Shown here one piece after another: positions 1-39,055 of a DNA stretch of 39,055 bases. A program made the position numbers and the translations under genes. The notes beneath the pieces are model-generated. The model saw only the letters and a list, made by a program, of their open reading frames with translations. It was not told the origin of the DNA and searched no databases. The number at the start of each line of letters is the position of its first letter. The stretch's first letter is position 1. Source of the DNA: an uncultured Lachnospiraceae bacterium (GTDB taxonomy: Bacteria > Bacillota > Clostridia > Lachnospirales > Lachnospiraceae); assembly GCA_902801515.1 (NCBI GenBank), contig CADCII010000023.1, positions 1-39,055 on the forward strand. The letters are read 5' to 3'.

Positions 1-62
<62 letters not shown>

Positions 63-256
63 ATTTGATCAAGGTCTTAGAATCGTCTGCTGACTTTTCT
101 TATCCTTGTCCTTACTGTTTTTAAAGGTCAGTTCCTTAAAATAAAACTTTTAAGAATCTTCAAGGTCGTTTCACTGTTCAGTTATCAAGGAACTCTTTTG
201 TCTGCCCGCTTTTCGGGCGACTCGATTAATCTACCACTATGGCAGGTTTATGTCAA
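63..256 (-). promoter_or_regulatory. rRNA operon promoter and pre-16S leader
   Basis: On the minus strand TTGACA (251-256) and TAGATT (228-233) are separated by exactly 17 bp, a near-ideal sigma-A promoter. Transcription would start near 221. The leader that follows carries a GCCCG/CGGGC hairpin (204-218) and then the AT-rich CCTTGATAACTGAACAG-type block commonly seen before 16S in Firmicutes, which probably takes part in processing or antitermination. No second promoter was recognised in the window. Confidence 0.85.
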
Positions 257-276
257 TACTATTTTTCAGAAATCAG

Positions 277-319
277 AAAAATTTTTAGGCAGTGCTGACG
301 TTATACGTCTGCACTGCCT
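277..319 (-). terminator. Intrinsic terminator of the dnaX-ykuD operon
   Basis: The dyad 287-319 pairs AGGCAGTGC with GCACTGCCT, with an inner GACGT/ACGTC pairing, and is followed on the minus strand by AAAAATTTTT. It lies 28 bp after the L,D-transpeptidase stop and ~20 bp before the -35 box of the rRNA promoter, so it insulates the two units. Confidence 0.8.
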
Positions 320-346
320 GATTGGTCAATTCAGCAATCTGATTTT

Positions 347-1042
347 TCATTTTTCATAGATACAGATTCTTGTCTTCGACGTTGTATTCTTCATGATCCG
401 TATCATATTGATCTCAGATACAGCAACACACCCATGAGTATATGTTTTTGCGCCCATGCAGTGAAGGAATATACCGGATCCTTTTTTATAGATGTGCTTC
501 CTGTTGTAATTGATGTTCAGGGCGTAGTTATATTCCGGATTGCAGTAGAGCAGATGCTCGCTGTTTGACGGTGCGTGTCCGAGTACACGGGAGTCCACCA
601 TAGTATTGTAAGTACCCATCTCACCGGACCAGTACAGGTAGCGGTTCAGTTTTGTGTACTTCAGCCCTTTCAGTCCGGGATTTTCTTTTATACCAAAGCC
701 TTCCGTCAGTCTGAAGGTTCCTTTCGGCGTCTTTACGTCTCCTTCGCGCTGCTTGCCAAGTCCGTTCAGTCCGACATATGCTTTGCATTTCAGAAACTTC
801 TTCCAGTAATGAGTTCCGTTCCTGCGGGTTTTCTTGCGAAACATGTAAAGAGTCGCATTTGTCCCGCCCTCGTATTTTACAAAAATCAGCCGGTTAGTGT
901 TCTTCTTCTCCGCATACTTTCTCTTCAGCTGTTTCCATTTTGGATTCGCTGCCGATGCAGGCATAGCTGCTGCCAGCGCAAGAATACATATCAGTGACAG
1001 GAACAACAGCTTCCTGACAGACTTTTTCCTGATACTGTTCAT
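347..1042 (-). CDS. Secreted L,D-transpeptidase (YkuD domain)
   Basis: 231 aa. A Sec signal peptide (residues 1-31: basic MNSIRKKSVRK, hydrophobic core, ASA cleavage) precedes a short linker and a YkuD catalytic domain. The catalytic signature is visible near the C terminus: H194, G197, then HGCV at 203-206, with C205 the expected nucleophile. Upstream GDVKTPKGTF is the typical substrate-lid motif. The family forms 3-3 cross-links in peptidoglycan or attaches proteins to it outside the membrane. The ATG at 1042 follows a G-rich site (GAGGGGG) about ten bases upstream. It is the last gene of the dnaX-recR operon, 46 bp after the CvpA-like gene. A single catalytic domain without SH3/LysM or PG-binding domain suggests a small soluble enzyme; the exact cross-link type cannot be told. 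Confidence 0.88.
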   Translation of the reverse strand: MNSIRKKSVRKLLFLSLICILALAAAMPASAANPKWKQLKRKYAEKKNTNRLIFVKYEGGTNATLYMFRKKTRRNGTHYWKKFLKCKAYVGLNGLGKQREGDVKTPKGTFRLTEGFGIKENPGLKGLKYTKLNRYLYWSGEMGTYNTMVDSRVLGHAPSNSEHLLYCNPEYNYALNINYNRKHIYKKGSGIFLHCMGAKTYTHGCVAVSEINMIRIMKNTTSKTRICIYEK

Positions 1043-1088
1043 ATTACAACTGCCCCCTCACTTATTTTACAAATCCCTTGAGGTTATC

Positions 1089-2186
1089 TTACAGAATCCC
1101 CTTGAGAGCGTTGGCTGTGCTCTTCATAAGGAAATTGGTATTGTAAAGCGTTTCCAGTACCGGAGTATTGTTTATCTCGTCCATAAGCGTCTTTCCTGCC
1201 GGAGTCGACGCAAACACGGAAATGATCAGAAACAGCACCCACACGATCAGTATACCCTGCACAAATCCTGCAACGAGTCCGAGAAGCCGGTTTACGCCTC
1301 CGATGATCGGCAGTGCCGTGAATACCGACAGCGCTCCGAAGATCAGGCGGATGATAATCCAGGATACCAGCAGAGTGACCAGGAACGCCAGGATGTTCAG
1401 AATCAGATTTGCGATATAGCTGATCACATATGATCCGAAGTCTGTTGCGCCAAGCTTCTGATAGCCCGTCGAGTTGTTAAATGTTTCCATCTGTTCTTTC
1501 AGGAAGTCCGGGATCGGCAAGTCCTCAATGAACTTGATCTGTTCTGAACGGTCCATCCCGGATGTCAGCCGTGACAAGAGTGACTGGCCGTTCTGTGTGC
1601 CAGCTGTTTCTCCCGCAGCCGCATTCACGGTCGAATCTGTCAACAGAACAGGATTCGAAGCTGTGCCATTCCCGCACACAAGCAGGCAATACGGCGCTGT
1701 ACCCTGCGCTGACATCAGCCATGCCGGAGACAGAGCGCCGGCTGTAGCCCCGATCAGCTGCTGAGCATAGCTCTCCAGTTCTGCATCAGAGAGTGCATCT
1801 ATAACCGACGGATCATATCCTCTTGCCTGCAGTTCTGCTTTGATCTTATCACGGTCCAGTCTTCCACTGCCGTCATCAGCAGTCACAGCCTGCACAACAG
1901 ACTGTCCGTCTGAAATGGCAGAAGTTCCGTCTCCCAGCGAATCAACAACCACATTTCTCACGAGGTTATTGCCGATTGCTTCACACTGATTGCGGATCGT
2001 CGTATAGACTGCTGTCTGACGCAGAGCAGATGTGATTGTCGGAAGAAGCAGGCTCACCAGAACACACGCCAGTATAAATGAAACAATGCCCGCTATCTTA
2101 TTTACGAATCCTGACAGAAACCCTGACAGTGTACAGAGTCCTATGATTATACATGTTACGATCAGTACTATGGGAATGCCGTTCAA
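1089..2186 (-). CDS. CvpA-family membrane protein with large extracytoplasmic insert
   Basis: 365 aa. N-terminal hydrophobic segments (about 5-50: GLCTLSGFLSGFVNKIAGIV and the following helix) and C-terminal segments (about 255-330) match the CvpA/colicin-V-production family. Between them lies a ~190-residue Ser/Thr/Ala-rich polar stretch; canonical CvpA proteins are only ~160-200 aa, so this is an expanded version. The function of CvpA homologues is poorly known; links to membrane homeostasis are reported for the family. The start codon is TTG at 2186 with GGAGG ten bases upstream; no in-frame ATG lies before the first membrane helix, so TTG is the likely start. The gene begins 21 bp after the DUF5711-like gene in the same operon. 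Confidence 0.75.
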   Translation of the reverse strand: MNGIPIVLIVTCIIIGLCTLSGFLSGFVNKIAGIVSFILACVLVSLLLPTITSALRQTAVYTTIRNQCEAIGNNLVRNVVVDSLGDGTSAISDGQSVVQAVTADDGSGRLDRDKIKAELQARGYDPSVIDALSDAELESYAQQLIGATAGALSPAWLMSAQGTAPYCLLVCGNGTASNPVLLTDSTVNAAAGETAGTQNGQSLLSRLTSGMDRSEQIKFIEDLPIPDFLKEQMETFNNSTGYQKLGATDFGSYVISYIANLILNILAFLVTLLVSWIIIRLIFGALSVFTALPIIGGVNRLLGLVAGFVQGILIVWVLFLIISVFASTPAGKTLMDEINNTPVLETLYNTNFLMKSTANALKGIL

Positions 2187-2207
2187 AGTATCAAATCCTC
2201 CGTTTAC

Positions 2208-3467
2208 TTATTCTGCCCGGATCCGGTACATTCCGGAATTCGTCAGTATCGTGTACTTGCGGAATCCTGGGATCTTTACAAACTCGGCGATCTGCCTGTC
2301 GCAGTCTGCGTCAAGTCTTTCCACGCCGGTCGGCGTGAATGCCATGATGTGCCCGCTGTCATTCAGAAGGATCTCCCCGGAATCCATCTTAACTTCCGAG
2401 TATCCATGGGCAAATGTATAATCCGCGGTTATCTTTCCTGAGTAGTTATAAACGATCATATGATAGCGTTCCGTCGCCGAATCGCTGGACAGGATAACTC
2501 CGATGTATTCATCATCATTAAACACACTCAGTATTTCTCCGGAGATATGTATGGACTTCTTTTCATCCGGATGTTTGGATGTCGTAAATGTGATAATGTC
2601 CGAATCTCCTGCGGCAACCGGGATCTTATCCGACGCATAGCAGACATACGGGAATATTTCATCCCGGTATTCTGTCAGAGACACAAGGTGGGAATCATCG
2701 GTCTGTGCCGCGGATGAGAAATTATAGAAAGCGATCGAACTGTCCACTGTCCCGGAACCGATCTTTGCCAGGGAGACCATGAGGTTCTGCGCATCTGATG
2801 ACAGATCCATTGCCAGCGGATAACCCTGATCCTCCAGTGTAGTCTTAACTTCCGCAAGTGTAGTTCCGTCAGTGCTTGTCAGACGTATCCGGGCGTCTTC
2901 TCCGTCCTTCAGCATCAGGGCAGCAACGCCATTCTTCGCTATTTCAGCGCGCATGATCGGAAAGTCTGTCTGATAAGAGCCGAGCACTCCGTCCGAATTG
3001 AACACCTCGACTGTATATCCCTGCTGCTCAAAGATCATCATCGTGTTTGAGCAGATACTGGTTACCGGTGTCTCGATGGTGTAGGCAGTACTCCACTTAG
3101 TCTCATTTCTGCCGGTGACATATGTGACACCGTCCGATCCGTATTTCACGAATCCGCTTCCCAGTTTCTCATATCGTGTTCCGACGATGTCCTCAACTTC
3201 ATAGGAGTCTGTGATCGTATAGCCTGTATACAGGTGCCGGTGGCTCATGACAGTATATGCAAAGACCGCAATGATCACCATGGCGGCAATGATCATGTAC
3301 AGTAATTCTGCACTGATACCTGCCCTCTGGCGGGTATCATCGGCATATTCATCCCCTGACACATAATCTTCTTTCCGGTCATAGTCTTCCCAATCTTCCT
3401 CTTCCTGATCGTCCCACATGGTACGAAAAGAAAGCAGTTCTATGAGATTCTGAAACCGCTCCTTCAT
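2208..3467 (-). CDS. DUF5711-like single-pass membrane protein, probable extracytoplasmic beta-propeller
   Basis: 419 aa from the ATG at 3467 (MKERFQNLIELL), which has AGGA eight bases upstream; a longer frame to 3521 would overlap recR and is less likely. A highly acidic cytoplasmic head (EEEDWEDYDRKEDY) is followed by one membrane helix (about residues 55-77: AELLYMIIAAMVIIAVFAYTV). The rest is a long extracytoplasmic domain with regularly spaced short beta-type repeats (such as YVTGRNETKWSTAYTIETP), reminiscent of a beta-propeller. I recognise it as the DUF5711 family often found beside recR and CvpA in Lachnospiraceae; no biochemical role is established. It starts 31 bp after recR. Co-transcription with cell-wall gene ykuD hints at an envelope role, which is inference. 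Confidence 0.65.
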   Translation of the reverse strand: MKERFQNLIELLSFRTMWDDQEEEDWEDYDRKEDYVSGDEYADDTRQRAGISAELLYMIIAAMVIIAVFAYTVMSHRHLYTGYTITDSYEVEDIVGTRYEKLGSGFVKYGSDGVTYVTGRNETKWSTAYTIETPVTSICSNTMMIFEQQGYTVEVFNSDGVLGSYQTDFPIMRAEIAKNGVAALMLKDGEDARIRLTSTDGTTLAEVKTTLEDQGYPLAMDLSSDAQNLMVSLAKIGSGTVDSSIAFYNFSSAAQTDDSHLVSLTEYRDEIFPYVCYASDKIPVAAGDSDIITFTTSKHPDEKKSIHISGEILSVFNDDEYIGVILSSDSATERYHMIVYNYSGKITADYTFAHGYSEVKMDSGEILLNDSGHIMAFTPTGVERLDADCDRQIAEFVKIPGFRKYTILTNSGMYRIRAE

Positions 3468-3498
3468 ATATCTGTTCCTGCTGTATGCCTGTTGCCTG

Positions 3499-4095
3499 TT
3501 ACAGTTCCACTCTTCCGTCAAGCGCTCTGAGAAGAGTCACTTCGTCAATGTACTCCAGGTCGCCCCCTACAGGGACGCCGCTGGCGATCCTTGTCACTTT
3601 TATTCCTGTGGGCTTGACCAGTTTGCTGATATACATCGCTGTTGTCTCCCCCTCAAGGCTGGATCCGGTCGCAATGATCACTTCGTCAACGTCCCCCTGC
3701 AGCCTGTGCATGAGTTCCTTCAGACGGATATCTGCCGGTCCGATCCCCAGCTGCGGATTGATCACACCCTGAAGGACATGGTACACGCCCTCATAGCGTC
3801 CCGTCCGTTCATATGCCGCAAGGTCCCTGCTGGTCTCCACCACCATGATCGTGTGATGGTCGCGTTTCATATCCGCGCAGATCGGGCACAGTTCCTGATC
3901 GGTCAGTGTACCGCAGTCTCTGCAGTAGCGTACATGCTGCCTTGCATCTGTCAGAGAAGCGGCAAGCTGTTCCACTTTCTCCTGCGGCATGTTTATTATA
4001 TGAAATGCAAGCCGCTGCGCTGACTTCTGGCCGATTCCGGGCAGACTGCCCAGCTGTGCGATCAGATTATTGATCTGACTTCCGTAGTAATCCAT
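3499..4095 (-). CDS. recR: Recombination protein RecR
   Basis: 198 aa from the ATG at 4095 (MDYYGSQINNLIAQLGSLPG). It begins with the helix-hairpin-helix (LPGIGQKSAQRLAFHI), then the C4 zinc finger (CRDCG...CPICAD), then the Toprim domain (MVVETSRDLAAYERTGRYEG) and the C-terminal Walker-B-like part (VDEVIIATG). RecR works with RecF/RecO to load RecA on gapped DNA in the cytoplasm. The start sits one base after the ybaB stop (TGATATG), implying translational coupling; an upstream in-frame extension would lie inside ybaB. Length is normal for the family. The dnaX-ybaB-recR order is widely conserved in bacteria. Confidence 0.97.
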   Translation of the reverse strand: MDYYGSQINNLIAQLGSLPGIGQKSAQRLAFHIINMPQEKVEQLAASLTDARQHVRYCRDCGTLTDQELCPICADMKRDHHTIMVVETSRDLAAYERTGRYEGVYHVLQGVINPQLGIGPADIRLKELMHRLQGDVDEVIIATGSSLEGETTAMYISKLVKPTGIKVTRIASGVPVGGDLEYIDEVTLLRALDGRVEL

Positions 4096-4096
4096 A

Positions 4097-4450
4097 TCAG
4101 AAACCGAATCCGCCCATTGAACCCATGCCGCCGGCAAGGCCGCCCATAGTCTTGGCTGCGTCATCTTCTGCCGCACGCAGTGCTTCATTGGCTGCAGCGA
4201 TGATCATGTCCTGGAGCATCTCCACGTCATCCGGATCCACCGCATCGGGATCGATCGTGACTTTAGTCAGTTCTCTCTTGCCGCTGACGGTTACTTCCAC
4301 AGCTCCGCCGCCGGCCTTCGCAGTATACTCCTTCTCTTCGAGAGCTGCCTGCTGTTCAGCCATCTTCTGCTGCATCTTCTGTGCCTGCTTCATAAGGTTA
4401 CTCATGTTTCCCGGCATCATGCCGCCCGGAAATCCGCCTCTTTTTGCCAT
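4097..4450 (-). CDS. ybaB: YbaB/EbfC family nucleoid-associated protein
   Basis: 117 aa starting at MAKRGGFPGGMMPGNM (ATG 4450), with AGGAGG six bases upstream; the longer frame to 4471 overlaps dnaX and lacks such a site. The core (NLMKQAQKMQQKMAEQQAALEEKEYTAKAGGGAVEVTVSG...DPDDVEMLQDMIIAAANEAL) is the typical YbaB dimer that binds DNA as a 'tweezer'. Gly/Met-rich ends flank it. It lies between dnaX and recR as in most bacteria and is likely co-translated with both. Confidence 0.95.
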   Translation of the reverse strand: MAKRGGFPGGMMPGNMSNLMKQAQKMQQKMAEQQAALEEKEYTAKAGGGAVEVTVSGKRELTKVTIDPDAVDPDDVEMLQDMIIAAANEALRAAEDDAAKTMGGLAGGMGSMGGFGF

Positions 4451-4463
4451 AGCCAACCTCCTG

Positions 4464-6095
4464 TTATTCAATATCTATGGGAAAATCCACCCCACTGTTT
4501 AACAACTCTTCCTGTTTTGATTCTACTTTGATCAGTCCTCTCACTGAACTGTCAGAGGCATCCGTAAACCTCACTTCCGGACATACTCCGTACTTGTCCG
4601 CGATCGCTTTCCTGACCGCATCCAGCAGATCCTGGTCATAGGCAAGCGAATCATACCAGTTTCGGCTGAGCGGAAGATACAGTGTCTCGGGATCGTCCGG
4701 AGAGAAAAACGGTTCACAGCAGCTGGCAAGGATCTGTCCTCTCACCTGCCGCGTTCCCTCCTTCGGGAGCGAGTTCATGGTCTGTTTCCACTGTGCAGCG
4801 ATCTTCTGGAACAGCGAAGGCGCGATCGCCTTGACCATGTCTTCTTTTCTGGTGACGGGTTCTGCCTCCCCGCCTGCCTGCCCGCCTTCAGGGGCGGCAG
4901 GAGAGCCTGACGGCAGTGTGCCTGCGCTCACTACAACGCCTTCTTCCAGTTTCTGCTCGATCAGGGAGATCCTGCTCATCAGCGCGTCCATGTTGCCCGG
5001 TGATGTCTGCGGCCTGCACAGCCGGATCAGAGCGATCTCCGTAAGGACTCTTCTGTTCGACGAGTTCCTCAGTGTATTGGACAGGTCAGACAGCACTTCA
5101 ATGAAATACATGACCTGTTTTTCATTTATCTCTTCCGAGTCCTCCAGCATCTCCTCCCGGTCTTCCTCTATCAGGTCTTCCATCATGCCGGAGCCTGCTG
5201 ATGCCTTGAAAATGAGCAGGTCCCTGAGATACCAGGTAAAGTCGGAAGCAATCTGCCGCACGTCTCTGCCGTCCATAAGCAGCTCATCCAGCAGACCGAT
5301 CAGGGAAGCCGCATTGCCGCGGACGGCAAAACGCATCATCTTCCTGTATACATCCGTGTCCACAGTTCCCAGTACTTCCAGGACGTGGTCATAGGTGAGG
5401 ACTTCTCCCGGGAAAAAAGAAGCACACTGGTCGGCGATGCTCAGGGCATCACGCATGCCGCCCTCGGCACGTCTTGCGATCGTGTGGACCGCTTCATACT
5501 CAGCCTCGATCCCCTCTGTATCCAGGACTTCCTTCAGCCGGTCCTCTATGATCTTTGTCGGGATTCTGCGGAAATCGTATCTCTGACATCTGGACAGTAC
5601 CGTGGGAAGAAGCCTCTGCGGATCTGTAGTCGCCAGTATGAAGACAGCGTATTCCGGCGGCTCTTCCAGAGTCTTAAGGAACGCATTGAACGCTTCACTC
5701 GTCAGCATATGGACTTCATCTATGATATAGACTTTATAGCGCCCGTCTGTGGGAGGATACGCGATCTCAGAGATGATCTGCCTGAAATTGTCGATACCTC
5801 TCTGGGAAGCAGCGTCCATCTCGATCACATTCATGGAGATCCCGGCCTGTATCGCCCTGCACGCCGCACATTCCGTACACGGATTGCCGTCTACAGGGTT
5901 CTCGCAGTTGATCGCTTTCGCCATGATCTTGGCGCACGTAGTCTTACCCGTTCCGCGGCTGCCGCAGAACAGGTACGCATGGGCGATCCTCCCGGTCCTG
6001 ACCTGATTGCGGAGAGTTCGGACGATAACCTCCTGCCCCTTCACATCGTCGAAGACCTGCGGACGGTATTTCCGATAAAGCGCCTGATAATTCAC
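4464..6095 (-). CDS. dnaX: DNA polymerase III subunit gamma/tau
   Basis: 543 aa. N-terminal AAA+ clamp-loader ATPase: Walker A GSRGTGKTTCAK (about 45-56), the zinc-binding Cys cluster (CENPVDGNPCTECAAC), Walker B/DExx (VYIIDEVHML), and sensor SRC (VLSRCQRYDF). The C-terminal ~180 residues form the tau-type region. The product loads the sliding clamp and couples the polymerase to the helicase. A slippery A-rich frameshift site of the E. coli type was not noticed. The gene heads the operon with ybaB and recR; its stop is 13 bp before the ybaB start. The start ATG at 6095 (MNYQALYRKYRPQVFDDVKGQE) matches the family N terminus exactly. Confidence 0.97.
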   Translation of the reverse strand: MNYQALYRKYRPQVFDDVKGQEVIVRTLRNQVRTGRIAHAYLFCGSRGTGKTTCAKIMAKAINCENPVDGNPCTECAACRAIQAGISMNVIEMDAASQRGIDNFRQIISEIAYPPTDGRYKVYIIDEVHMLTSEAFNAFLKTLEEPPEYAVFILATTDPQRLLPTVLSRCQRYDFRRIPTKIIEDRLKEVLDTEGIEAEYEAVHTIARRAEGGMRDALSIADQCASFFPGEVLTYDHVLEVLGTVDTDVYRKMMRFAVRGNAASLIGLLDELLMDGRDVRQIASDFTWYLRDLLIFKASAGSGMMEDLIEEDREEMLEDSEEINEKQVMYFIEVLSDLSNTLRNSSNRRVLTEIALIRLCRPQTSPGNMDALMSRISLIEQKLEEGVVVSAGTLPSGSPAAPEGGQAGGEAEPVTRKEDMVKAIAPSLFQKIAAQWKQTMNSLPKEGTRQVRGQILASCCEPFFSPDDPETLYLPLSRNWYDSLAYDQDLLDAVRKAIADKYGVCPEVRFTDASDSSVRGLIKVESKQEELLNSGVDFPIDIE

Positions 6096-6131
6096 CCAGT
6101 CCCTGCCTTCTTAAACAAAATGAGATAAATA

Positions 6132-6156
6132 CCGCCCCGGTAATAGGCCGGCGCGG
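6132..6156 (-). promoter_or_regulatory. GC-rich leader hairpin ahead of dnaX
   Basis: CCGCGCCGG and CCGGGGCGG flank a 7-nt loop and pair at 8 of 9 positions. On the minus strand the hairpin is followed by TATTTATCTCATTTTG, a loose U-rich stretch. It lies between the candidate promoter and the dnaX start, so it could be a weak attenuator or an mRNA-stabilising 5' hairpin. Role unproven. Confidence 0.4.
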
Positions 6157-6179
6157 CATACACAGTTACCTGTTTCCTT

Positions 6180-6208
6180 ATAATACTCTATCCGGCCCCA
6201 ATCGTCCA
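6180..6208 (-). promoter_or_regulatory. Candidate promoter of the dnaX operon
   Basis: Minus-strand TGGACG (6203-6208) and TATTAT (6180-6185) are separated by 17 bp. The -35 box matches 4 of 6 consensus bases. Transcription would start near 6173, giving a ~78-nt leader that contains the GC-rich hairpin. The rest of the gap 6096-6305 holds only the upstream PFK terminator. Confidence 0.45.
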
Positions 6209-6237
6209 GCATGGATAAAAATCATAGCCAAATAAGG

Positions 6238-6276
6238 AAGACCTCTGCAGACTGTTCTGAAGTCTGCAAAGGTCTT
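6238..6276 (-). terminator. Terminator-like hairpin after phosphofructokinase
   Basis: A long stem (AAGACCTTTGCAGACT pairing with AGTCTGCAGAGGTCTT, with one wobble, loop TCAGAAC) begins 29 bp after the PFK stop. The tail CCTTATTTGG is only weakly U-rich, but the stem is strong. Confidence 0.6.
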
Positions 6277-6305
6277 CTGCATCAAGTCTCTGTTATATTG
6301 TCAGG

Positions 6306-7379
6306 TCAGTCACCGAAACTGATTCCCAGTCTCTTTGCTTCCTGTACGAACTGGTCATCCTTCTCAACGACTTTCAGCTTTCCTGCGGAATCTTTCAGTT
6401 TCACGCGGACAGTCTTGTCATTCCGGATACCGATCATCTTGCCAAAGTCTTCATCCAGGAATGCCTGCGCCGCAGCTGCGCCAAGTCTGGTGGAAAGAGC
6501 TCTGTCATACGGACACGGAGCTCCGCCTCTCTGGGTATGGCCGGGAACCGTGATACGGACTTCATTGCCGCTCTTCTTGAGGATCTGGTCCGCGAGTTCA
6601 TAAGCGACCGACGGATAATTATTCTTCTCCATCTTCTTCTTATAATCCTTCTTGGAGAGTTTTAGATCCTCTGCACATACCGCGCCTTCTGCAACCGCCA
6701 GGACCGTGAAGCCTTTACCGCTCTTGGTACGATTGTCGATCGCTTCCATGACCTTGTCGATATGATACGGAATCTCCGGGATCAGGATAACGTCAGCGCC
6801 GCCGGCAATTCCAGCGTACAGGGTCAGCCAGCCGACCTTATGTCCCATGACTTCCACGATGAACACACGGTTATGGGATGCAGCGGTCGTATGGATGCAG
6901 TCGATCGCTTCTGTGGCGATATTGACTGCGCTGTAGAAACCGAACGTCATGTCCGTTCCCCAGATATCATTGTCGATAGTCTTCGGAAGATGAATGACAT
7001 TCAGTCCTTCCTCACTGAGAAGGTTTGCAGTCTTCTGGCTTCCGTTACCGCCGAGAACAAACAGGCAGTCAAGGCGGAGTTTATGATAATTCTGCTTCAT
7101 GGCCTCAACTTTATCCAAGCCCTTCTCATCCGGTTTACGGATATCCTTGAACGGAGTTCTGGAGGATCCAAGCATGGTGCCGCCCTTTGTCAGGATTCCG
7201 GAGAAATCTTTATTGGTGAGGAGTCTGTAATCACTGTAGATCATGCCATGGTAACCATTGATAAAACCATAGACTTCCAGCTCATCCAGATTGTTTGCAA
7301 GTGCCTTGACAATGCCTCTCATGGTTGCATTCAGCGCCTGGCAGTCGCCCCCGCTGGTAAGAAGTCCGACTCTCTTCAT
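6306..7379 (-). CDS. 6-phosphofructokinase (PfkA family, mixed/ATP type)
   Basis: 357 aa. The PFK fold is clear: GGDCQALNA (10-18), GGNGS (110-114), PKTIDND (132-138, catalytic D136), and MGHKVGWLT. It phosphorylates fructose 6-phosphate in glycolysis. Phosphodonor markers are mixed: the position equal to E. coli Gly104 is Gly113 (favours ATP), while Lys133 replaces Gly124 (seen in PPi-type and in some ATP-type group-III enzymes). The Mg-binding Asp of GGDGS is Asn112 here. Length is above the 320 aa of E. coli PfkA. ATP is the better guess, with PPi possible. The gene is monocistronic with its own promoter, and a GGCGGG site precedes ATG 7379. Confidence 0.9.
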   Translation of the reverse strand: MKRVGLLTSGGDCQALNATMRGIVKALANNLDELEVYGFINGYHGMIYSDYRLLTNKDFSGILTKGGTMLGSSRTPFKDIRKPDEKGLDKVEAMKQNYHKLRLDCLFVLGGNGSQKTANLLSEEGLNVIHLPKTIDNDIWGTDMTFGFYSAVNIATEAIDCIHTTAASHNRVFIVEVMGHKVGWLTLYAGIAGGADVILIPEIPYHIDKVMEAIDNRTKSGKGFTVLAVAEGAVCAEDLKLSKKDYKKKMEKNNYPSVAYELADQILKKSGNEVRITVPGHTQRGGAPCPYDRALSTRLGAAAAQAFLDEDFGKMIGIRNDKTVRVKLKDSAGKLKVVEKDDQFVQEAKRLGISFGD

Positions 7380-7433
7380 AATTCTTCCCGCCTTTCTAAT
7401 TGTTAATCACACAAAAATGACGCCGCCGAAGCG

Positions 7434-7478
7434 TATCAAACATGGTTAAAGTATAAAACGTTTGATAGCAAAGGGCAA
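7434..7478 (-). promoter_or_regulatory. PFK promoter with flanking TATCAAAC/GTTTGATA dyad
   Basis: Minus-strand TTGCCC (7473-7478), 17 bp, TATACT (7450-7455). A perfect 8-bp inverted repeat, TATCAAAC at 7460-7467 and GTTTGATA at 7434-7441 as read on the minus strand, brackets the -10 box with 18 bp between the arms. A repressor bound to both arms would cover the start site. A similar but closer-spaced TATCAAA/TTTGATA dyad lies in the adenine deaminase leader. Confidence 0.55.
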
Positions 7479-7520
7479 GCGTCATTTAAACAAGTTCGGC
7501 TTGAAAATCCGTATTACTAT

Positions 7521-8465
7521 TCAGTTGAACAGGACTATATCATCCTTCGGCGGCTCCGTGCTCTTAAGGTGTTTTGCATGGAGCACCGGACCCTCTCCGT
7601 TATATTCGGGAACAAACTCATACTGCACCTCGGCAGTGACTTCGATCCACTGCTTCTGCCTCAGTTTGTCCGTGTGCCTGGATCGGCAGATAAAGCCGAT
7701 GAACCGGATATCATTGACGCAGCAGGTCATTGCATTGCGCCCCGGAATAAAGCTGTTCGGCTGGAATCCATTCGGGATCATGACCTTCCCTTTAAAATGA
7801 ACGGTCTTTCCTTCATACCGGTCTTTATTCTCCATCGCATCCAGATACCAGAGCCCATACTCCTCATCCGGAATCTCGATCGGATCCGCATTCAGGTCGA
7901 AAGGCGGCTGTGCCTTGCCGATATCGATCTGCTGGCCTTCACTGTCCTCAAACGCAGTGACCGCCTGGGTGTTCACTGCCTTGACAGTCCTGCGGAACTT
8001 CTGAAGATCCATATCTGTCGTGCAGCGGTTGAAGATGACCAGCTCAGTATCCATGAAGATGTTGCTCATCATCTGGCGCATATTCTGCAGGTACACCTCA
8101 AAGGTAGAGCCGTCGACCAGCGTGATGATCTGGGCAAGTTCCCACCGCTTTGCCATGGGACTGGATGTAAACTTCATCGCGTCCCAGGTGCCGTTGAACT
8201 CAACAAACACTCTCCTGGGCTTATGCCTGCGGTGGAGAATATCCAGTTTTTCAGGAGCCAGGTCTTCCTCACTGTCGATCTGCTCGATATAGATATTGTG
8301 CCGGCTCAGCTGCGCCTCATCGTATTCCTCTTCGCCCTCTTCACACAGAAGGACCAGAGTCTTCTCGCCGTCTGCAAAATCCGGGCTGTCCAGAACTTCT
8401 TTTATGAAGGTGGTCTTGCCGCTCTCAAGAAAGCCGGTGATCACATATACAGGTACTTCCAACAT
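7521..8465 (-). CDS. CobW/P47K-type GTPase with C-terminal DUF1980-like domain
   Basis: 314 aa from ATG 8465 (MLEVPVYVITGFLESGKTT); a TTG at 8474 is an alternative. The G3E-family P-loop GFLESGKT is at the N terminus. The usual CxCC metal site of CobW/ZNG1 proteins is absent. From about residue 215 (YEGKTVHFKGKVMIPNG) the chain resembles the C-terminal domain of YcgQ/DUF1980 proteins, including the MTCCVNDIRFIGFICR stretch. This suggests metal-related membrane or chaperone work, perhaps zinc, paired with the His-rich CobW protein just upstream. No Shine-Dalgarno is visible; a highly structured 192-nt element ends 13 bp before the ATG. Fused architecture and exact metal are inference. Confidence 0.75.
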   Translation of the reverse strand: MLEVPVYVITGFLESGKTTFIKEVLDSPDFADGEKTLVLLCEEGEEEYDEAQLSRHNIYIEQIDSEEDLAPEKLDILHRRHKPRRVFVEFNGTWDAMKFTSSPMAKRWELAQIITLVDGSTFEVYLQNMRQMMSNIFMDTELVIFNRCTTDMDLQKFRRTVKAVNTQAVTAFEDSEGQQIDIGKAQPPFDLNADPIEIPDEEYGLWYLDAMENKDRYEGKTVHFKGKVMIPNGFQPNSFIPGRNAMTCCVNDIRFIGFICRSRHTDKLRQKQWIEVTAEVQYEFVPEYNGEGPVLHAKHLKSTEPPKDDIVLFN

Positions 8466-8478
8466 GTTATTCAAGTGT

Positions 8479-8670
8479 TGCGATCTGCAGGGCAGAGGAA
8501 AACAGGACCGGCTGCCGCATGCGCAGCATGAGAGCAGACGGGCATAGTTTTCCTTATGTCCTGCAAAGCAGGAACCTCCCCTTCAGCCGGGAACAGGAGC
8601 ATCGAAGATGCGGCATACGCACGAAGTGCGGATGGTTCACGGATTGAAGGTGAGGAGTCTGCAGATCGCA
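8479..8670 (-). other. 192-nt four-way-junction structured element between the two CobW genes
   Basis: A perfect 12-bp inverted repeat (TGCGATCTGCAG at 8659-8670 and its complement at 8479-8490, minus-strand sense) encloses three separate helices. P2 pairs 8645-8655 with 8575-8585 (10/11) and continues inward, ending in two mini-hairpins (GCAC-TTC-GTGC and GCATC-TTC-GATGC). P3 is TCCTGC-TTT-GCAGGA (8559-8573). P4 pairs AGGAAAAC with GTTTTCCT (8496-8503/8547-8554) and continues with CCG/CGG, CTGC/GCAG and CATGC/GCATG pairs. Linkers are 3, 1, 4 and 5 nt. It fills nearly the whole gap between the two genes and ends beside the downstream start. It could be a cis-regulatory RNA, a small structured RNA, or a non-autonomous mobile palindrome. 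No known riboswitch consensus was recognised. Confidence 0.7.
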
Positions 8671-8697
8671 TTCTCCTTCCTACTTAATTAAAATATC

Positions 8698-9957
8698 TCA
8701 CAGTCCGAACAGTTCCTGGATCCTGTCTTCCTTCAGGCCTGCTCCGATAACAACGATACGTCCGGTATAGTCTGCAGCACCGGTGCGGATCTCAGTTTCT
8801 TCCGGAACCATGTCGAAATGGATCCATGTGCCGTCCTCACGCGGAACCATGCCCTTGGAGCGAAGAATGAATCCATACTCATCTTCCGTGGAATCCGCAA
8901 GAGTCTTCAGGATGCTTCTGATCTCATCATCCGTGTATGTCTTCGGTGACTCAGCTCCCCAGCTCTGGAAGATCTCATCCGCGTCATGTCCGCCATGGTG
9001 ATGATGGTGATGGTGATGATGATCATGGGAGTGATAGATTACTGTTCCGTTTTCATCCGCCTCATGTTCATGCTCATGGTGGTGATGCTCATGCTCATCT
9101 TCGTCATCGTCGTCATGATGGTGGTGATGATGGTGCTCATGCTCGTCCTCGTCATCATCGTCATGATGGTGGTGATGATGGTGCTCATGCTCATCCTCGT
9201 CATCATCGTCGTGATGGTGGTGATGGTGGTGATGATGGTGTTCATGCTCGTCCTCGTCATCATCGTCATGATGGTGGTGATGATGCTCGTCTTCGTCATC
9301 ATCGTCATCATGGTGATGGTGATGTTCTTCTTCCTCTGCCAGAAGAAGGTCTGCCAGAGAGACGGACTGCACCATAGCATCGTGGATCGTCTTTCCGCTC
9401 AGTTCATCCCACGGCGTGGTAATGATCGTCGCTTCCGGATTCTTCTCACGGATCATCGCGATCGCTTCATCGATCTTCTCCTTCGTTGCATTCTGAGTTC
9501 TGGAGAGGATGATCGTGCCTGCGCTCTCGACCTGGTTGTTGTAGAACTCACCAAAGTTCTTCATATACATCTTGACTTTCTTGACGTCTGCCACTGTGAC
9601 CAGTGATCCGATCTCAAGATCGCAGTCCTTACCCACACGCTCCACTGCATCGCGGATATCGGACAGTTTGCCAACGCCTGAAGGTTCGATGATGATATGA
9701 TCCGGGTGGAACTGCTCCACAACCTTCTTCAGTGCTTCGGCAAAATCGCCGACCAGGCTGCAGCAGATGCAGCCGGAGTTCATCTCTGTAATATTGATGC
9801 CGGCTTCCTTCAGGAACCCGCCGTCAATTCCAATCTCGCCAAATTCATTTTCGATCAGAACGACCTTCTGCCCTGCAAAAACGTCTGTGATCAGTTTCTT
9901 GATCAGAGTAGTCTTTCCTGCTCCGAGAAACCCTGAGATAATGTCAATCTTTGCCAT
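8698..9957 (-). CDS. CobW/ZNG1-family GTPase with His/Asp-rich metal-binding tract
   Basis: 419 aa from MAKIDIISGFLGAGKTT (ATG 9957, AAGGAAGGG seven bases upstream); a longer frame to 10038 crosses the promoter. P-loop GFLGAGKT (9-16), CxCC metal site C63-I-C65-C66 in the switch region, and the ESAGTIILSRTQNATKE guanine-specificity region identify a metallochaperone GTPase of the COG0523 group. Residues about 208-322 are a low-complexity tract with ~57 His plus many Asp/Glu, built on a 16-residue repeat. This tract likely stores or captures zinc, nickel or cobalt. The C-terminal domain (EDEYGFILRSKGMVPREDGTWIHFDMVPEE...) is the usual CobW_C. The gene heads a unit with the second GTPase downstream. 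Confidence 0.9.
   Translation of the reverse strand: MAKIDIISGFLGAGKTTLIKKLITDVFAGQKVVLIENEFGEIGIDGGFLKEAGINITEMNSGCICCSLVGDFAEALKKVVEQFHPDHIIIEPSGVGKLSDIRDAVERVGKDCDLEIGSLVTVADVKKVKMYMKNFGEFYNNQVESAGTIILSRTQNATKEKIDEAIAMIREKNPEATIITTPWDELSGKTIHDAMVQSVSLADLLLAEEEEHHHHHDDDDDEDEHHHHHHDDDDEDEHEHHHHHHHHHHDDDDEDEHEHHHHHHHDDDDEDEHEHHHHHHHDDDDEDEHEHHHHEHEHEADENGTVIYHSHDHHHHHHHHHGGHDADEIFQSWGAESPKTYTDDEIRSILKTLADSTEDEYGFILRSKGMVPREDGTWIHFDMVPEETEIRTGAADYTGRIVVIGAGLKEDRIQELFGL
8994..9336 (-). repeat. In-frame tandem repeats coding the His/Asp-rich tract
   Basis: The coding DNA repeats with a period near 48 bp (unit DDDDEDEHEHHHHHHH), best preserved between about 9090 and 9300, with shorter and longer His runs between units. 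On the plus strand it reads as CATCAT-like gatgatggtg strings, which generate long spurious Met/Val-rich frames. Such DNA is prone to slippage, so copy number probably varies between strains. Confidence 0.85.
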
Positions 9958-10047
9958 TCTGTATCCCTTCCTTCTGTAAAATAATAGAAACAGAAACCTG
10001 AAAACGCTGATCTCTGTAATTAAATTGAACGCAATCAATCTGCGAAT

Positions 10048-10079
10048 TGTATTATAGTATACAGTATTTTCATTTTCAA
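10048..10079 (-). promoter_or_regulatory. Promoter and dyad for the CobW GTPase pair
   Basis: Minus-strand TTGAAA (10074-10079), 17 bp, TATAAT (10051-10056): a near-consensus promoter. A TGTAT-N6-ATACA inverted repeat (10048-10063) lies directly on the -10 box, suitable for a metal-responsive repressor such as a Fur/Zur relative. The identity of the regulator is not visible here. Confidence 0.7.
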
Positions 10080-10135
10080 GGGGTGTCTCAGGCAGGTTTC
10101 GAGTCTCCTATGAGGTCCTCTGTATGTGTATCCAA

Positions 10136-10173
10136 TATATAAAAAGGAGAGCCCCCACTCCGGAAAGCTCTCT
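10136..10173 (-). terminator. Terminator of the amino-acid ABC operon
   Basis: GAGAGC (near 10173) pairs with GCTCTC (near 10147) across a 14-nt loop, followed on the minus strand by CTTTTTATATA. It starts 27 bp after the ATPase stop. Confidence 0.85.
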
Positions 10174-10200
10174 TTACAATATCATCTGTATATATTTTCT

Positions 10201-10959
10201 TCAGTGTTCCAGTTTTCCCAGGAACGCCTGCATCCTGACATGCTCTGCTTCAAACACTTCATCAGGAGTTCCTTCCACTTCTACGATTCCCTTGTCCATG
10301 AAAATGACATGGTCCGAGATACCTCTCGCAAAGTTCATTTCATGAGTGACGATCACCATCGCGATATGAAGGTCTGCCAAAGAACGGATGACCTTCAGGA
10401 CTTCACCGGTAAGCTCCGGATCCAGGGCGCTGGTAGGCTCGTCAAAAAACAGGATCTTCGGATTCAGCGCAAGAGCTCTTGCGATCGCCACACGCTGCGA
10501 CTGTCCGCCGGAGAGCTGGCAGGGATATGCGTCTGCCTTGTCCGCAAGCCCCATGCGGTCAAGAAGCGCCCGGGCTTCTTTCTCAGACTCTTTCCTGTCA
10601 CGCTTCTGGTTGTGCACCATCGGATCCATGATATTCTTCAGGACCGAGTAGTGCGGAAACAGATTGAAATTCTGGAAGACTAGTCCGAAATAAGAACACA
10701 CTTTGCGAAGCTGCGCCCCCTTCGGATATACCTTCGTTCCGTTCTCTTCTACCCATGCGACTCTCTCGCCAAGATAGCGGATCTCACCCTTATCGATGGT
10801 CTCCAGCATTGTCGCGCAGCGGAGCATGGTCGACTTTCCGGATCCGGAAGGTCCGATGATGGACAGGACCTCACCCTCATCCACTTTCAGCGAGATGTCT
10901 TTGATGACTTCGAGATCGCTGAAGCTCTTACTGATATGGTTCATCTCAAGTAATGCCAT
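10201..10959 (-). CDS. Amino-acid ABC transporter, ATP-binding protein (GlnQ type)
   Basis: 252 aa. Walker A GPSGSGKST (about 36-44), Q-loop (YFGLVFQNFNLFPH), signature LSGGQSQRVAIARAL, Walker B ILFFDEPTSALDPE and H-switch VTHEM are all intact. This is the polar amino-acid uptake subfamily; it powers import through the permease encoded 19 bp upstream. It is slightly longer than typical (240-245 aa) because of an insertion around YLGERVAWVEENGTKVYP. Last gene of the operon, followed by a good terminator. The substrate cannot be fixed from the ATPase. Confidence 0.93.
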   Translation of the reverse strand: MALLEMNHISKSFSDLEVIKDISLKVDEGEVLSIIGPSGSGKSTMLRCATMLETIDKGEIRYLGERVAWVEENGTKVYPKGAQLRKVCSYFGLVFQNFNLFPHYSVLKNIMDPMVHNQKRDRKESEKEARALLDRMGLADKADAYPCQLSGGQSQRVAIARALALNPKILFFDEPTSALDPELTGEVLKVIRSLADLHIAMVIVTHEMNFARGISDHVIFMDKGIVEVEGTPDEVFEAEHVRMQAFLGKLEH

Positions 10960-10978
10960 AATGCTCTCTCCTCCCGCG

Positions 10979-11629
10979 TCAGGTGTAATAGTTCAGCGCT
11001 TTCTCGATCCGCTCCATGAGGAACGCAACCACCGCATTGAAGACATAATAGAATATCGCTGCCGCAATGAACGGCATGAAGCTGGTCTCCTTTGCCGCAA
11101 TCTGCTTGGCGATCGTAAACATCTCAGCGTACGCAAGCGAAAACGCAAGGGATGTATCCTTGACCAGAGTGATGACTTCATTGGTCACTGACGGCAGGAT
11201 GCGCTTTACGACCTGCGGGAATATGATCCTCATGAAAGTACTTGATCTGGAATACCCGAGCAGTTTCGCCGCTTCATACTGCCCCGGGGGCATGGACTCA
11301 ATGCCGGACCTGTAGATCTCCGCAAAATAAGCGGAATAGTTGACGGAGAAAGCGATTATGATCGCTGTAAATCTCCACGTGCTTCCGATCTTCAGGTTGA
11401 ACAGATAGTACGGTCCGAAATAAACTGCAAGAAGCTGCAGCATCAGCGGCGTACCGCGCAGTATGGATATGAAGACCCACACGACAGACCGAATAATCCT
11501 GTTCTTACTCATCCTTCCGAACGATACCAGCAGGCCAAGCGGAAGTGAGAAAAGCAGTGTCAGCAGGAAGATACTGATCGACTTCATCAGTCCTCCGGCA
11601 AGCTGCTCCATCATTACCTGAAAACTCAT
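10979..11629 (-). CDS. Amino-acid ABC transporter permease (HisM/GlnP type)
   Basis: 216 aa from ATG 11629 (MSFQVMMEQLAGGLMKS), with GGAGG four bases upstream; a TTG at 11644 is possible. Several hydrophobic helices and the permease EAA loop (GQYEAAKLLGYSRSSTFMRIIFPQVVKRILP) mark the HEQRO family of polar amino-acid permeases; one permease gene suggests a homodimer in the membrane. It is separated from the binding-protein gene by a strong hairpin, which should lower its expression relative to the binding protein. Confidence 0.92.
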   Translation of the reverse strand: MSFQVMMEQLAGGLMKSISIFLLTLLFSLPLGLLVSFGRMSKNRIIRSVVWVFISILRGTPLMLQLLAVYFGPYYLFNLKIGSTWRFTAIIIAFSVNYSAYFAEIYRSGIESMPPGQYEAAKLLGYSRSSTFMRIIFPQVVKRILPSVTNEVITLVKDTSLAFSLAYAEMFTIAKQIAAKETSFMPFIAAAIFYYVFNAVVAFLMERIEKALNYYT

Positions 11630-11667
11630 ATGTCCTCCGAACAATTATCCTGTCTCTATTACATAAA

Positions 11668-11711
11668 GAACTGACATGGCTCAGGGACTTCCCTCATGAG
11701 CCTGTCAGTTC
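11668..11711 (-). terminator. Intercistronic attenuator hairpin between binding protein and permease
   Basis: GAACTGACA at 11703-11711 pairs with TGTCAGTTC at 11668-11676, with an inner CTCATGAGGG/CCCTGAG pairing and an AAGT-like loop. TTTATG follows. A second, smaller GC-rich dyad (GGCCG/CGGCC) sits at about 11733-11752. Such hairpins typically trim read-through or protect the 3' end of the abundant binding-protein mRNA. Confidence 0.65.
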
Positions 11712-11762
11712 TCCATATCCCAGATTATACAGAGGCCGCCTTCAAGACGGCCGGCTCACAGA

Positions 11763-12632
11763 TTACTCTGCCTCAGTCTCAGTCTCAACTTCGAGGTCAT
11801 CGCCAAGTTCGAATCCAAGGCTCTCGCCCAGGCATACCATATCGGCGATCTCATACTTTTCTGCCAGCTCATCGAAGATTCCTTCGTCATACAGAATCGC
11901 AAGGTCATCATTGATGATATCTGCCAGATTCTGGTTGCCCTTCTTGAATCCAACCGCATACTTCTCCGAATTCAGGGACTCCTCCAGGATAGAATATCCT
12001 TCACGGCCCTTGATCTGGTACTGTGCAACGCCTACGTCGATCGCAACTGCATCCAGGGATCCTGCCTGCAGTTCCGCAAAAGCGGTATTGTAATCAGCAA
12101 ACTGCTGAAGTTCTCCGAATGTCGCTGCAAGGTCAGCCTGGTCGCCGCCTTCTTCCAGAAGTGTAAGTGCTGCGGAATCTGCCTGAACGCCGACAATCTT
12201 TCCTTCCAGGTCTTCAAGAGAAGCAATACCCGCATCATCGGATACGCAGATAACCTGGCTGTTGTCTACATACGGAACTGAGAAGGTGTAGGAATCTTCT
12301 CTGCCGTCCATGGTAAATCCATTCCAGATACAGTCAATGTTGCCTGAATTCAGTTCCATATCCTTGGAATCCCAGTCGATCGGTGTCTTGACCAGTTCCC
12401 ATCCCTCGATCTGGCAGACTGCCTCAGCAAGTTCCAGGTCAAATCCGGTATAATCTCCGTTATCATCCATATAACCGTACGGCGGATACTCCGCGTCAAA
12501 GCCTACGACCAGCGTCCCCTCTGTCGCAAGACCATCAACTCCGAAAGATTCTGTCTCGTCAGCCATAGCAGCAAATCCCAGAGAGGAAACTACCATAACA
12601 GCACACAGCATACCAGCAAGATACTTTTTCAT
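11763..12632 (-). CDS. Amino-acid ABC transporter, substrate-binding protein
   Basis: 289 aa. A signal peptide (MKKYLAGMLCAVMVVSSLGFAAMA, about 24 residues) and a bilobed SBP_bac_3 domain (TLVVGFDAEYPPYGYMDDNGDYTGFDLELAEAV...DWDSKDMELNSGNIDCIWNGFTMDGRED...) define it. The ligand-contact signature GFDLEL and the W/N/G pattern fit polar amino acids or cystine. No clear lipobox Cys follows the hydrophobic core, unusual for a Gram-positive binding protein, so anchoring may depend on the permease or be absent; the Cys at residue 10 sits too early. The tail is acidic (DDLEVETETEAE). First gene of the operon, with a strong promoter. Confidence 0.92.
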   Translation of the reverse strand: MKKYLAGMLCAVMVVSSLGFAAMADETESFGVDGLATEGTLVVGFDAEYPPYGYMDDNGDYTGFDLELAEAVCQIEGWELVKTPIDWDSKDMELNSGNIDCIWNGFTMDGREDSYTFSVPYVDNSQVICVSDDAGIASLEDLEGKIVGVQADSAALTLLEEGGDQADLAATFGELQQFADYNTAFAELQAGSLDAVAIDVGVAQYQIKGREGYSILEESLNSEKYAVGFKKGNQNLADIINDDLAILYDEGIFDELAEKYEIADMVCLGESLGFELGDDLEVETETEAE

Positions 12633-12667
12633 AAATGAAACCTCCGTTAGTTATCTGATTCTCTTCT

Positions 12668-12697
12668 GTGGTATCGCTTTACCACGATAAAGTGGTG
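12668..12697 (-). promoter_or_regulatory. Overlapping dyads in the ABC operon leader
   Basis: Three GTGG/CCAC blocks in 30 bp can form two mutually exclusive hairpins (ACCAC-GTGGT, or GTGGT-ACCAC), and TATCG/CGATA forms a third dyad. They lie just after the start site of the binding-protein promoter, so they may be an operator or a small RNA switch. Only the symmetry is seen. Confidence 0.35.
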
Positions 12698-12707
12698 AAA
12701 CAGAAAA

Positions 12708-12736
12708 ATCGTACCATGAAGGCAGTCTGCTGTCAA
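12708..12736 (-). promoter_or_regulatory. Promoter of the amino-acid ABC operon
   Basis: Minus-strand TTGACA (12731-12736), 17 bp, TACGAT (12708-12713). Start near 12701, giving a ~70-nt leader. Confidence 0.8.
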
Positions 12737-12752
12737 GAGTTCGAAGATTTTG

Positions 12753-12789
12753 CAAAAAAGCACCCGGGCCCTGTGAAAAGGGACCCGGG
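12753..12789 (-). terminator. Terminator of the hydantoinase-xanthine dehydrogenase operon
   Basis: CCCGGGTCCC pairs with GGGCCCGGG (12763-12789), followed on the minus strand by TGC and TTTTTT (12754-12759). It lies 19 bp after the 2Fe-2S subunit stop. Confidence 0.92.
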
Positions 12790-12808
12790 ACTCTTAACAA
12801 TCCGTATA

Positions 12809-13279
12809 TCAGGAATCGACTCCTACGACCTTCTCGATCGCGTTCAGGATGTTCTCGTATCCTGTGCAGCGGCACAGGTGGCCGGAGATCAGTTTGCGGA
12901 GTTCTTCCCTTGTGTATTTTCTTCCGGATTCGACCAGTTCCACTCCTGTCATGATCAGGCCGGGAGTGCAGAAACCGCACTGAACCGCAGCTTCATCGAT
13001 AAATGCCTGCTGGATCGGAGTCAGTTCTCCGGTCGGACTCTTCAGTCCTTCTGTCGTCAGGATATGCTTTCCTTCCGCCCACATTGTGAGATACAGGCAG
13101 GCATCGATCGCAACTCCGTCGATCAGGACCGTACAGGCACCGCACTCTCCGACGCCGCAGCCTCTTTTCACGGAGGTCAGGTTCAGTTTCTCGCGCAGGG
13201 TCTCAACCAGGCTCTCTCTTGGATCTACCGCCAGCTCAACTTCCTTTCCGTTGACGGTCATATGCACTATATTAAGCAT
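12809..13279 (-). CDS. Xanthine dehydrogenase-type 2Fe-2S subunit
   Basis: 156 aa from ATG 13279 (MLNIVHMTVNGKEVELAVDPRE); a GTG at 13288 would add three residues. It has the N-terminal plant-type ferredoxin cluster (CGVGECGACTVLIDG plus the following Cys) and the C-terminal helical cluster (CGFCTPG...CRCTGYENI). It passes electrons from the molybdenum site to the FAD subunit in the cytoplasm. It overlaps the FAD-subunit gene by about 8 bp and ends the operon. Confidence 0.95.
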   Translation of the reverse strand: MLNIVHMTVNGKEVELAVDPRESLVETLREKLNLTSVKRGCGVGECGACTVLIDGVAIDACLYLTMWAEGKHILTTEGLKSPTGELTPIQQAFIDEAAVQCGFCTPGLIMTGVELVESGRKYTREELRKLISGHLCRCTGYENILNAIEKVVGVDS

Positions 13280-14165
13280 CCTTGCCACCGTCCTTTCCGC
13301 GCGCGATCGCTTCCTTCAGTGCGCGCTTTGCCAGTTCCGAGATCAGCTGCATACGGAATTCCTTCGATGCTCTCCAGGAGGATCTCGGATTGACCTCTTC
13401 GAGCACATGCTCCCCGATCAGGTCATAGATCTGAGGATCGTCCACTGACTTTCCTGCAAGCAAAGCTTCCGTATTTCTGCAGCGGATCGGAGTCGGCGCG
13501 GCAACGCCGTACCCGATACGTGCCTCCTCGATGGTCTTCTTATCTTCACTCAGTTTCACTCTTACGCAGCATCCCAGTGTGGCGATCTCCATGGAGGCTC
13601 TCTTTCCGTACTTCATGTAGCAGCCTGTGAATCCCTGATAGTCTTCCGGACGGATCAGGAACGCTATGCAGACCTCCGCATGCTCCCGGACGGTTCTGCC
13701 GGGACCGGTATAGAATTCTGTGACCGGAACCTCCCTGGTCCCGTCCGGCCCCTGAAGGACCACAATGGCGTTGAGTGTCTGCATGGTCGCAGCGCTGTCC
13801 GCACTGGTCGCGCCGTTGCACACATTTCCTCCGATCGTTCCCATATTGCGGATCTGCGGTCCTCCGACCGTGTCAACCGCCTCTCCCAGATACGGAATGC
13901 ATTCCTGTATGATGGGATCATTTGTGAGGTCCGTAAAACAGGTTGCGGGACCGAGCACAAGTGTGCCGTCCAGAAGGCGGTCTACTCCGTGCAGTTCCGG
14001 GATCTCATGAATGCTTACCAGAGTCTCCCCGGCGCCCTTCCCGCTTCTGAGTTTAACCAGGACATCGGTTCCGCCGCTGATGATCTCCGCGTCCTCATGT
14101 TCCTGCAGGAGGCGGATCGCGTCTTCGACAGATCTCGCTTCAAAATAATTACTGATATCGTACAT
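13272..14165 (-). CDS. Xanthine dehydrogenase-type FAD-binding subunit
   Basis: 297 aa. The FAD-binding segments typical of the CoxM/XdhB family are visible: AEIISGGTDVLVKLRSGK near residue 30-50 and TIGGNVCNGATSADSAATMQ near 110-130, followed by the CO-dehydrogenase flavoprotein C-terminal domain. It receives electrons from the iron-sulfur subunit and reduces NAD+ or another acceptor. It lies 35 bp after the Mo subunit gene and overlaps the next gene, consistent with a three-subunit complex. Confidence 0.94.
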   Translation of the reverse strand: MYDISNYFEARSVEDAIRLLQEHEDAEIISGGTDVLVKLRSGKGAGETLVSIHEIPELHGVDRLLDGTLVLGPATCFTDLTNDPIIQECIPYLGEAVDTVGGPQIRNMGTIGGNVCNGATSADSAATMQTLNAIVVLQGPDGTREVPVTEFYTGPGRTVREHAEVCIAFLIRPEDYQGFTGCYMKYGKRASMEIATLGCCVRVKLSEDKKTIEEARIGYGVAAPTPIRCRNTEALLAGKSVDDPQIYDLIGEHVLEEVNPRSSWRASKEFRMQLISELAKRALKEAIARGKDGGKDA

Positions 14166-14200
14166 GGCTTCTCTCCTCAGCTTTTGTAAGCAGTATTTTC

Positions 14201-16765
14201 TCAGATCAGTCCTGCTTCCTTAAACGCGGCTACAAGTTTCTGCTGGGTCATCGGGATCTCCTTCATGGAAACGCCGGTCGCATGCAGGATCGCGTTGCGG
14301 ATTGCCGGCGCCACCGGTATTGCAGGCGGCTCGCCCAATGCCTTATTGCCGTAGGGTCCCATCGGGTCATCCATCTGGATGAACTCAACATTCAGTTCCG
14401 GTACATCCATCGCAGTCGGGATCTTGAAATCAAGCAGGTTGTCGTTGAGCGGCATGCCCTTATCGTTGTAGAGCAGCTCTTCCGTCAGCCCGTAGCCAAG
14501 GCCCATCGCCATGCCGCCGTGTACCTGCGCCTCGGCAAGCTGCGGGTTCAGCAGGGTACCGGAGTCATGGACATTGACGATATTGTTGATCTTCACCTTG
14601 CCCAGCGGCATATCGACCTCCAGATCCACGAAGCAGCATCCGGAAGCAAATGTGTTTTCCTTGCAGTGGCTGGTGACTTCCGCAGTGATATGTTCTGAGC
14701 GGTCCAGCGAATAGAACGCGTTCATTGCCAGCTCTTCCATGGACAGGAGAACCTTTCCGGGTTTCACATCCTTTTCGACGCCCGTATCACGCAGGATGGA
14801 CGCCTCACCATTCGGCAGATCATGGATATCGTATTCCTTGATATTCCCATCCAGGAAGTCTTTGTAGATCTCGCTCTCACCCTTTGATCCGTCGTTGCGG
14901 GTATTGTCGATGTAGGCTCCGCCCAGGGCAAGCTTCTCTTTCAGTTTCTCAGCTGCATTCTTCTCACGATCTGCTGTGTCCGGAGCCGGAGCGCCGTCGC
15001 CGGTATGAATCTTCTCACAGATATTATTCTGGTATATCATCAGTTCTTCCGCAGGACGGCCGAGCATGTAGGACGCATAGTCCAGGATCCTTGCACGAAG
15101 CTCCAGGGCACATTTCTTCACGGCCTTGCCGGTGACGAAACTCTGGCGGGAAGCGTATGCTCCGGTATCGAACGGCGCAACATCCGTATCCTGCGTAGAA
15201 ATGATAAACACGCGGTCCATGGTGATGCCGGTCGTCTCGGACGCCATCTGGGAGAATACTGTATCTGCTCCCTGTCCGATCTCTGTCGCGCTCAGTTCGA
15301 CCTGTATCGATCCATCCTGATTGAGGATCATGCGGGCGCTGGATGTCTCAAGAGAGATCGGATGAACTCCAACCTTATACATAAAGATCGACATACCTAC
15401 ACCGCGGCGGACAGGTCCTGTCTGGTTCGCATATTCTTTCCTCTTTTCATCCCAGTGAATGTGCTCTGCTCCGCGCTTCATGCATTCTTTAAGACTGTAA
15501 CTGTAGTACGTTATTCCATTGGATGCGACAAATCCCGGCGGAACACAGTTATCCATGCGGAACTTCAGAGGATCGAAGCCGCCTTTATAACAGATATCGT
15601 CCGCCAGGGCATCTGCAAGGAACGCAGCCTGCGGAACACCGTATGCTCTCATGGCTCCGGCCACTGCCGAAGTGGTGTATACGGAAAATGCATCTGACTG
15701 ACAGCCGTATTCTTCATGGAATATATCCTTGAAGTTTGTTGCCATGCCTGCTGTAACAGCATGGCCGTGAGACGCATACGCGCCTTTGTTTGTGTAAATA
15801 AATCCTTCGCGCGCCAGCAGTTTCCCGTCTTTTGTAGCAAGAGCTCTCAGAACACCCTTGGCAGCGTGACGGGTCCTTGTCATGGCTATGCACTCTTCTC
15901 TGGACAGTTCCAGACAGACCGGACGTCCGCCGCACTGGATCGACAGCCATGCGTTCAGCGGCTCATCCAGAACATCCTGCTTGTTGCCGAACCCGCCGCC
16001 GATGTACGGCTTGATCACACGGACTTTACCGACTGGCCATCCGAGCGCCTGTGAGATCACGCGGCGCATGATATGCGGAATCTGCGTGGATGCGACCACG
16101 GTAACCTTACCGTTCGTATCGACATACGCCCAGCTCGTGCACAGTTCGATATGGCAGTGCGAGATCCTGGGAGTACGGTAGGTATCGCAGATCTCGATCA
16201 GATTCTCCTCGCCATATTTTTCAATCGCTTTTTTCTTTGCTTCATCATAATTAAAGTCCGGCGAAGTCTTCATAGAAGAGTGCACGAAGATATTGTCTTT
16301 CCGGATATCCGGATGCAGGGGTGTCGCCCCGGGGGCAAGTGCCTGCTCGACCGTAACGATCGGTTCATATTCTTCGTACTCAACTTTCACCAGGCGGGCT
16401 GCTCTCTCGGCCGCCACATTATCCACTGCCACAATAGCAGCAATCTCATCGCCCCACTGGCGGACTCTGGCGTTGAGCAGCTTGCGGTCCGGAACATCCT
16501 GATGAGCTGCTTCGACCGACCAGGGATGTCCTGCAGTCGGGAACTGCAGATCCGGCACGTCAAAACAGGTCAGGATCTTCACGACCCCCGGAACCTTCTC
16601 CGCCTCTGAGATGTCGATCGATTTGACCAGGCCGTTCGCTATGGTCGACCGGACGACCTTTGCCTGCAGACAGTCTTTCGGCATCAGGTCATTGGTATAT
16701 TTAGCCTCACCCGTAACCTTGCCCCATGCGTCTACACGCTTGAAACTTTTTCCGACAGTTTCCAT
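14201..16765 (-). CDS. Xanthine dehydrogenase-type molybdenum-binding subunit
   Basis: 854 aa from ATG 16765 (METVGKSFKRVDAWGKVTG), with GGAGG eight bases upstream; a GTG at 16774 is less likely. Motifs of the aldehyde oxidase/xanthine dehydrogenase large subunit: GGGFGNKQD, GAMRAYGVPQAAF (substrate/Mo arginine loop), ATEIGQGADTVFSQMASE, and the C-terminal ALGEPPAIPVAPAIRNAI with the catalytic Glu. It hydroxylates purines or related heterocycles. It is ~80-100 residues longer than common XdhA because of a charged insertion at about residues 580-660 (after IYQNNICEKIHTGDG). Neighbouring yqeB and yqeC-mocA suggest a selenium-bearing cofactor. Substrate (xanthine versus nicotinate or other) is not certain. 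Confidence 0.93.
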   Translation of the reverse strand: METVGKSFKRVDAWGKVTGEAKYTNDLMPKDCLQAKVVRSTIANGLVKSIDISEAEKVPGVVKILTCFDVPDLQFPTAGHPWSVEAAHQDVPDRKLLNARVRQWGDEIAAIVAVDNVAAERAARLVKVEYEEYEPIVTVEQALAPGATPLHPDIRKDNIFVHSSMKTSPDFNYDEAKKKAIEKYGEENLIEICDTYRTPRISHCHIELCTSWAYVDTNGKVTVVASTQIPHIMRRVISQALGWPVGKVRVIKPYIGGGFGNKQDVLDEPLNAWLSIQCGGRPVCLELSREECIAMTRTRHAAKGVLRALATKDGKLLAREGFIYTNKGAYASHGHAVTAGMATNFKDIFHEEYGCQSDAFSVYTTSAVAGAMRAYGVPQAAFLADALADDICYKGGFDPLKFRMDNCVPPGFVASNGITYYSYSLKECMKRGAEHIHWDEKRKEYANQTGPVRRGVGMSIFMYKVGVHPISLETSSARMILNQDGSIQVELSATEIGQGADTVFSQMASETTGITMDRVFIISTQDTDVAPFDTGAYASRQSFVTGKAVKKCALELRARILDYASYMLGRPAEELMIYQNNICEKIHTGDGAPAPDTADREKNAAEKLKEKLALGGAYIDNTRNDGSKGESEIYKDFLDGNIKEYDIHDLPNGEASILRDTGVEKDVKPGKVLLSMEELAMNAFYSLDRSEHITAEVTSHCKENTFASGCCFVDLEVDMPLGKVKINNIVNVHDSGTLLNPQLAEAQVHGGMAMGLGYGLTEELLYNDKGMPLNDNLLDFKIPTAMDVPELNVEFIQMDDPMGPYGNKALGEPPAIPVAPAIRNAILHATGVSMKEIPMTQQKLVAAFKEAGLI

Positions 16766-16798
16766 ACAACGCACCTCCAGATTATTCTTCCTGAAAGA

Positions 16799-17701
16799 TC
16801 ACTCATCCACTGCCTTTCTCGCAGCATATCCTACCAGTTCCATCACTACTGCGCTTCCGAGCGCTCTGGCTTTATCTGATATCGTAAAGCAGTTCTCATA
16901 CTGTTCCCTGCGGGGATCGATATCAGCGATCTTAAATCCTTCACTTACAGGATATCCATCCCGGATCAGCCCTCTCAGAAGGCCCGCAAAAGAAGCCTTC
17001 ACCGGAACGCTGTCCTGATCCCCGGTTTCAATACAGGCGATCACCTGATCCTGCTCCACCTCATCTCCGATCTTAGAAACTGCACGCAGAACGCCCGCTG
17101 CCGGACTGTGGATCACGCGGTCCGCCGAATGGCCGGCGATCAGTCCGGGAGTTCCCGTATTGGGAAGAGCGCTGCCCTCCCTGATGGGTCTTGCAAGAGT
17201 ATGGCCCCGCATCGTCTCAATCACGACATCGCAGTCCTGTCCAGCAGTAAATCCGGGTCCCAGCGCCACGACAAAAGGCGCCATATCCTTAGTCGTTCCC
17301 AGATTCCTCTTGGCCAGGATCGCGTCCACGACCGCCGTCAGAAACAGGTGCCGTCCCCCGCCTTCCAGTGTTGTCAGACCTGTATCCCACTCACTGTACT
17401 TCTCTTCTGTGTCAATGATATCACGAATCGCGCGCCCCTCAGGGTCCACCAGCATGGCGATCCCGTCCTCAAACAGGAAGTATTGTGCCTGGTCCAGATT
17501 CCGGGCAAGCCGTACTGTGATATCCTCTACTGTGGCAGTGCCTTCATAGACAGCCTCCGAAAGTGACACGGTTCTGCGTATCGCGCTGGGGTGCTCACTC
17601 TCGAGGATCAGCACCGGAAATCCTGCACGCCGGAGCGCCCATATGACGCCTGTCGCGAGATCTCCTCCTCCCCGCACGATAACCAACTGATCTGTAATCA
17701 T
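16799..17701 (-). CDS. yqeB: YqeB, selenium-dependent molybdenum hydroxylase maturation protein (EF2563 family)
   Basis: 300 aa. The N terminus VIVRGGGDLATGVIWALRRAGFPVLILE is a Rossmann-like motif specific to YqeB/EF2563 proteins; the C-terminal half (HTLARPIREGSALPNTGTPGLIAGHSADRVIHSPAAGVLR...GDEVEQDQVIACI) has a barrel-sandwich/biotinyl-like fold. The family is a known genomic marker of selenium-dependent molybdenum hydroxylases, which carry labile selenium and need SelD. It overlaps the hydantoinase stop by 4 bp (ATGA) and precedes the Mo subunit by 33 bp, so it is made together with its presumed client. Confidence 0.9.
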   Translation of the reverse strand: MITDQLVIVRGGGDLATGVIWALRRAGFPVLILESEHPSAIRRTVSLSEAVYEGTATVEDITVRLARNLDQAQYFLFEDGIAMLVDPEGRAIRDIIDTEEKYSEWDTGLTTLEGGGRHLFLTAVVDAILAKRNLGTTKDMAPFVVALGPGFTAGQDCDVVIETMRGHTLARPIREGSALPNTGTPGLIAGHSADRVIHSPAAGVLRAVSKIGDEVEQDQVIACIETGDQDSVPVKASFAGLLRGLIRDGYPVSEGFKIADIDPRREQYENCFTISDKARALGSAVVMELVGYAARKAVDE

Positions 17702-19080
17702 AAAAAGTACTCCGGTAAATCACGCTTCACATACTGACCCTGGTTTTCCAGAATCACTCTGCCGTCTTCTGCGACCTTCTGCCCGCGCAGATAGACCTCG
17801 TCAATAGTTCCGGTCAGTTCCATCCCCTCAAGCGGTGCATAGTCGCATGCAGACACCTGTGTTTTTGCACTGACTACTTTGCTCCGGTTCGGATCCAGGA
17901 TGACGATATCCGCGTCCGACCCTTCCTGAAGAACGCCTTTCTTCGGATACATTCCGTAGAGTCTTGCCGGGTTCTCCGACAGTACCTCGCACATCTTCTC
18001 TTTGGTAATGCGTCCCTTGGCAACGCCCTCTGAAAACAGGACCACGCCTCTGGTCTCCGCCCCGGGCATTCCCCCGGGTATCTTCCGGAAGTCTTCACTG
18101 CCCAGCCGTTTCTGCTCAACCGTAAATGAACAGTGGTCCGTTGATACTGTCTGGATCTCTCCGTCCGCAATCCCCTTCCACAGCGCATCCTGGTCAGACT
18201 TCTTTCGCAGCGGCGGTGCACAGACATATTTGGATGCTTCGTCATAGTTCTCATTTTCATAGAGAGAATCATCCATGACCAGATACTGGGGGCAGGTCTC
18301 CACATAGACCTTCTGTCCCCTTGCTCTTGCAGCGCGGATCTCGATCAGTCCTTCTTCACATGTAAGGTGAACGTCTATGACCGGCACATCGGCGACTTCC
18401 GCCAGATGACAGTACCTTCCGATCGCTTCTGCTTCTGCAGCGGCAGGTCTTGTAAGATAATGAGAACTCACCTTTTTAAGCTTCTCCGGATCGGCGGCGT
18501 ACTCTTCCCGGAGCGCGTCGATCAGTCCGCTGTTCTCACAGTGACAGCCAGTCGTCGTCCCACACTCTCTCAGTCTCTGAAGAACCTTCAGGATCGTGCA
18601 GTCATCGATCTGCGTGTCATAGGTCATGTAGATCTTGAAAGTGCTGGCACCTCTGTCGACCATGTCCTGCACTTCCTTTGAGATGGAATCATTCCACTCT
18701 GTGATCGTCTGGTGGAAGCCATAGTCGCAGGAGCAGCCGGCGGAAGCCTTCTCAAACCAGTTGTCAAGTCCTTCATTCAGCGTCTCTCCGGGGTAAGCAG
18801 TTCCGAAATCCACTATCGTAGTAGTGCCCCCGGCAACTTCAGCCTTTGTCCCGGAATAAAAATCATCAATCGTGACTGTGCCTGCGACATGGAGATCAAA
18901 ATGTGTATGCGCGTCTATAAATCCCGGAAATACAAGTTTTCCGGATGCATCTATGATCTCGCAGTTTTCCGGCGCATCTATCCTGTCAGCAATCCTTGCA
19001 ATCGTCTCACCGTCGATCAGAAGATCCGCTTTTCTGCTGCCGCCCGGATATACCAGGGTCCCGTTTTTGATCAGTTTCAA
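17698..19080 (-). CDS. Dihydropyrimidinase/hydantoinase-type cyclic amidohydrolase
   Basis: 460 aa from TTG 19080 (read LKLIKNGTLVYPGG), preceded by a purine/G-rich ribosome site (AAAGGGTGGTGG); a longer TTG-initiated frame to 19134 has no ribosome site and runs through the operator palindrome. Metal-binding DAHTHFD, the carboxylated-Lys region STFKIYMTYD, a conserved HLTCEEG His region and the later STDHCSF Asp are present. The family opens cyclic amides such as dihydropyrimidines and hydantoins; in Enterobacteria a homologue (hyuA/ygeZ) lies in the xdh/yqe cluster. First gene of the operon with yqeB and the xdh subunits. True substrate unknown. Confidence 0.9.
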   Translation of the reverse strand: MKLIKNGTLVYPGGSRKADLLIDGETIARIADRIDAPENCEIIDASGKLVFPGFIDAHTHFDLHVAGTVTIDDFYSGTKAEVAGGTTTIVDFGTAYPGETLNEGLDNWFEKASAGCSCDYGFHQTITEWNDSISKEVQDMVDRGASTFKIYMTYDTQIDDCTILKVLQRLRECGTTTGCHCENSGLIDALREEYAADPEKLKKVSSHYLTRPAAAEAEAIGRYCHLAEVADVPVIDVHLTCEEGLIEIRAARARGQKVYVETCPQYLVMDDSLYENENYDEASKYVCAPPLRKKSDQDALWKGIADGEIQTVSTDHCSFTVEQKRLGSEDFRKIPGGMPGAETRGVVLFSEGVAKGRITKEKMCEVLSENPARLYGMYPKKGVLQEGSDADIVILDPNRSKVVSAKTQVSACDYAPLEGMELTGTIDEVYLRGQKVAEDGRVILENQGQYVKRDLPEYFL

Positions 19081-19111
19081 ATGACCCACCACCCTTTCTT
19101 CTTTATTATTT

Positions 19112-19140
19112 ATTACCTTAAGTGTAGCACTCAAGGTAAT
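19112..19140. promoter_or_regulatory. 29-bp near-perfect palindrome, probable operator
   Basis: Two 13-bp arms (ATTACCTTAAGTG and CACTCAAGGTAAT on the plus strand) with a 3-bp centre and one mismatch. On the minus strand the centre contains TACACT, 18 bp from TTGCAA, a plausible promoter of the hydantoinase-xdh operon, so a bound dimer would block transcription. It lies 32 bp before the TTG start. No U-rich tail makes a terminator less likely. Confidence 0.65.
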
Positions 19141-19209
19141 TCTTTTGCAACATTAACAAAAAAACACTCGGTCTGTCTGATTCATTGGCAATTTCGTCAA
19201 CAAATCCTC

Positions 19210-19238
19210 TTGTTCAGCCAAGTTTTCTGTAGTAGAAT
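19210..19238 (+). promoter_or_regulatory. Promoter of adenine deaminase
   Basis: TTGTTC (19210-19215), 17 bp, TAGAAT (19233-19238). Start near 19245, giving a ~94-nt leader that contains a TATCAAA/TTTGATA dyad. Confidence 0.6.
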
Positions 19239-19250
19239 CTGCGTATAAAG

Positions 19251-19267
19251 TATCAAACTTTTTGATA
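19251..19267. promoter_or_regulatory. TATCAAA-CTT-TTTGATA dyad in the ade leader
   Basis: Perfect 7-bp arms with a 3-bp centre just downstream of the predicted start site, the classical position of an operator. The arms match the 8-bp arms bracketing the PFK -10 box, apart from spacing. Confidence 0.45.
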
Positions 19268-19338
19268 GATGTAAATCAATTTGTCAGATATCACTCTTGC
19301 CCTGCCAACTGCACTGACAAACCGGAGGGAGGTACCAG

Positions 19339-21084
19339 ATGGAACATATGGATAAGCGGACTCTGAGCCGCATGATTGACGCAGCGATGCACCGGATCCC
19401 GGCGGATCTGGTCATCTACAACTGCAATGTTGTTGATGTATATACCGGCACTGTAAGAAAAGACTCGATCGCGATCACGGAAGGGCAGATCATCGGTTTC
19501 GGAGATGATTACCGCGGCCAGGAGGAATATGACGCGAAGGGAGCTTACGCCGCTCCCGGTCTCATCGACGCGCATATTCACATTGAATCTTCCTACACAT
19601 CCCCCGAAGAATTCGGCCGGATGGTCGTCCCGAGAGGAACGACAACCGTCATCGCGGACCCACACGAGATCGTTAATGTATATGGTCTGGAAGGGTTCAA
19701 CTATATGATCCGTGCCGCGGAGAAAACAGAGCTCTCTGTGCGGTACATGATCCCCAGCTGTGTACCCGCGACTCCCCTGGAAGACTCAGGCGCTATCATC
19801 AACGCGTTTGATATGCAGTGGCCGATGGGAGACCGCCATGTCCCGGGACTTGGTGAATTCATGAATTATCCGGGCATCATCAACAAAGGGGATGACGAAC
19901 TCAATAAGATACTGGTCGCGAAAAACATGCACAAGGTCATTGACGGCCATGCGCCGTATGTCAGCGGAGCTGAGCTGAATGCATATGCAGCGGCCGGAGT
20001 GCACACCGACCACGAGTGTACGACCACCCAGGAGATGATCGACCGCCTGGAACGCGGGATGTATGTGCAGATGCGTGACGGATCCGCATGCCACGATCTG
20101 AAGTACCTGATTCCGGCGATCACGCCCTTCAACTATAAGAGATGCCTGCTCTGCTCGGATGACCGTCAGCCCAAGACGATCCTGGAAGACGGACATATCG
20201 ACAATCATCTCAGAATGCTGGTCAAGGCCGGCATAGATCCGGTCATGTCACTGTGCATGGCAACTCTGAACTGCGCAGAATGCTACAAACTGGAAGACCG
20301 CGGAGCTCTTGCCCCCGGCAAGAGAGCCGACATCGTTCTGTTCGACAACCTGGAAGACTTCCATGCGCAGACCGTATTTATCGAAGGCAAGAAAGTTGCC
20401 GAAAACGGAAAGTACCTGCTGCCCTTCGAAAAGGCTGCCATCTTCTCCGTGCGCGGTTCGATGCATGTGAAACCGTTCACCGTCGACCAGCTGAAGATGC
20501 ATCTGACCAGCGATCATGTCCGGGCGATCGGGATCGTCAAAGACGGAGTATCGACCACTGCAGAGACCGTTACCATAAAGAGAGATGAAGAGGGAGATTT
20601 CATTTTCGAGCCGGATAAGAGTGTCGCAAAGATCGCTGTCCTTGAGAGACATCACAACACCGGCAAGATCGGTCTGGGATTCCTGAAAAACTACGGCATC
20701 CAGAGAGGCGCCGTCGCTCTGTCCGTAGCACATGACTCACACAATATCATATGTGTGGGCGTCAGCAATGAAGAGATGTATGTCGCGATCAACGCGCTGA
20801 TAGAGCAGGAAGGCGGATTCGTCCTTGTTGAAAACGGAAAGGTGATCTCTTCCCTTCCGCTTCCGATCGCAGGCCTCATGAGTGATCTTCCGGGCGAAGA
20901 AGTTGCGAAACGGCTGAAAGAGCTGCATGACACCGCTTACGAGAGACTGGGCGTCAGCCAGGAAGTCGAGCCGGTCATGACGCTCTGCTTCATGAGCCTG
21001 ATCGTAATTCCGGAACTCAAGATCACGACCCGCGGTATGTTCGACGTAACGAAGTTCGACTTCGTCCCGCCCGAAGTGGACTGA
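19339..21084 (+). CDS. ade: Adenine deaminase
   Basis: 581 aa, ATG 19339 preceded by GGAGGGAGG six bases upstream. AdeC-type amidohydrolase: metal-binding DAHIHIESS, GTTTVIADPHEIVNV, GLGEFMNYPG, the DGHAP His segment, HTDHECTT, and the LLCSDDRQP Asp; the C-terminal domain GSMHVKPFTVDQL... is also present. It converts adenine to hypoxanthine and ammonia in the cytoplasm, feeding purine salvage or the neighbouring xanthine dehydrogenase-type enzyme. Divergent from the hydantoinase operon, sharing its regulatory gap (19081-19338); its stop is only 5 bp from that of the convergent yqeC-mocA gene. The length is typical. Confidence 0.96.
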   Translation: MEHMDKRTLSRMIDAAMHRIPADLVIYNCNVVDVYTGTVRKDSIAITEGQIIGFGDDYRGQEEYDAKGAYAAPGLIDAHIHIESSYTSPEEFGRMVVPRGTTTVIADPHEIVNVYGLEGFNYMIRAAEKTELSVRYMIPSCVPATPLEDSGAIINAFDMQWPMGDRHVPGLGEFMNYPGIINKGDDELNKILVAKNMHKVIDGHAPYVSGAELNAYAAAGVHTDHECTTTQEMIDRLERGMYVQMRDGSACHDLKYLIPAITPFNYKRCLLCSDDRQPKTILEDGHIDNHLRMLVKAGIDPVMSLCMATLNCAECYKLEDRGALAPGKRADIVLFDNLEDFHAQTVFIEGKKVAENGKYLLPFEKAAIFSVRGSMHVKPFTVDQLKMHLTSDHVRAIGIVKDGVSTTAETVTIKRDEEGDFIFEPDKSVAKIAVLERHHNTGKIGLGFLKNYGIQRGAVALSVAHDSHNIICVGVSNEEMYVAINALIEQEGGFVLVENGKVISSLPLPIAGLMSDLPGEEVAKRLKELHDTAYERLGVSQEVEPVMTLCFMSLIVIPELKITTRGMFDVTKFDFVPPEVD

Positions 21085-21089
21085 CGGAT

Positions 21090-22265
21090 TTATCTAACAT
21101 CTATATCCAGGACAGCTGTTTCAGCGATCTGGTAGCGATAGATGTCATGCGGATACTGCTTCATGATCCTCATGGCCCCTCTGTCCCCGGAAAGACCAAG
21201 CAGCTGTCCTGAAGTTTCTTTCAGACGGAATGCTCCGGGATTGGTCATGATGTGTTCAGGCATGGACTCCATACATCCGTATCTCTTTCCGGACCAGAGA
21301 AACTGGTGCACGTACCTGCGGATCTCATCGGAAGGAAGGTAAGGCATGTCCGCCGCAAAGAAGATGACCGCTTCCGTATCCTCTCTTCTAAGCGCCTCCT
21401 TCGTCCCGATCCGGATCGAAGCCGAGATCCCCTCTGCCGCAGAGTCGTTGTAAAGCGCAGTGATCCCTTCCGCATTCATCGCGTCCATGATCTCCGGATA
21501 CTGCGTCACTACCACAGTCCGCTTCTTCCCCAGAGCCCGGGTTACATGGTTCAGCGCGCGGAGATAGAGCAGCTGCCCGTCAAAATCCTCCAGCAGTTTA
21601 TTTCCGCCGTATCTTCGTCCGAAACCTGACGCAAGCAATACTGCTGTGACAGGAAGCTCCGGCAGCCTGGCAAGATCCGTCCAGTGTTCCGGTTCATATT
21701 CACTTGGAGAATAGAACACTCTGGCATGCGGATATTTCTCCTTCAGAGGTCGGATGTAGAACATATCTGCGATCTCTTCCAGCATCTTATCCGTAACGAT
21801 CCCGGAGGGGAGCTTTTCCGTATCAAAGCGGTGACAGACCGCATCCAGCCTCCGGCCGTCTGCCTGTCTTCCCATGATCACTGCGATCTCGTCAGTATTC
21901 TCCGGTATGACCGGCTCTCCTTCGCGCGGGATCTTAACCGGCATGCAGTGGCTTCCGTCTCCTTCGACAAGCACCGCATCATATTCCTCCAGTATAAAAT
22001 CCCACACTTCAACCGGCGGAGCAGACAGTTTTCCGCTCTCTTCCAGGGTGCCGGCATAGTCAATCCCGCCTGCGGCATGGAATATATAATCTCTGTGTGC
22101 GCCGCTGCCGGAAGGTTTTGCAGTCTCCGGTTTCCAGATATGAGTGGTCGTTGTCACGGCAGCGCGCATCCCTCTGCACACAAATTCCGCTGCCCGGCGT
22201 TCCAGATATGTAGTCTTCCCACCGGCACCGACAGCCGTTATGATGATTGCTCTTTTGTGCGCCAT
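21090..22265 (-). CDS. YqeC-MocA fusion: selenium-dependent hydroxylase accessory protein plus molybdenum cofactor cytidylyltransferase
   Basis: 391 aa. Residues ~1-200 are YqeC-like: IIITAVGAGGKTTYLERRAAEF (P-loop), TTTTHIW, and VLVEGDGSHCMPVKIP. Residues ~215-391 are a MocA/MobA-type nucleotidyltransferase: VTAVLLASGFGRRYGGNKLLEDFDGQLLYLRAL, the metal-binding FFAADMPYL, and the PGAFRL... segment. MocA attaches CMP to molybdopterin for xanthine-dehydrogenase-family enzymes; YqeC is required in selenium-dependent molybdenum hydroxylase systems. They are separate genes in E. coli (yqeC, mocA/ygfJ). The GGYGGNK loop departs slightly from the usual G-x-S-x-R-M-G-x-x-K. Last gene of the operon with YitT and HAD, 29 bp after yitT, GAGGG before the ATG. 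Confidence 0.88.
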   Translation of the reverse strand: MAHKRAIIITAVGAGGKTTYLERRAAEFVCRGMRAAVTTTTHIWKPETAKPSGSGAHRDYIFHAAGGIDYAGTLEESGKLSAPPVEVWDFILEEYDAVLVEGDGSHCMPVKIPREGEPVIPENTDEIAVIMGRQADGRRLDAVCHRFDTEKLPSGIVTDKMLEEIADMFYIRPLKEKYPHARVFYSPSEYEPEHWTDLARLPELPVTAVLLASGFGRRYGGNKLLEDFDGQLLYLRALNHVTRALGKKRTVVVTQYPEIMDAMNAEGITALYNDSAAEGISASIRIGTKEALRREDTEAVIFFAADMPYLPSDEIRRYVHQFLWSGKRYGCMESMPEHIMTNPGAFRLKETSGQLLGLSGDRGAMRIMKQYPHDIYRYQIAETAVLDIDVR

Positions 22266-22294
22266 AATCCCTCTTATTCCAGCCTCTTCGAAGA

Positions 22295-23224
22295 TCAGGT
22301 CAGTTTCCTGATAAAATGACCTTCCACGCGTATGTTTTCATCGAGCAGAATGAAAGCGGCAGGGTCATGTTCCCGGATGACCCCGAGCAGCTTCGATATC
22401 TCATATTTGCTGATCACCATGATAAATACGGACTCATCTTCATTCGAATAGCGTCCGCTTCCGGCCAGCCTGGTCAGGCCTCTTCCGGTGGAACCCATGA
22501 TCGCAATCTCCAGAGGTTCCGTATCCTTCAGTTTCGTGATCACTGTCACCTCGACATTGATATTCTGTGTATGTACCCTGTCGCAGGCAGTTGACTGGAT
22601 CACGGAGTTGATCAGAGAATAGATCGCGGTCGGAACGTCAAAGATTATAAGGCAGATGCTGTACAGAATAACATTTGCCGAAACATTTACCGAGCCTACA
22701 GAAAAATGTCCCATCTTCTGGACTACGATCATTCCGATCAGGTCCATCCCTCCGCCCGAAGCGCCTGCCCGAAGGATCAGGCCGGCTCCCGTTCCGGCAA
22801 GTATGCCCGCAACCAGAATATTCGCAATCGTCTCTTCCAGCACAGGGGCCTGGGGAATGGGGATCAGGGTCAGAAGCAGCGTGGTCAGTGACAGACTCAG
22901 AATCGTCTTGACAGCAAACCTCTTTCGCATGACCTTCAACGCCAGGATAAGTCCGGGCAGATTCAGCAGATAGTTCAGAATTCCGGCAAGGTCCAGTTTC
23001 ATTGAAAGGATACCGGCATTCTTCAGCAAAGTTGTGATCAGCTGAGAAAAGCCCATGATACCGCCCGAATACAGGTGTAGCGGACGCAGAAAACAGTTTA
23101 CGCCAACTGAATAAATGGCCGCTCCGAGAAGAATCAGCGGAAGCCGGAGTCTTTCCTCTTCCCAGAAGGGCTGTTCTTCATTTTTCCTCTCAAGTTTCCT
23201 GACTTCCTGTTTCACTGAACTCAT
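22295..23224 (-). CDS. YitT family membrane protein (DUF2179 C-terminal domain)
   Basis: 309 aa. A charged N terminus, then about five to six hydrophobic helices (GAAIYSVGVNCFLRPLHLYSGGIMGFSQLI... GAGLILRAGASGGGMDLIGMIV...) and a soluble C-terminal DUF2179 domain (GSTGRGLTRLAGSGRYSNEDESVFIMVISKYEISKLLGVIREHDPAAFILL). YitT proteins are widespread in Firmicutes, possibly transporters; the role is unknown. ATG overlaps the HAD gene stop (ATGA), so the two are translationally coupled. Confidence 0.92.
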   Translation of the reverse strand: MSSVKQEVRKLERKNEEQPFWEEERLRLPLILLGAAIYSVGVNCFLRPLHLYSGGIMGFSQLITTLLKNAGILSMKLDLAGILNYLLNLPGLILALKVMRKRFAVKTILSLSLTTLLLTLIPIPQAPVLEETIANILVAGILAGTGAGLILRAGASGGGMDLIGMIVVQKMGHFSVGSVNVSANVILYSICLIIFDVPTAIYSLINSVIQSTACDRVHTQNINVEVTVITKLKDTEPLEIAIMGSTGRGLTRLAGSGRYSNEDESVFIMVISKYEISKLLGVIREHDPAAFILLDENIRVEGHFIRKLT

Positions 23225-23901
23225 ATCTGTCTACCATCCTCTTCAAGCAGCGGCTCAATTGCAGAAAATGATTCCTCCAGGGTTGGGAACACGCCAAAAC
23301 AGATCCCGGACAGTTCTTCATCCGGCTGCGACATGTCCGGTATCATGACTATATTGACACCGGCTTCGTGCGCGCTGACGATCCCATTGGGCGAGTCCTC
23401 AAACGCGATGCATTCTTCCGGTTTCAGGCTGAGTTTTCTGCACGCGTACTCATAGATGTCCGGAAACGGTTTTCCGCGCCTGACATCCTCCGCACATACG
23501 ATCTCATCAAAAAACTGCCAGAGTCCGGCCTTCCTGAGCATCGCTTCCTTGTCTTCCATACGCGACTGCGTCACTACCGCTTTCCTGACATGGGGGTATG
23601 CGCACACCTTTTCCAGAAATCCGGTCACGCCATCCTTCAATTCGGGATCGTGACTGACAAGGTACGGCTTCATGATCTCCTTGCGCCTTGCTCGGATCTT
23701 GTCATATACCCCTTTCTCCCCGAGGCTGCCTTCAAGCCGCTCCCTTGCTACCGTCGAATCACAGGAACGAAGGGCAAGGAGCGTCTCATGCGGGATACTG
23801 AACCCACAGTCCTCGCCCGCCTGCTTCCAGCAGCGGTAATAGACCTTCTCTGAATCAAAGATCAGACCGTCCAGATCAAACAGCAGTGCCTTAATCTTCA
23901 T
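23221..23901 (-). CDS. HAD-superfamily hydrolase, beta-phosphoglucomutase/phosphatase-like
   Basis: 226 aa. Motif I FDLDGLIFDSE (D9, D11), a helical cap, motif II VVTQS, and motif III/IV GKPFPDIYEYACRKL...CIAFEDSPNGIVSAHEAG are all present, as in subfamily IA (PGMB-like) enzymes acting on small sugar phosphates or nucleotides. Ribosome site GAGAGGATGG precedes ATG 23901. It sits 27 bp after the Gfo/Idh gene and overlaps yitT. Specific substrate not predictable. Confidence 0.9.
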   Translation of the reverse strand: MKIKALLFDLDGLIFDSEKVYYRCWKQAGEDCGFSIPHETLLALRSCDSTVARERLEGSLGEKGVYDKIRARRKEIMKPYLVSHDPELKDGVTGFLEKVCAYPHVRKAVVTQSRMEDKEAMLRKAGLWQFFDEIVCAEDVRRGKPFPDIYEYACRKLSLKPEECIAFEDSPNGIVSAHEAGVNIVMIPDMSQPDEELSGICFGVFPTLEESFSAIEPLLEEDGRQI

Positions 23902-23928
23902 ATCTGTCCCATCCTCTCTGATACGGCA

Positions 23929-24924
23929 TCACGCCAGGTTCCAGTCCCGCCGCAGTATATCACACTGAGACAGTACACTGAGCGTACGGTCATGGGTTAC
24001 GACCGGCGATTCCTTCAGCCCCTTCCTGATACAGTCATTAACATGGCAGATCTCATACTGGTAGCCCTCGTCGACAAGGCCTTCCACCTTTTGATCCACC
24101 GGAAATGAATATTCCTCTGTTTTTTCTCCATGGGTCACCAGCACCCTGTCCGGACTCCAGAAACGCGGAACCGTAATATAACCGTCTGTACCGTAGATAT
24201 AAGCCGTATCCAGCATGTCCGTCCGGATGCCGCTGGACATGACAGCCAGTTCTCCCCGGTCATACTGTGCGACGAACGCAGCCTGCTCATCCACCATAAG
24301 ATGCAGATGATCGGTGTTTACCGATGCAAGGCCGCGGATCGATACCGGGTCTTTGCCGTATACGATCTGTGCCATGTGAAGATCATACACACCCACATCG
24401 AGAAGACCGCCGCCCGCATTTTCAGGCCTTACCAGCCTTCCCTGATATTCATCCGGCACACGGAAGGAAAATGAGCAGTTCAGCGCGCGCACTTCTCCGA
24501 TCTGTCCATCCGCTATACACTTCTGAGCGAACTTTATAGCAGGAAAGAAATAAGTCCAGCAGGCCTCCATCAGGAAAACGCCGTTCTTCTTCGCGCACTC
24601 TGACATCTCCCTGAAGTCCCGGGCACTGACTGCAGCCGGCTTCTCCACCAGCACATGCTTCCCGGCATTCATAGCCCGGATGGCAAGCTCCTTATGGGCA
24701 TCATGCGGAACCGGAATATAGACAACATCAATATCCCCGCATCCGAGCAGTTCATCAAAGGACATGACCCTGCCGATATTCCATTTCTCAGCCATTGCCT
24801 TAGCGGTCCTGACTGTTCTGGAAGAGACCGCGCAGATCTCCATATCATCATGCTGGAGCGCACCCGGCAGCCAGCGGTTCAGTATCACGCCTGCTCCCAG
24901 CAGCCCCCATCTGATCTTTCTCAT
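23929..24924 (-). CDS. Gfo/Idh/MocA-family oxidoreductase
   Basis: 331 aa from MRKIRWGLLGAGVILNRWLPG (ATG 24924, GGAGG six bases upstream); a 13-residue upstream extension lacks a ribosome site. The dinucleotide motif GLLGAG, the EKP signature (HVLVEKPAAVSARDF) and the C-terminal GGGLLDVGVYDLHM segment define an NAD(P)-dependent sugar or dihydrodiol dehydrogenase-like enzyme. First gene of a four-gene operon (with HAD, YitT and YqeC-MocA). The name MocA here refers to a rhizopine gene and is unrelated to the cytidylyltransferase downstream. Confidence 0.92.
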   Translation of the reverse strand: MRKIRWGLLGAGVILNRWLPGALQHDDMEICAVSSRTVRTAKAMAEKWNIGRVMSFDELLGCGDIDVVYIPVPHDAHKELAIRAMNAGKHVLVEKPAAVSARDFREMSECAKKNGVFLMEACWTYFFPAIKFAQKCIADGQIGEVRALNCSFSFRVPDEYQGRLVRPENAGGGLLDVGVYDLHMAQIVYGKDPVSIRGLASVNTDHLHLMVDEQAAFVAQYDRGELAVMSSGIRTDMLDTAYIYGTDGYITVPRFWSPDRVLVTHGEKTEEYSFPVDQKVEGLVDEGYQYEICHVNDCIRKGLKESPVVTHDRTLSVLSQCDILRRDWNLA

Positions 24925-24964
24925 TTTTACCCTCCTGCAGCCTGCAAGCAGTTTACACTTCAAG

Positions 24965-24993
24965 AAACGCTGATTTATTAAAAATCAGCGTTT
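24965..24993 (-). terminator. Terminator-like hairpin after the carboxylesterase
   Basis: AAACGCTGATTT pairs with AAATCAGCGTTT around a short AT loop, in the gap between the esterase stop and the Gfo/Idh gene. Minus-strand tail TTCTTG is weak; the plus-strand side has TTTT. Probably ends esterase transcription. Confidence 0.55.
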
Positions 24994-25028
24994 TCGATAT
25001 ACTTATATTCTAATTCATATCATCTGAC

Positions 25029-26885
25029 TTAGCCAGTTCTTTTGGTCTGAGAATCGGACCGGTCACGGTCTTTTTCTATACTTCTGATCGCAGAACGTTT
25101 CATCAGGCGGTAGATAATATAGAAGACTGCTTCCAGAATAAGCAGGACCAGAACCGCAACCAGGATATCTCTGACCAGCACCCGCAGTGCATAATCCGCG
25201 ATCATATAATTGCCGTTGAAGTCATAATGCAGAAGCGGCTCGATGAGAACGCGCTGTTCCTTCAGCGGATCTGAAACCATCCTGATCTCATCCCCGAGGA
25301 TCTGTGTCTGCCTTGTAATCTCATCATACGGTTCCCAGTCATATTTCTCAGTTCCCGGGTCGGAAGTCTTTGCGAAATTGACCCACATCTCCTGTACCGT
25401 GCGGGACAGTTCCTCATCCGCTCTTTTACCGGTATATATTGTGTCATCAACATTGCCGAAGACATAGGCAAGTTCCACCGCATGGCAGGCACCATAATGA
25501 GGAATGTCGGATTCCTTGGTCCAGTAATACATATAGACCTTCCCGCCATTTCGCTCATGAGCGGACGCCTGGCTGATCGCCGGAACCCTGAACAGGAGGT
25601 CATTTAAAAACTCCGTGGAATTCCAGAGCAGGTTATCATTCTGCAGAGCCATGAATGCCCTTGCATATCCCTTTTCTTCATCAGCTATCCTGTTAACAGT
25701 ACTCTTATAGAAAAGCGGGACCGCAGCCTGATAGATCCGGAAGCCTCCGACCTCTCCGATCCAGTATCTCGTCTCATCCGCGTTGGTGCCGATCAGCATA
25801 TCCACATCTGCTGTTATCCCCGAATCATATGCCGCATGCAGGTCCTCCGGCAGGATGATCCCGTCTCTCTCCGGGAAATTGTTGTAATCATTCAGATCTT
25901 CATTGATCTCCATGATCTGCTCTTCGCTCAGGGCTACAAGATCGTCCATAGACTTCGCGCCGGTCTTCTTCAGCAGCTTTTCAGTCAGCAGCTGACACTC
26001 TTCCCTGCTGTATGTGAACGCAGGCGAACCGCTCTGCGCGATGATCCTCTTGAACAGGCCCTTCGCATCGTCGATCAGCGGGAGCAAAGATACACTGCTG
26101 CCGCCGGCAGACTCTCCGAAGATCGTCACATTATCCGGATCTCCGCCAAACTGGCGGATGTTCTCACGGACCCACTTCAGGGCACAGATCTGGTCCAGCA
26201 GGCCAAGATTGCCGCTGCCAGCATATTCCTCTCCCCCCTCAACGGAAGAAAAGTCCATGAATCCCATCAGGCCAACACGATAGTTGACCGTTACCAGGAC
26301 TACATCTTTCTGCGCACGGGCAAAATTATGCCCGTCATAGATCGGGTCTGCCGTCCCGCCCCATCCGTACGCGCCTCCCGGGAAGAACACCATAACCGCT
26401 TTTCTATCCGCATCTTCCGAGCTGTCAGACCAGATATTCAGCGTCAGGCAGTCCTCGCCCTTCGCATAGAAAGACGCCCTCTCCGATTCTGCTTCCGTCT
26501 GGATACAGGACTTTCCGAAATAAAATGCCTCATATGTTCCATCATCTTCCTTCGCCAGAACAGGAGGCTTCCATCTCAGTTCCCCGACGGGCGGCTCGGC
26601 ATATGGAATCCCTTTATAAGCACGAACTCCATCTGCTTCTCTTCCCACAAAGGTCCCGTTGCTGCACTTAACCGCAAGTTCCGTATCATAATCCCGGCCG
26701 TCGATCTGATGGTTCTCGCCATACATTGCAGCCATCTCTGTCCCCAGCAGGTCCTTCTCTTCCTTCGACCTGTAGCCGTCGGCAAAGACAACCCCCAGGA
26801 TCACTGCTGCAAGCATAAGAAGCCATCCCAGAAACCACAGCCGGAGATGTTTCTTTTTCTTTTTGTTTCCGTTTTCTTCCTTCAT
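25029..26885 (-). CDS. Membrane-anchored type-B carboxylesterase
   Basis: 618 aa from ATG 26885 (MKEENGNKKKKKHLRLWFLG); an upstream GTG (26981) or ATG (26954) would add a basic extension, and no start has a strong ribosome site. A Lys-rich head and one membrane helix (about 14-36, LRLWFLGWLLMLAAVILGVVF) precede a carboxylesterase/para-nitrobenzyl-esterase domain: GESAGGSSV nucleophile elbow, oxyanion-hole region VFFPGGAYGWGG, and the catalytic-His region YGACHAVELAYVFGN. A second helix (VLVRDILVAVLVLLILEAVFYIIYRLM) near the C terminus leaves a basic cytoplasmic tail, so the catalytic domain should face outward, tethered at both ends. Two anchors are unusual for this family. Natural ester substrate unknown. 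Confidence 0.9.
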   Translation of the reverse strand: MKEENGNKKKKKHLRLWFLGWLLMLAAVILGVVFADGYRSKEEKDLLGTEMAAMYGENHQIDGRDYDTELAVKCSNGTFVGREADGVRAYKGIPYAEPPVGELRWKPPVLAKEDDGTYEAFYFGKSCIQTEAESERASFYAKGEDCLTLNIWSDSSEDADRKAVMVFFPGGAYGWGGTADPIYDGHNFARAQKDVVLVTVNYRVGLMGFMDFSSVEGGEEYAGSGNLGLLDQICALKWVRENIRQFGGDPDNVTIFGESAGGSSVSLLPLIDDAKGLFKRIIAQSGSPAFTYSREECQLLTEKLLKKTGAKSMDDLVALSEEQIMEINEDLNDYNNFPERDGIILPEDLHAAYDSGITADVDMLIGTNADETRYWIGEVGGFRIYQAAVPLFYKSTVNRIADEEKGYARAFMALQNDNLLWNSTEFLNDLLFRVPAISQASAHERNGGKVYMYYWTKESDIPHYGACHAVELAYVFGNVDDTIYTGKRADEELSRTVQEMWVNFAKTSDPGTEKYDWEPYDEITRQTQILGDEIRMVSDPLKEQRVLIEPLLHYDFNGNYMIADYALRVLVRDILVAVLVLLILEAVFYIIYRLMKRSAIRSIEKDRDRSDSQTKRTG

Positions 26886-27013
26886 AACCTGTAACTGCTT
26901 TAATCTATTCTGTCTTTTCTTTACATCTGTGTCATATCTGCCGCACTGATCCATCACGTCCCGGCAAAATTTCGCCCGCACCCGGCATCTGACTTAAGCC
27001 GCGGTTTATTCAT

Positions 27014-27808
27014 TTACTCCAGGCAGATCACACTTCCTGCAGATATATAGTGCAGCGCATCGCCCATCAGTTCCTTCAGGAATCTGTACTGTTCCATGCC
27101 TGTACAGTGCCCGGTATAATAAACTGTCCTGTATCCGAGCAGCGCGTCAGCTGCCTCCCGCAGCCTTTCTCTGCCTGCGTCATCCAGAGCAATATCTTTA
27201 AAATGAAATCCGCCCACCAGTACATCCGGGGCAAACCAGTGCATAATGTTCAGAATCCCCCTGTGGGAACAGCCGCTGAACAGACAGCGCATCCCGCCCT
27301 CTTCCACCAGCAGATACTGCTCATGGCAGAAGTCTTCCGGACACAATACTCCATCCTTCTTCACACAAAGACCACTGCTGTCAACAGACGTTACTGTCTC
27401 CCTGCCATTGCCGGAATACAGAGTGATCCCCTCATCCACTCTGCATTCATCGCCGGCAAACAGGATCCTGCCGGATTCTTTCAGCCGGCAGTCCAGACCG
27501 ATATACCTGTCAGCTCCGTGGAAATGTTCCTCAAAAGCATGACAGTTCACATAGACAGGCGCTTTCTCGTTGATCTCAAGAAAACGCGTCAGCCCGCCTC
27601 CATGATCATAATGACCATGGGACAGAACCGCAAAATCCACGTCCCGAAGATCAACGCCAAGCTTTTCCGCATTCCGGGCAAAAGCGTCTGACTGTCCCGC
27701 GTCAAACAGGATTGTGTGCTTCCTGGTCTCAATCAGCAGACCGATCCCGTGTTCCGATGCAAAGCCGTCTCCACAGGAAGTATTCTCAATCAGAGTGGTA
27801 ATCCTCAT
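27014..27808 (-). CDS. MBL-fold metallohydrolase
   Basis: 264 aa from ATG 27808 (MRITTLIENTSCGDGF), with AAGAGG upstream; a GTG six bases earlier is possible. Metal motif SHGHYDHGGG (HxHxDH), later FSGCSHRGI and YYTGHCTGMEQY histidines. The N terminus and overall layout match the group annotated as 7,8-dihydropterin-6-yl-methyl-4-(beta-D-ribofuranosyl)aminobenzene 5'-phosphate synthase-like hydrolases; that methanopterin role is unlikely in this organism. Probably co-oriented with the esterase 128 bp downstream. Confidence 0.9.
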   Translation of the reverse strand: MRITTLIENTSCGDGFASEHGIGLLIETRKHTILFDAGQSDAFARNAEKLGVDLRDVDFAVLSHGHYDHGGGLTRFLEINEKAPVYVNCHAFEEHFHGADRYIGLDCRLKESGRILFAGDECRVDEGITLYSGNGRETVTSVDSSGLCVKKDGVLCPEDFCHEQYLLVEEGGMRCLFSGCSHRGILNIMHWFAPDVLVGGFHFKDIALDDAGRERLREAADALLGYRTVYYTGHCTGMEQYRFLKELMGDALHYISAGSVICLE

Positions 27809-27901
27809 AAGCACCTCTTATTCCAGGATTGATCCTGCAGCTGCCGGATACCGCCTCCTATAGAAAACATACGGATTCCATGCACAGTATCCATGCGATT
27901 G

Positions 27902-27910
27902 TGTTATAAT
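27902..27910 (+). promoter_or_regulatory. Extended -10 promoter of the 2-hydroxyacid dehydrogenase
   Basis: TGTTATAAT: TG one base before a perfect TATAAT (27905-27910), with no convincing -35 box, as allowed for extended -10 promoters. It drives the plus-strand gene starting at 28012 after a ~95-nt leader. A second TATAAT (near 27943) lacks supporting elements. Confidence 0.55.
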
Positions 27911-28011
27911 CGCTGAAGCTGCCTGACGTTGTGTTCATTTCATTATAATACAACTTCAGTGGGGTGTCCCCCGCCTGTGCAATTACCGTCTATCAACAAG
28001 GAGTCTGGAAA

Positions 28012-29010
28012 ATGGATAATCAGAAACTGCGTATCGCTGTATACAATTACCGCGATTTTGATGAAGCTCAGTTTTTTACCAAATTTGCCGAGACATATAA
28101 TGCAGAATACGTCATCATCCGTGAATCACCCAGTCCGGAGAATGCCCGCCTTGCCGAAGGCTGCCAGGGCGTCACGGTGATCACGACCGCGATCACTGAA
28201 GAGATCATCCGGATCTGGAAGGAAGTCGGAGTAAAACATATCTCCACCCGCACCATCGGATACGATCACGTTGACCTTGAAGCCGCCAGAAAATACGGCA
28301 TCACCGTAAGCAACGTCTCATACTCTACGGGAAGTGTTGCGGATTACACAGTCATGCTGATCCTGATGGCGCTTCGCAAGATGAAGATGATCATGAGACG
28401 TGCGGACGCCATGGATTATTCCCTGCCGGGAAGCCTCGGAAGGCAGATCGGCGGAATGACCGTAGGCGTGGTCGGCACAGGCCGCATCGGCGAACACGTG
28501 ATCCGCAATCTGAGCGGTTTCGGCTGCCGGATCCTCGCCAGCGATCCTTATGAAAATGAAGCTGTCAGGCAGTATGCCATATATGTCGACCGTGAGACCC
28601 TGTTCCGCGAAAGCGATGTGATCACATTCCATGTTCCCGCGCTGGAGGAAACACACCATATCGTCAACCGGGAAACACTCGCCATCATGAAAGACGGCGT
28701 CGTACTGGTCAACACCGCCCGCGGGAGCGTCATCGACACAGCCGCGCTTCTGGATGCACTGGAGAGTGGAAAAGTCGGCGCAGCTGCGCTGGATGTAATT
28801 GAAAATGAACTTGGAATCTTCTATGGAGACTATAAATATAAAGTGATCGGACACCGCGAGATGTCGATCCTGAAAGACCTGCCGAACGTACTGATGCTCC
28901 CGCACATGGCCTTCTACACAGAGAACGCCGTCAGCGACATGGTCGAGCACAGTATCGCAAGCATCGCACTGGAAGCACGCGGCGAGAGAAGCCCGAAGCG
29001 GGTGTGCTGA
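28012..29010 (+). CDS. D-isomer-specific 2-hydroxyacid dehydrogenase (D-lactate dehydrogenase/VanH-like)
   Basis: 332 aa from ATG 28012 (MDNQKLRIAVYNYRDFDEAQFF), with AAGGAG eight bases upstream; a 16-residue upstream extension is unlikely. NAD-binding motif VGVVGTGRIGEHV, catalytic Arg in NTARGSVID, Glu region EN/ELGIFYGDY, and catalytic His in LPHMAFYTENAV. The closest group by motif (SYSTGSVADYTVMLILMALRKMK; insert KYKVIGHREMSILKDLPNV) is D-lactate dehydrogenase/VanH. It reduces pyruvate or another 2-oxoacid with NADH. Monocistronic, with a hairpin after the stop. Confidence 0.93.
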   Translation: MDNQKLRIAVYNYRDFDEAQFFTKFAETYNAEYVIIRESPSPENARLAEGCQGVTVITTAITEEIIRIWKEVGVKHISTRTIGYDHVDLEAARKYGITVSNVSYSTGSVADYTVMLILMALRKMKMIMRRADAMDYSLPGSLGRQIGGMTVGVVGTGRIGEHVIRNLSGFGCRILASDPYENEAVRQYAIYVDRETLFRESDVITFHVPALEETHHIVNRETLAIMKDGVVLVNTARGSVIDTAALLDALESGKVGAAALDVIENELGIFYGDYKYKVIGHREMSILKDLPNVLMLPHMAFYTENAVSDMVEHSIASIALEARGERSPKRVC

Positions 29011-29047
29011 AACATACCGAAGAGGAGTCATTTCATAATGAAACTTA

Positions 29048-29079
29048 AAAGGTGCCATGGACATGTCCACGGCACCTTT
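29048..29079. terminator. Bidirectional hairpin between 2-hydroxyacid dehydrogenase and tRNA-Ser
   Basis: AAAGGTGCC and GGCACCTTT flank an inner TGGACATGTCCA palindrome, giving a long interrupted stem. Short T runs on both sides allow it to end transcription from the plus-strand dehydrogenase and from the minus-strand tRNA. Confidence 0.7.
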
Positions 29080-29088
29080 CGTGTTCAG

Positions 29089-29169
29089 CGGAGAGAGTGG
29101 GATTCGAACCCACGCGCCCAAAAAGGACGACCGCATTTCGACTCGTTATGACCACTTCGATATCTCTCC
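29089..29169 (-). tRNA. tRNA-Ser (anticodon CGA), probably defective: 5' anticodon strand missing
   Basis: The minus strand has a full acceptor stem (GGAGAGA/TCTCTCC, discriminator G), a D arm with TCG/CGA, a long variable arm (CGTCC-TTTTT-GGGCG) and a T arm (GTGGG-TTCGAAT-CCCAC), all typical of tRNA-Ser. The anticodon loop TCGAAA and its 3' strand TGCGG are there, but the expected 5' strand (about CCGCAT, 6 nt) between the D arm and loop is absent, giving 81 nt instead of ~87. Promoter and terminator are intact. Either a true deletion (pseudogene) or a sequencing/assembly loss within a hairpin. Confidence 0.75.
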
Positions 29170-29226
29170 GTATTCAATTGTATGCCCGCAGCATCCGGCA
29201 AATCACTCCTGCGGAAATACTACGAT

Positions 29227-29254
29227 ATTGTATCATAATATTCCACGAATTCAA
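29227..29254 (-). promoter_or_regulatory. Promoter of the tRNA-Ser gene
   Basis: Minus-strand TTGAAT (29249-29254), 16 bp, TACAAT (29227-29232), ~58 bp before the tRNA 5' end. Confidence 0.6.
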
Positions 29255-29277
29255 GAGTTAAATCGAGTTTGCTCCGG

Positions 29278-29787
29278 CTACAGTTCGACCGAAGGCGCGT
29301 TCCGCTTATTGTCACGCAGTCTCCGGAAAAATGAACTCAGCATACTGCTGCACTCTTCTTCCAGGACCCCCCTGGTGATCTCCACCTGATGATTAAACTG
29401 AGCAACCTGCAGCAGATTCATTACAGAACCTGCACATCCTGCTTTCGGGTTCATGGCACCTATGACACATCTGTCGATCCTTGACTGAACTATTGCCCCG
29501 GAACACATCTGACAGGGTTCCAGCGTTATATAGATAGTACAGCCCTCCAGCCGCCAGTCCCCCAGTTTTTTTGAGGCTTTGCGGATCGCATTCATCTCTG
29601 CGTGAGAGATTGTATTCAGGTCCGTGTTGCGCCGGTTATACCCGCGGGCAATGATCTTCCCCTCATATACGATCACACACCCGATCGGGACCTCGTCAAG
29701 CTTCTCGGCTCTTCGTGCCTGCGCAATGGCAGCTCTCATAAACTTTTTATCCGCTTTTTCATCCGGAACTGCACTCATCACGCTCAT
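29278..29787 (-). CDS. tadA: tRNA-specific adenosine deaminase TadA
   Basis: 169 aa from ATG 29787, with AGGAGG five bases upstream. Zinc deaminase signature: HAEMNAI (His ligand and proton-shuttle Glu) and PCQMCSGAI (two Cys ligands). TadA makes inosine at position 34 of tRNA-Arg(ACG), allowing CGU/CGC/CGA decoding. The C terminus (FFRRLRDNKRNAPSVEL) is the usual basic tail. It sits right after the SRP RNA gene, an arrangement related to the tadA-ffs-dnaX cluster of many Firmicutes, although dnaX is about 23 kb away here. Confidence 0.96.
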   Translation of the reverse strand: MSVMSAVPDEKADKKFMRAAIAQARRAEKLDEVPIGCVIVYEGKIIARGYNRRNTDLNTISHAEMNAIRKASKKLGDWRLEGCTIYITLEPCQMCSGAIVQSRIDRCVIGAMNPKAGCAGSVMNLLQVAQFNHQVEITRGVLEEECSSMLSSFFRRLRDNKRNAPSVEL

Positions 29788-29812
29788 CACAGCCTCCTGA
29801 TCCGCAAGTCAG

Positions 29813-29841
29813 AAAAAAGGGCAGTTCTCTCGGAACTGCCC
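29813..29841 (-). terminator. Terminator of the SRP RNA gene
   Basis: GGGCAGTTC and GAACTGCCC form a 9-bp stem with a 5-nt loop, followed on the minus strand by TTTTTT (29813-29818). It lies 10 nt after the SRP RNA 3' end and before tadA. Confidence 0.93.
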
Positions 29842-29850
29842 GTAGTATTC

Positions 29851-30118
29851 TAACCGTGCGCCTCCCTTCGACAGCACCCCACAGGCGCTTCCTTCACAGC
29901 CGGCTCTTCCCAGGCGACCTCGCGGCACACAGAAGATTCTGCTTAGTGCTGCTCCGTTCCCGACCTGACACGGTTCACAGAAATCTGTTGCGCAAGACCC
30001 AGACGTCAACACCACTTATGAAGGGCTGCCCCACAGAGAAACGGCCTCGGTTCGGCATCACCCCTGCTGTAGCGGATTGCAGGTACAGGGCACCGCTATC
30101 TCCCCGGCTGCACGGTAT
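29851..30118 (-). ncRNA. ffs: Signal recognition particle RNA, large (Bacillus/Clostridia) type
   Basis: About 268 nt on the minus strand. The conserved helix-8 domain is visible as GTGTCAGGTCGGGAACGGAG followed by CAGCAC, the Ffh-binding asymmetric and symmetric loops. The 5' end (ACCGTGC) pairs with the 3' end (GCACGGT), closing helix 5, and the 5' portion has an Alu-like domain, as in the ~270-nt scRNA of Bacillus. Flanked by a consensus promoter and a strong terminator. It targets membrane and secreted proteins through Ffh/FtsY. Confidence 0.95.
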
Positions 30119-30123
30119 TACAT

Positions 30124-30152
30124 ACTATACTGATTTCATTTCGTTTTGTCAA
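30124..30152 (-). promoter_or_regulatory. Promoter of the SRP RNA gene
   Basis: Minus-strand TTGACA (30147-30152), 17 bp, TATAGT (30124-30129), placed so that transcription starts at the predicted RNA 5' end. It lies only 10 bp past the htrA stop codon, and no terminator separates them. Confidence 0.88.
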
Positions 30153-30161
30153 ACTCGTCAA

Positions 30162-31442
30162 TCACTGAGTATCCTGGACATAATCCGAACGAAGTCCGAG
30201 TGTCACACTGAAATCCTTCTCCACGTATTCACCTTCTTCATTCTGGATCGACATAGTAACTTTCACAGTCTCTCCGCCTGCATAGTACGGAAGCAGTTCC
30301 TGAAGTTCAGTCATGTTCTCTATCTTCTCACCGTCGAAGCCGGTGATGATCATGCCGGCAGTGATACCCGCTTCGCTTGCAGGACCATTCTCACTGACAT
30401 CTGTCACATAGATTCCTTCCGGAATTCCGTAAACCTGCGCGACGTTGCTGGTCACATCCTGACCAACAATTCCCAGATACGGCAGCTGGTCATCGGCAAC
30501 CAGATCGCGTGTCTTCTTGTTCATCAGATCACGGATGATCGGAATGGCCTTGGATGTAGAAATTGCGTAACCCATGCCTTCAACGCCGCTGGCTCCGGCT
30601 TTGACAGAATTGATGCCGATCACTTCACCCTTCATATTCAGAAGAGCGCCGCCGGAATTACCCTGATTGATCGCAGCATCCGTCTGGATCAGGTCAGTAT
30701 AATCATTGTATCCAAGCCCGTCACTGACTCTGATGGTACGTCCCAGCGCAGAGATGATACCGGTCGTAACAGACTGTCCGTATCCGAGAGCATTTCCGAT
30801 CGCAACGACCTGCTCACCGACACGTACATCTTCAGAATCCGCCACATTGGCGATACGGATCTGATCCATAGTCTCTTCCGGGATATCTTTCAGCTTAACA
30901 GCCACGACTGCCAGGTCATCCGACTCGTCTTTGCCCTTTACAACTGCCTCGACCGACTCTTCATCAATGAATGAAACCGTCAGCTCCTGCGCATCCTCAA
31001 CCACATGGTTATTTGTAACGATCAGAAGTTCCTCGTCATTGTTGCCCATGATAACGCCGGTTCCAAGAGATTTGCTCTCATACTGGAAATTGCCGCCGCG
31101 GAACCAGTCCATAACTTCCTGAACGGAAGTATTTGTGATAGAGACCATTGCAGGCATAACGCTGGCGGCAACCTCAGCAACACCGGAATTCAAAATTGCT
31201 TCATCCGTTACATCCACAAGATCCGCTTTGGCTATGTCTCCAGTCGGAAACTCCGTCTCGGATTCTCCTGCCTGGGCTTCATCATCAGCCGCATCCTTGT
31301 CTTCTTCAGCAGCTTCATCTTTTTCATTATCCGAGATCTGAAGCTGTGTATCTTCCTGTGACGCGGAGAACGATGCCATTCCACCGGCCGCAACACCAAT
31401 CGTAACTGCTGCCAGAATACCTGCCAGAACTGCTTTCTTCAT
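30162..31442 (-). CDS. htrA: HtrA/DegP-type serine protease with PDZ domain
   Basis: 426 aa. A short cytoplasmic start and signal/anchor helix (MKKAVLAGILAAVTIGVAAGG), then an acidic linker (about 30-65), a trypsin-like S1C domain with His146 (TNNHVV), Asp176 (DDLAVV) and Ser263 (GNSGGAL), and one PDZ domain (about 320-410: LGIVGQDVTSNVAQVYGIPEGIYVTDVSENGPASEAGI). It degrades or refolds damaged extracytoplasmic proteins. A GAGGAGG site precedes the ATG. The upstream region carries 11-bp-phased direct repeats like those in front of the neighbouring secreted repeat protein, so the adjacent two-component system is the probable regulator. Confidence 0.95.
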   Translation of the reverse strand: MKKAVLAGILAAVTIGVAAGGMASFSASQEDTQLQISDNEKDEAAEEDKDAADDEAQAGESETEFPTGDIAKADLVDVTDEAILNSGVAEVAASVMPAMVSITNTSVQEVMDWFRGGNFQYESKSLGTGVIMGNNDEELLIVTNNHVVEDAQELTVSFIDEESVEAVVKGKDESDDLAVVAVKLKDIPEETMDQIRIANVADSEDVRVGEQVVAIGNALGYGQSVTTGIISALGRTIRVSDGLGYNDYTDLIQTDAAINQGNSGGALLNMKGEVIGINSVKAGASGVEGMGYAISTSKAIPIIRDLMNKKTRDLVADDQLPYLGIVGQDVTSNVAQVYGIPEGIYVTDVSENGPASEAGITAGMIITGFDGEKIENMTELQELLPYYAGGETVKVTMSIQNEEGEYVEKDFSVTLGLRSDYVQDTQ

Positions 31443-31586
31443 AAATATCTACCTCCTCAATAATTATCCATATGCACTGGATGTCAGCGCCTACATTCTT
31501 CAAGCTCCTCTGCATCCGGTTCACGACTCATCTTCAGGCACCTGTATCAGTACCCTGTCTTTATATCTGCATAGGATACGAGTGGA

Positions 31587-31626
31587 TTATTACCGAAATA
31601 TGGAGGAAATGTGGAATAAATGTGAA
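31587..31626 (-). promoter_or_regulatory. htrA promoter with 11-bp-phased half-sites
   Basis: Minus-strand half-sites TTCACA (31621-31626), TCCACA (31610-31615) and TCCATA (31599-31604) are spaced exactly 11 bp. TCCACA doubles as a poor -35 box 17 bp from TAATAA (31587-31592). This layout is typical for activation by OmpR/PhoP-type response regulators. Confidence 0.6.
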
Positions 31627-31642
31627 AGCAGAAACAACTGTC

Positions 31643-32278
31643 TCAGGCCTGTCCGCCAGGTCCGCTCCACGGCATCTGCTCCATGTTATCCTGCGGCCTC
31701 TGATTCATATCACCCTGTGGTGCCTGACCATTCATCTGCGGCATCTGCCCCATATCACCCTGTGGTGCCTGACCATTCATCTGCGGCATTTGCCCCATAT
31801 CATTCCGATGCTGTCTCCTGCCGCCACTGGGCATCTGTCCCATGTTGTTCTGCGGCATCTGTCCATTTCCTTGCGGCATCTGTCCGTTTCCCTGCGGCAT
31901 CCGGTCATTGCTTCTGCCTGCCGGATTACAGTTTCCTGACGGAATGTCCATATTTCCCGGAGGGTTCATCCTGCCGTTCTCATCCATCTCAGGCTGAACC
32001 GGCTTTCCGTCTTCATCTGTCTCAGGCTGTACCGGCTTTCCATCTTCATCCGTCTCAGGCTGTACCAGCTTTCCATCTTCATCCGTCTCAGGCTGTGCCG
32101 GCTTAAAAGCCCCGTTCGGAGCTCCGGATTTCTTCGCTTCTTCCGCGGTATCTTCCGTCGTCTCCCCGGCAATGGTCAGTGTCGTTGCCGTTTCCTCAGC
32201 ATATGCTGCCATACCGTTCATTGACATCAGCATCGACGCTGACAGGATCCCTGCAAGGATCATACTTCTTTTCTTCAT
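31643..32278 (-). CDS. Secreted low-complexity repeat protein, Gln/Met/Pro/Gly-rich
   Basis: 211 aa; family not recognised. A signal peptide (about 1-27, MKKRSMILAGILSASMLMSMNGMAAYA) is followed by a Thr/Glu-rich segment, four copies of an 11-residue acidic repeat (QPETDEDGKPV), and a C-terminal region of GQMPQ-type motifs including two 15-residue copies of MGQMPQMNGQAPQGD. No Cys-rich fold, no LPXTG and no membrane anchor at the C terminus. About 20 Met in MxxM-like spacing could bind soft metals or oxidants; equally it may be a disordered wall-associated protein. A GAGGAGG site precedes ATG 32278. It lies between the two-component genes and htrA, with its own promoter carrying four phased half-sites. 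Confidence 0.75.
   Translation of the reverse strand: MKKRSMILAGILSASMLMSMNGMAAYAEETATTLTIAGETTEDTAEEAKKSGAPNGAFKPAQPETDEDGKLVQPETDEDGKPVQPETDEDGKPVQPEMDENGRMNPPGNMDIPSGNCNPAGRSNDRMPQGNGQMPQGNGQMPQNNMGQMPSGGRRQHRNDMGQMPQMNGQAPQGDMGQMPQMNGQAPQGDMNQRPQDNMEQMPWSGPGGQA
31706..31795 (-). repeat. Two 45-bp tandem units inside the secreted repeat protein
   Basis: Units 31706-31750 and 31751-31795 are nearly identical, each starting catatcaccctgtggtgcc on the plus strand. They code for 15-residue MGQMPQMNGQAPQGD copies. Confidence 0.85.
31989..32120 (-). repeat. Four 33-bp tandem units inside the secreted repeat protein
   Basis: The tcaggctg phrase recurs at 31989, 32022, 32055 and 32088, exactly 33 bp apart; the last unit decays toward 32120. 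They code for the 11-residue QPETDEDGKPV repeat. In-frame unit length suggests copy-number variation without frameshift. Confidence 0.85.
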
Positions 32279-32341
32279 AATATTTACCTCCTCTATCAGG
32301 TTGTCTGTTTCAGCAAGGGTTTGTTTCCTGCTGGTGACAAC

Positions 32342-32395
32342 ACTGTAAGGGAGGTAAATTAATCAGACGTTAGTCGTATGTTAGCCCAACGTTAA
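32342..32395 (-). promoter_or_regulatory. Promoter of the repeat protein with four 11-bp-phased half-sites
   Basis: Minus-strand TTAACG (32390-32395), CTAACA (32379-32384), CTAACG (32368-32373) and TTAATT (32357-32362) are spaced exactly 11 bp. A -10 box TACAGT (32342-32347) lies downstream; the position of the -35 box (ACGTCT) is poor and overlaps the third site. This is the hallmark of a promoter needing an OmpR-family activator, most simply the regulator encoded just upstream. Confidence 0.7.
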
Positions 32396-32400
32396 TCTTT

Positions 32401-33789
32401 CTATTTTTTATTATCCGGGATATCAATCACAAATTCGATCACATTATCCGGGCAGAAATGAGCGCTTGCCTTCCCACCGTTATGTTCCGCGATCGCTCTG
32501 ACAACTGCAAGTCCGATGCCTGAGCCGCCCGTCTGCCTGCTGCGGGAAGTATCCGCACGGTAGAACCTGTCAAACAACCTGTCAGGATCAATATCCGGCA
32601 GTTCCTCACAACTGTTGCTGAACTTCATCCGGACCAGTCTTCGCTGTGTCTGGAGAGAAACCGAGATCTCTCCATTTTCCTTTCCATATTTCACGGCGTT
32701 ATCCATCAGTAGCTCAAGCATCTGCTGAAACTGCTCCCTGGAAAATGTGATCTGTATGCCCGGATCGATCTGTGTCCGGATCTGAATGCCTCTGAGTGAC
32801 GCGCTCTCCCGGAAGACACGCACAGTATCTTCCAGCATCTGAGACGCATCGAAAGTTGTCGATATAAATGAATTCTTTCCCGATTCATCCATTTTTGACA
32901 GCGTCAGCATCTGCTTTGTAAGATCTGACAGCCGAAGTGCCTGCGAACGAATATTGTCAAGCCATTTGGTCTTTCCGCTGTGCAGTTCCTGCACGTCTAC
33001 ATTGGATATGATAACTGCGAGCGGAGTTTTCAGTTCATGGCCTGCATCCGTAATAAACTGACGCTGCTTTTCTATATTCAGTGCGATCGGAGCAATCGCG
33101 CGGCGTGACAGATAGATTACAAGCAGGAATACCAGCAGCCATGTCCCAATCCCTACCGCACCTGTTATCAGAAGGAGACGCAGAATAAATGAAGTCTCCA
33201 GGCTGACATCCAGAAATGCATACATCACGGAACCGTCATCCAGCTGCTCTGCCTTATATATGTAACTCCCCGTCTTTCCTGTCTCAGTTTTCTTTCCTGT
33301 GATCTTCCTGCCGTCATCAGCCGCCGGCTCACGCATCTTGATGCCGGACTCGCGCTGTTCGACGTCAGGTCTTTCTGAAAGCTCCGATTCAGTCTCTCCG
33401 GTCACTTCAACGCCAAAAGCATCATCCGCATCCTGAAGCAGAGCAACTATATTATTCCAGGTAAGATCATCCGCATGAGAAGAATCGATAGAAGTCACTG
33501 CGCCATTCTCATTTACATGAACAGTAAAGTAACTGCCATAGATATCTCCTTCCGCATCCTTTCTTTCCCTCTCATCACCCTCAGGACCCGGCATACCGGG
33601 AGCACCGGTCCCTGCCATGGCCGGGATCTGTCCAGTACTCCTGTCCATGATCCGGTTCAGGACAGACTGGCTGTCCTTCCTCGACAGTCCGATGTTGACA
33701 ATATTCAGGACTGCGAGAAATAAAACCAGCAGAATCGTAACGACCAGCATGGTTGTCCCGGTAAATTTGCGCTGTAGTTCTCTGACCAT
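32401..33789 (-). CDS. Sensor histidine kinase (EnvZ/PhoR class)
   Basis: 462 aa from ATG 33789 (MVRELQRKFTGTT); an upstream extension overlaps the regulator gene. Membrane helices at about 12-34 and 201-227 bound a ~165-residue extracellular sensor region with a Met/Gly/Pro-rich start (IPAMAGTGAPGMPGPEGDE) and acidic patches. The cytoplasmic part has HisKA with H251 (DAGHELKTPLAV), and HATPase_c N box (LLMDNAVKYG), and G boxes (GGSGIGLAVV). No HAMP domain is evident. It pairs with the response regulator one base upstream (stop TAA, one base, ATG). Its sensor resembles no family I recognise; the Met-rich segment is similar in style to the neighbouring secreted protein. Confidence 0.93.
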   Translation of the reverse strand: MVRELQRKFTGTTMLVVTILLVLFLAVLNIVNIGLSRKDSQSVLNRIMDRSTGQIPAMAGTGAPGMPGPEGDERERKDAEGDIYGSYFTVHVNENGAVTSIDSSHADDLTWNNIVALLQDADDAFGVEVTGETESELSERPDVEQRESGIKMREPAADDGRKITGKKTETGKTGSYIYKAEQLDDGSVMYAFLDVSLETSFILRLLLITGAVGIGTWLLVFLLVIYLSRRAIAPIALNIEKQRQFITDAGHELKTPLAVIISNVDVQELHSGKTKWLDNIRSQALRLSDLTKQMLTLSKMDESGKNSFISTTFDASQMLEDTVRVFRESASLRGIQIRTQIDPGIQITFSREQFQQMLELLMDNAVKYGKENGEISVSLQTQRRLVRMKFSNSCEELPDIDPDRLFDRFYRADTSRSRQTGGSGIGLAVVRAIAEHNGGKASAHFCPDNVIEFVIDIPDNKK

Positions 33790-33790
33790 T

Positions 33791-34465
33791 TTATTTATCC
33801 CAGACAAGCGTATAGCCAATATTTCTGCGCGATCTTATCTCAACTTCCGAACCCAGTTCCTCAAGATGCCTGCGCAGGCCGCTCAGATAGACCCGGACCG
33901 CATTCGCATCTGTCTCAACATCATACCCCCATGCGCTGATGATCAGATTATCCGCGCTCTGATATATCCCCGGATTCTTCATCAGCGCTTCCATCAGCTG
34001 AAACTCCCGGTTCTGAAGAGAGATCGACTTCGATCCGCAGTGCAGTGTGACATCAGACGGATCCAGCCGAAGATCCCCAACTTCCAGAATTGCCGGCATA
34101 AAACTGTCTCTTCTTCGAAGCATCGCACGGATTCGCGCCAGAAGCTCTTCCATCACAAATGGTTTCGGCAGATAATCATCCGCTCCCAGATCAAGCCCCT
34201 GAACCCTGTCCTGCACTTCAGCCTTGGCTGTCAGAAGAAGAACCGGGGTGCGCTTTCCCGAAGCCCTCAGCTTGGTAAGAACAGTCAGGCCATCCATTCT
34301 TGGCATCATGATGTCCAGGATAATCCCGTCATACTCTTCACCCAGAGCGTACTCCAGCGCATCCTGTCCGTTATCAACCGTATCGACCTGATATTTATGA
34401 TAAGTAAGGATCTCTGTAACAGCGTCCGCCATGGCCGCTTCATCTTCCGCATACAACAGTCTCAT
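33791..34465 (-). CDS. OmpR-family response regulator
   Basis: 224 aa. Receiver domain with acidic pocket (AEDE) and phosphoacceptor D51 in ILDIMMPRMDG, Lys of LLLTAKAE, then a winged-helix domain (LEVGDLRLDPSDVTLHCGSKSISLQNREFQLMEALMKN...ISAWGYDVETDANAVRVYLSGLRRHLEELGSEVEIRSRRNIGYTLV). It overlaps the lysozyme-like gene by one base and precedes the kinase by one base. Likely binds the phased half-sites at the two promoters downstream; proof is lacking. Confidence 0.95.
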   Translation of the reverse strand: MRLLYAEDEAAMADAVTEILTYHKYQVDTVDNGQDALEYALGEEYDGIILDIMMPRMDGLTVLTKLRASGKRTPVLLLTAKAEVQDRVQGLDLGADDYLPKPFVMEELLARIRAMLRRRDSFMPAILEVGDLRLDPSDVTLHCGSKSISLQNREFQLMEALMKNPGIYQSADNLIISAWGYDVETDANAVRVYLSGLRRHLEELGSEVEIRSRRNIGYTLVWDK

Positions 34466-35586
34466 CAGGAATCGCCTCCTGTCTCATCTTCATCGGTGAA
34501 AACAGTCTTCAGGTCGACATCCTTGTATCTCTCCCAGTAAACATTCTTCGCCAGATACCCACGGGTGATACTGCGGGACATCGTCTTATCAGGCATCTCA
34601 TAATGCATGCACCAGTAATACGCAGCATCATAAGCTCCCTGCGCGTCATCAGAGACACTGTGCAGATATTTCAGCGTATCCCTGTATCCCGTGTAAAGTT
34701 CCTTCCTCATAAAACGGAGCTGTCCGGGAAGTGTCTGCCACTTATCAGGCGTAAACTCTCTCAGCCTCGTCCACCTGCTATTATGCCACTGACAAATCCC
34801 CACGGAAGTTCCGCCGTCTCCGATCGCATTGGTACGGAATCCCGATTCACAATACACATTCGCCAGCACTCCGCATGCGGCAGCCTTATTAAACCTAAGA
34901 ACCTGCGTACAATACCTGAGCACCTCCGCTTCATTTACCTTCGGAGGCGCCGACTCGATCATCTCAAAAGATACCGCGTCCTTAATTACCTCAATATACG
35001 GCATATCCGTCTGCAGATTTAACTCCTGCATCGCATATTTATCCTGATCAACAGACGGCGTGAAGAAATAATAATTCCGGTCTGTTGAATTGTAATCGTC
35101 ATCGTAACTGTTCCAGGACACACTGACCGTCTCCGAATCCTTTTCCTCCTGGAAATAAACCTTCAGCTGCGTCGGAAACTGAGCCGTAAGCTGTTCCAGC
35201 GACGGCTTATGTCCCATCTCAAAATGAATACTTGAGATACATCCCTTATCCTTAAATCCGACGATCAGTTTCTTAGCCTTCTTGTCTTTACCGGATCCCT
35301 TCTCCTGGCCTGAGGCTCCGGAAGAATCAGAATGCTCCTCCACAACCTCGATCAGACCGTCGATTGCAAACACATCCTCACTGACAGCAGCCGTATCGCC
35401 ACTGTCCGCAACTACAGATATACCTGGGTCTTCGGTACTTCTCTCATCAGGAACCACCTCAAACTCCTCCGCATACACCATGCTGCCCACAGCAAACGGA
35501 AGCTCACAGTCAGCAGACAGCCCGGCACAAGCCAGCGCCATCATGACAGATCCGCCTGTAACTAGTTTTCGATAAAAGCGATACAT
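34465..35586 (-). CDS. Secreted protein with C-terminal phage-tail-lysozyme-like domain
   Basis: 373 aa from ATG 35586 (MYRFYRKLVTGGSVMMALACAG); a 42-residue upstream extension would run through the promoter, and no start has a strong ribosome site (GGGTG). Signal peptide to about residue 39 (SMVYA). A linker of acidic/Lys-rich residues, a middle domain (KLIVGFKDKGCISSIHFEMGHKP...), then a C-terminal domain with the phage-tail lysozyme pattern: VLRYCTQVLRFNKAAACGVLANVYCESGFRTNAIGDGGTSVGICQWHNSRW, where the Glu of CESGF is the expected catalytic acid. Such domains cleave peptidoglycan glycan strands. First gene of the operon with the response regulator and kinase, so the sensor may watch wall remodelling. 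Confidence 0.8.
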   Translation of the reverse strand: MYRFYRKLVTGGSVMMALACAGLSADCELPFAVGSMVYAEEFEVVPDERSTEDPGISVVADSGDTAAVSEDVFAIDGLIEVVEEHSDSSGASGQEKGSGKDKKAKKLIVGFKDKGCISSIHFEMGHKPSLEQLTAQFPTQLKVYFQEEKDSETVSVSWNSYDDDYNSTDRNYYFFTPSVDQDKYAMQELNLQTDMPYIEVIKDAVSFEMIESAPPKVNEAEVLRYCTQVLRFNKAAACGVLANVYCESGFRTNAIGDGGTSVGICQWHNSRWTRLREFTPDKWQTLPGQLRFMRKELYTGYRDTLKYLHSVSDDAQGAYDAAYYWCMHYEMPDKTMSRSITRGYLAKNVYWERYKDVDLKTVFTDEDETGGDS

Positions 35587-35641
35587 AACAACACCCACTT
35601 TGCAAACTATTCGTATATTACCAGGATCATATACGCTAAAC

Positions 35642-35671
35642 ATTATACAGACATTAGTCCTGCCGGTGCAA
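35642..35671 (-). promoter_or_regulatory. Promoter of the lysozyme-like/two-component operon
   Basis: Minus-strand TTGCAC (35666-35671), 18 bp, TATAAT (35642-35647). Start near 35635, ~50 nt leader. No phased half-sites were noticed here, so autoregulation is not evident. Confidence 0.6.
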
Positions 35672-35699
35672 ATTTCTTTTCCAAAGAAAGAAAAAGTAC

Positions 35700-35728
35700 T
35701 TGCATTTATCATATCCCAGTGTTAATAT
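35700..35728 (+). promoter_or_regulatory. Promoter of tRNA-Pro
   Basis: TTGCAT (35700-35705), 17 bp, TAATAT (35723-35728), ~35 bp before the tRNA. A TATTAT just after could serve as an alternative -10. Confidence 0.6.
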
Positions 35729-35762
35729 TATAGGGCTTGTTAAAGACAGGCGAACAGAATAA

Positions 35763-35836
35763 CGATGCGTGGCTCAGTTTGGTAGAGCGCTGCGTTCGGG
35801 ACGCAGAGGCCGCTGGTTCAAATCCAGTCGCATCGA
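35763..35836 (+). tRNA. tRNA-Pro (anticodon CGG)
   Basis: 74 nt with a complete cloverleaf: acceptor CGATGCG/CGCATCG, D arm GCTC-GAGC, anticodon stem CTGCG/CGCAG with loop TTCGGGA (anticodon CGG), T arm GCTGG-TTCAAAT-CCAGT, discriminator A. CCA is not encoded. Its last ~26 nt are repeated 183 bp downstream. Confidence 0.95.
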
Positions 35837-35839
35837 TAC
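35811..35839 (+). repeat. Direct repeat copy 1: 3' end of tRNA-Pro (possible att site)
   Basis: 29 bp from the T arm through the tRNA end and six bases beyond. Identical to 35994-36022 except for one base (T versus A at position 23). Integrases commonly use tRNA 3' ends as attachment sites and leave such duplications. Confidence 0.75.
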
Positions 35840-35878
35840 AAGATCGGGAGTGCCGACAGGTACTCCCGATTCTTGTAT
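35836..35878 (+). terminator. tRNA-Pro terminator hairpin
   Basis: ATACAAG-ATCGGGAGT pairs with ACTCCCGAT-T-CTTGTAT (one bulged T), about 16 bp. The stem starts at the tRNA discriminator; the tail is not strongly U-rich. Confidence 0.6.
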
Positions 35879-35895
35879 TCATGGAATTGAATTAC

Positions 35896-36000
35896 ACCAG
35901 CGGCCTTCAGCAGCACGGGCGCCCGTTCGGGCGCAGAGGGCCCACGAGGTCCAGTGGACCTCGGGTTTGGGCCGACCGGAGCGGAGCGGAGAACGCTGGT
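35896..36000 (+). other. Structured GC-rich spacer between the tRNA-Pro repeats
   Basis: ACCAGCG (35896) pairs with CGCTGGT (ends 36000), enclosing GCGCCCG-tt-CGGGCGC and a GGCCCA...TGGGCC stem topped by GAGGTCC-agt-GGACCTC. A CGGAG triplet repeat (gGAGCGGAGCGGAG) follows. An 11-bp block (ACCAGCGGCCT) is also the inverted complement of the tRNA-Pro variable/T region (35807-35817). No ORF of interest. Probably tRNA-derived, rearranged DNA; function unknown. This is the only notable content of the 35837-36163 gap besides the hairpins listed. Confidence 0.55.
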
Positions 36001-36022
36001 TCAAATCCAGTCGCAACGATAC
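35994..36022 (+). repeat. Direct repeat copy 2: orphan tRNA 3' half
   Basis: Same 29 bp as 35811-35839 with one mismatch. No matching 5' acceptor (CGTTGCG) exists upstream, so this is a tRNA remnant and not a working gene. Confidence 0.75.
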
Positions 36023-36077
36023 GGAAAACGGATACCGAAAGGTATCCGTTTTCCGTATCGTTATGGTTTGTTTTTTT
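36015..36077 (+). terminator. Perfect 22-bp hairpin with GAAA tetraloop and U-tract
   Basis: Arms 36015-36036 and 36041-36062 are perfectly complementary around GAAA (36037-36040); a T run (36071-36077) follows eight bases later. The stem incorporates the last bases of the orphan tRNA half. Strong terminator for any transcript entering from tRNA-Pro. Confidence 0.8.
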
Positions 36078-36163
36078 CCCCGCAGTGTGATATCGTTAAG
36101 CCGTTCAAATAACTGGTAAAAAAGCTGACTACCATTTGTTAGGACCGGGAGAATAAACAGCGT

Positions 36164-37585
36164 ATGTTATTTTCCAGCAATGTCTTTCTTTTTGTTTTCC
36201 TGCCTGCGGTTCTGATCCTGTATTATCTACCGCACTGGCAACTGAAAAATCGGAATATTCTGCTGCTGGTCGCAAGCCTGCTTTTCTACGCATGGGGAGA
36301 ACCTTTCTATGTTTTCCTGATGCTTGCTTCTATATGCGTAAATTACCTTCTGGGCAGGCTGACGGGCAAAAAAGAAAACAGAACGGGACGCGGAACGCTG
36401 CTAATTGCCCTGTTCTGGAATCTCGGTGTTCTGTTTTTCTTCAAATACTGGAACTTTGTCTCACAGAATCTGAATCTGCTCCTGCATACTCATATTCCCG
36501 GCATTACTGCGAAGATGCCGATTGGCATTTCTTTTTTTACCTTCCAGGCTATGAGCTATGTGATCGACGTTTACCGGGGTACGGTTCAGGCACAACAGAA
36601 CATCCTGGACCTCGGTCTTTACATTTCGTTCTTTCCACAGCTGATCGCCGGACCGATCGTCCGCTACAACACAATCGCCGATCAGATCACAGCCCGTGAA
36701 AGCAGCCCGGAGCTGGCACGGGATGGCATCCTGCGCTTTGCGCAGGGTCTGGCAAAAAAAGTGGTGGTGGCGAACAACCTGTCGATCCTGGCAGAGACTG
36801 TGTTCGCGTCTGCTGCGGGACGGGAACTGTCTGTTCCGATGGCGTGGATCGGATCCCTGGCCTACACGTTTCAGATCTTCTTTGATTTTTCCGGCTATTC
36901 CGACATGGCCATCGGGCTTGGACGGATGTTCGGATTCCGTTTCGAAGAGAACTTCCATTTTCCGTACATTTCCCGTTCCATCTCGGAGTTCTGGAACCGG
37001 TGGCATATCTCTCTCGGTCGATGGTTTCGCGACTATGTGTATTTCCCGATGGGGGGATCGCGTGTTGACAGGAAACGGCTGGTCGTCAATCTGATGACGG
37101 TCTGGCTGCTGACGGGTATCTGGCACGGCGCGGCATGGCAGTTTATCGTGTGGGGTGTCGGTTACGGGGTCCTGATCTCACTGGAAAAACTGAGTGGGAT
37201 CCCGCGCAGGCTGAAAAACCGGACGGCAGTGTTCCTCTATGCTGTCTTTACCTTCCTCGTGGTGAATTTCGGCTGGGTACTGTTCGGCGCACAGGGTCTT
37301 TCGGCCGGTCTGTATCAGATTGGATGCATGTTCGCACGAGGCGCTGTCGGCAGCGGAATATCTGAAGCAGCGTTCGCACTGGAAGAAAACTGGTTTTATT
37401 TCCTGGCTGCGGTCCTGTTTTCCCTCCCACTTCCCAAAAGGATGGCGGAAAAGCTCGTATCCGGCAGGGAAGACAGCGCCTTTGCTTCCTGTCTGCGAAC
37501 AGTCTGGATTCTCGGGCTGCTGCTTTTGTCTGTTTCATTCCTCGCCATGGGCGCACATAATCCCTTTATTTACTTTAACTTCTGA
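36164..37585 (+). CDS. MBOAT-family O-acyltransferase (AlgI/DltB/PatA type)
   Basis: 473 aa, about 11 hydrophobic segments. Family blocks: PIGISFFTFQAMSYVIDVYRG, FPQLIAGPIVRY, FDFSGYSDMAIGLGRMFGFRFEENFHFPYISRSISEFWNRWHISLGRWFRDYVYFPMGG, and LLTGIWHGAAWQFIVWG with the catalytic His. It moves acetyl (or other acyl) groups across the membrane to an extracytoplasmic acceptor, usually exopolysaccharide or peptidoglycan, working with an SGNH/AlgX-type partner, here encoded 45 bp downstream. A GGGAG lies ~12 bases before ATG 36164. Plus-strand, adjacent to the tRNA-Pro repeat; perhaps island-borne. Confidence 0.94.
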   Translation: MLFSSNVFLFVFLPAVLILYYLPHWQLKNRNILLLVASLLFYAWGEPFYVFLMLASICVNYLLGRLTGKKENRTGRGTLLIALFWNLGVLFFFKYWNFVSQNLNLLLHTHIPGITAKMPIGISFFTFQAMSYVIDVYRGTVQAQQNILDLGLYISFFPQLIAGPIVRYNTIADQITARESSPELARDGILRFAQGLAKKVVVANNLSILAETVFASAAGRELSVPMAWIGSLAYTFQIFFDFSGYSDMAIGLGRMFGFRFEENFHFPYISRSISEFWNRWHISLGRWFRDYVYFPMGGSRVDRKRLVVNLMTVWLLTGIWHGAAWQFIVWGVGYGVLISLEKLSGIPRRLKNRTAVFLYAVFTFLVVNFGWVLFGAQGLSAGLYQIGCMFARGAVGSGISEAAFALEENWFYFLAAVLFSLPLPKRMAEKLVSGREDSAFASCLRTVWILGLLLLSVSFLAMGAHNPFIYFNF

Positions 37586-37630
37586 TATATTTTTCCGACT
37601 TGCAAAAAGGAGGTGCCGGACACGAAGAAT

Positions 37631-38815
37631 ATGCGAAAAACAATGATCCCGGAGATAGTTGCCTTTTTTCTGTTGCTCGGCATCTTTTTCCTGCTGGGGA
37701 TCAAAGGATTTGCTGGCGGCTGCCTGAATGAGGCGAGAAGCTTCGCCGCAGGAAAAGGTCTCAGCATAGAACGATTAGAATCGTATTACAACGAACGGGT
37801 TCCACTCAAGAACGCGCTGATCACCCTGAACGGCGGGTTCCGACGGGTGCTCGGCCAAAGGGAAGTCAACGAGCGGTATCGGCTGGAGAACGGTCAGCTG
37901 ACCTATGTGATCCCGGAACTGGATATGACGGCAATTGCTGAGAACACGGTGGAATTTCAGAAGGAACTGGCTGCCCACGGGATCCCCATGGCATATATCA
38001 GTGCGCCGTTCAAGGTGGATCCGAAGGACAAACAGCTTCCGCCGTCTGTAAAGGATTTCAGCAATGAGAACGCTGACCGGTTCCTGGCCGTCCTGAGAGA
38101 AAACAATGTTCCTTTCCTGGATCTGCGTGAGAATTTTGCTGCTTCGGGAAAAGAGCATTGCGACTGGTTTTTCCCCACGGACCATCACTGGACACCGGAA
38201 GCGGGACTCTATGCCGTCCGGGCGCTGACGGAATTTCTGGCGGAACAGGATAATGCCTTCACGGTGCAGCCCGCAGTCCTTTCGGATGAGAACTTCATAA
38301 GAACAAAATATAATGATATTGTTCTTGGAAGCTGTGGCCGAAGGACAGGATCTTGGTATTCAGGCTTTGACGATATTACCGTGCTGGAACCTGCTTATGA
38401 GACAAAGCTGCATTTTTCTGCTCCTGATGATGGAATCGACCGCACGGGATCTTTTGCTGAAACAATATTCTTCCCGGAACACCTGACAAAGAAAAACGCT
38501 TTTAAGAATGACGCTTACGCTGTCTATTGTGGAAGAAATTATAGCAGAATGAAGATTAAAAACCTGACAGAACCCAGAACTTCGGACACAGCGCCGACAG
38601 GGAAAAAGCTGCTCGTCCTGCAGGACTCCTTCGGCCTTGTAACAGCGCCTTTTCTGTCACTTGGTTATCAGGAATGTACATTTCTTGATTTGAGACAATT
38701 TCACGACAATCTCATGAGCTATATCGATGCTTATGAACCGGATATGGTTCTGGTGTTTTACAACCCCGGTGCGTTGGAGGATAACAACTGGAATATGTTC
38801 GATTTTCTGGGTTGA
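37631..38815 (+). CDS. AlgX/AlgJ-like (DHHW/SGNH-type) polysaccharide O-acetylation protein
   Basis: 394 aa from ATG 37631 (MRKTMIPEIVAFFLLLG); a GTG at 37613 touches the AAGGAGG site and is less likely, while the ATG is 17 bases from it, so the start is uncertain. One N-terminal membrane helix (about 8-28), then an SGNH-hydrolase-like domain with the DHHW motif (FFPTDHHWTPEAG) and the Ser nucleophile in VLQDSFG near the C terminus. It should accept the acyl group from the MBOAT partner and transfer it to a glycan outside the cell. The two genes form a minimal acetylation module; the polymer made is not encoded here. Confidence 0.88.
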   Translation: MRKTMIPEIVAFFLLLGIFFLLGIKGFAGGCLNEARSFAAGKGLSIERLESYYNERVPLKNALITLNGGFRRVLGQREVNERYRLENGQLTYVIPELDMTAIAENTVEFQKELAAHGIPMAYISAPFKVDPKDKQLPPSVKDFSNENADRFLAVLRENNVPFLDLRENFAASGKEHCDWFFPTDHHWTPEAGLYAVRALTEFLAEQDNAFTVQPAVLSDENFIRTKYNDIVLGSCGRRTGSWYSGFDDITVLEPAYETKLHFSAPDDGIDRTGSFAETIFFPEHLTKKNAFKNDAYAVYCGRNYSRMKIKNLTEPRTSDTAPTGKKLLVLQDSFGLVTAPFLSLGYQECTFLDLRQFHDNLMSYIDAYEPDMVLVFYNPGALEDNNWNMFDFLG

Positions 38816-38821
38816 CTTTTC

Positions 38822-38871
38822 CTTGACTTGGAGCACATTTCTCCCAAAGCACGGAGGAACTCCAGGTCAAG
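38822..38871 (+). terminator. Hairpin after the acetylation module
   Basis: CTTGACTTGGAG (38822-38833) pairs with CTCCAGGTCAAG (38860-38871) at 11 of 12 positions; it starts 6 bp after the stop. The loop is 26 nt and no U-tract follows, so termination is only likely. Confidence 0.4.
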
Positions 38872-38920
38872 AACGATTTCACGCTCATCACGGGAAGTCA
38901 GCGGAAATACAGATATTTAT

Positions 38921-39055
38921 GAACTACCCACAACCGACTATCGTCGGATGGAGTTCCTATGCTGGCACATTCCCGTGCCAGTCCCTGTGAGGGTCGCTTA
39001 CGCGATCTTCACAGCATATGGCGTGTCCACGACGCCTCTATCCCATCCGGTTCCG
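38921..39055 (-). mobile_element. Probable right end of an IS200/IS605-family element with its omegaRNA (reRNA) region
   Basis: On the minus strand, after a short ORF end, come hairpins CTGGCAC-GTGCCAG (38962-38981) and CCGAC-GATA-GTCGG (38934-38947), then TTGTGGGTAGTTCA. A subterminal CGAC-loop-GTCG hairpin followed by a G-rich stretch and TTCA is how right ends of IS605/IS1341-type elements and their TnpB guide RNAs finish (compare the ISDra2 end). The element would end near 38921, with the guide-equivalent sequence just beyond. Truncated by the window edge; recognition is by memory and pattern only. Confidence 0.5.
38998..39055 (-). CDS. C-terminal fragment of an ORF, possibly TnpB
   Basis: The last 18 codons before a TAA at 38998-39000 read GTGWDRGVVDTPYAVKIA. 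The gene enters from the right edge. Position just before the hairpin-bearing end fits a tnpB gene, but 18 residues are too few to name it. Confidence 0.35.
   Translation of the reverse strand, partial: GTGWDRGVVDTPYAVKIA

Follow-up and report, generated by a model that had tools for sequence, protein, structure and literature searches.

The gap between two CobW-type genes, cobW1 and cobW2, in a 39,055-nt stretch of DNA (hereafter the window) from an uncultured Lachnospiraceae bacterium holds a full-length, decayed copy of a ~195-bp MITE, a member of what is apparently an undescribed MITE family of gut and rumen bacteria. We consider it fairly probable that this element has been domesticated and acts as the looped-out spacer of a split ribosome-binding site of cobW2, of the type found in T4 genes 25 and 38. 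MITEs and split ribosome-binding sites are each known; what is new here is their proposed combination, and a MITE four-way junction that is conserved across genera.

The whole relic occupies positions 8477..8672 (+ strand), where covariance model R1 of the family (see below) aligns over its full length (model positions 1–195 of 195, 82.3 bits, E 8.6e-23). Its outer arms, P1 (8479..8490, +, TGCGATCTGCAG) and P1' (8659..8670, +, CTGCAGATCGCA), descend from the two terminal inverted repeats (TIRs) and form a perfect inverted repeat, complementary at 12 of 12 positions, just as an earlier note on this DNA had read the closing stem. The three helices that the note had drawn inside it, with linkers of 3, 1, 4 and 5 nt, are reproduced in the MFE structure of the cobW (−) strand, in which P1 closes around the branched arm P4 with its two terminal hairpins (8575..8655), the short hairpin P3, TCCTGC-AAA-GCAGGA (8559..8573), and the long arm P2 (8496..8554), of 81, 15 and 59 nt; these three arms are features of the cobW-strand fold and are given without a strand of their own. 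That fold has −89.2 kcal/mol (z −5.6), and none of 200 shuffles was as stable. The + strand of the element is more stable (−97.6 kcal/mol, z −6.5, 0 of 200 shuffles), with an MFE structure of two branches in which part of P1, P2 and P3 are merged; the mRNA of cobW2 carries the less stable strand, a point against a split ribosome-binding site. Rfam at the gathering score returned no family for the window element or for 13 loci with related copies, and at E up to 10 it gave two matches in the window, both to low-scoring eukaryotic lncRNA models. A scan of 8300–8900 for promoters and terminators gave 0 and 0.

Both neighbours of the element match PF02492, in agreement with the earlier description of two flanking CobW genes. 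The downstream one, cobW2 (7521..8465, −), has a CobW nucleotide-binding domain and a DUF1980_C C-terminus (TIGR03943 scored below its cut-off), and its start codon (8463..8465, −) lies 13 nt after P1 in the mRNA, which is the distance from stem end to start that the earlier note had given. The upstream one, cobW1 (8698..10038, −, as the longest ORF), is a CobW GTPase with a His/Asp-rich insert, and its true start is probably the internal ATG of MAKIDIISGF. Within this gene, positions 9005-9384 form a long His/Asp/Glu-rich repeat region, likely metal-binding. It had been claimed that the start of cobW2 lacks a Shine-Dalgarno (SD), and this holds for the 13 nt after the stem, where none is present; however, an SD, AAGGAGA (8672..8678, −), is found beyond the element, adjoining P1 on its 5' side in the mRNA.

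Intact copies of the family carry the TIR GTTACTATTCACRG and 8-bp target duplications. The ends of the window copy no longer match the intact TIR (they read GTTGCGATCTGCAG and AATGCGATCTGCAG), and its flanks show no visible target duplication. A DNA-level search covering 98 genomes, with the window's own among them, gave matches in 14: 12 belong to the window's genus, and the other two, from outside it, are marginal. Porcincola intestinalis is a member of this genus, as locus L107 of G004 and the named locus L123 share their contig coordinates. BLAST found one other copy in the window's own genome (C18:55206-55299), where the end motif was not found. The intact relatives have inverted ends TTACTATTCACRGC, mostly at a length near 193, and matches to the end motif on the two strands numbered 24 + 24 in G001, 23 + 35 in G015 and 8 + 20 in G012, compared with 0 for the reversed motif in these three genomes and one in G011. 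The two flanks matched each other at 7 or 8 of the 8 bases in 11 of 31 end pairs from the genus versus 0.3% in a mismatched-pair control, a denominator that retains about five false pairs (the 122–123-bp pairs of L025, L038, L039 and L040, plus L149). Seven of the genus pairs were exact at 8 bp and none at 4–7, 9 or 10 bp; the target duplications are therefore of 8 bp.

At the level of the family, 19 of the 397 Lachnospiraceae genomes sampled, from 18 of 334 genera, have the exact two-ended pattern, and the reversed control has no match. None of 196 genomes sampled from the class as a whole has it; six of these, the window's own among them, are of the same family. BLAST with one copy from the genus matched 15 genomes, again with the window's own among them, out of 250 from the family. 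From the 19 pattern-bearing genomes 40 copies were fetched, and flanks were alike at 7 or 8 of 8 bases in 18 of these 40 copies from other genera (a count without a control). No description of the element was found in the open-access full texts searched, and phage and plasmid records gave no match to one query copy (L208). One stretch appeared in a pattern scan of viral contigs, L182:7690-7881 (IMGVR_UViG_2882654883_000020), an intact copy with the 8-bp duplication TCATGTAC on a viral-classed contig, which could be host flank or a real passenger. Four sequences (L238 and L239 of G201, which are two of the 40 copies, and G295:C105 and G295:C113) have the same end motif and a similar length around a different interior, and at least one further MITE subfamily may use the same ends. 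In L054 / L153 (G014:C31), a copy from the genus, P4 is of other sequence and forms a similar branched palindrome, by eye as if the arms had been swapped as modules.

The four-way junction is a property of the family. A closing stem with three arms is found in the MFE structures of 35 of 38 same-type copies (L209, L219 and L220 have two branches), with arms mostly of 61–65, 11–28 and 72–86 nt, a few first arms of 49–58 or 68 nt, and a long-arm tip mostly near TCGTCGTGCTTGCACGTAAGA. The 81, 15 and 59 nt of the window are the family arms read on the other strand, and their order matches. An alignment of 28 copies chosen by eye left out near-duplicates and odd interiors and served also for the covariance model. 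Seven of its rows come from the genus and 21 from other genera, out of the 38 same-type copies there, and no cobW-locus copy is among them. Double changes occur in 26 of 41 consensus pairs, a count that excludes P4, which RNAalifold left unpaired; P3 covaries in the family. The cells of the consensus pairs can pair in 92.4% of cases and in 45% at most when slid, and the covariation score is 0.466 versus 0.169 in shuffles, with 0 of 500 shuffles reaching it. Besides the window, the model recovers the copies in G006 (E 5.5e-22), G011 (E 2e-9) and C18 (E 7.4e-21).

Bacterial MITEs such as MITEAba12, and the small intergenic palindromes of the ERIC/RU class, are short and non-coding, have TIRs, a target duplication and many intergenic copies, and are moved in trans. 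The present family resembles them in its short, non-coding sequence, inverted ends, target duplication and intergenic copies, and would differ from these named elements in that its covarying arms keep to a single four-way-junction layout in the window's genus and 17 others. The family is apparently uncatalogued across Lachnospiraceae, and the conservation of its folded interior from genus to genus hints at a use of the fold in mobility or in tolerance by the host.

The earlier note had looked to covariation as support for an RNA and to scattered copies with target duplications as evidence against a riboswitch; covariation was indeed found, yet so were the scattered copies. The stable multi-branch fold beside CobW genes had suggested a metal-sensing riboswitch class unrelated to transposons. 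This idea is now barely credible, given that the element belongs to a dispersed family with TIRs and 8-bp duplications, and that the copies lie at different places with no clear bias in orientation to the neighbouring ORFs (a longest-ORF heuristic placed an ORF on each side of 52 out of 55 copies, and in these the counts are +20/−32 for the 5' gene and +24/−28 for the 3' gene).

Sequence comparison suggests that the MITE was probably moved by an IS66-type transposase. IS66 elements typically make 8-bp duplications. Transposases of this type (PF03050) occur in 6 of 19 genomes of the genus and in 8 of the 19 MITE-bearing genomes, and none was found in the window's own genome. A set of 30 loci, some of them overlapping and two (L170 and L171) taken from a transposase search, contained 12 hits to the end motif at ≤2 mismatches, in 7 loci, versus 9.4 in shuffles, and single end hits are therefore near chance. 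The case for such a partner leans on L161 and L170, with one exact 12-mer end each, and on two PF03050 loci, L159 and L245, in which the transposase lies between inward-facing ends spaced 2293 and 2267 bp; these ends differ from the MITE TIR by 1–2 of 12 bases. L159 starts at a contig end, and L245 has no target duplication. L171 has one end with 1 mismatch. Unlike these loci the MITE has no transposase, and 23 of the 30 lack such an end at ≤2 mismatches, so the partner would be at most a subgroup. A candidate autonomous partner sought through exact TIR pairs was rejected: among the matches listed, the one inward pair more than 1 kb apart that was followed up (G015:C499) has between its ends an ORF that, judged by eye, does not look like a transposase, and a separate 135-bp copy accounts for one of the two ends.

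Orthologues of cobW2 were found in 15 of the 19 genomes of the genus, and in the cobW1–cobW2 spacer the model hits only G000, G006 and G011, with none in the other 12. For G009 it reports no element and for G018 no hit better than chance, and the states of these two were therefore read from alignment and position: when aligned with G011, G009 has a trimmed copy from which P4 has been lost, and G018 has a short hairpin only, at the same place, which we infer to be a remnant of the element. These five species make up one side of a branch with support of 100/99 under midpoint rooting. The three cobW copies come from one insertion, so we are dealing with one event and later drift. All five clade members have AGGAGA at the 5' edge of the insert, and in 8 of the 10 other cobW2 genomes a GGAG or GAGG lies no more than 20 nt from the ATG (the exceptions are G013 and G014), so the insert has split the SD from the ATG. 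The suggestion of a MITE-like palindrome that displaced the ribosome site was essentially right, with dispersed copies, TIRs, 8-bp duplications, a few transposase loci with like ends, and an insert between SD and ATG. Having no-element, full, trimmed and short-hairpin states in related species provides a natural experiment on initiation across a large structured insert, and one that bears also on how transposon palindromes become regulatory parts. Copies are present too on the other side of cobW2 in G010 and G001: L125:3950-4248 (G010, downstream of cobW2) is a partial and a full copy side by side, and at the same place in G001 a related arm sequence stands next to an N run.

The way in which ribosomes would reach the start codon from the displaced SD can be outlined as follows. 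A ~195-bp non-autonomous element would have inserted between the SD and ATG of cobW2 in the ancestor of the five species and would then have lost its TIR sequence and presumably its mobility too. In the mRNA, P1 would close and hold the SD, 207–208 nt away in the chain, at ~15–18 nt plus one helix from the ATG, and the fold would probably be kept because the loop-out lets cobW2 still be translated. The predicted centroid folds reduce SD–ATG distances of 207, 208 and 208 nt to 15, 18 and 15 nt plus one helix in G000, G006 and G011, and the 61 nt of G018 to a predicted 7 nt plus two helices. G009 fits more poorly, with a predicted 21 nt plus two helices and an SD that is mostly paired (probability unpaired 0.21). 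Two values argue against initiation across the loop-out, namely that the looped-out 15–18 nt is longer than the 9 and 6 nt of the two measured outgroups (G007 and G002), and that the predicted openness of the ATG is just 0.19–0.54 in the full copies. In phage T4, RNA structure between SD and AUG shortens the spacing from 27 to 11 nt in gene 25 and from 22 to 5 nt in gene 38, with mutational support (PMC3014915). The cobW2 case is alike in having a structure between SD and AUG that, by prediction, shortens the effective spacing; it differs in that the gene pair is bacterial and the spacer, a four-way junction of ~192 nt, comes from a transposon, with a predicted shortening from 207 to ~15 nt. 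The fuller course of events, in which the MITE was domesticated, its TIRs turned into a locus-specific stem by compensatory changes, P4 was kept as a regulatory or structural RNA and initiation proceeds across the four-way junction, we put at slightly less than an even chance.

A rival reading is that a small ORF runs through the element and couples translation from the SD to cobW2. In the window there is an ATG directly after GGAGA whose frame ends 5 nt before the cobW2 ATG, and G006 and G011 have other open frames running through the element; but these two lack the small-ORF ATG, the window frame stops 82 and 73 nt before their cobW2 ATG, and their own open frames have no start codon near the SD, all of which makes such coupling very improbable.

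The copies at the cobW locus carry marks of constraint. Relative to the family TIR, P1 in the window is changed on both sides at 5 of 14 positions and still paired there, with defects at the two outermost positions only, and the G006 stem has three double-changed paired positions and two defects near the outer end. Several rows of this TIR comparison are out of register through indels, and arm-to-arm scoring was used for comparison among copies. In the cobW copies of the three species the arm-to-arm score is ahead of the higher of the two arm-to-TIR scores by 7, 5 and 7; the lead is at most 3 in 28 other copies, of which about ten are informative, being decayed, with arm-to-arm scores of 5–10; in these ten, including the second copy of the same genome (L021), the margin is never above 1. 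The cobW2 gene itself is under purifying selection (dN/dS 0.04–0.07 in five clade pairs, rough values with synonymous sites near saturation), and its fourfold sites are 49–54% identical among the three species; the gene has thus been maintained with its SD on the far side of the insert. Identity among the three orthologous copies of the element is 42–83% in the P1 arms, 38–58% in the lower P2 stem, whose sequence drifts, and 57–93% in P3, and rises to 85–90% at the conserved tip of P2 and 86–92% in P4, the most conserved part (92–96% in its branched core). Against the fourfold rate, the P values for P4 in the three pairs are 2.9e-14, 7.5e-17 and 7e-12. Such conservation of P4 means selection or some copying; the other copies seen in these genomes are 72–79% identical, with no obvious source of P4 among them.

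The P1 pairing could also persist by DNA-level correction between the arms. The main rival is a decayed MITE without function, its palindrome kept paired through template switching at the DNA level, with translation of cobW2 either coupled to that of cobW1 or proceeding weakly in an SD-independent way. The family copies do resemble ordinary insertions between genes and have no clear bias in orientation, and one of them, L042, has a matching change in both arms. Wobble pairs are also rare (105 of 2889 and 74 of 2871 on the two strands), in keeping with upkeep of the palindrome at the DNA level. The same counts show only a weak bias in the GU strand test, for which L238 and L239 were left out for their other interior and the orientation of L218, L219 and L235 was corrected by eye. 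Of the 38 same-type copies, 37 fold better on the P2-first strand (mean 6.8 kcal/mol). Nevertheless, an element without function accounts poorly for the identity of P4 compared with that of the fourfold sites, for the AGGAGA kept in five of five species, and for the ten decayed copies elsewhere, the one in the same genome included, whose arms have gained nothing comparable over the TIR, and we regard it as rather unlikely. With constraint specific to this locus in the cobW copies, the element still likely acts in cis on the translation of cobW2.

P4 would then be kept for a role in cobW2 expression. Together with the tip of P2 it might bind a protein, a small RNA or a metal ligand as an exapted regulatory RNA acting on cobW2, which would be compatible with a split ribosome-binding site. 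That sequence is conserved in P4 and at the P2 tip but not in P1 or low in the P2 stem, and that both neighbours are CobW-type GTPases are in line with this proposal, which we nonetheless hold to be a minority possibility, since family copies occur elsewhere in both orientations, Rfam gives no match, and P4 is missing in two of the five species; its absence from G009 and G018 means that it is dispensable, which counts against the split-site reading as well.

Other features were recorded in the window. A tRNA-Pro(CGG) gene lies at 35763-35836, and positions 35986-36022, 183 bp downstream, are an 89% copy of the 37 bases at the tRNA 3' end (35803-35839), as seen at some integration sites. Four head-to-tail repeats with a 33-bp spacing are found at 31947-32104, overlapping an ORF of 211 aa.
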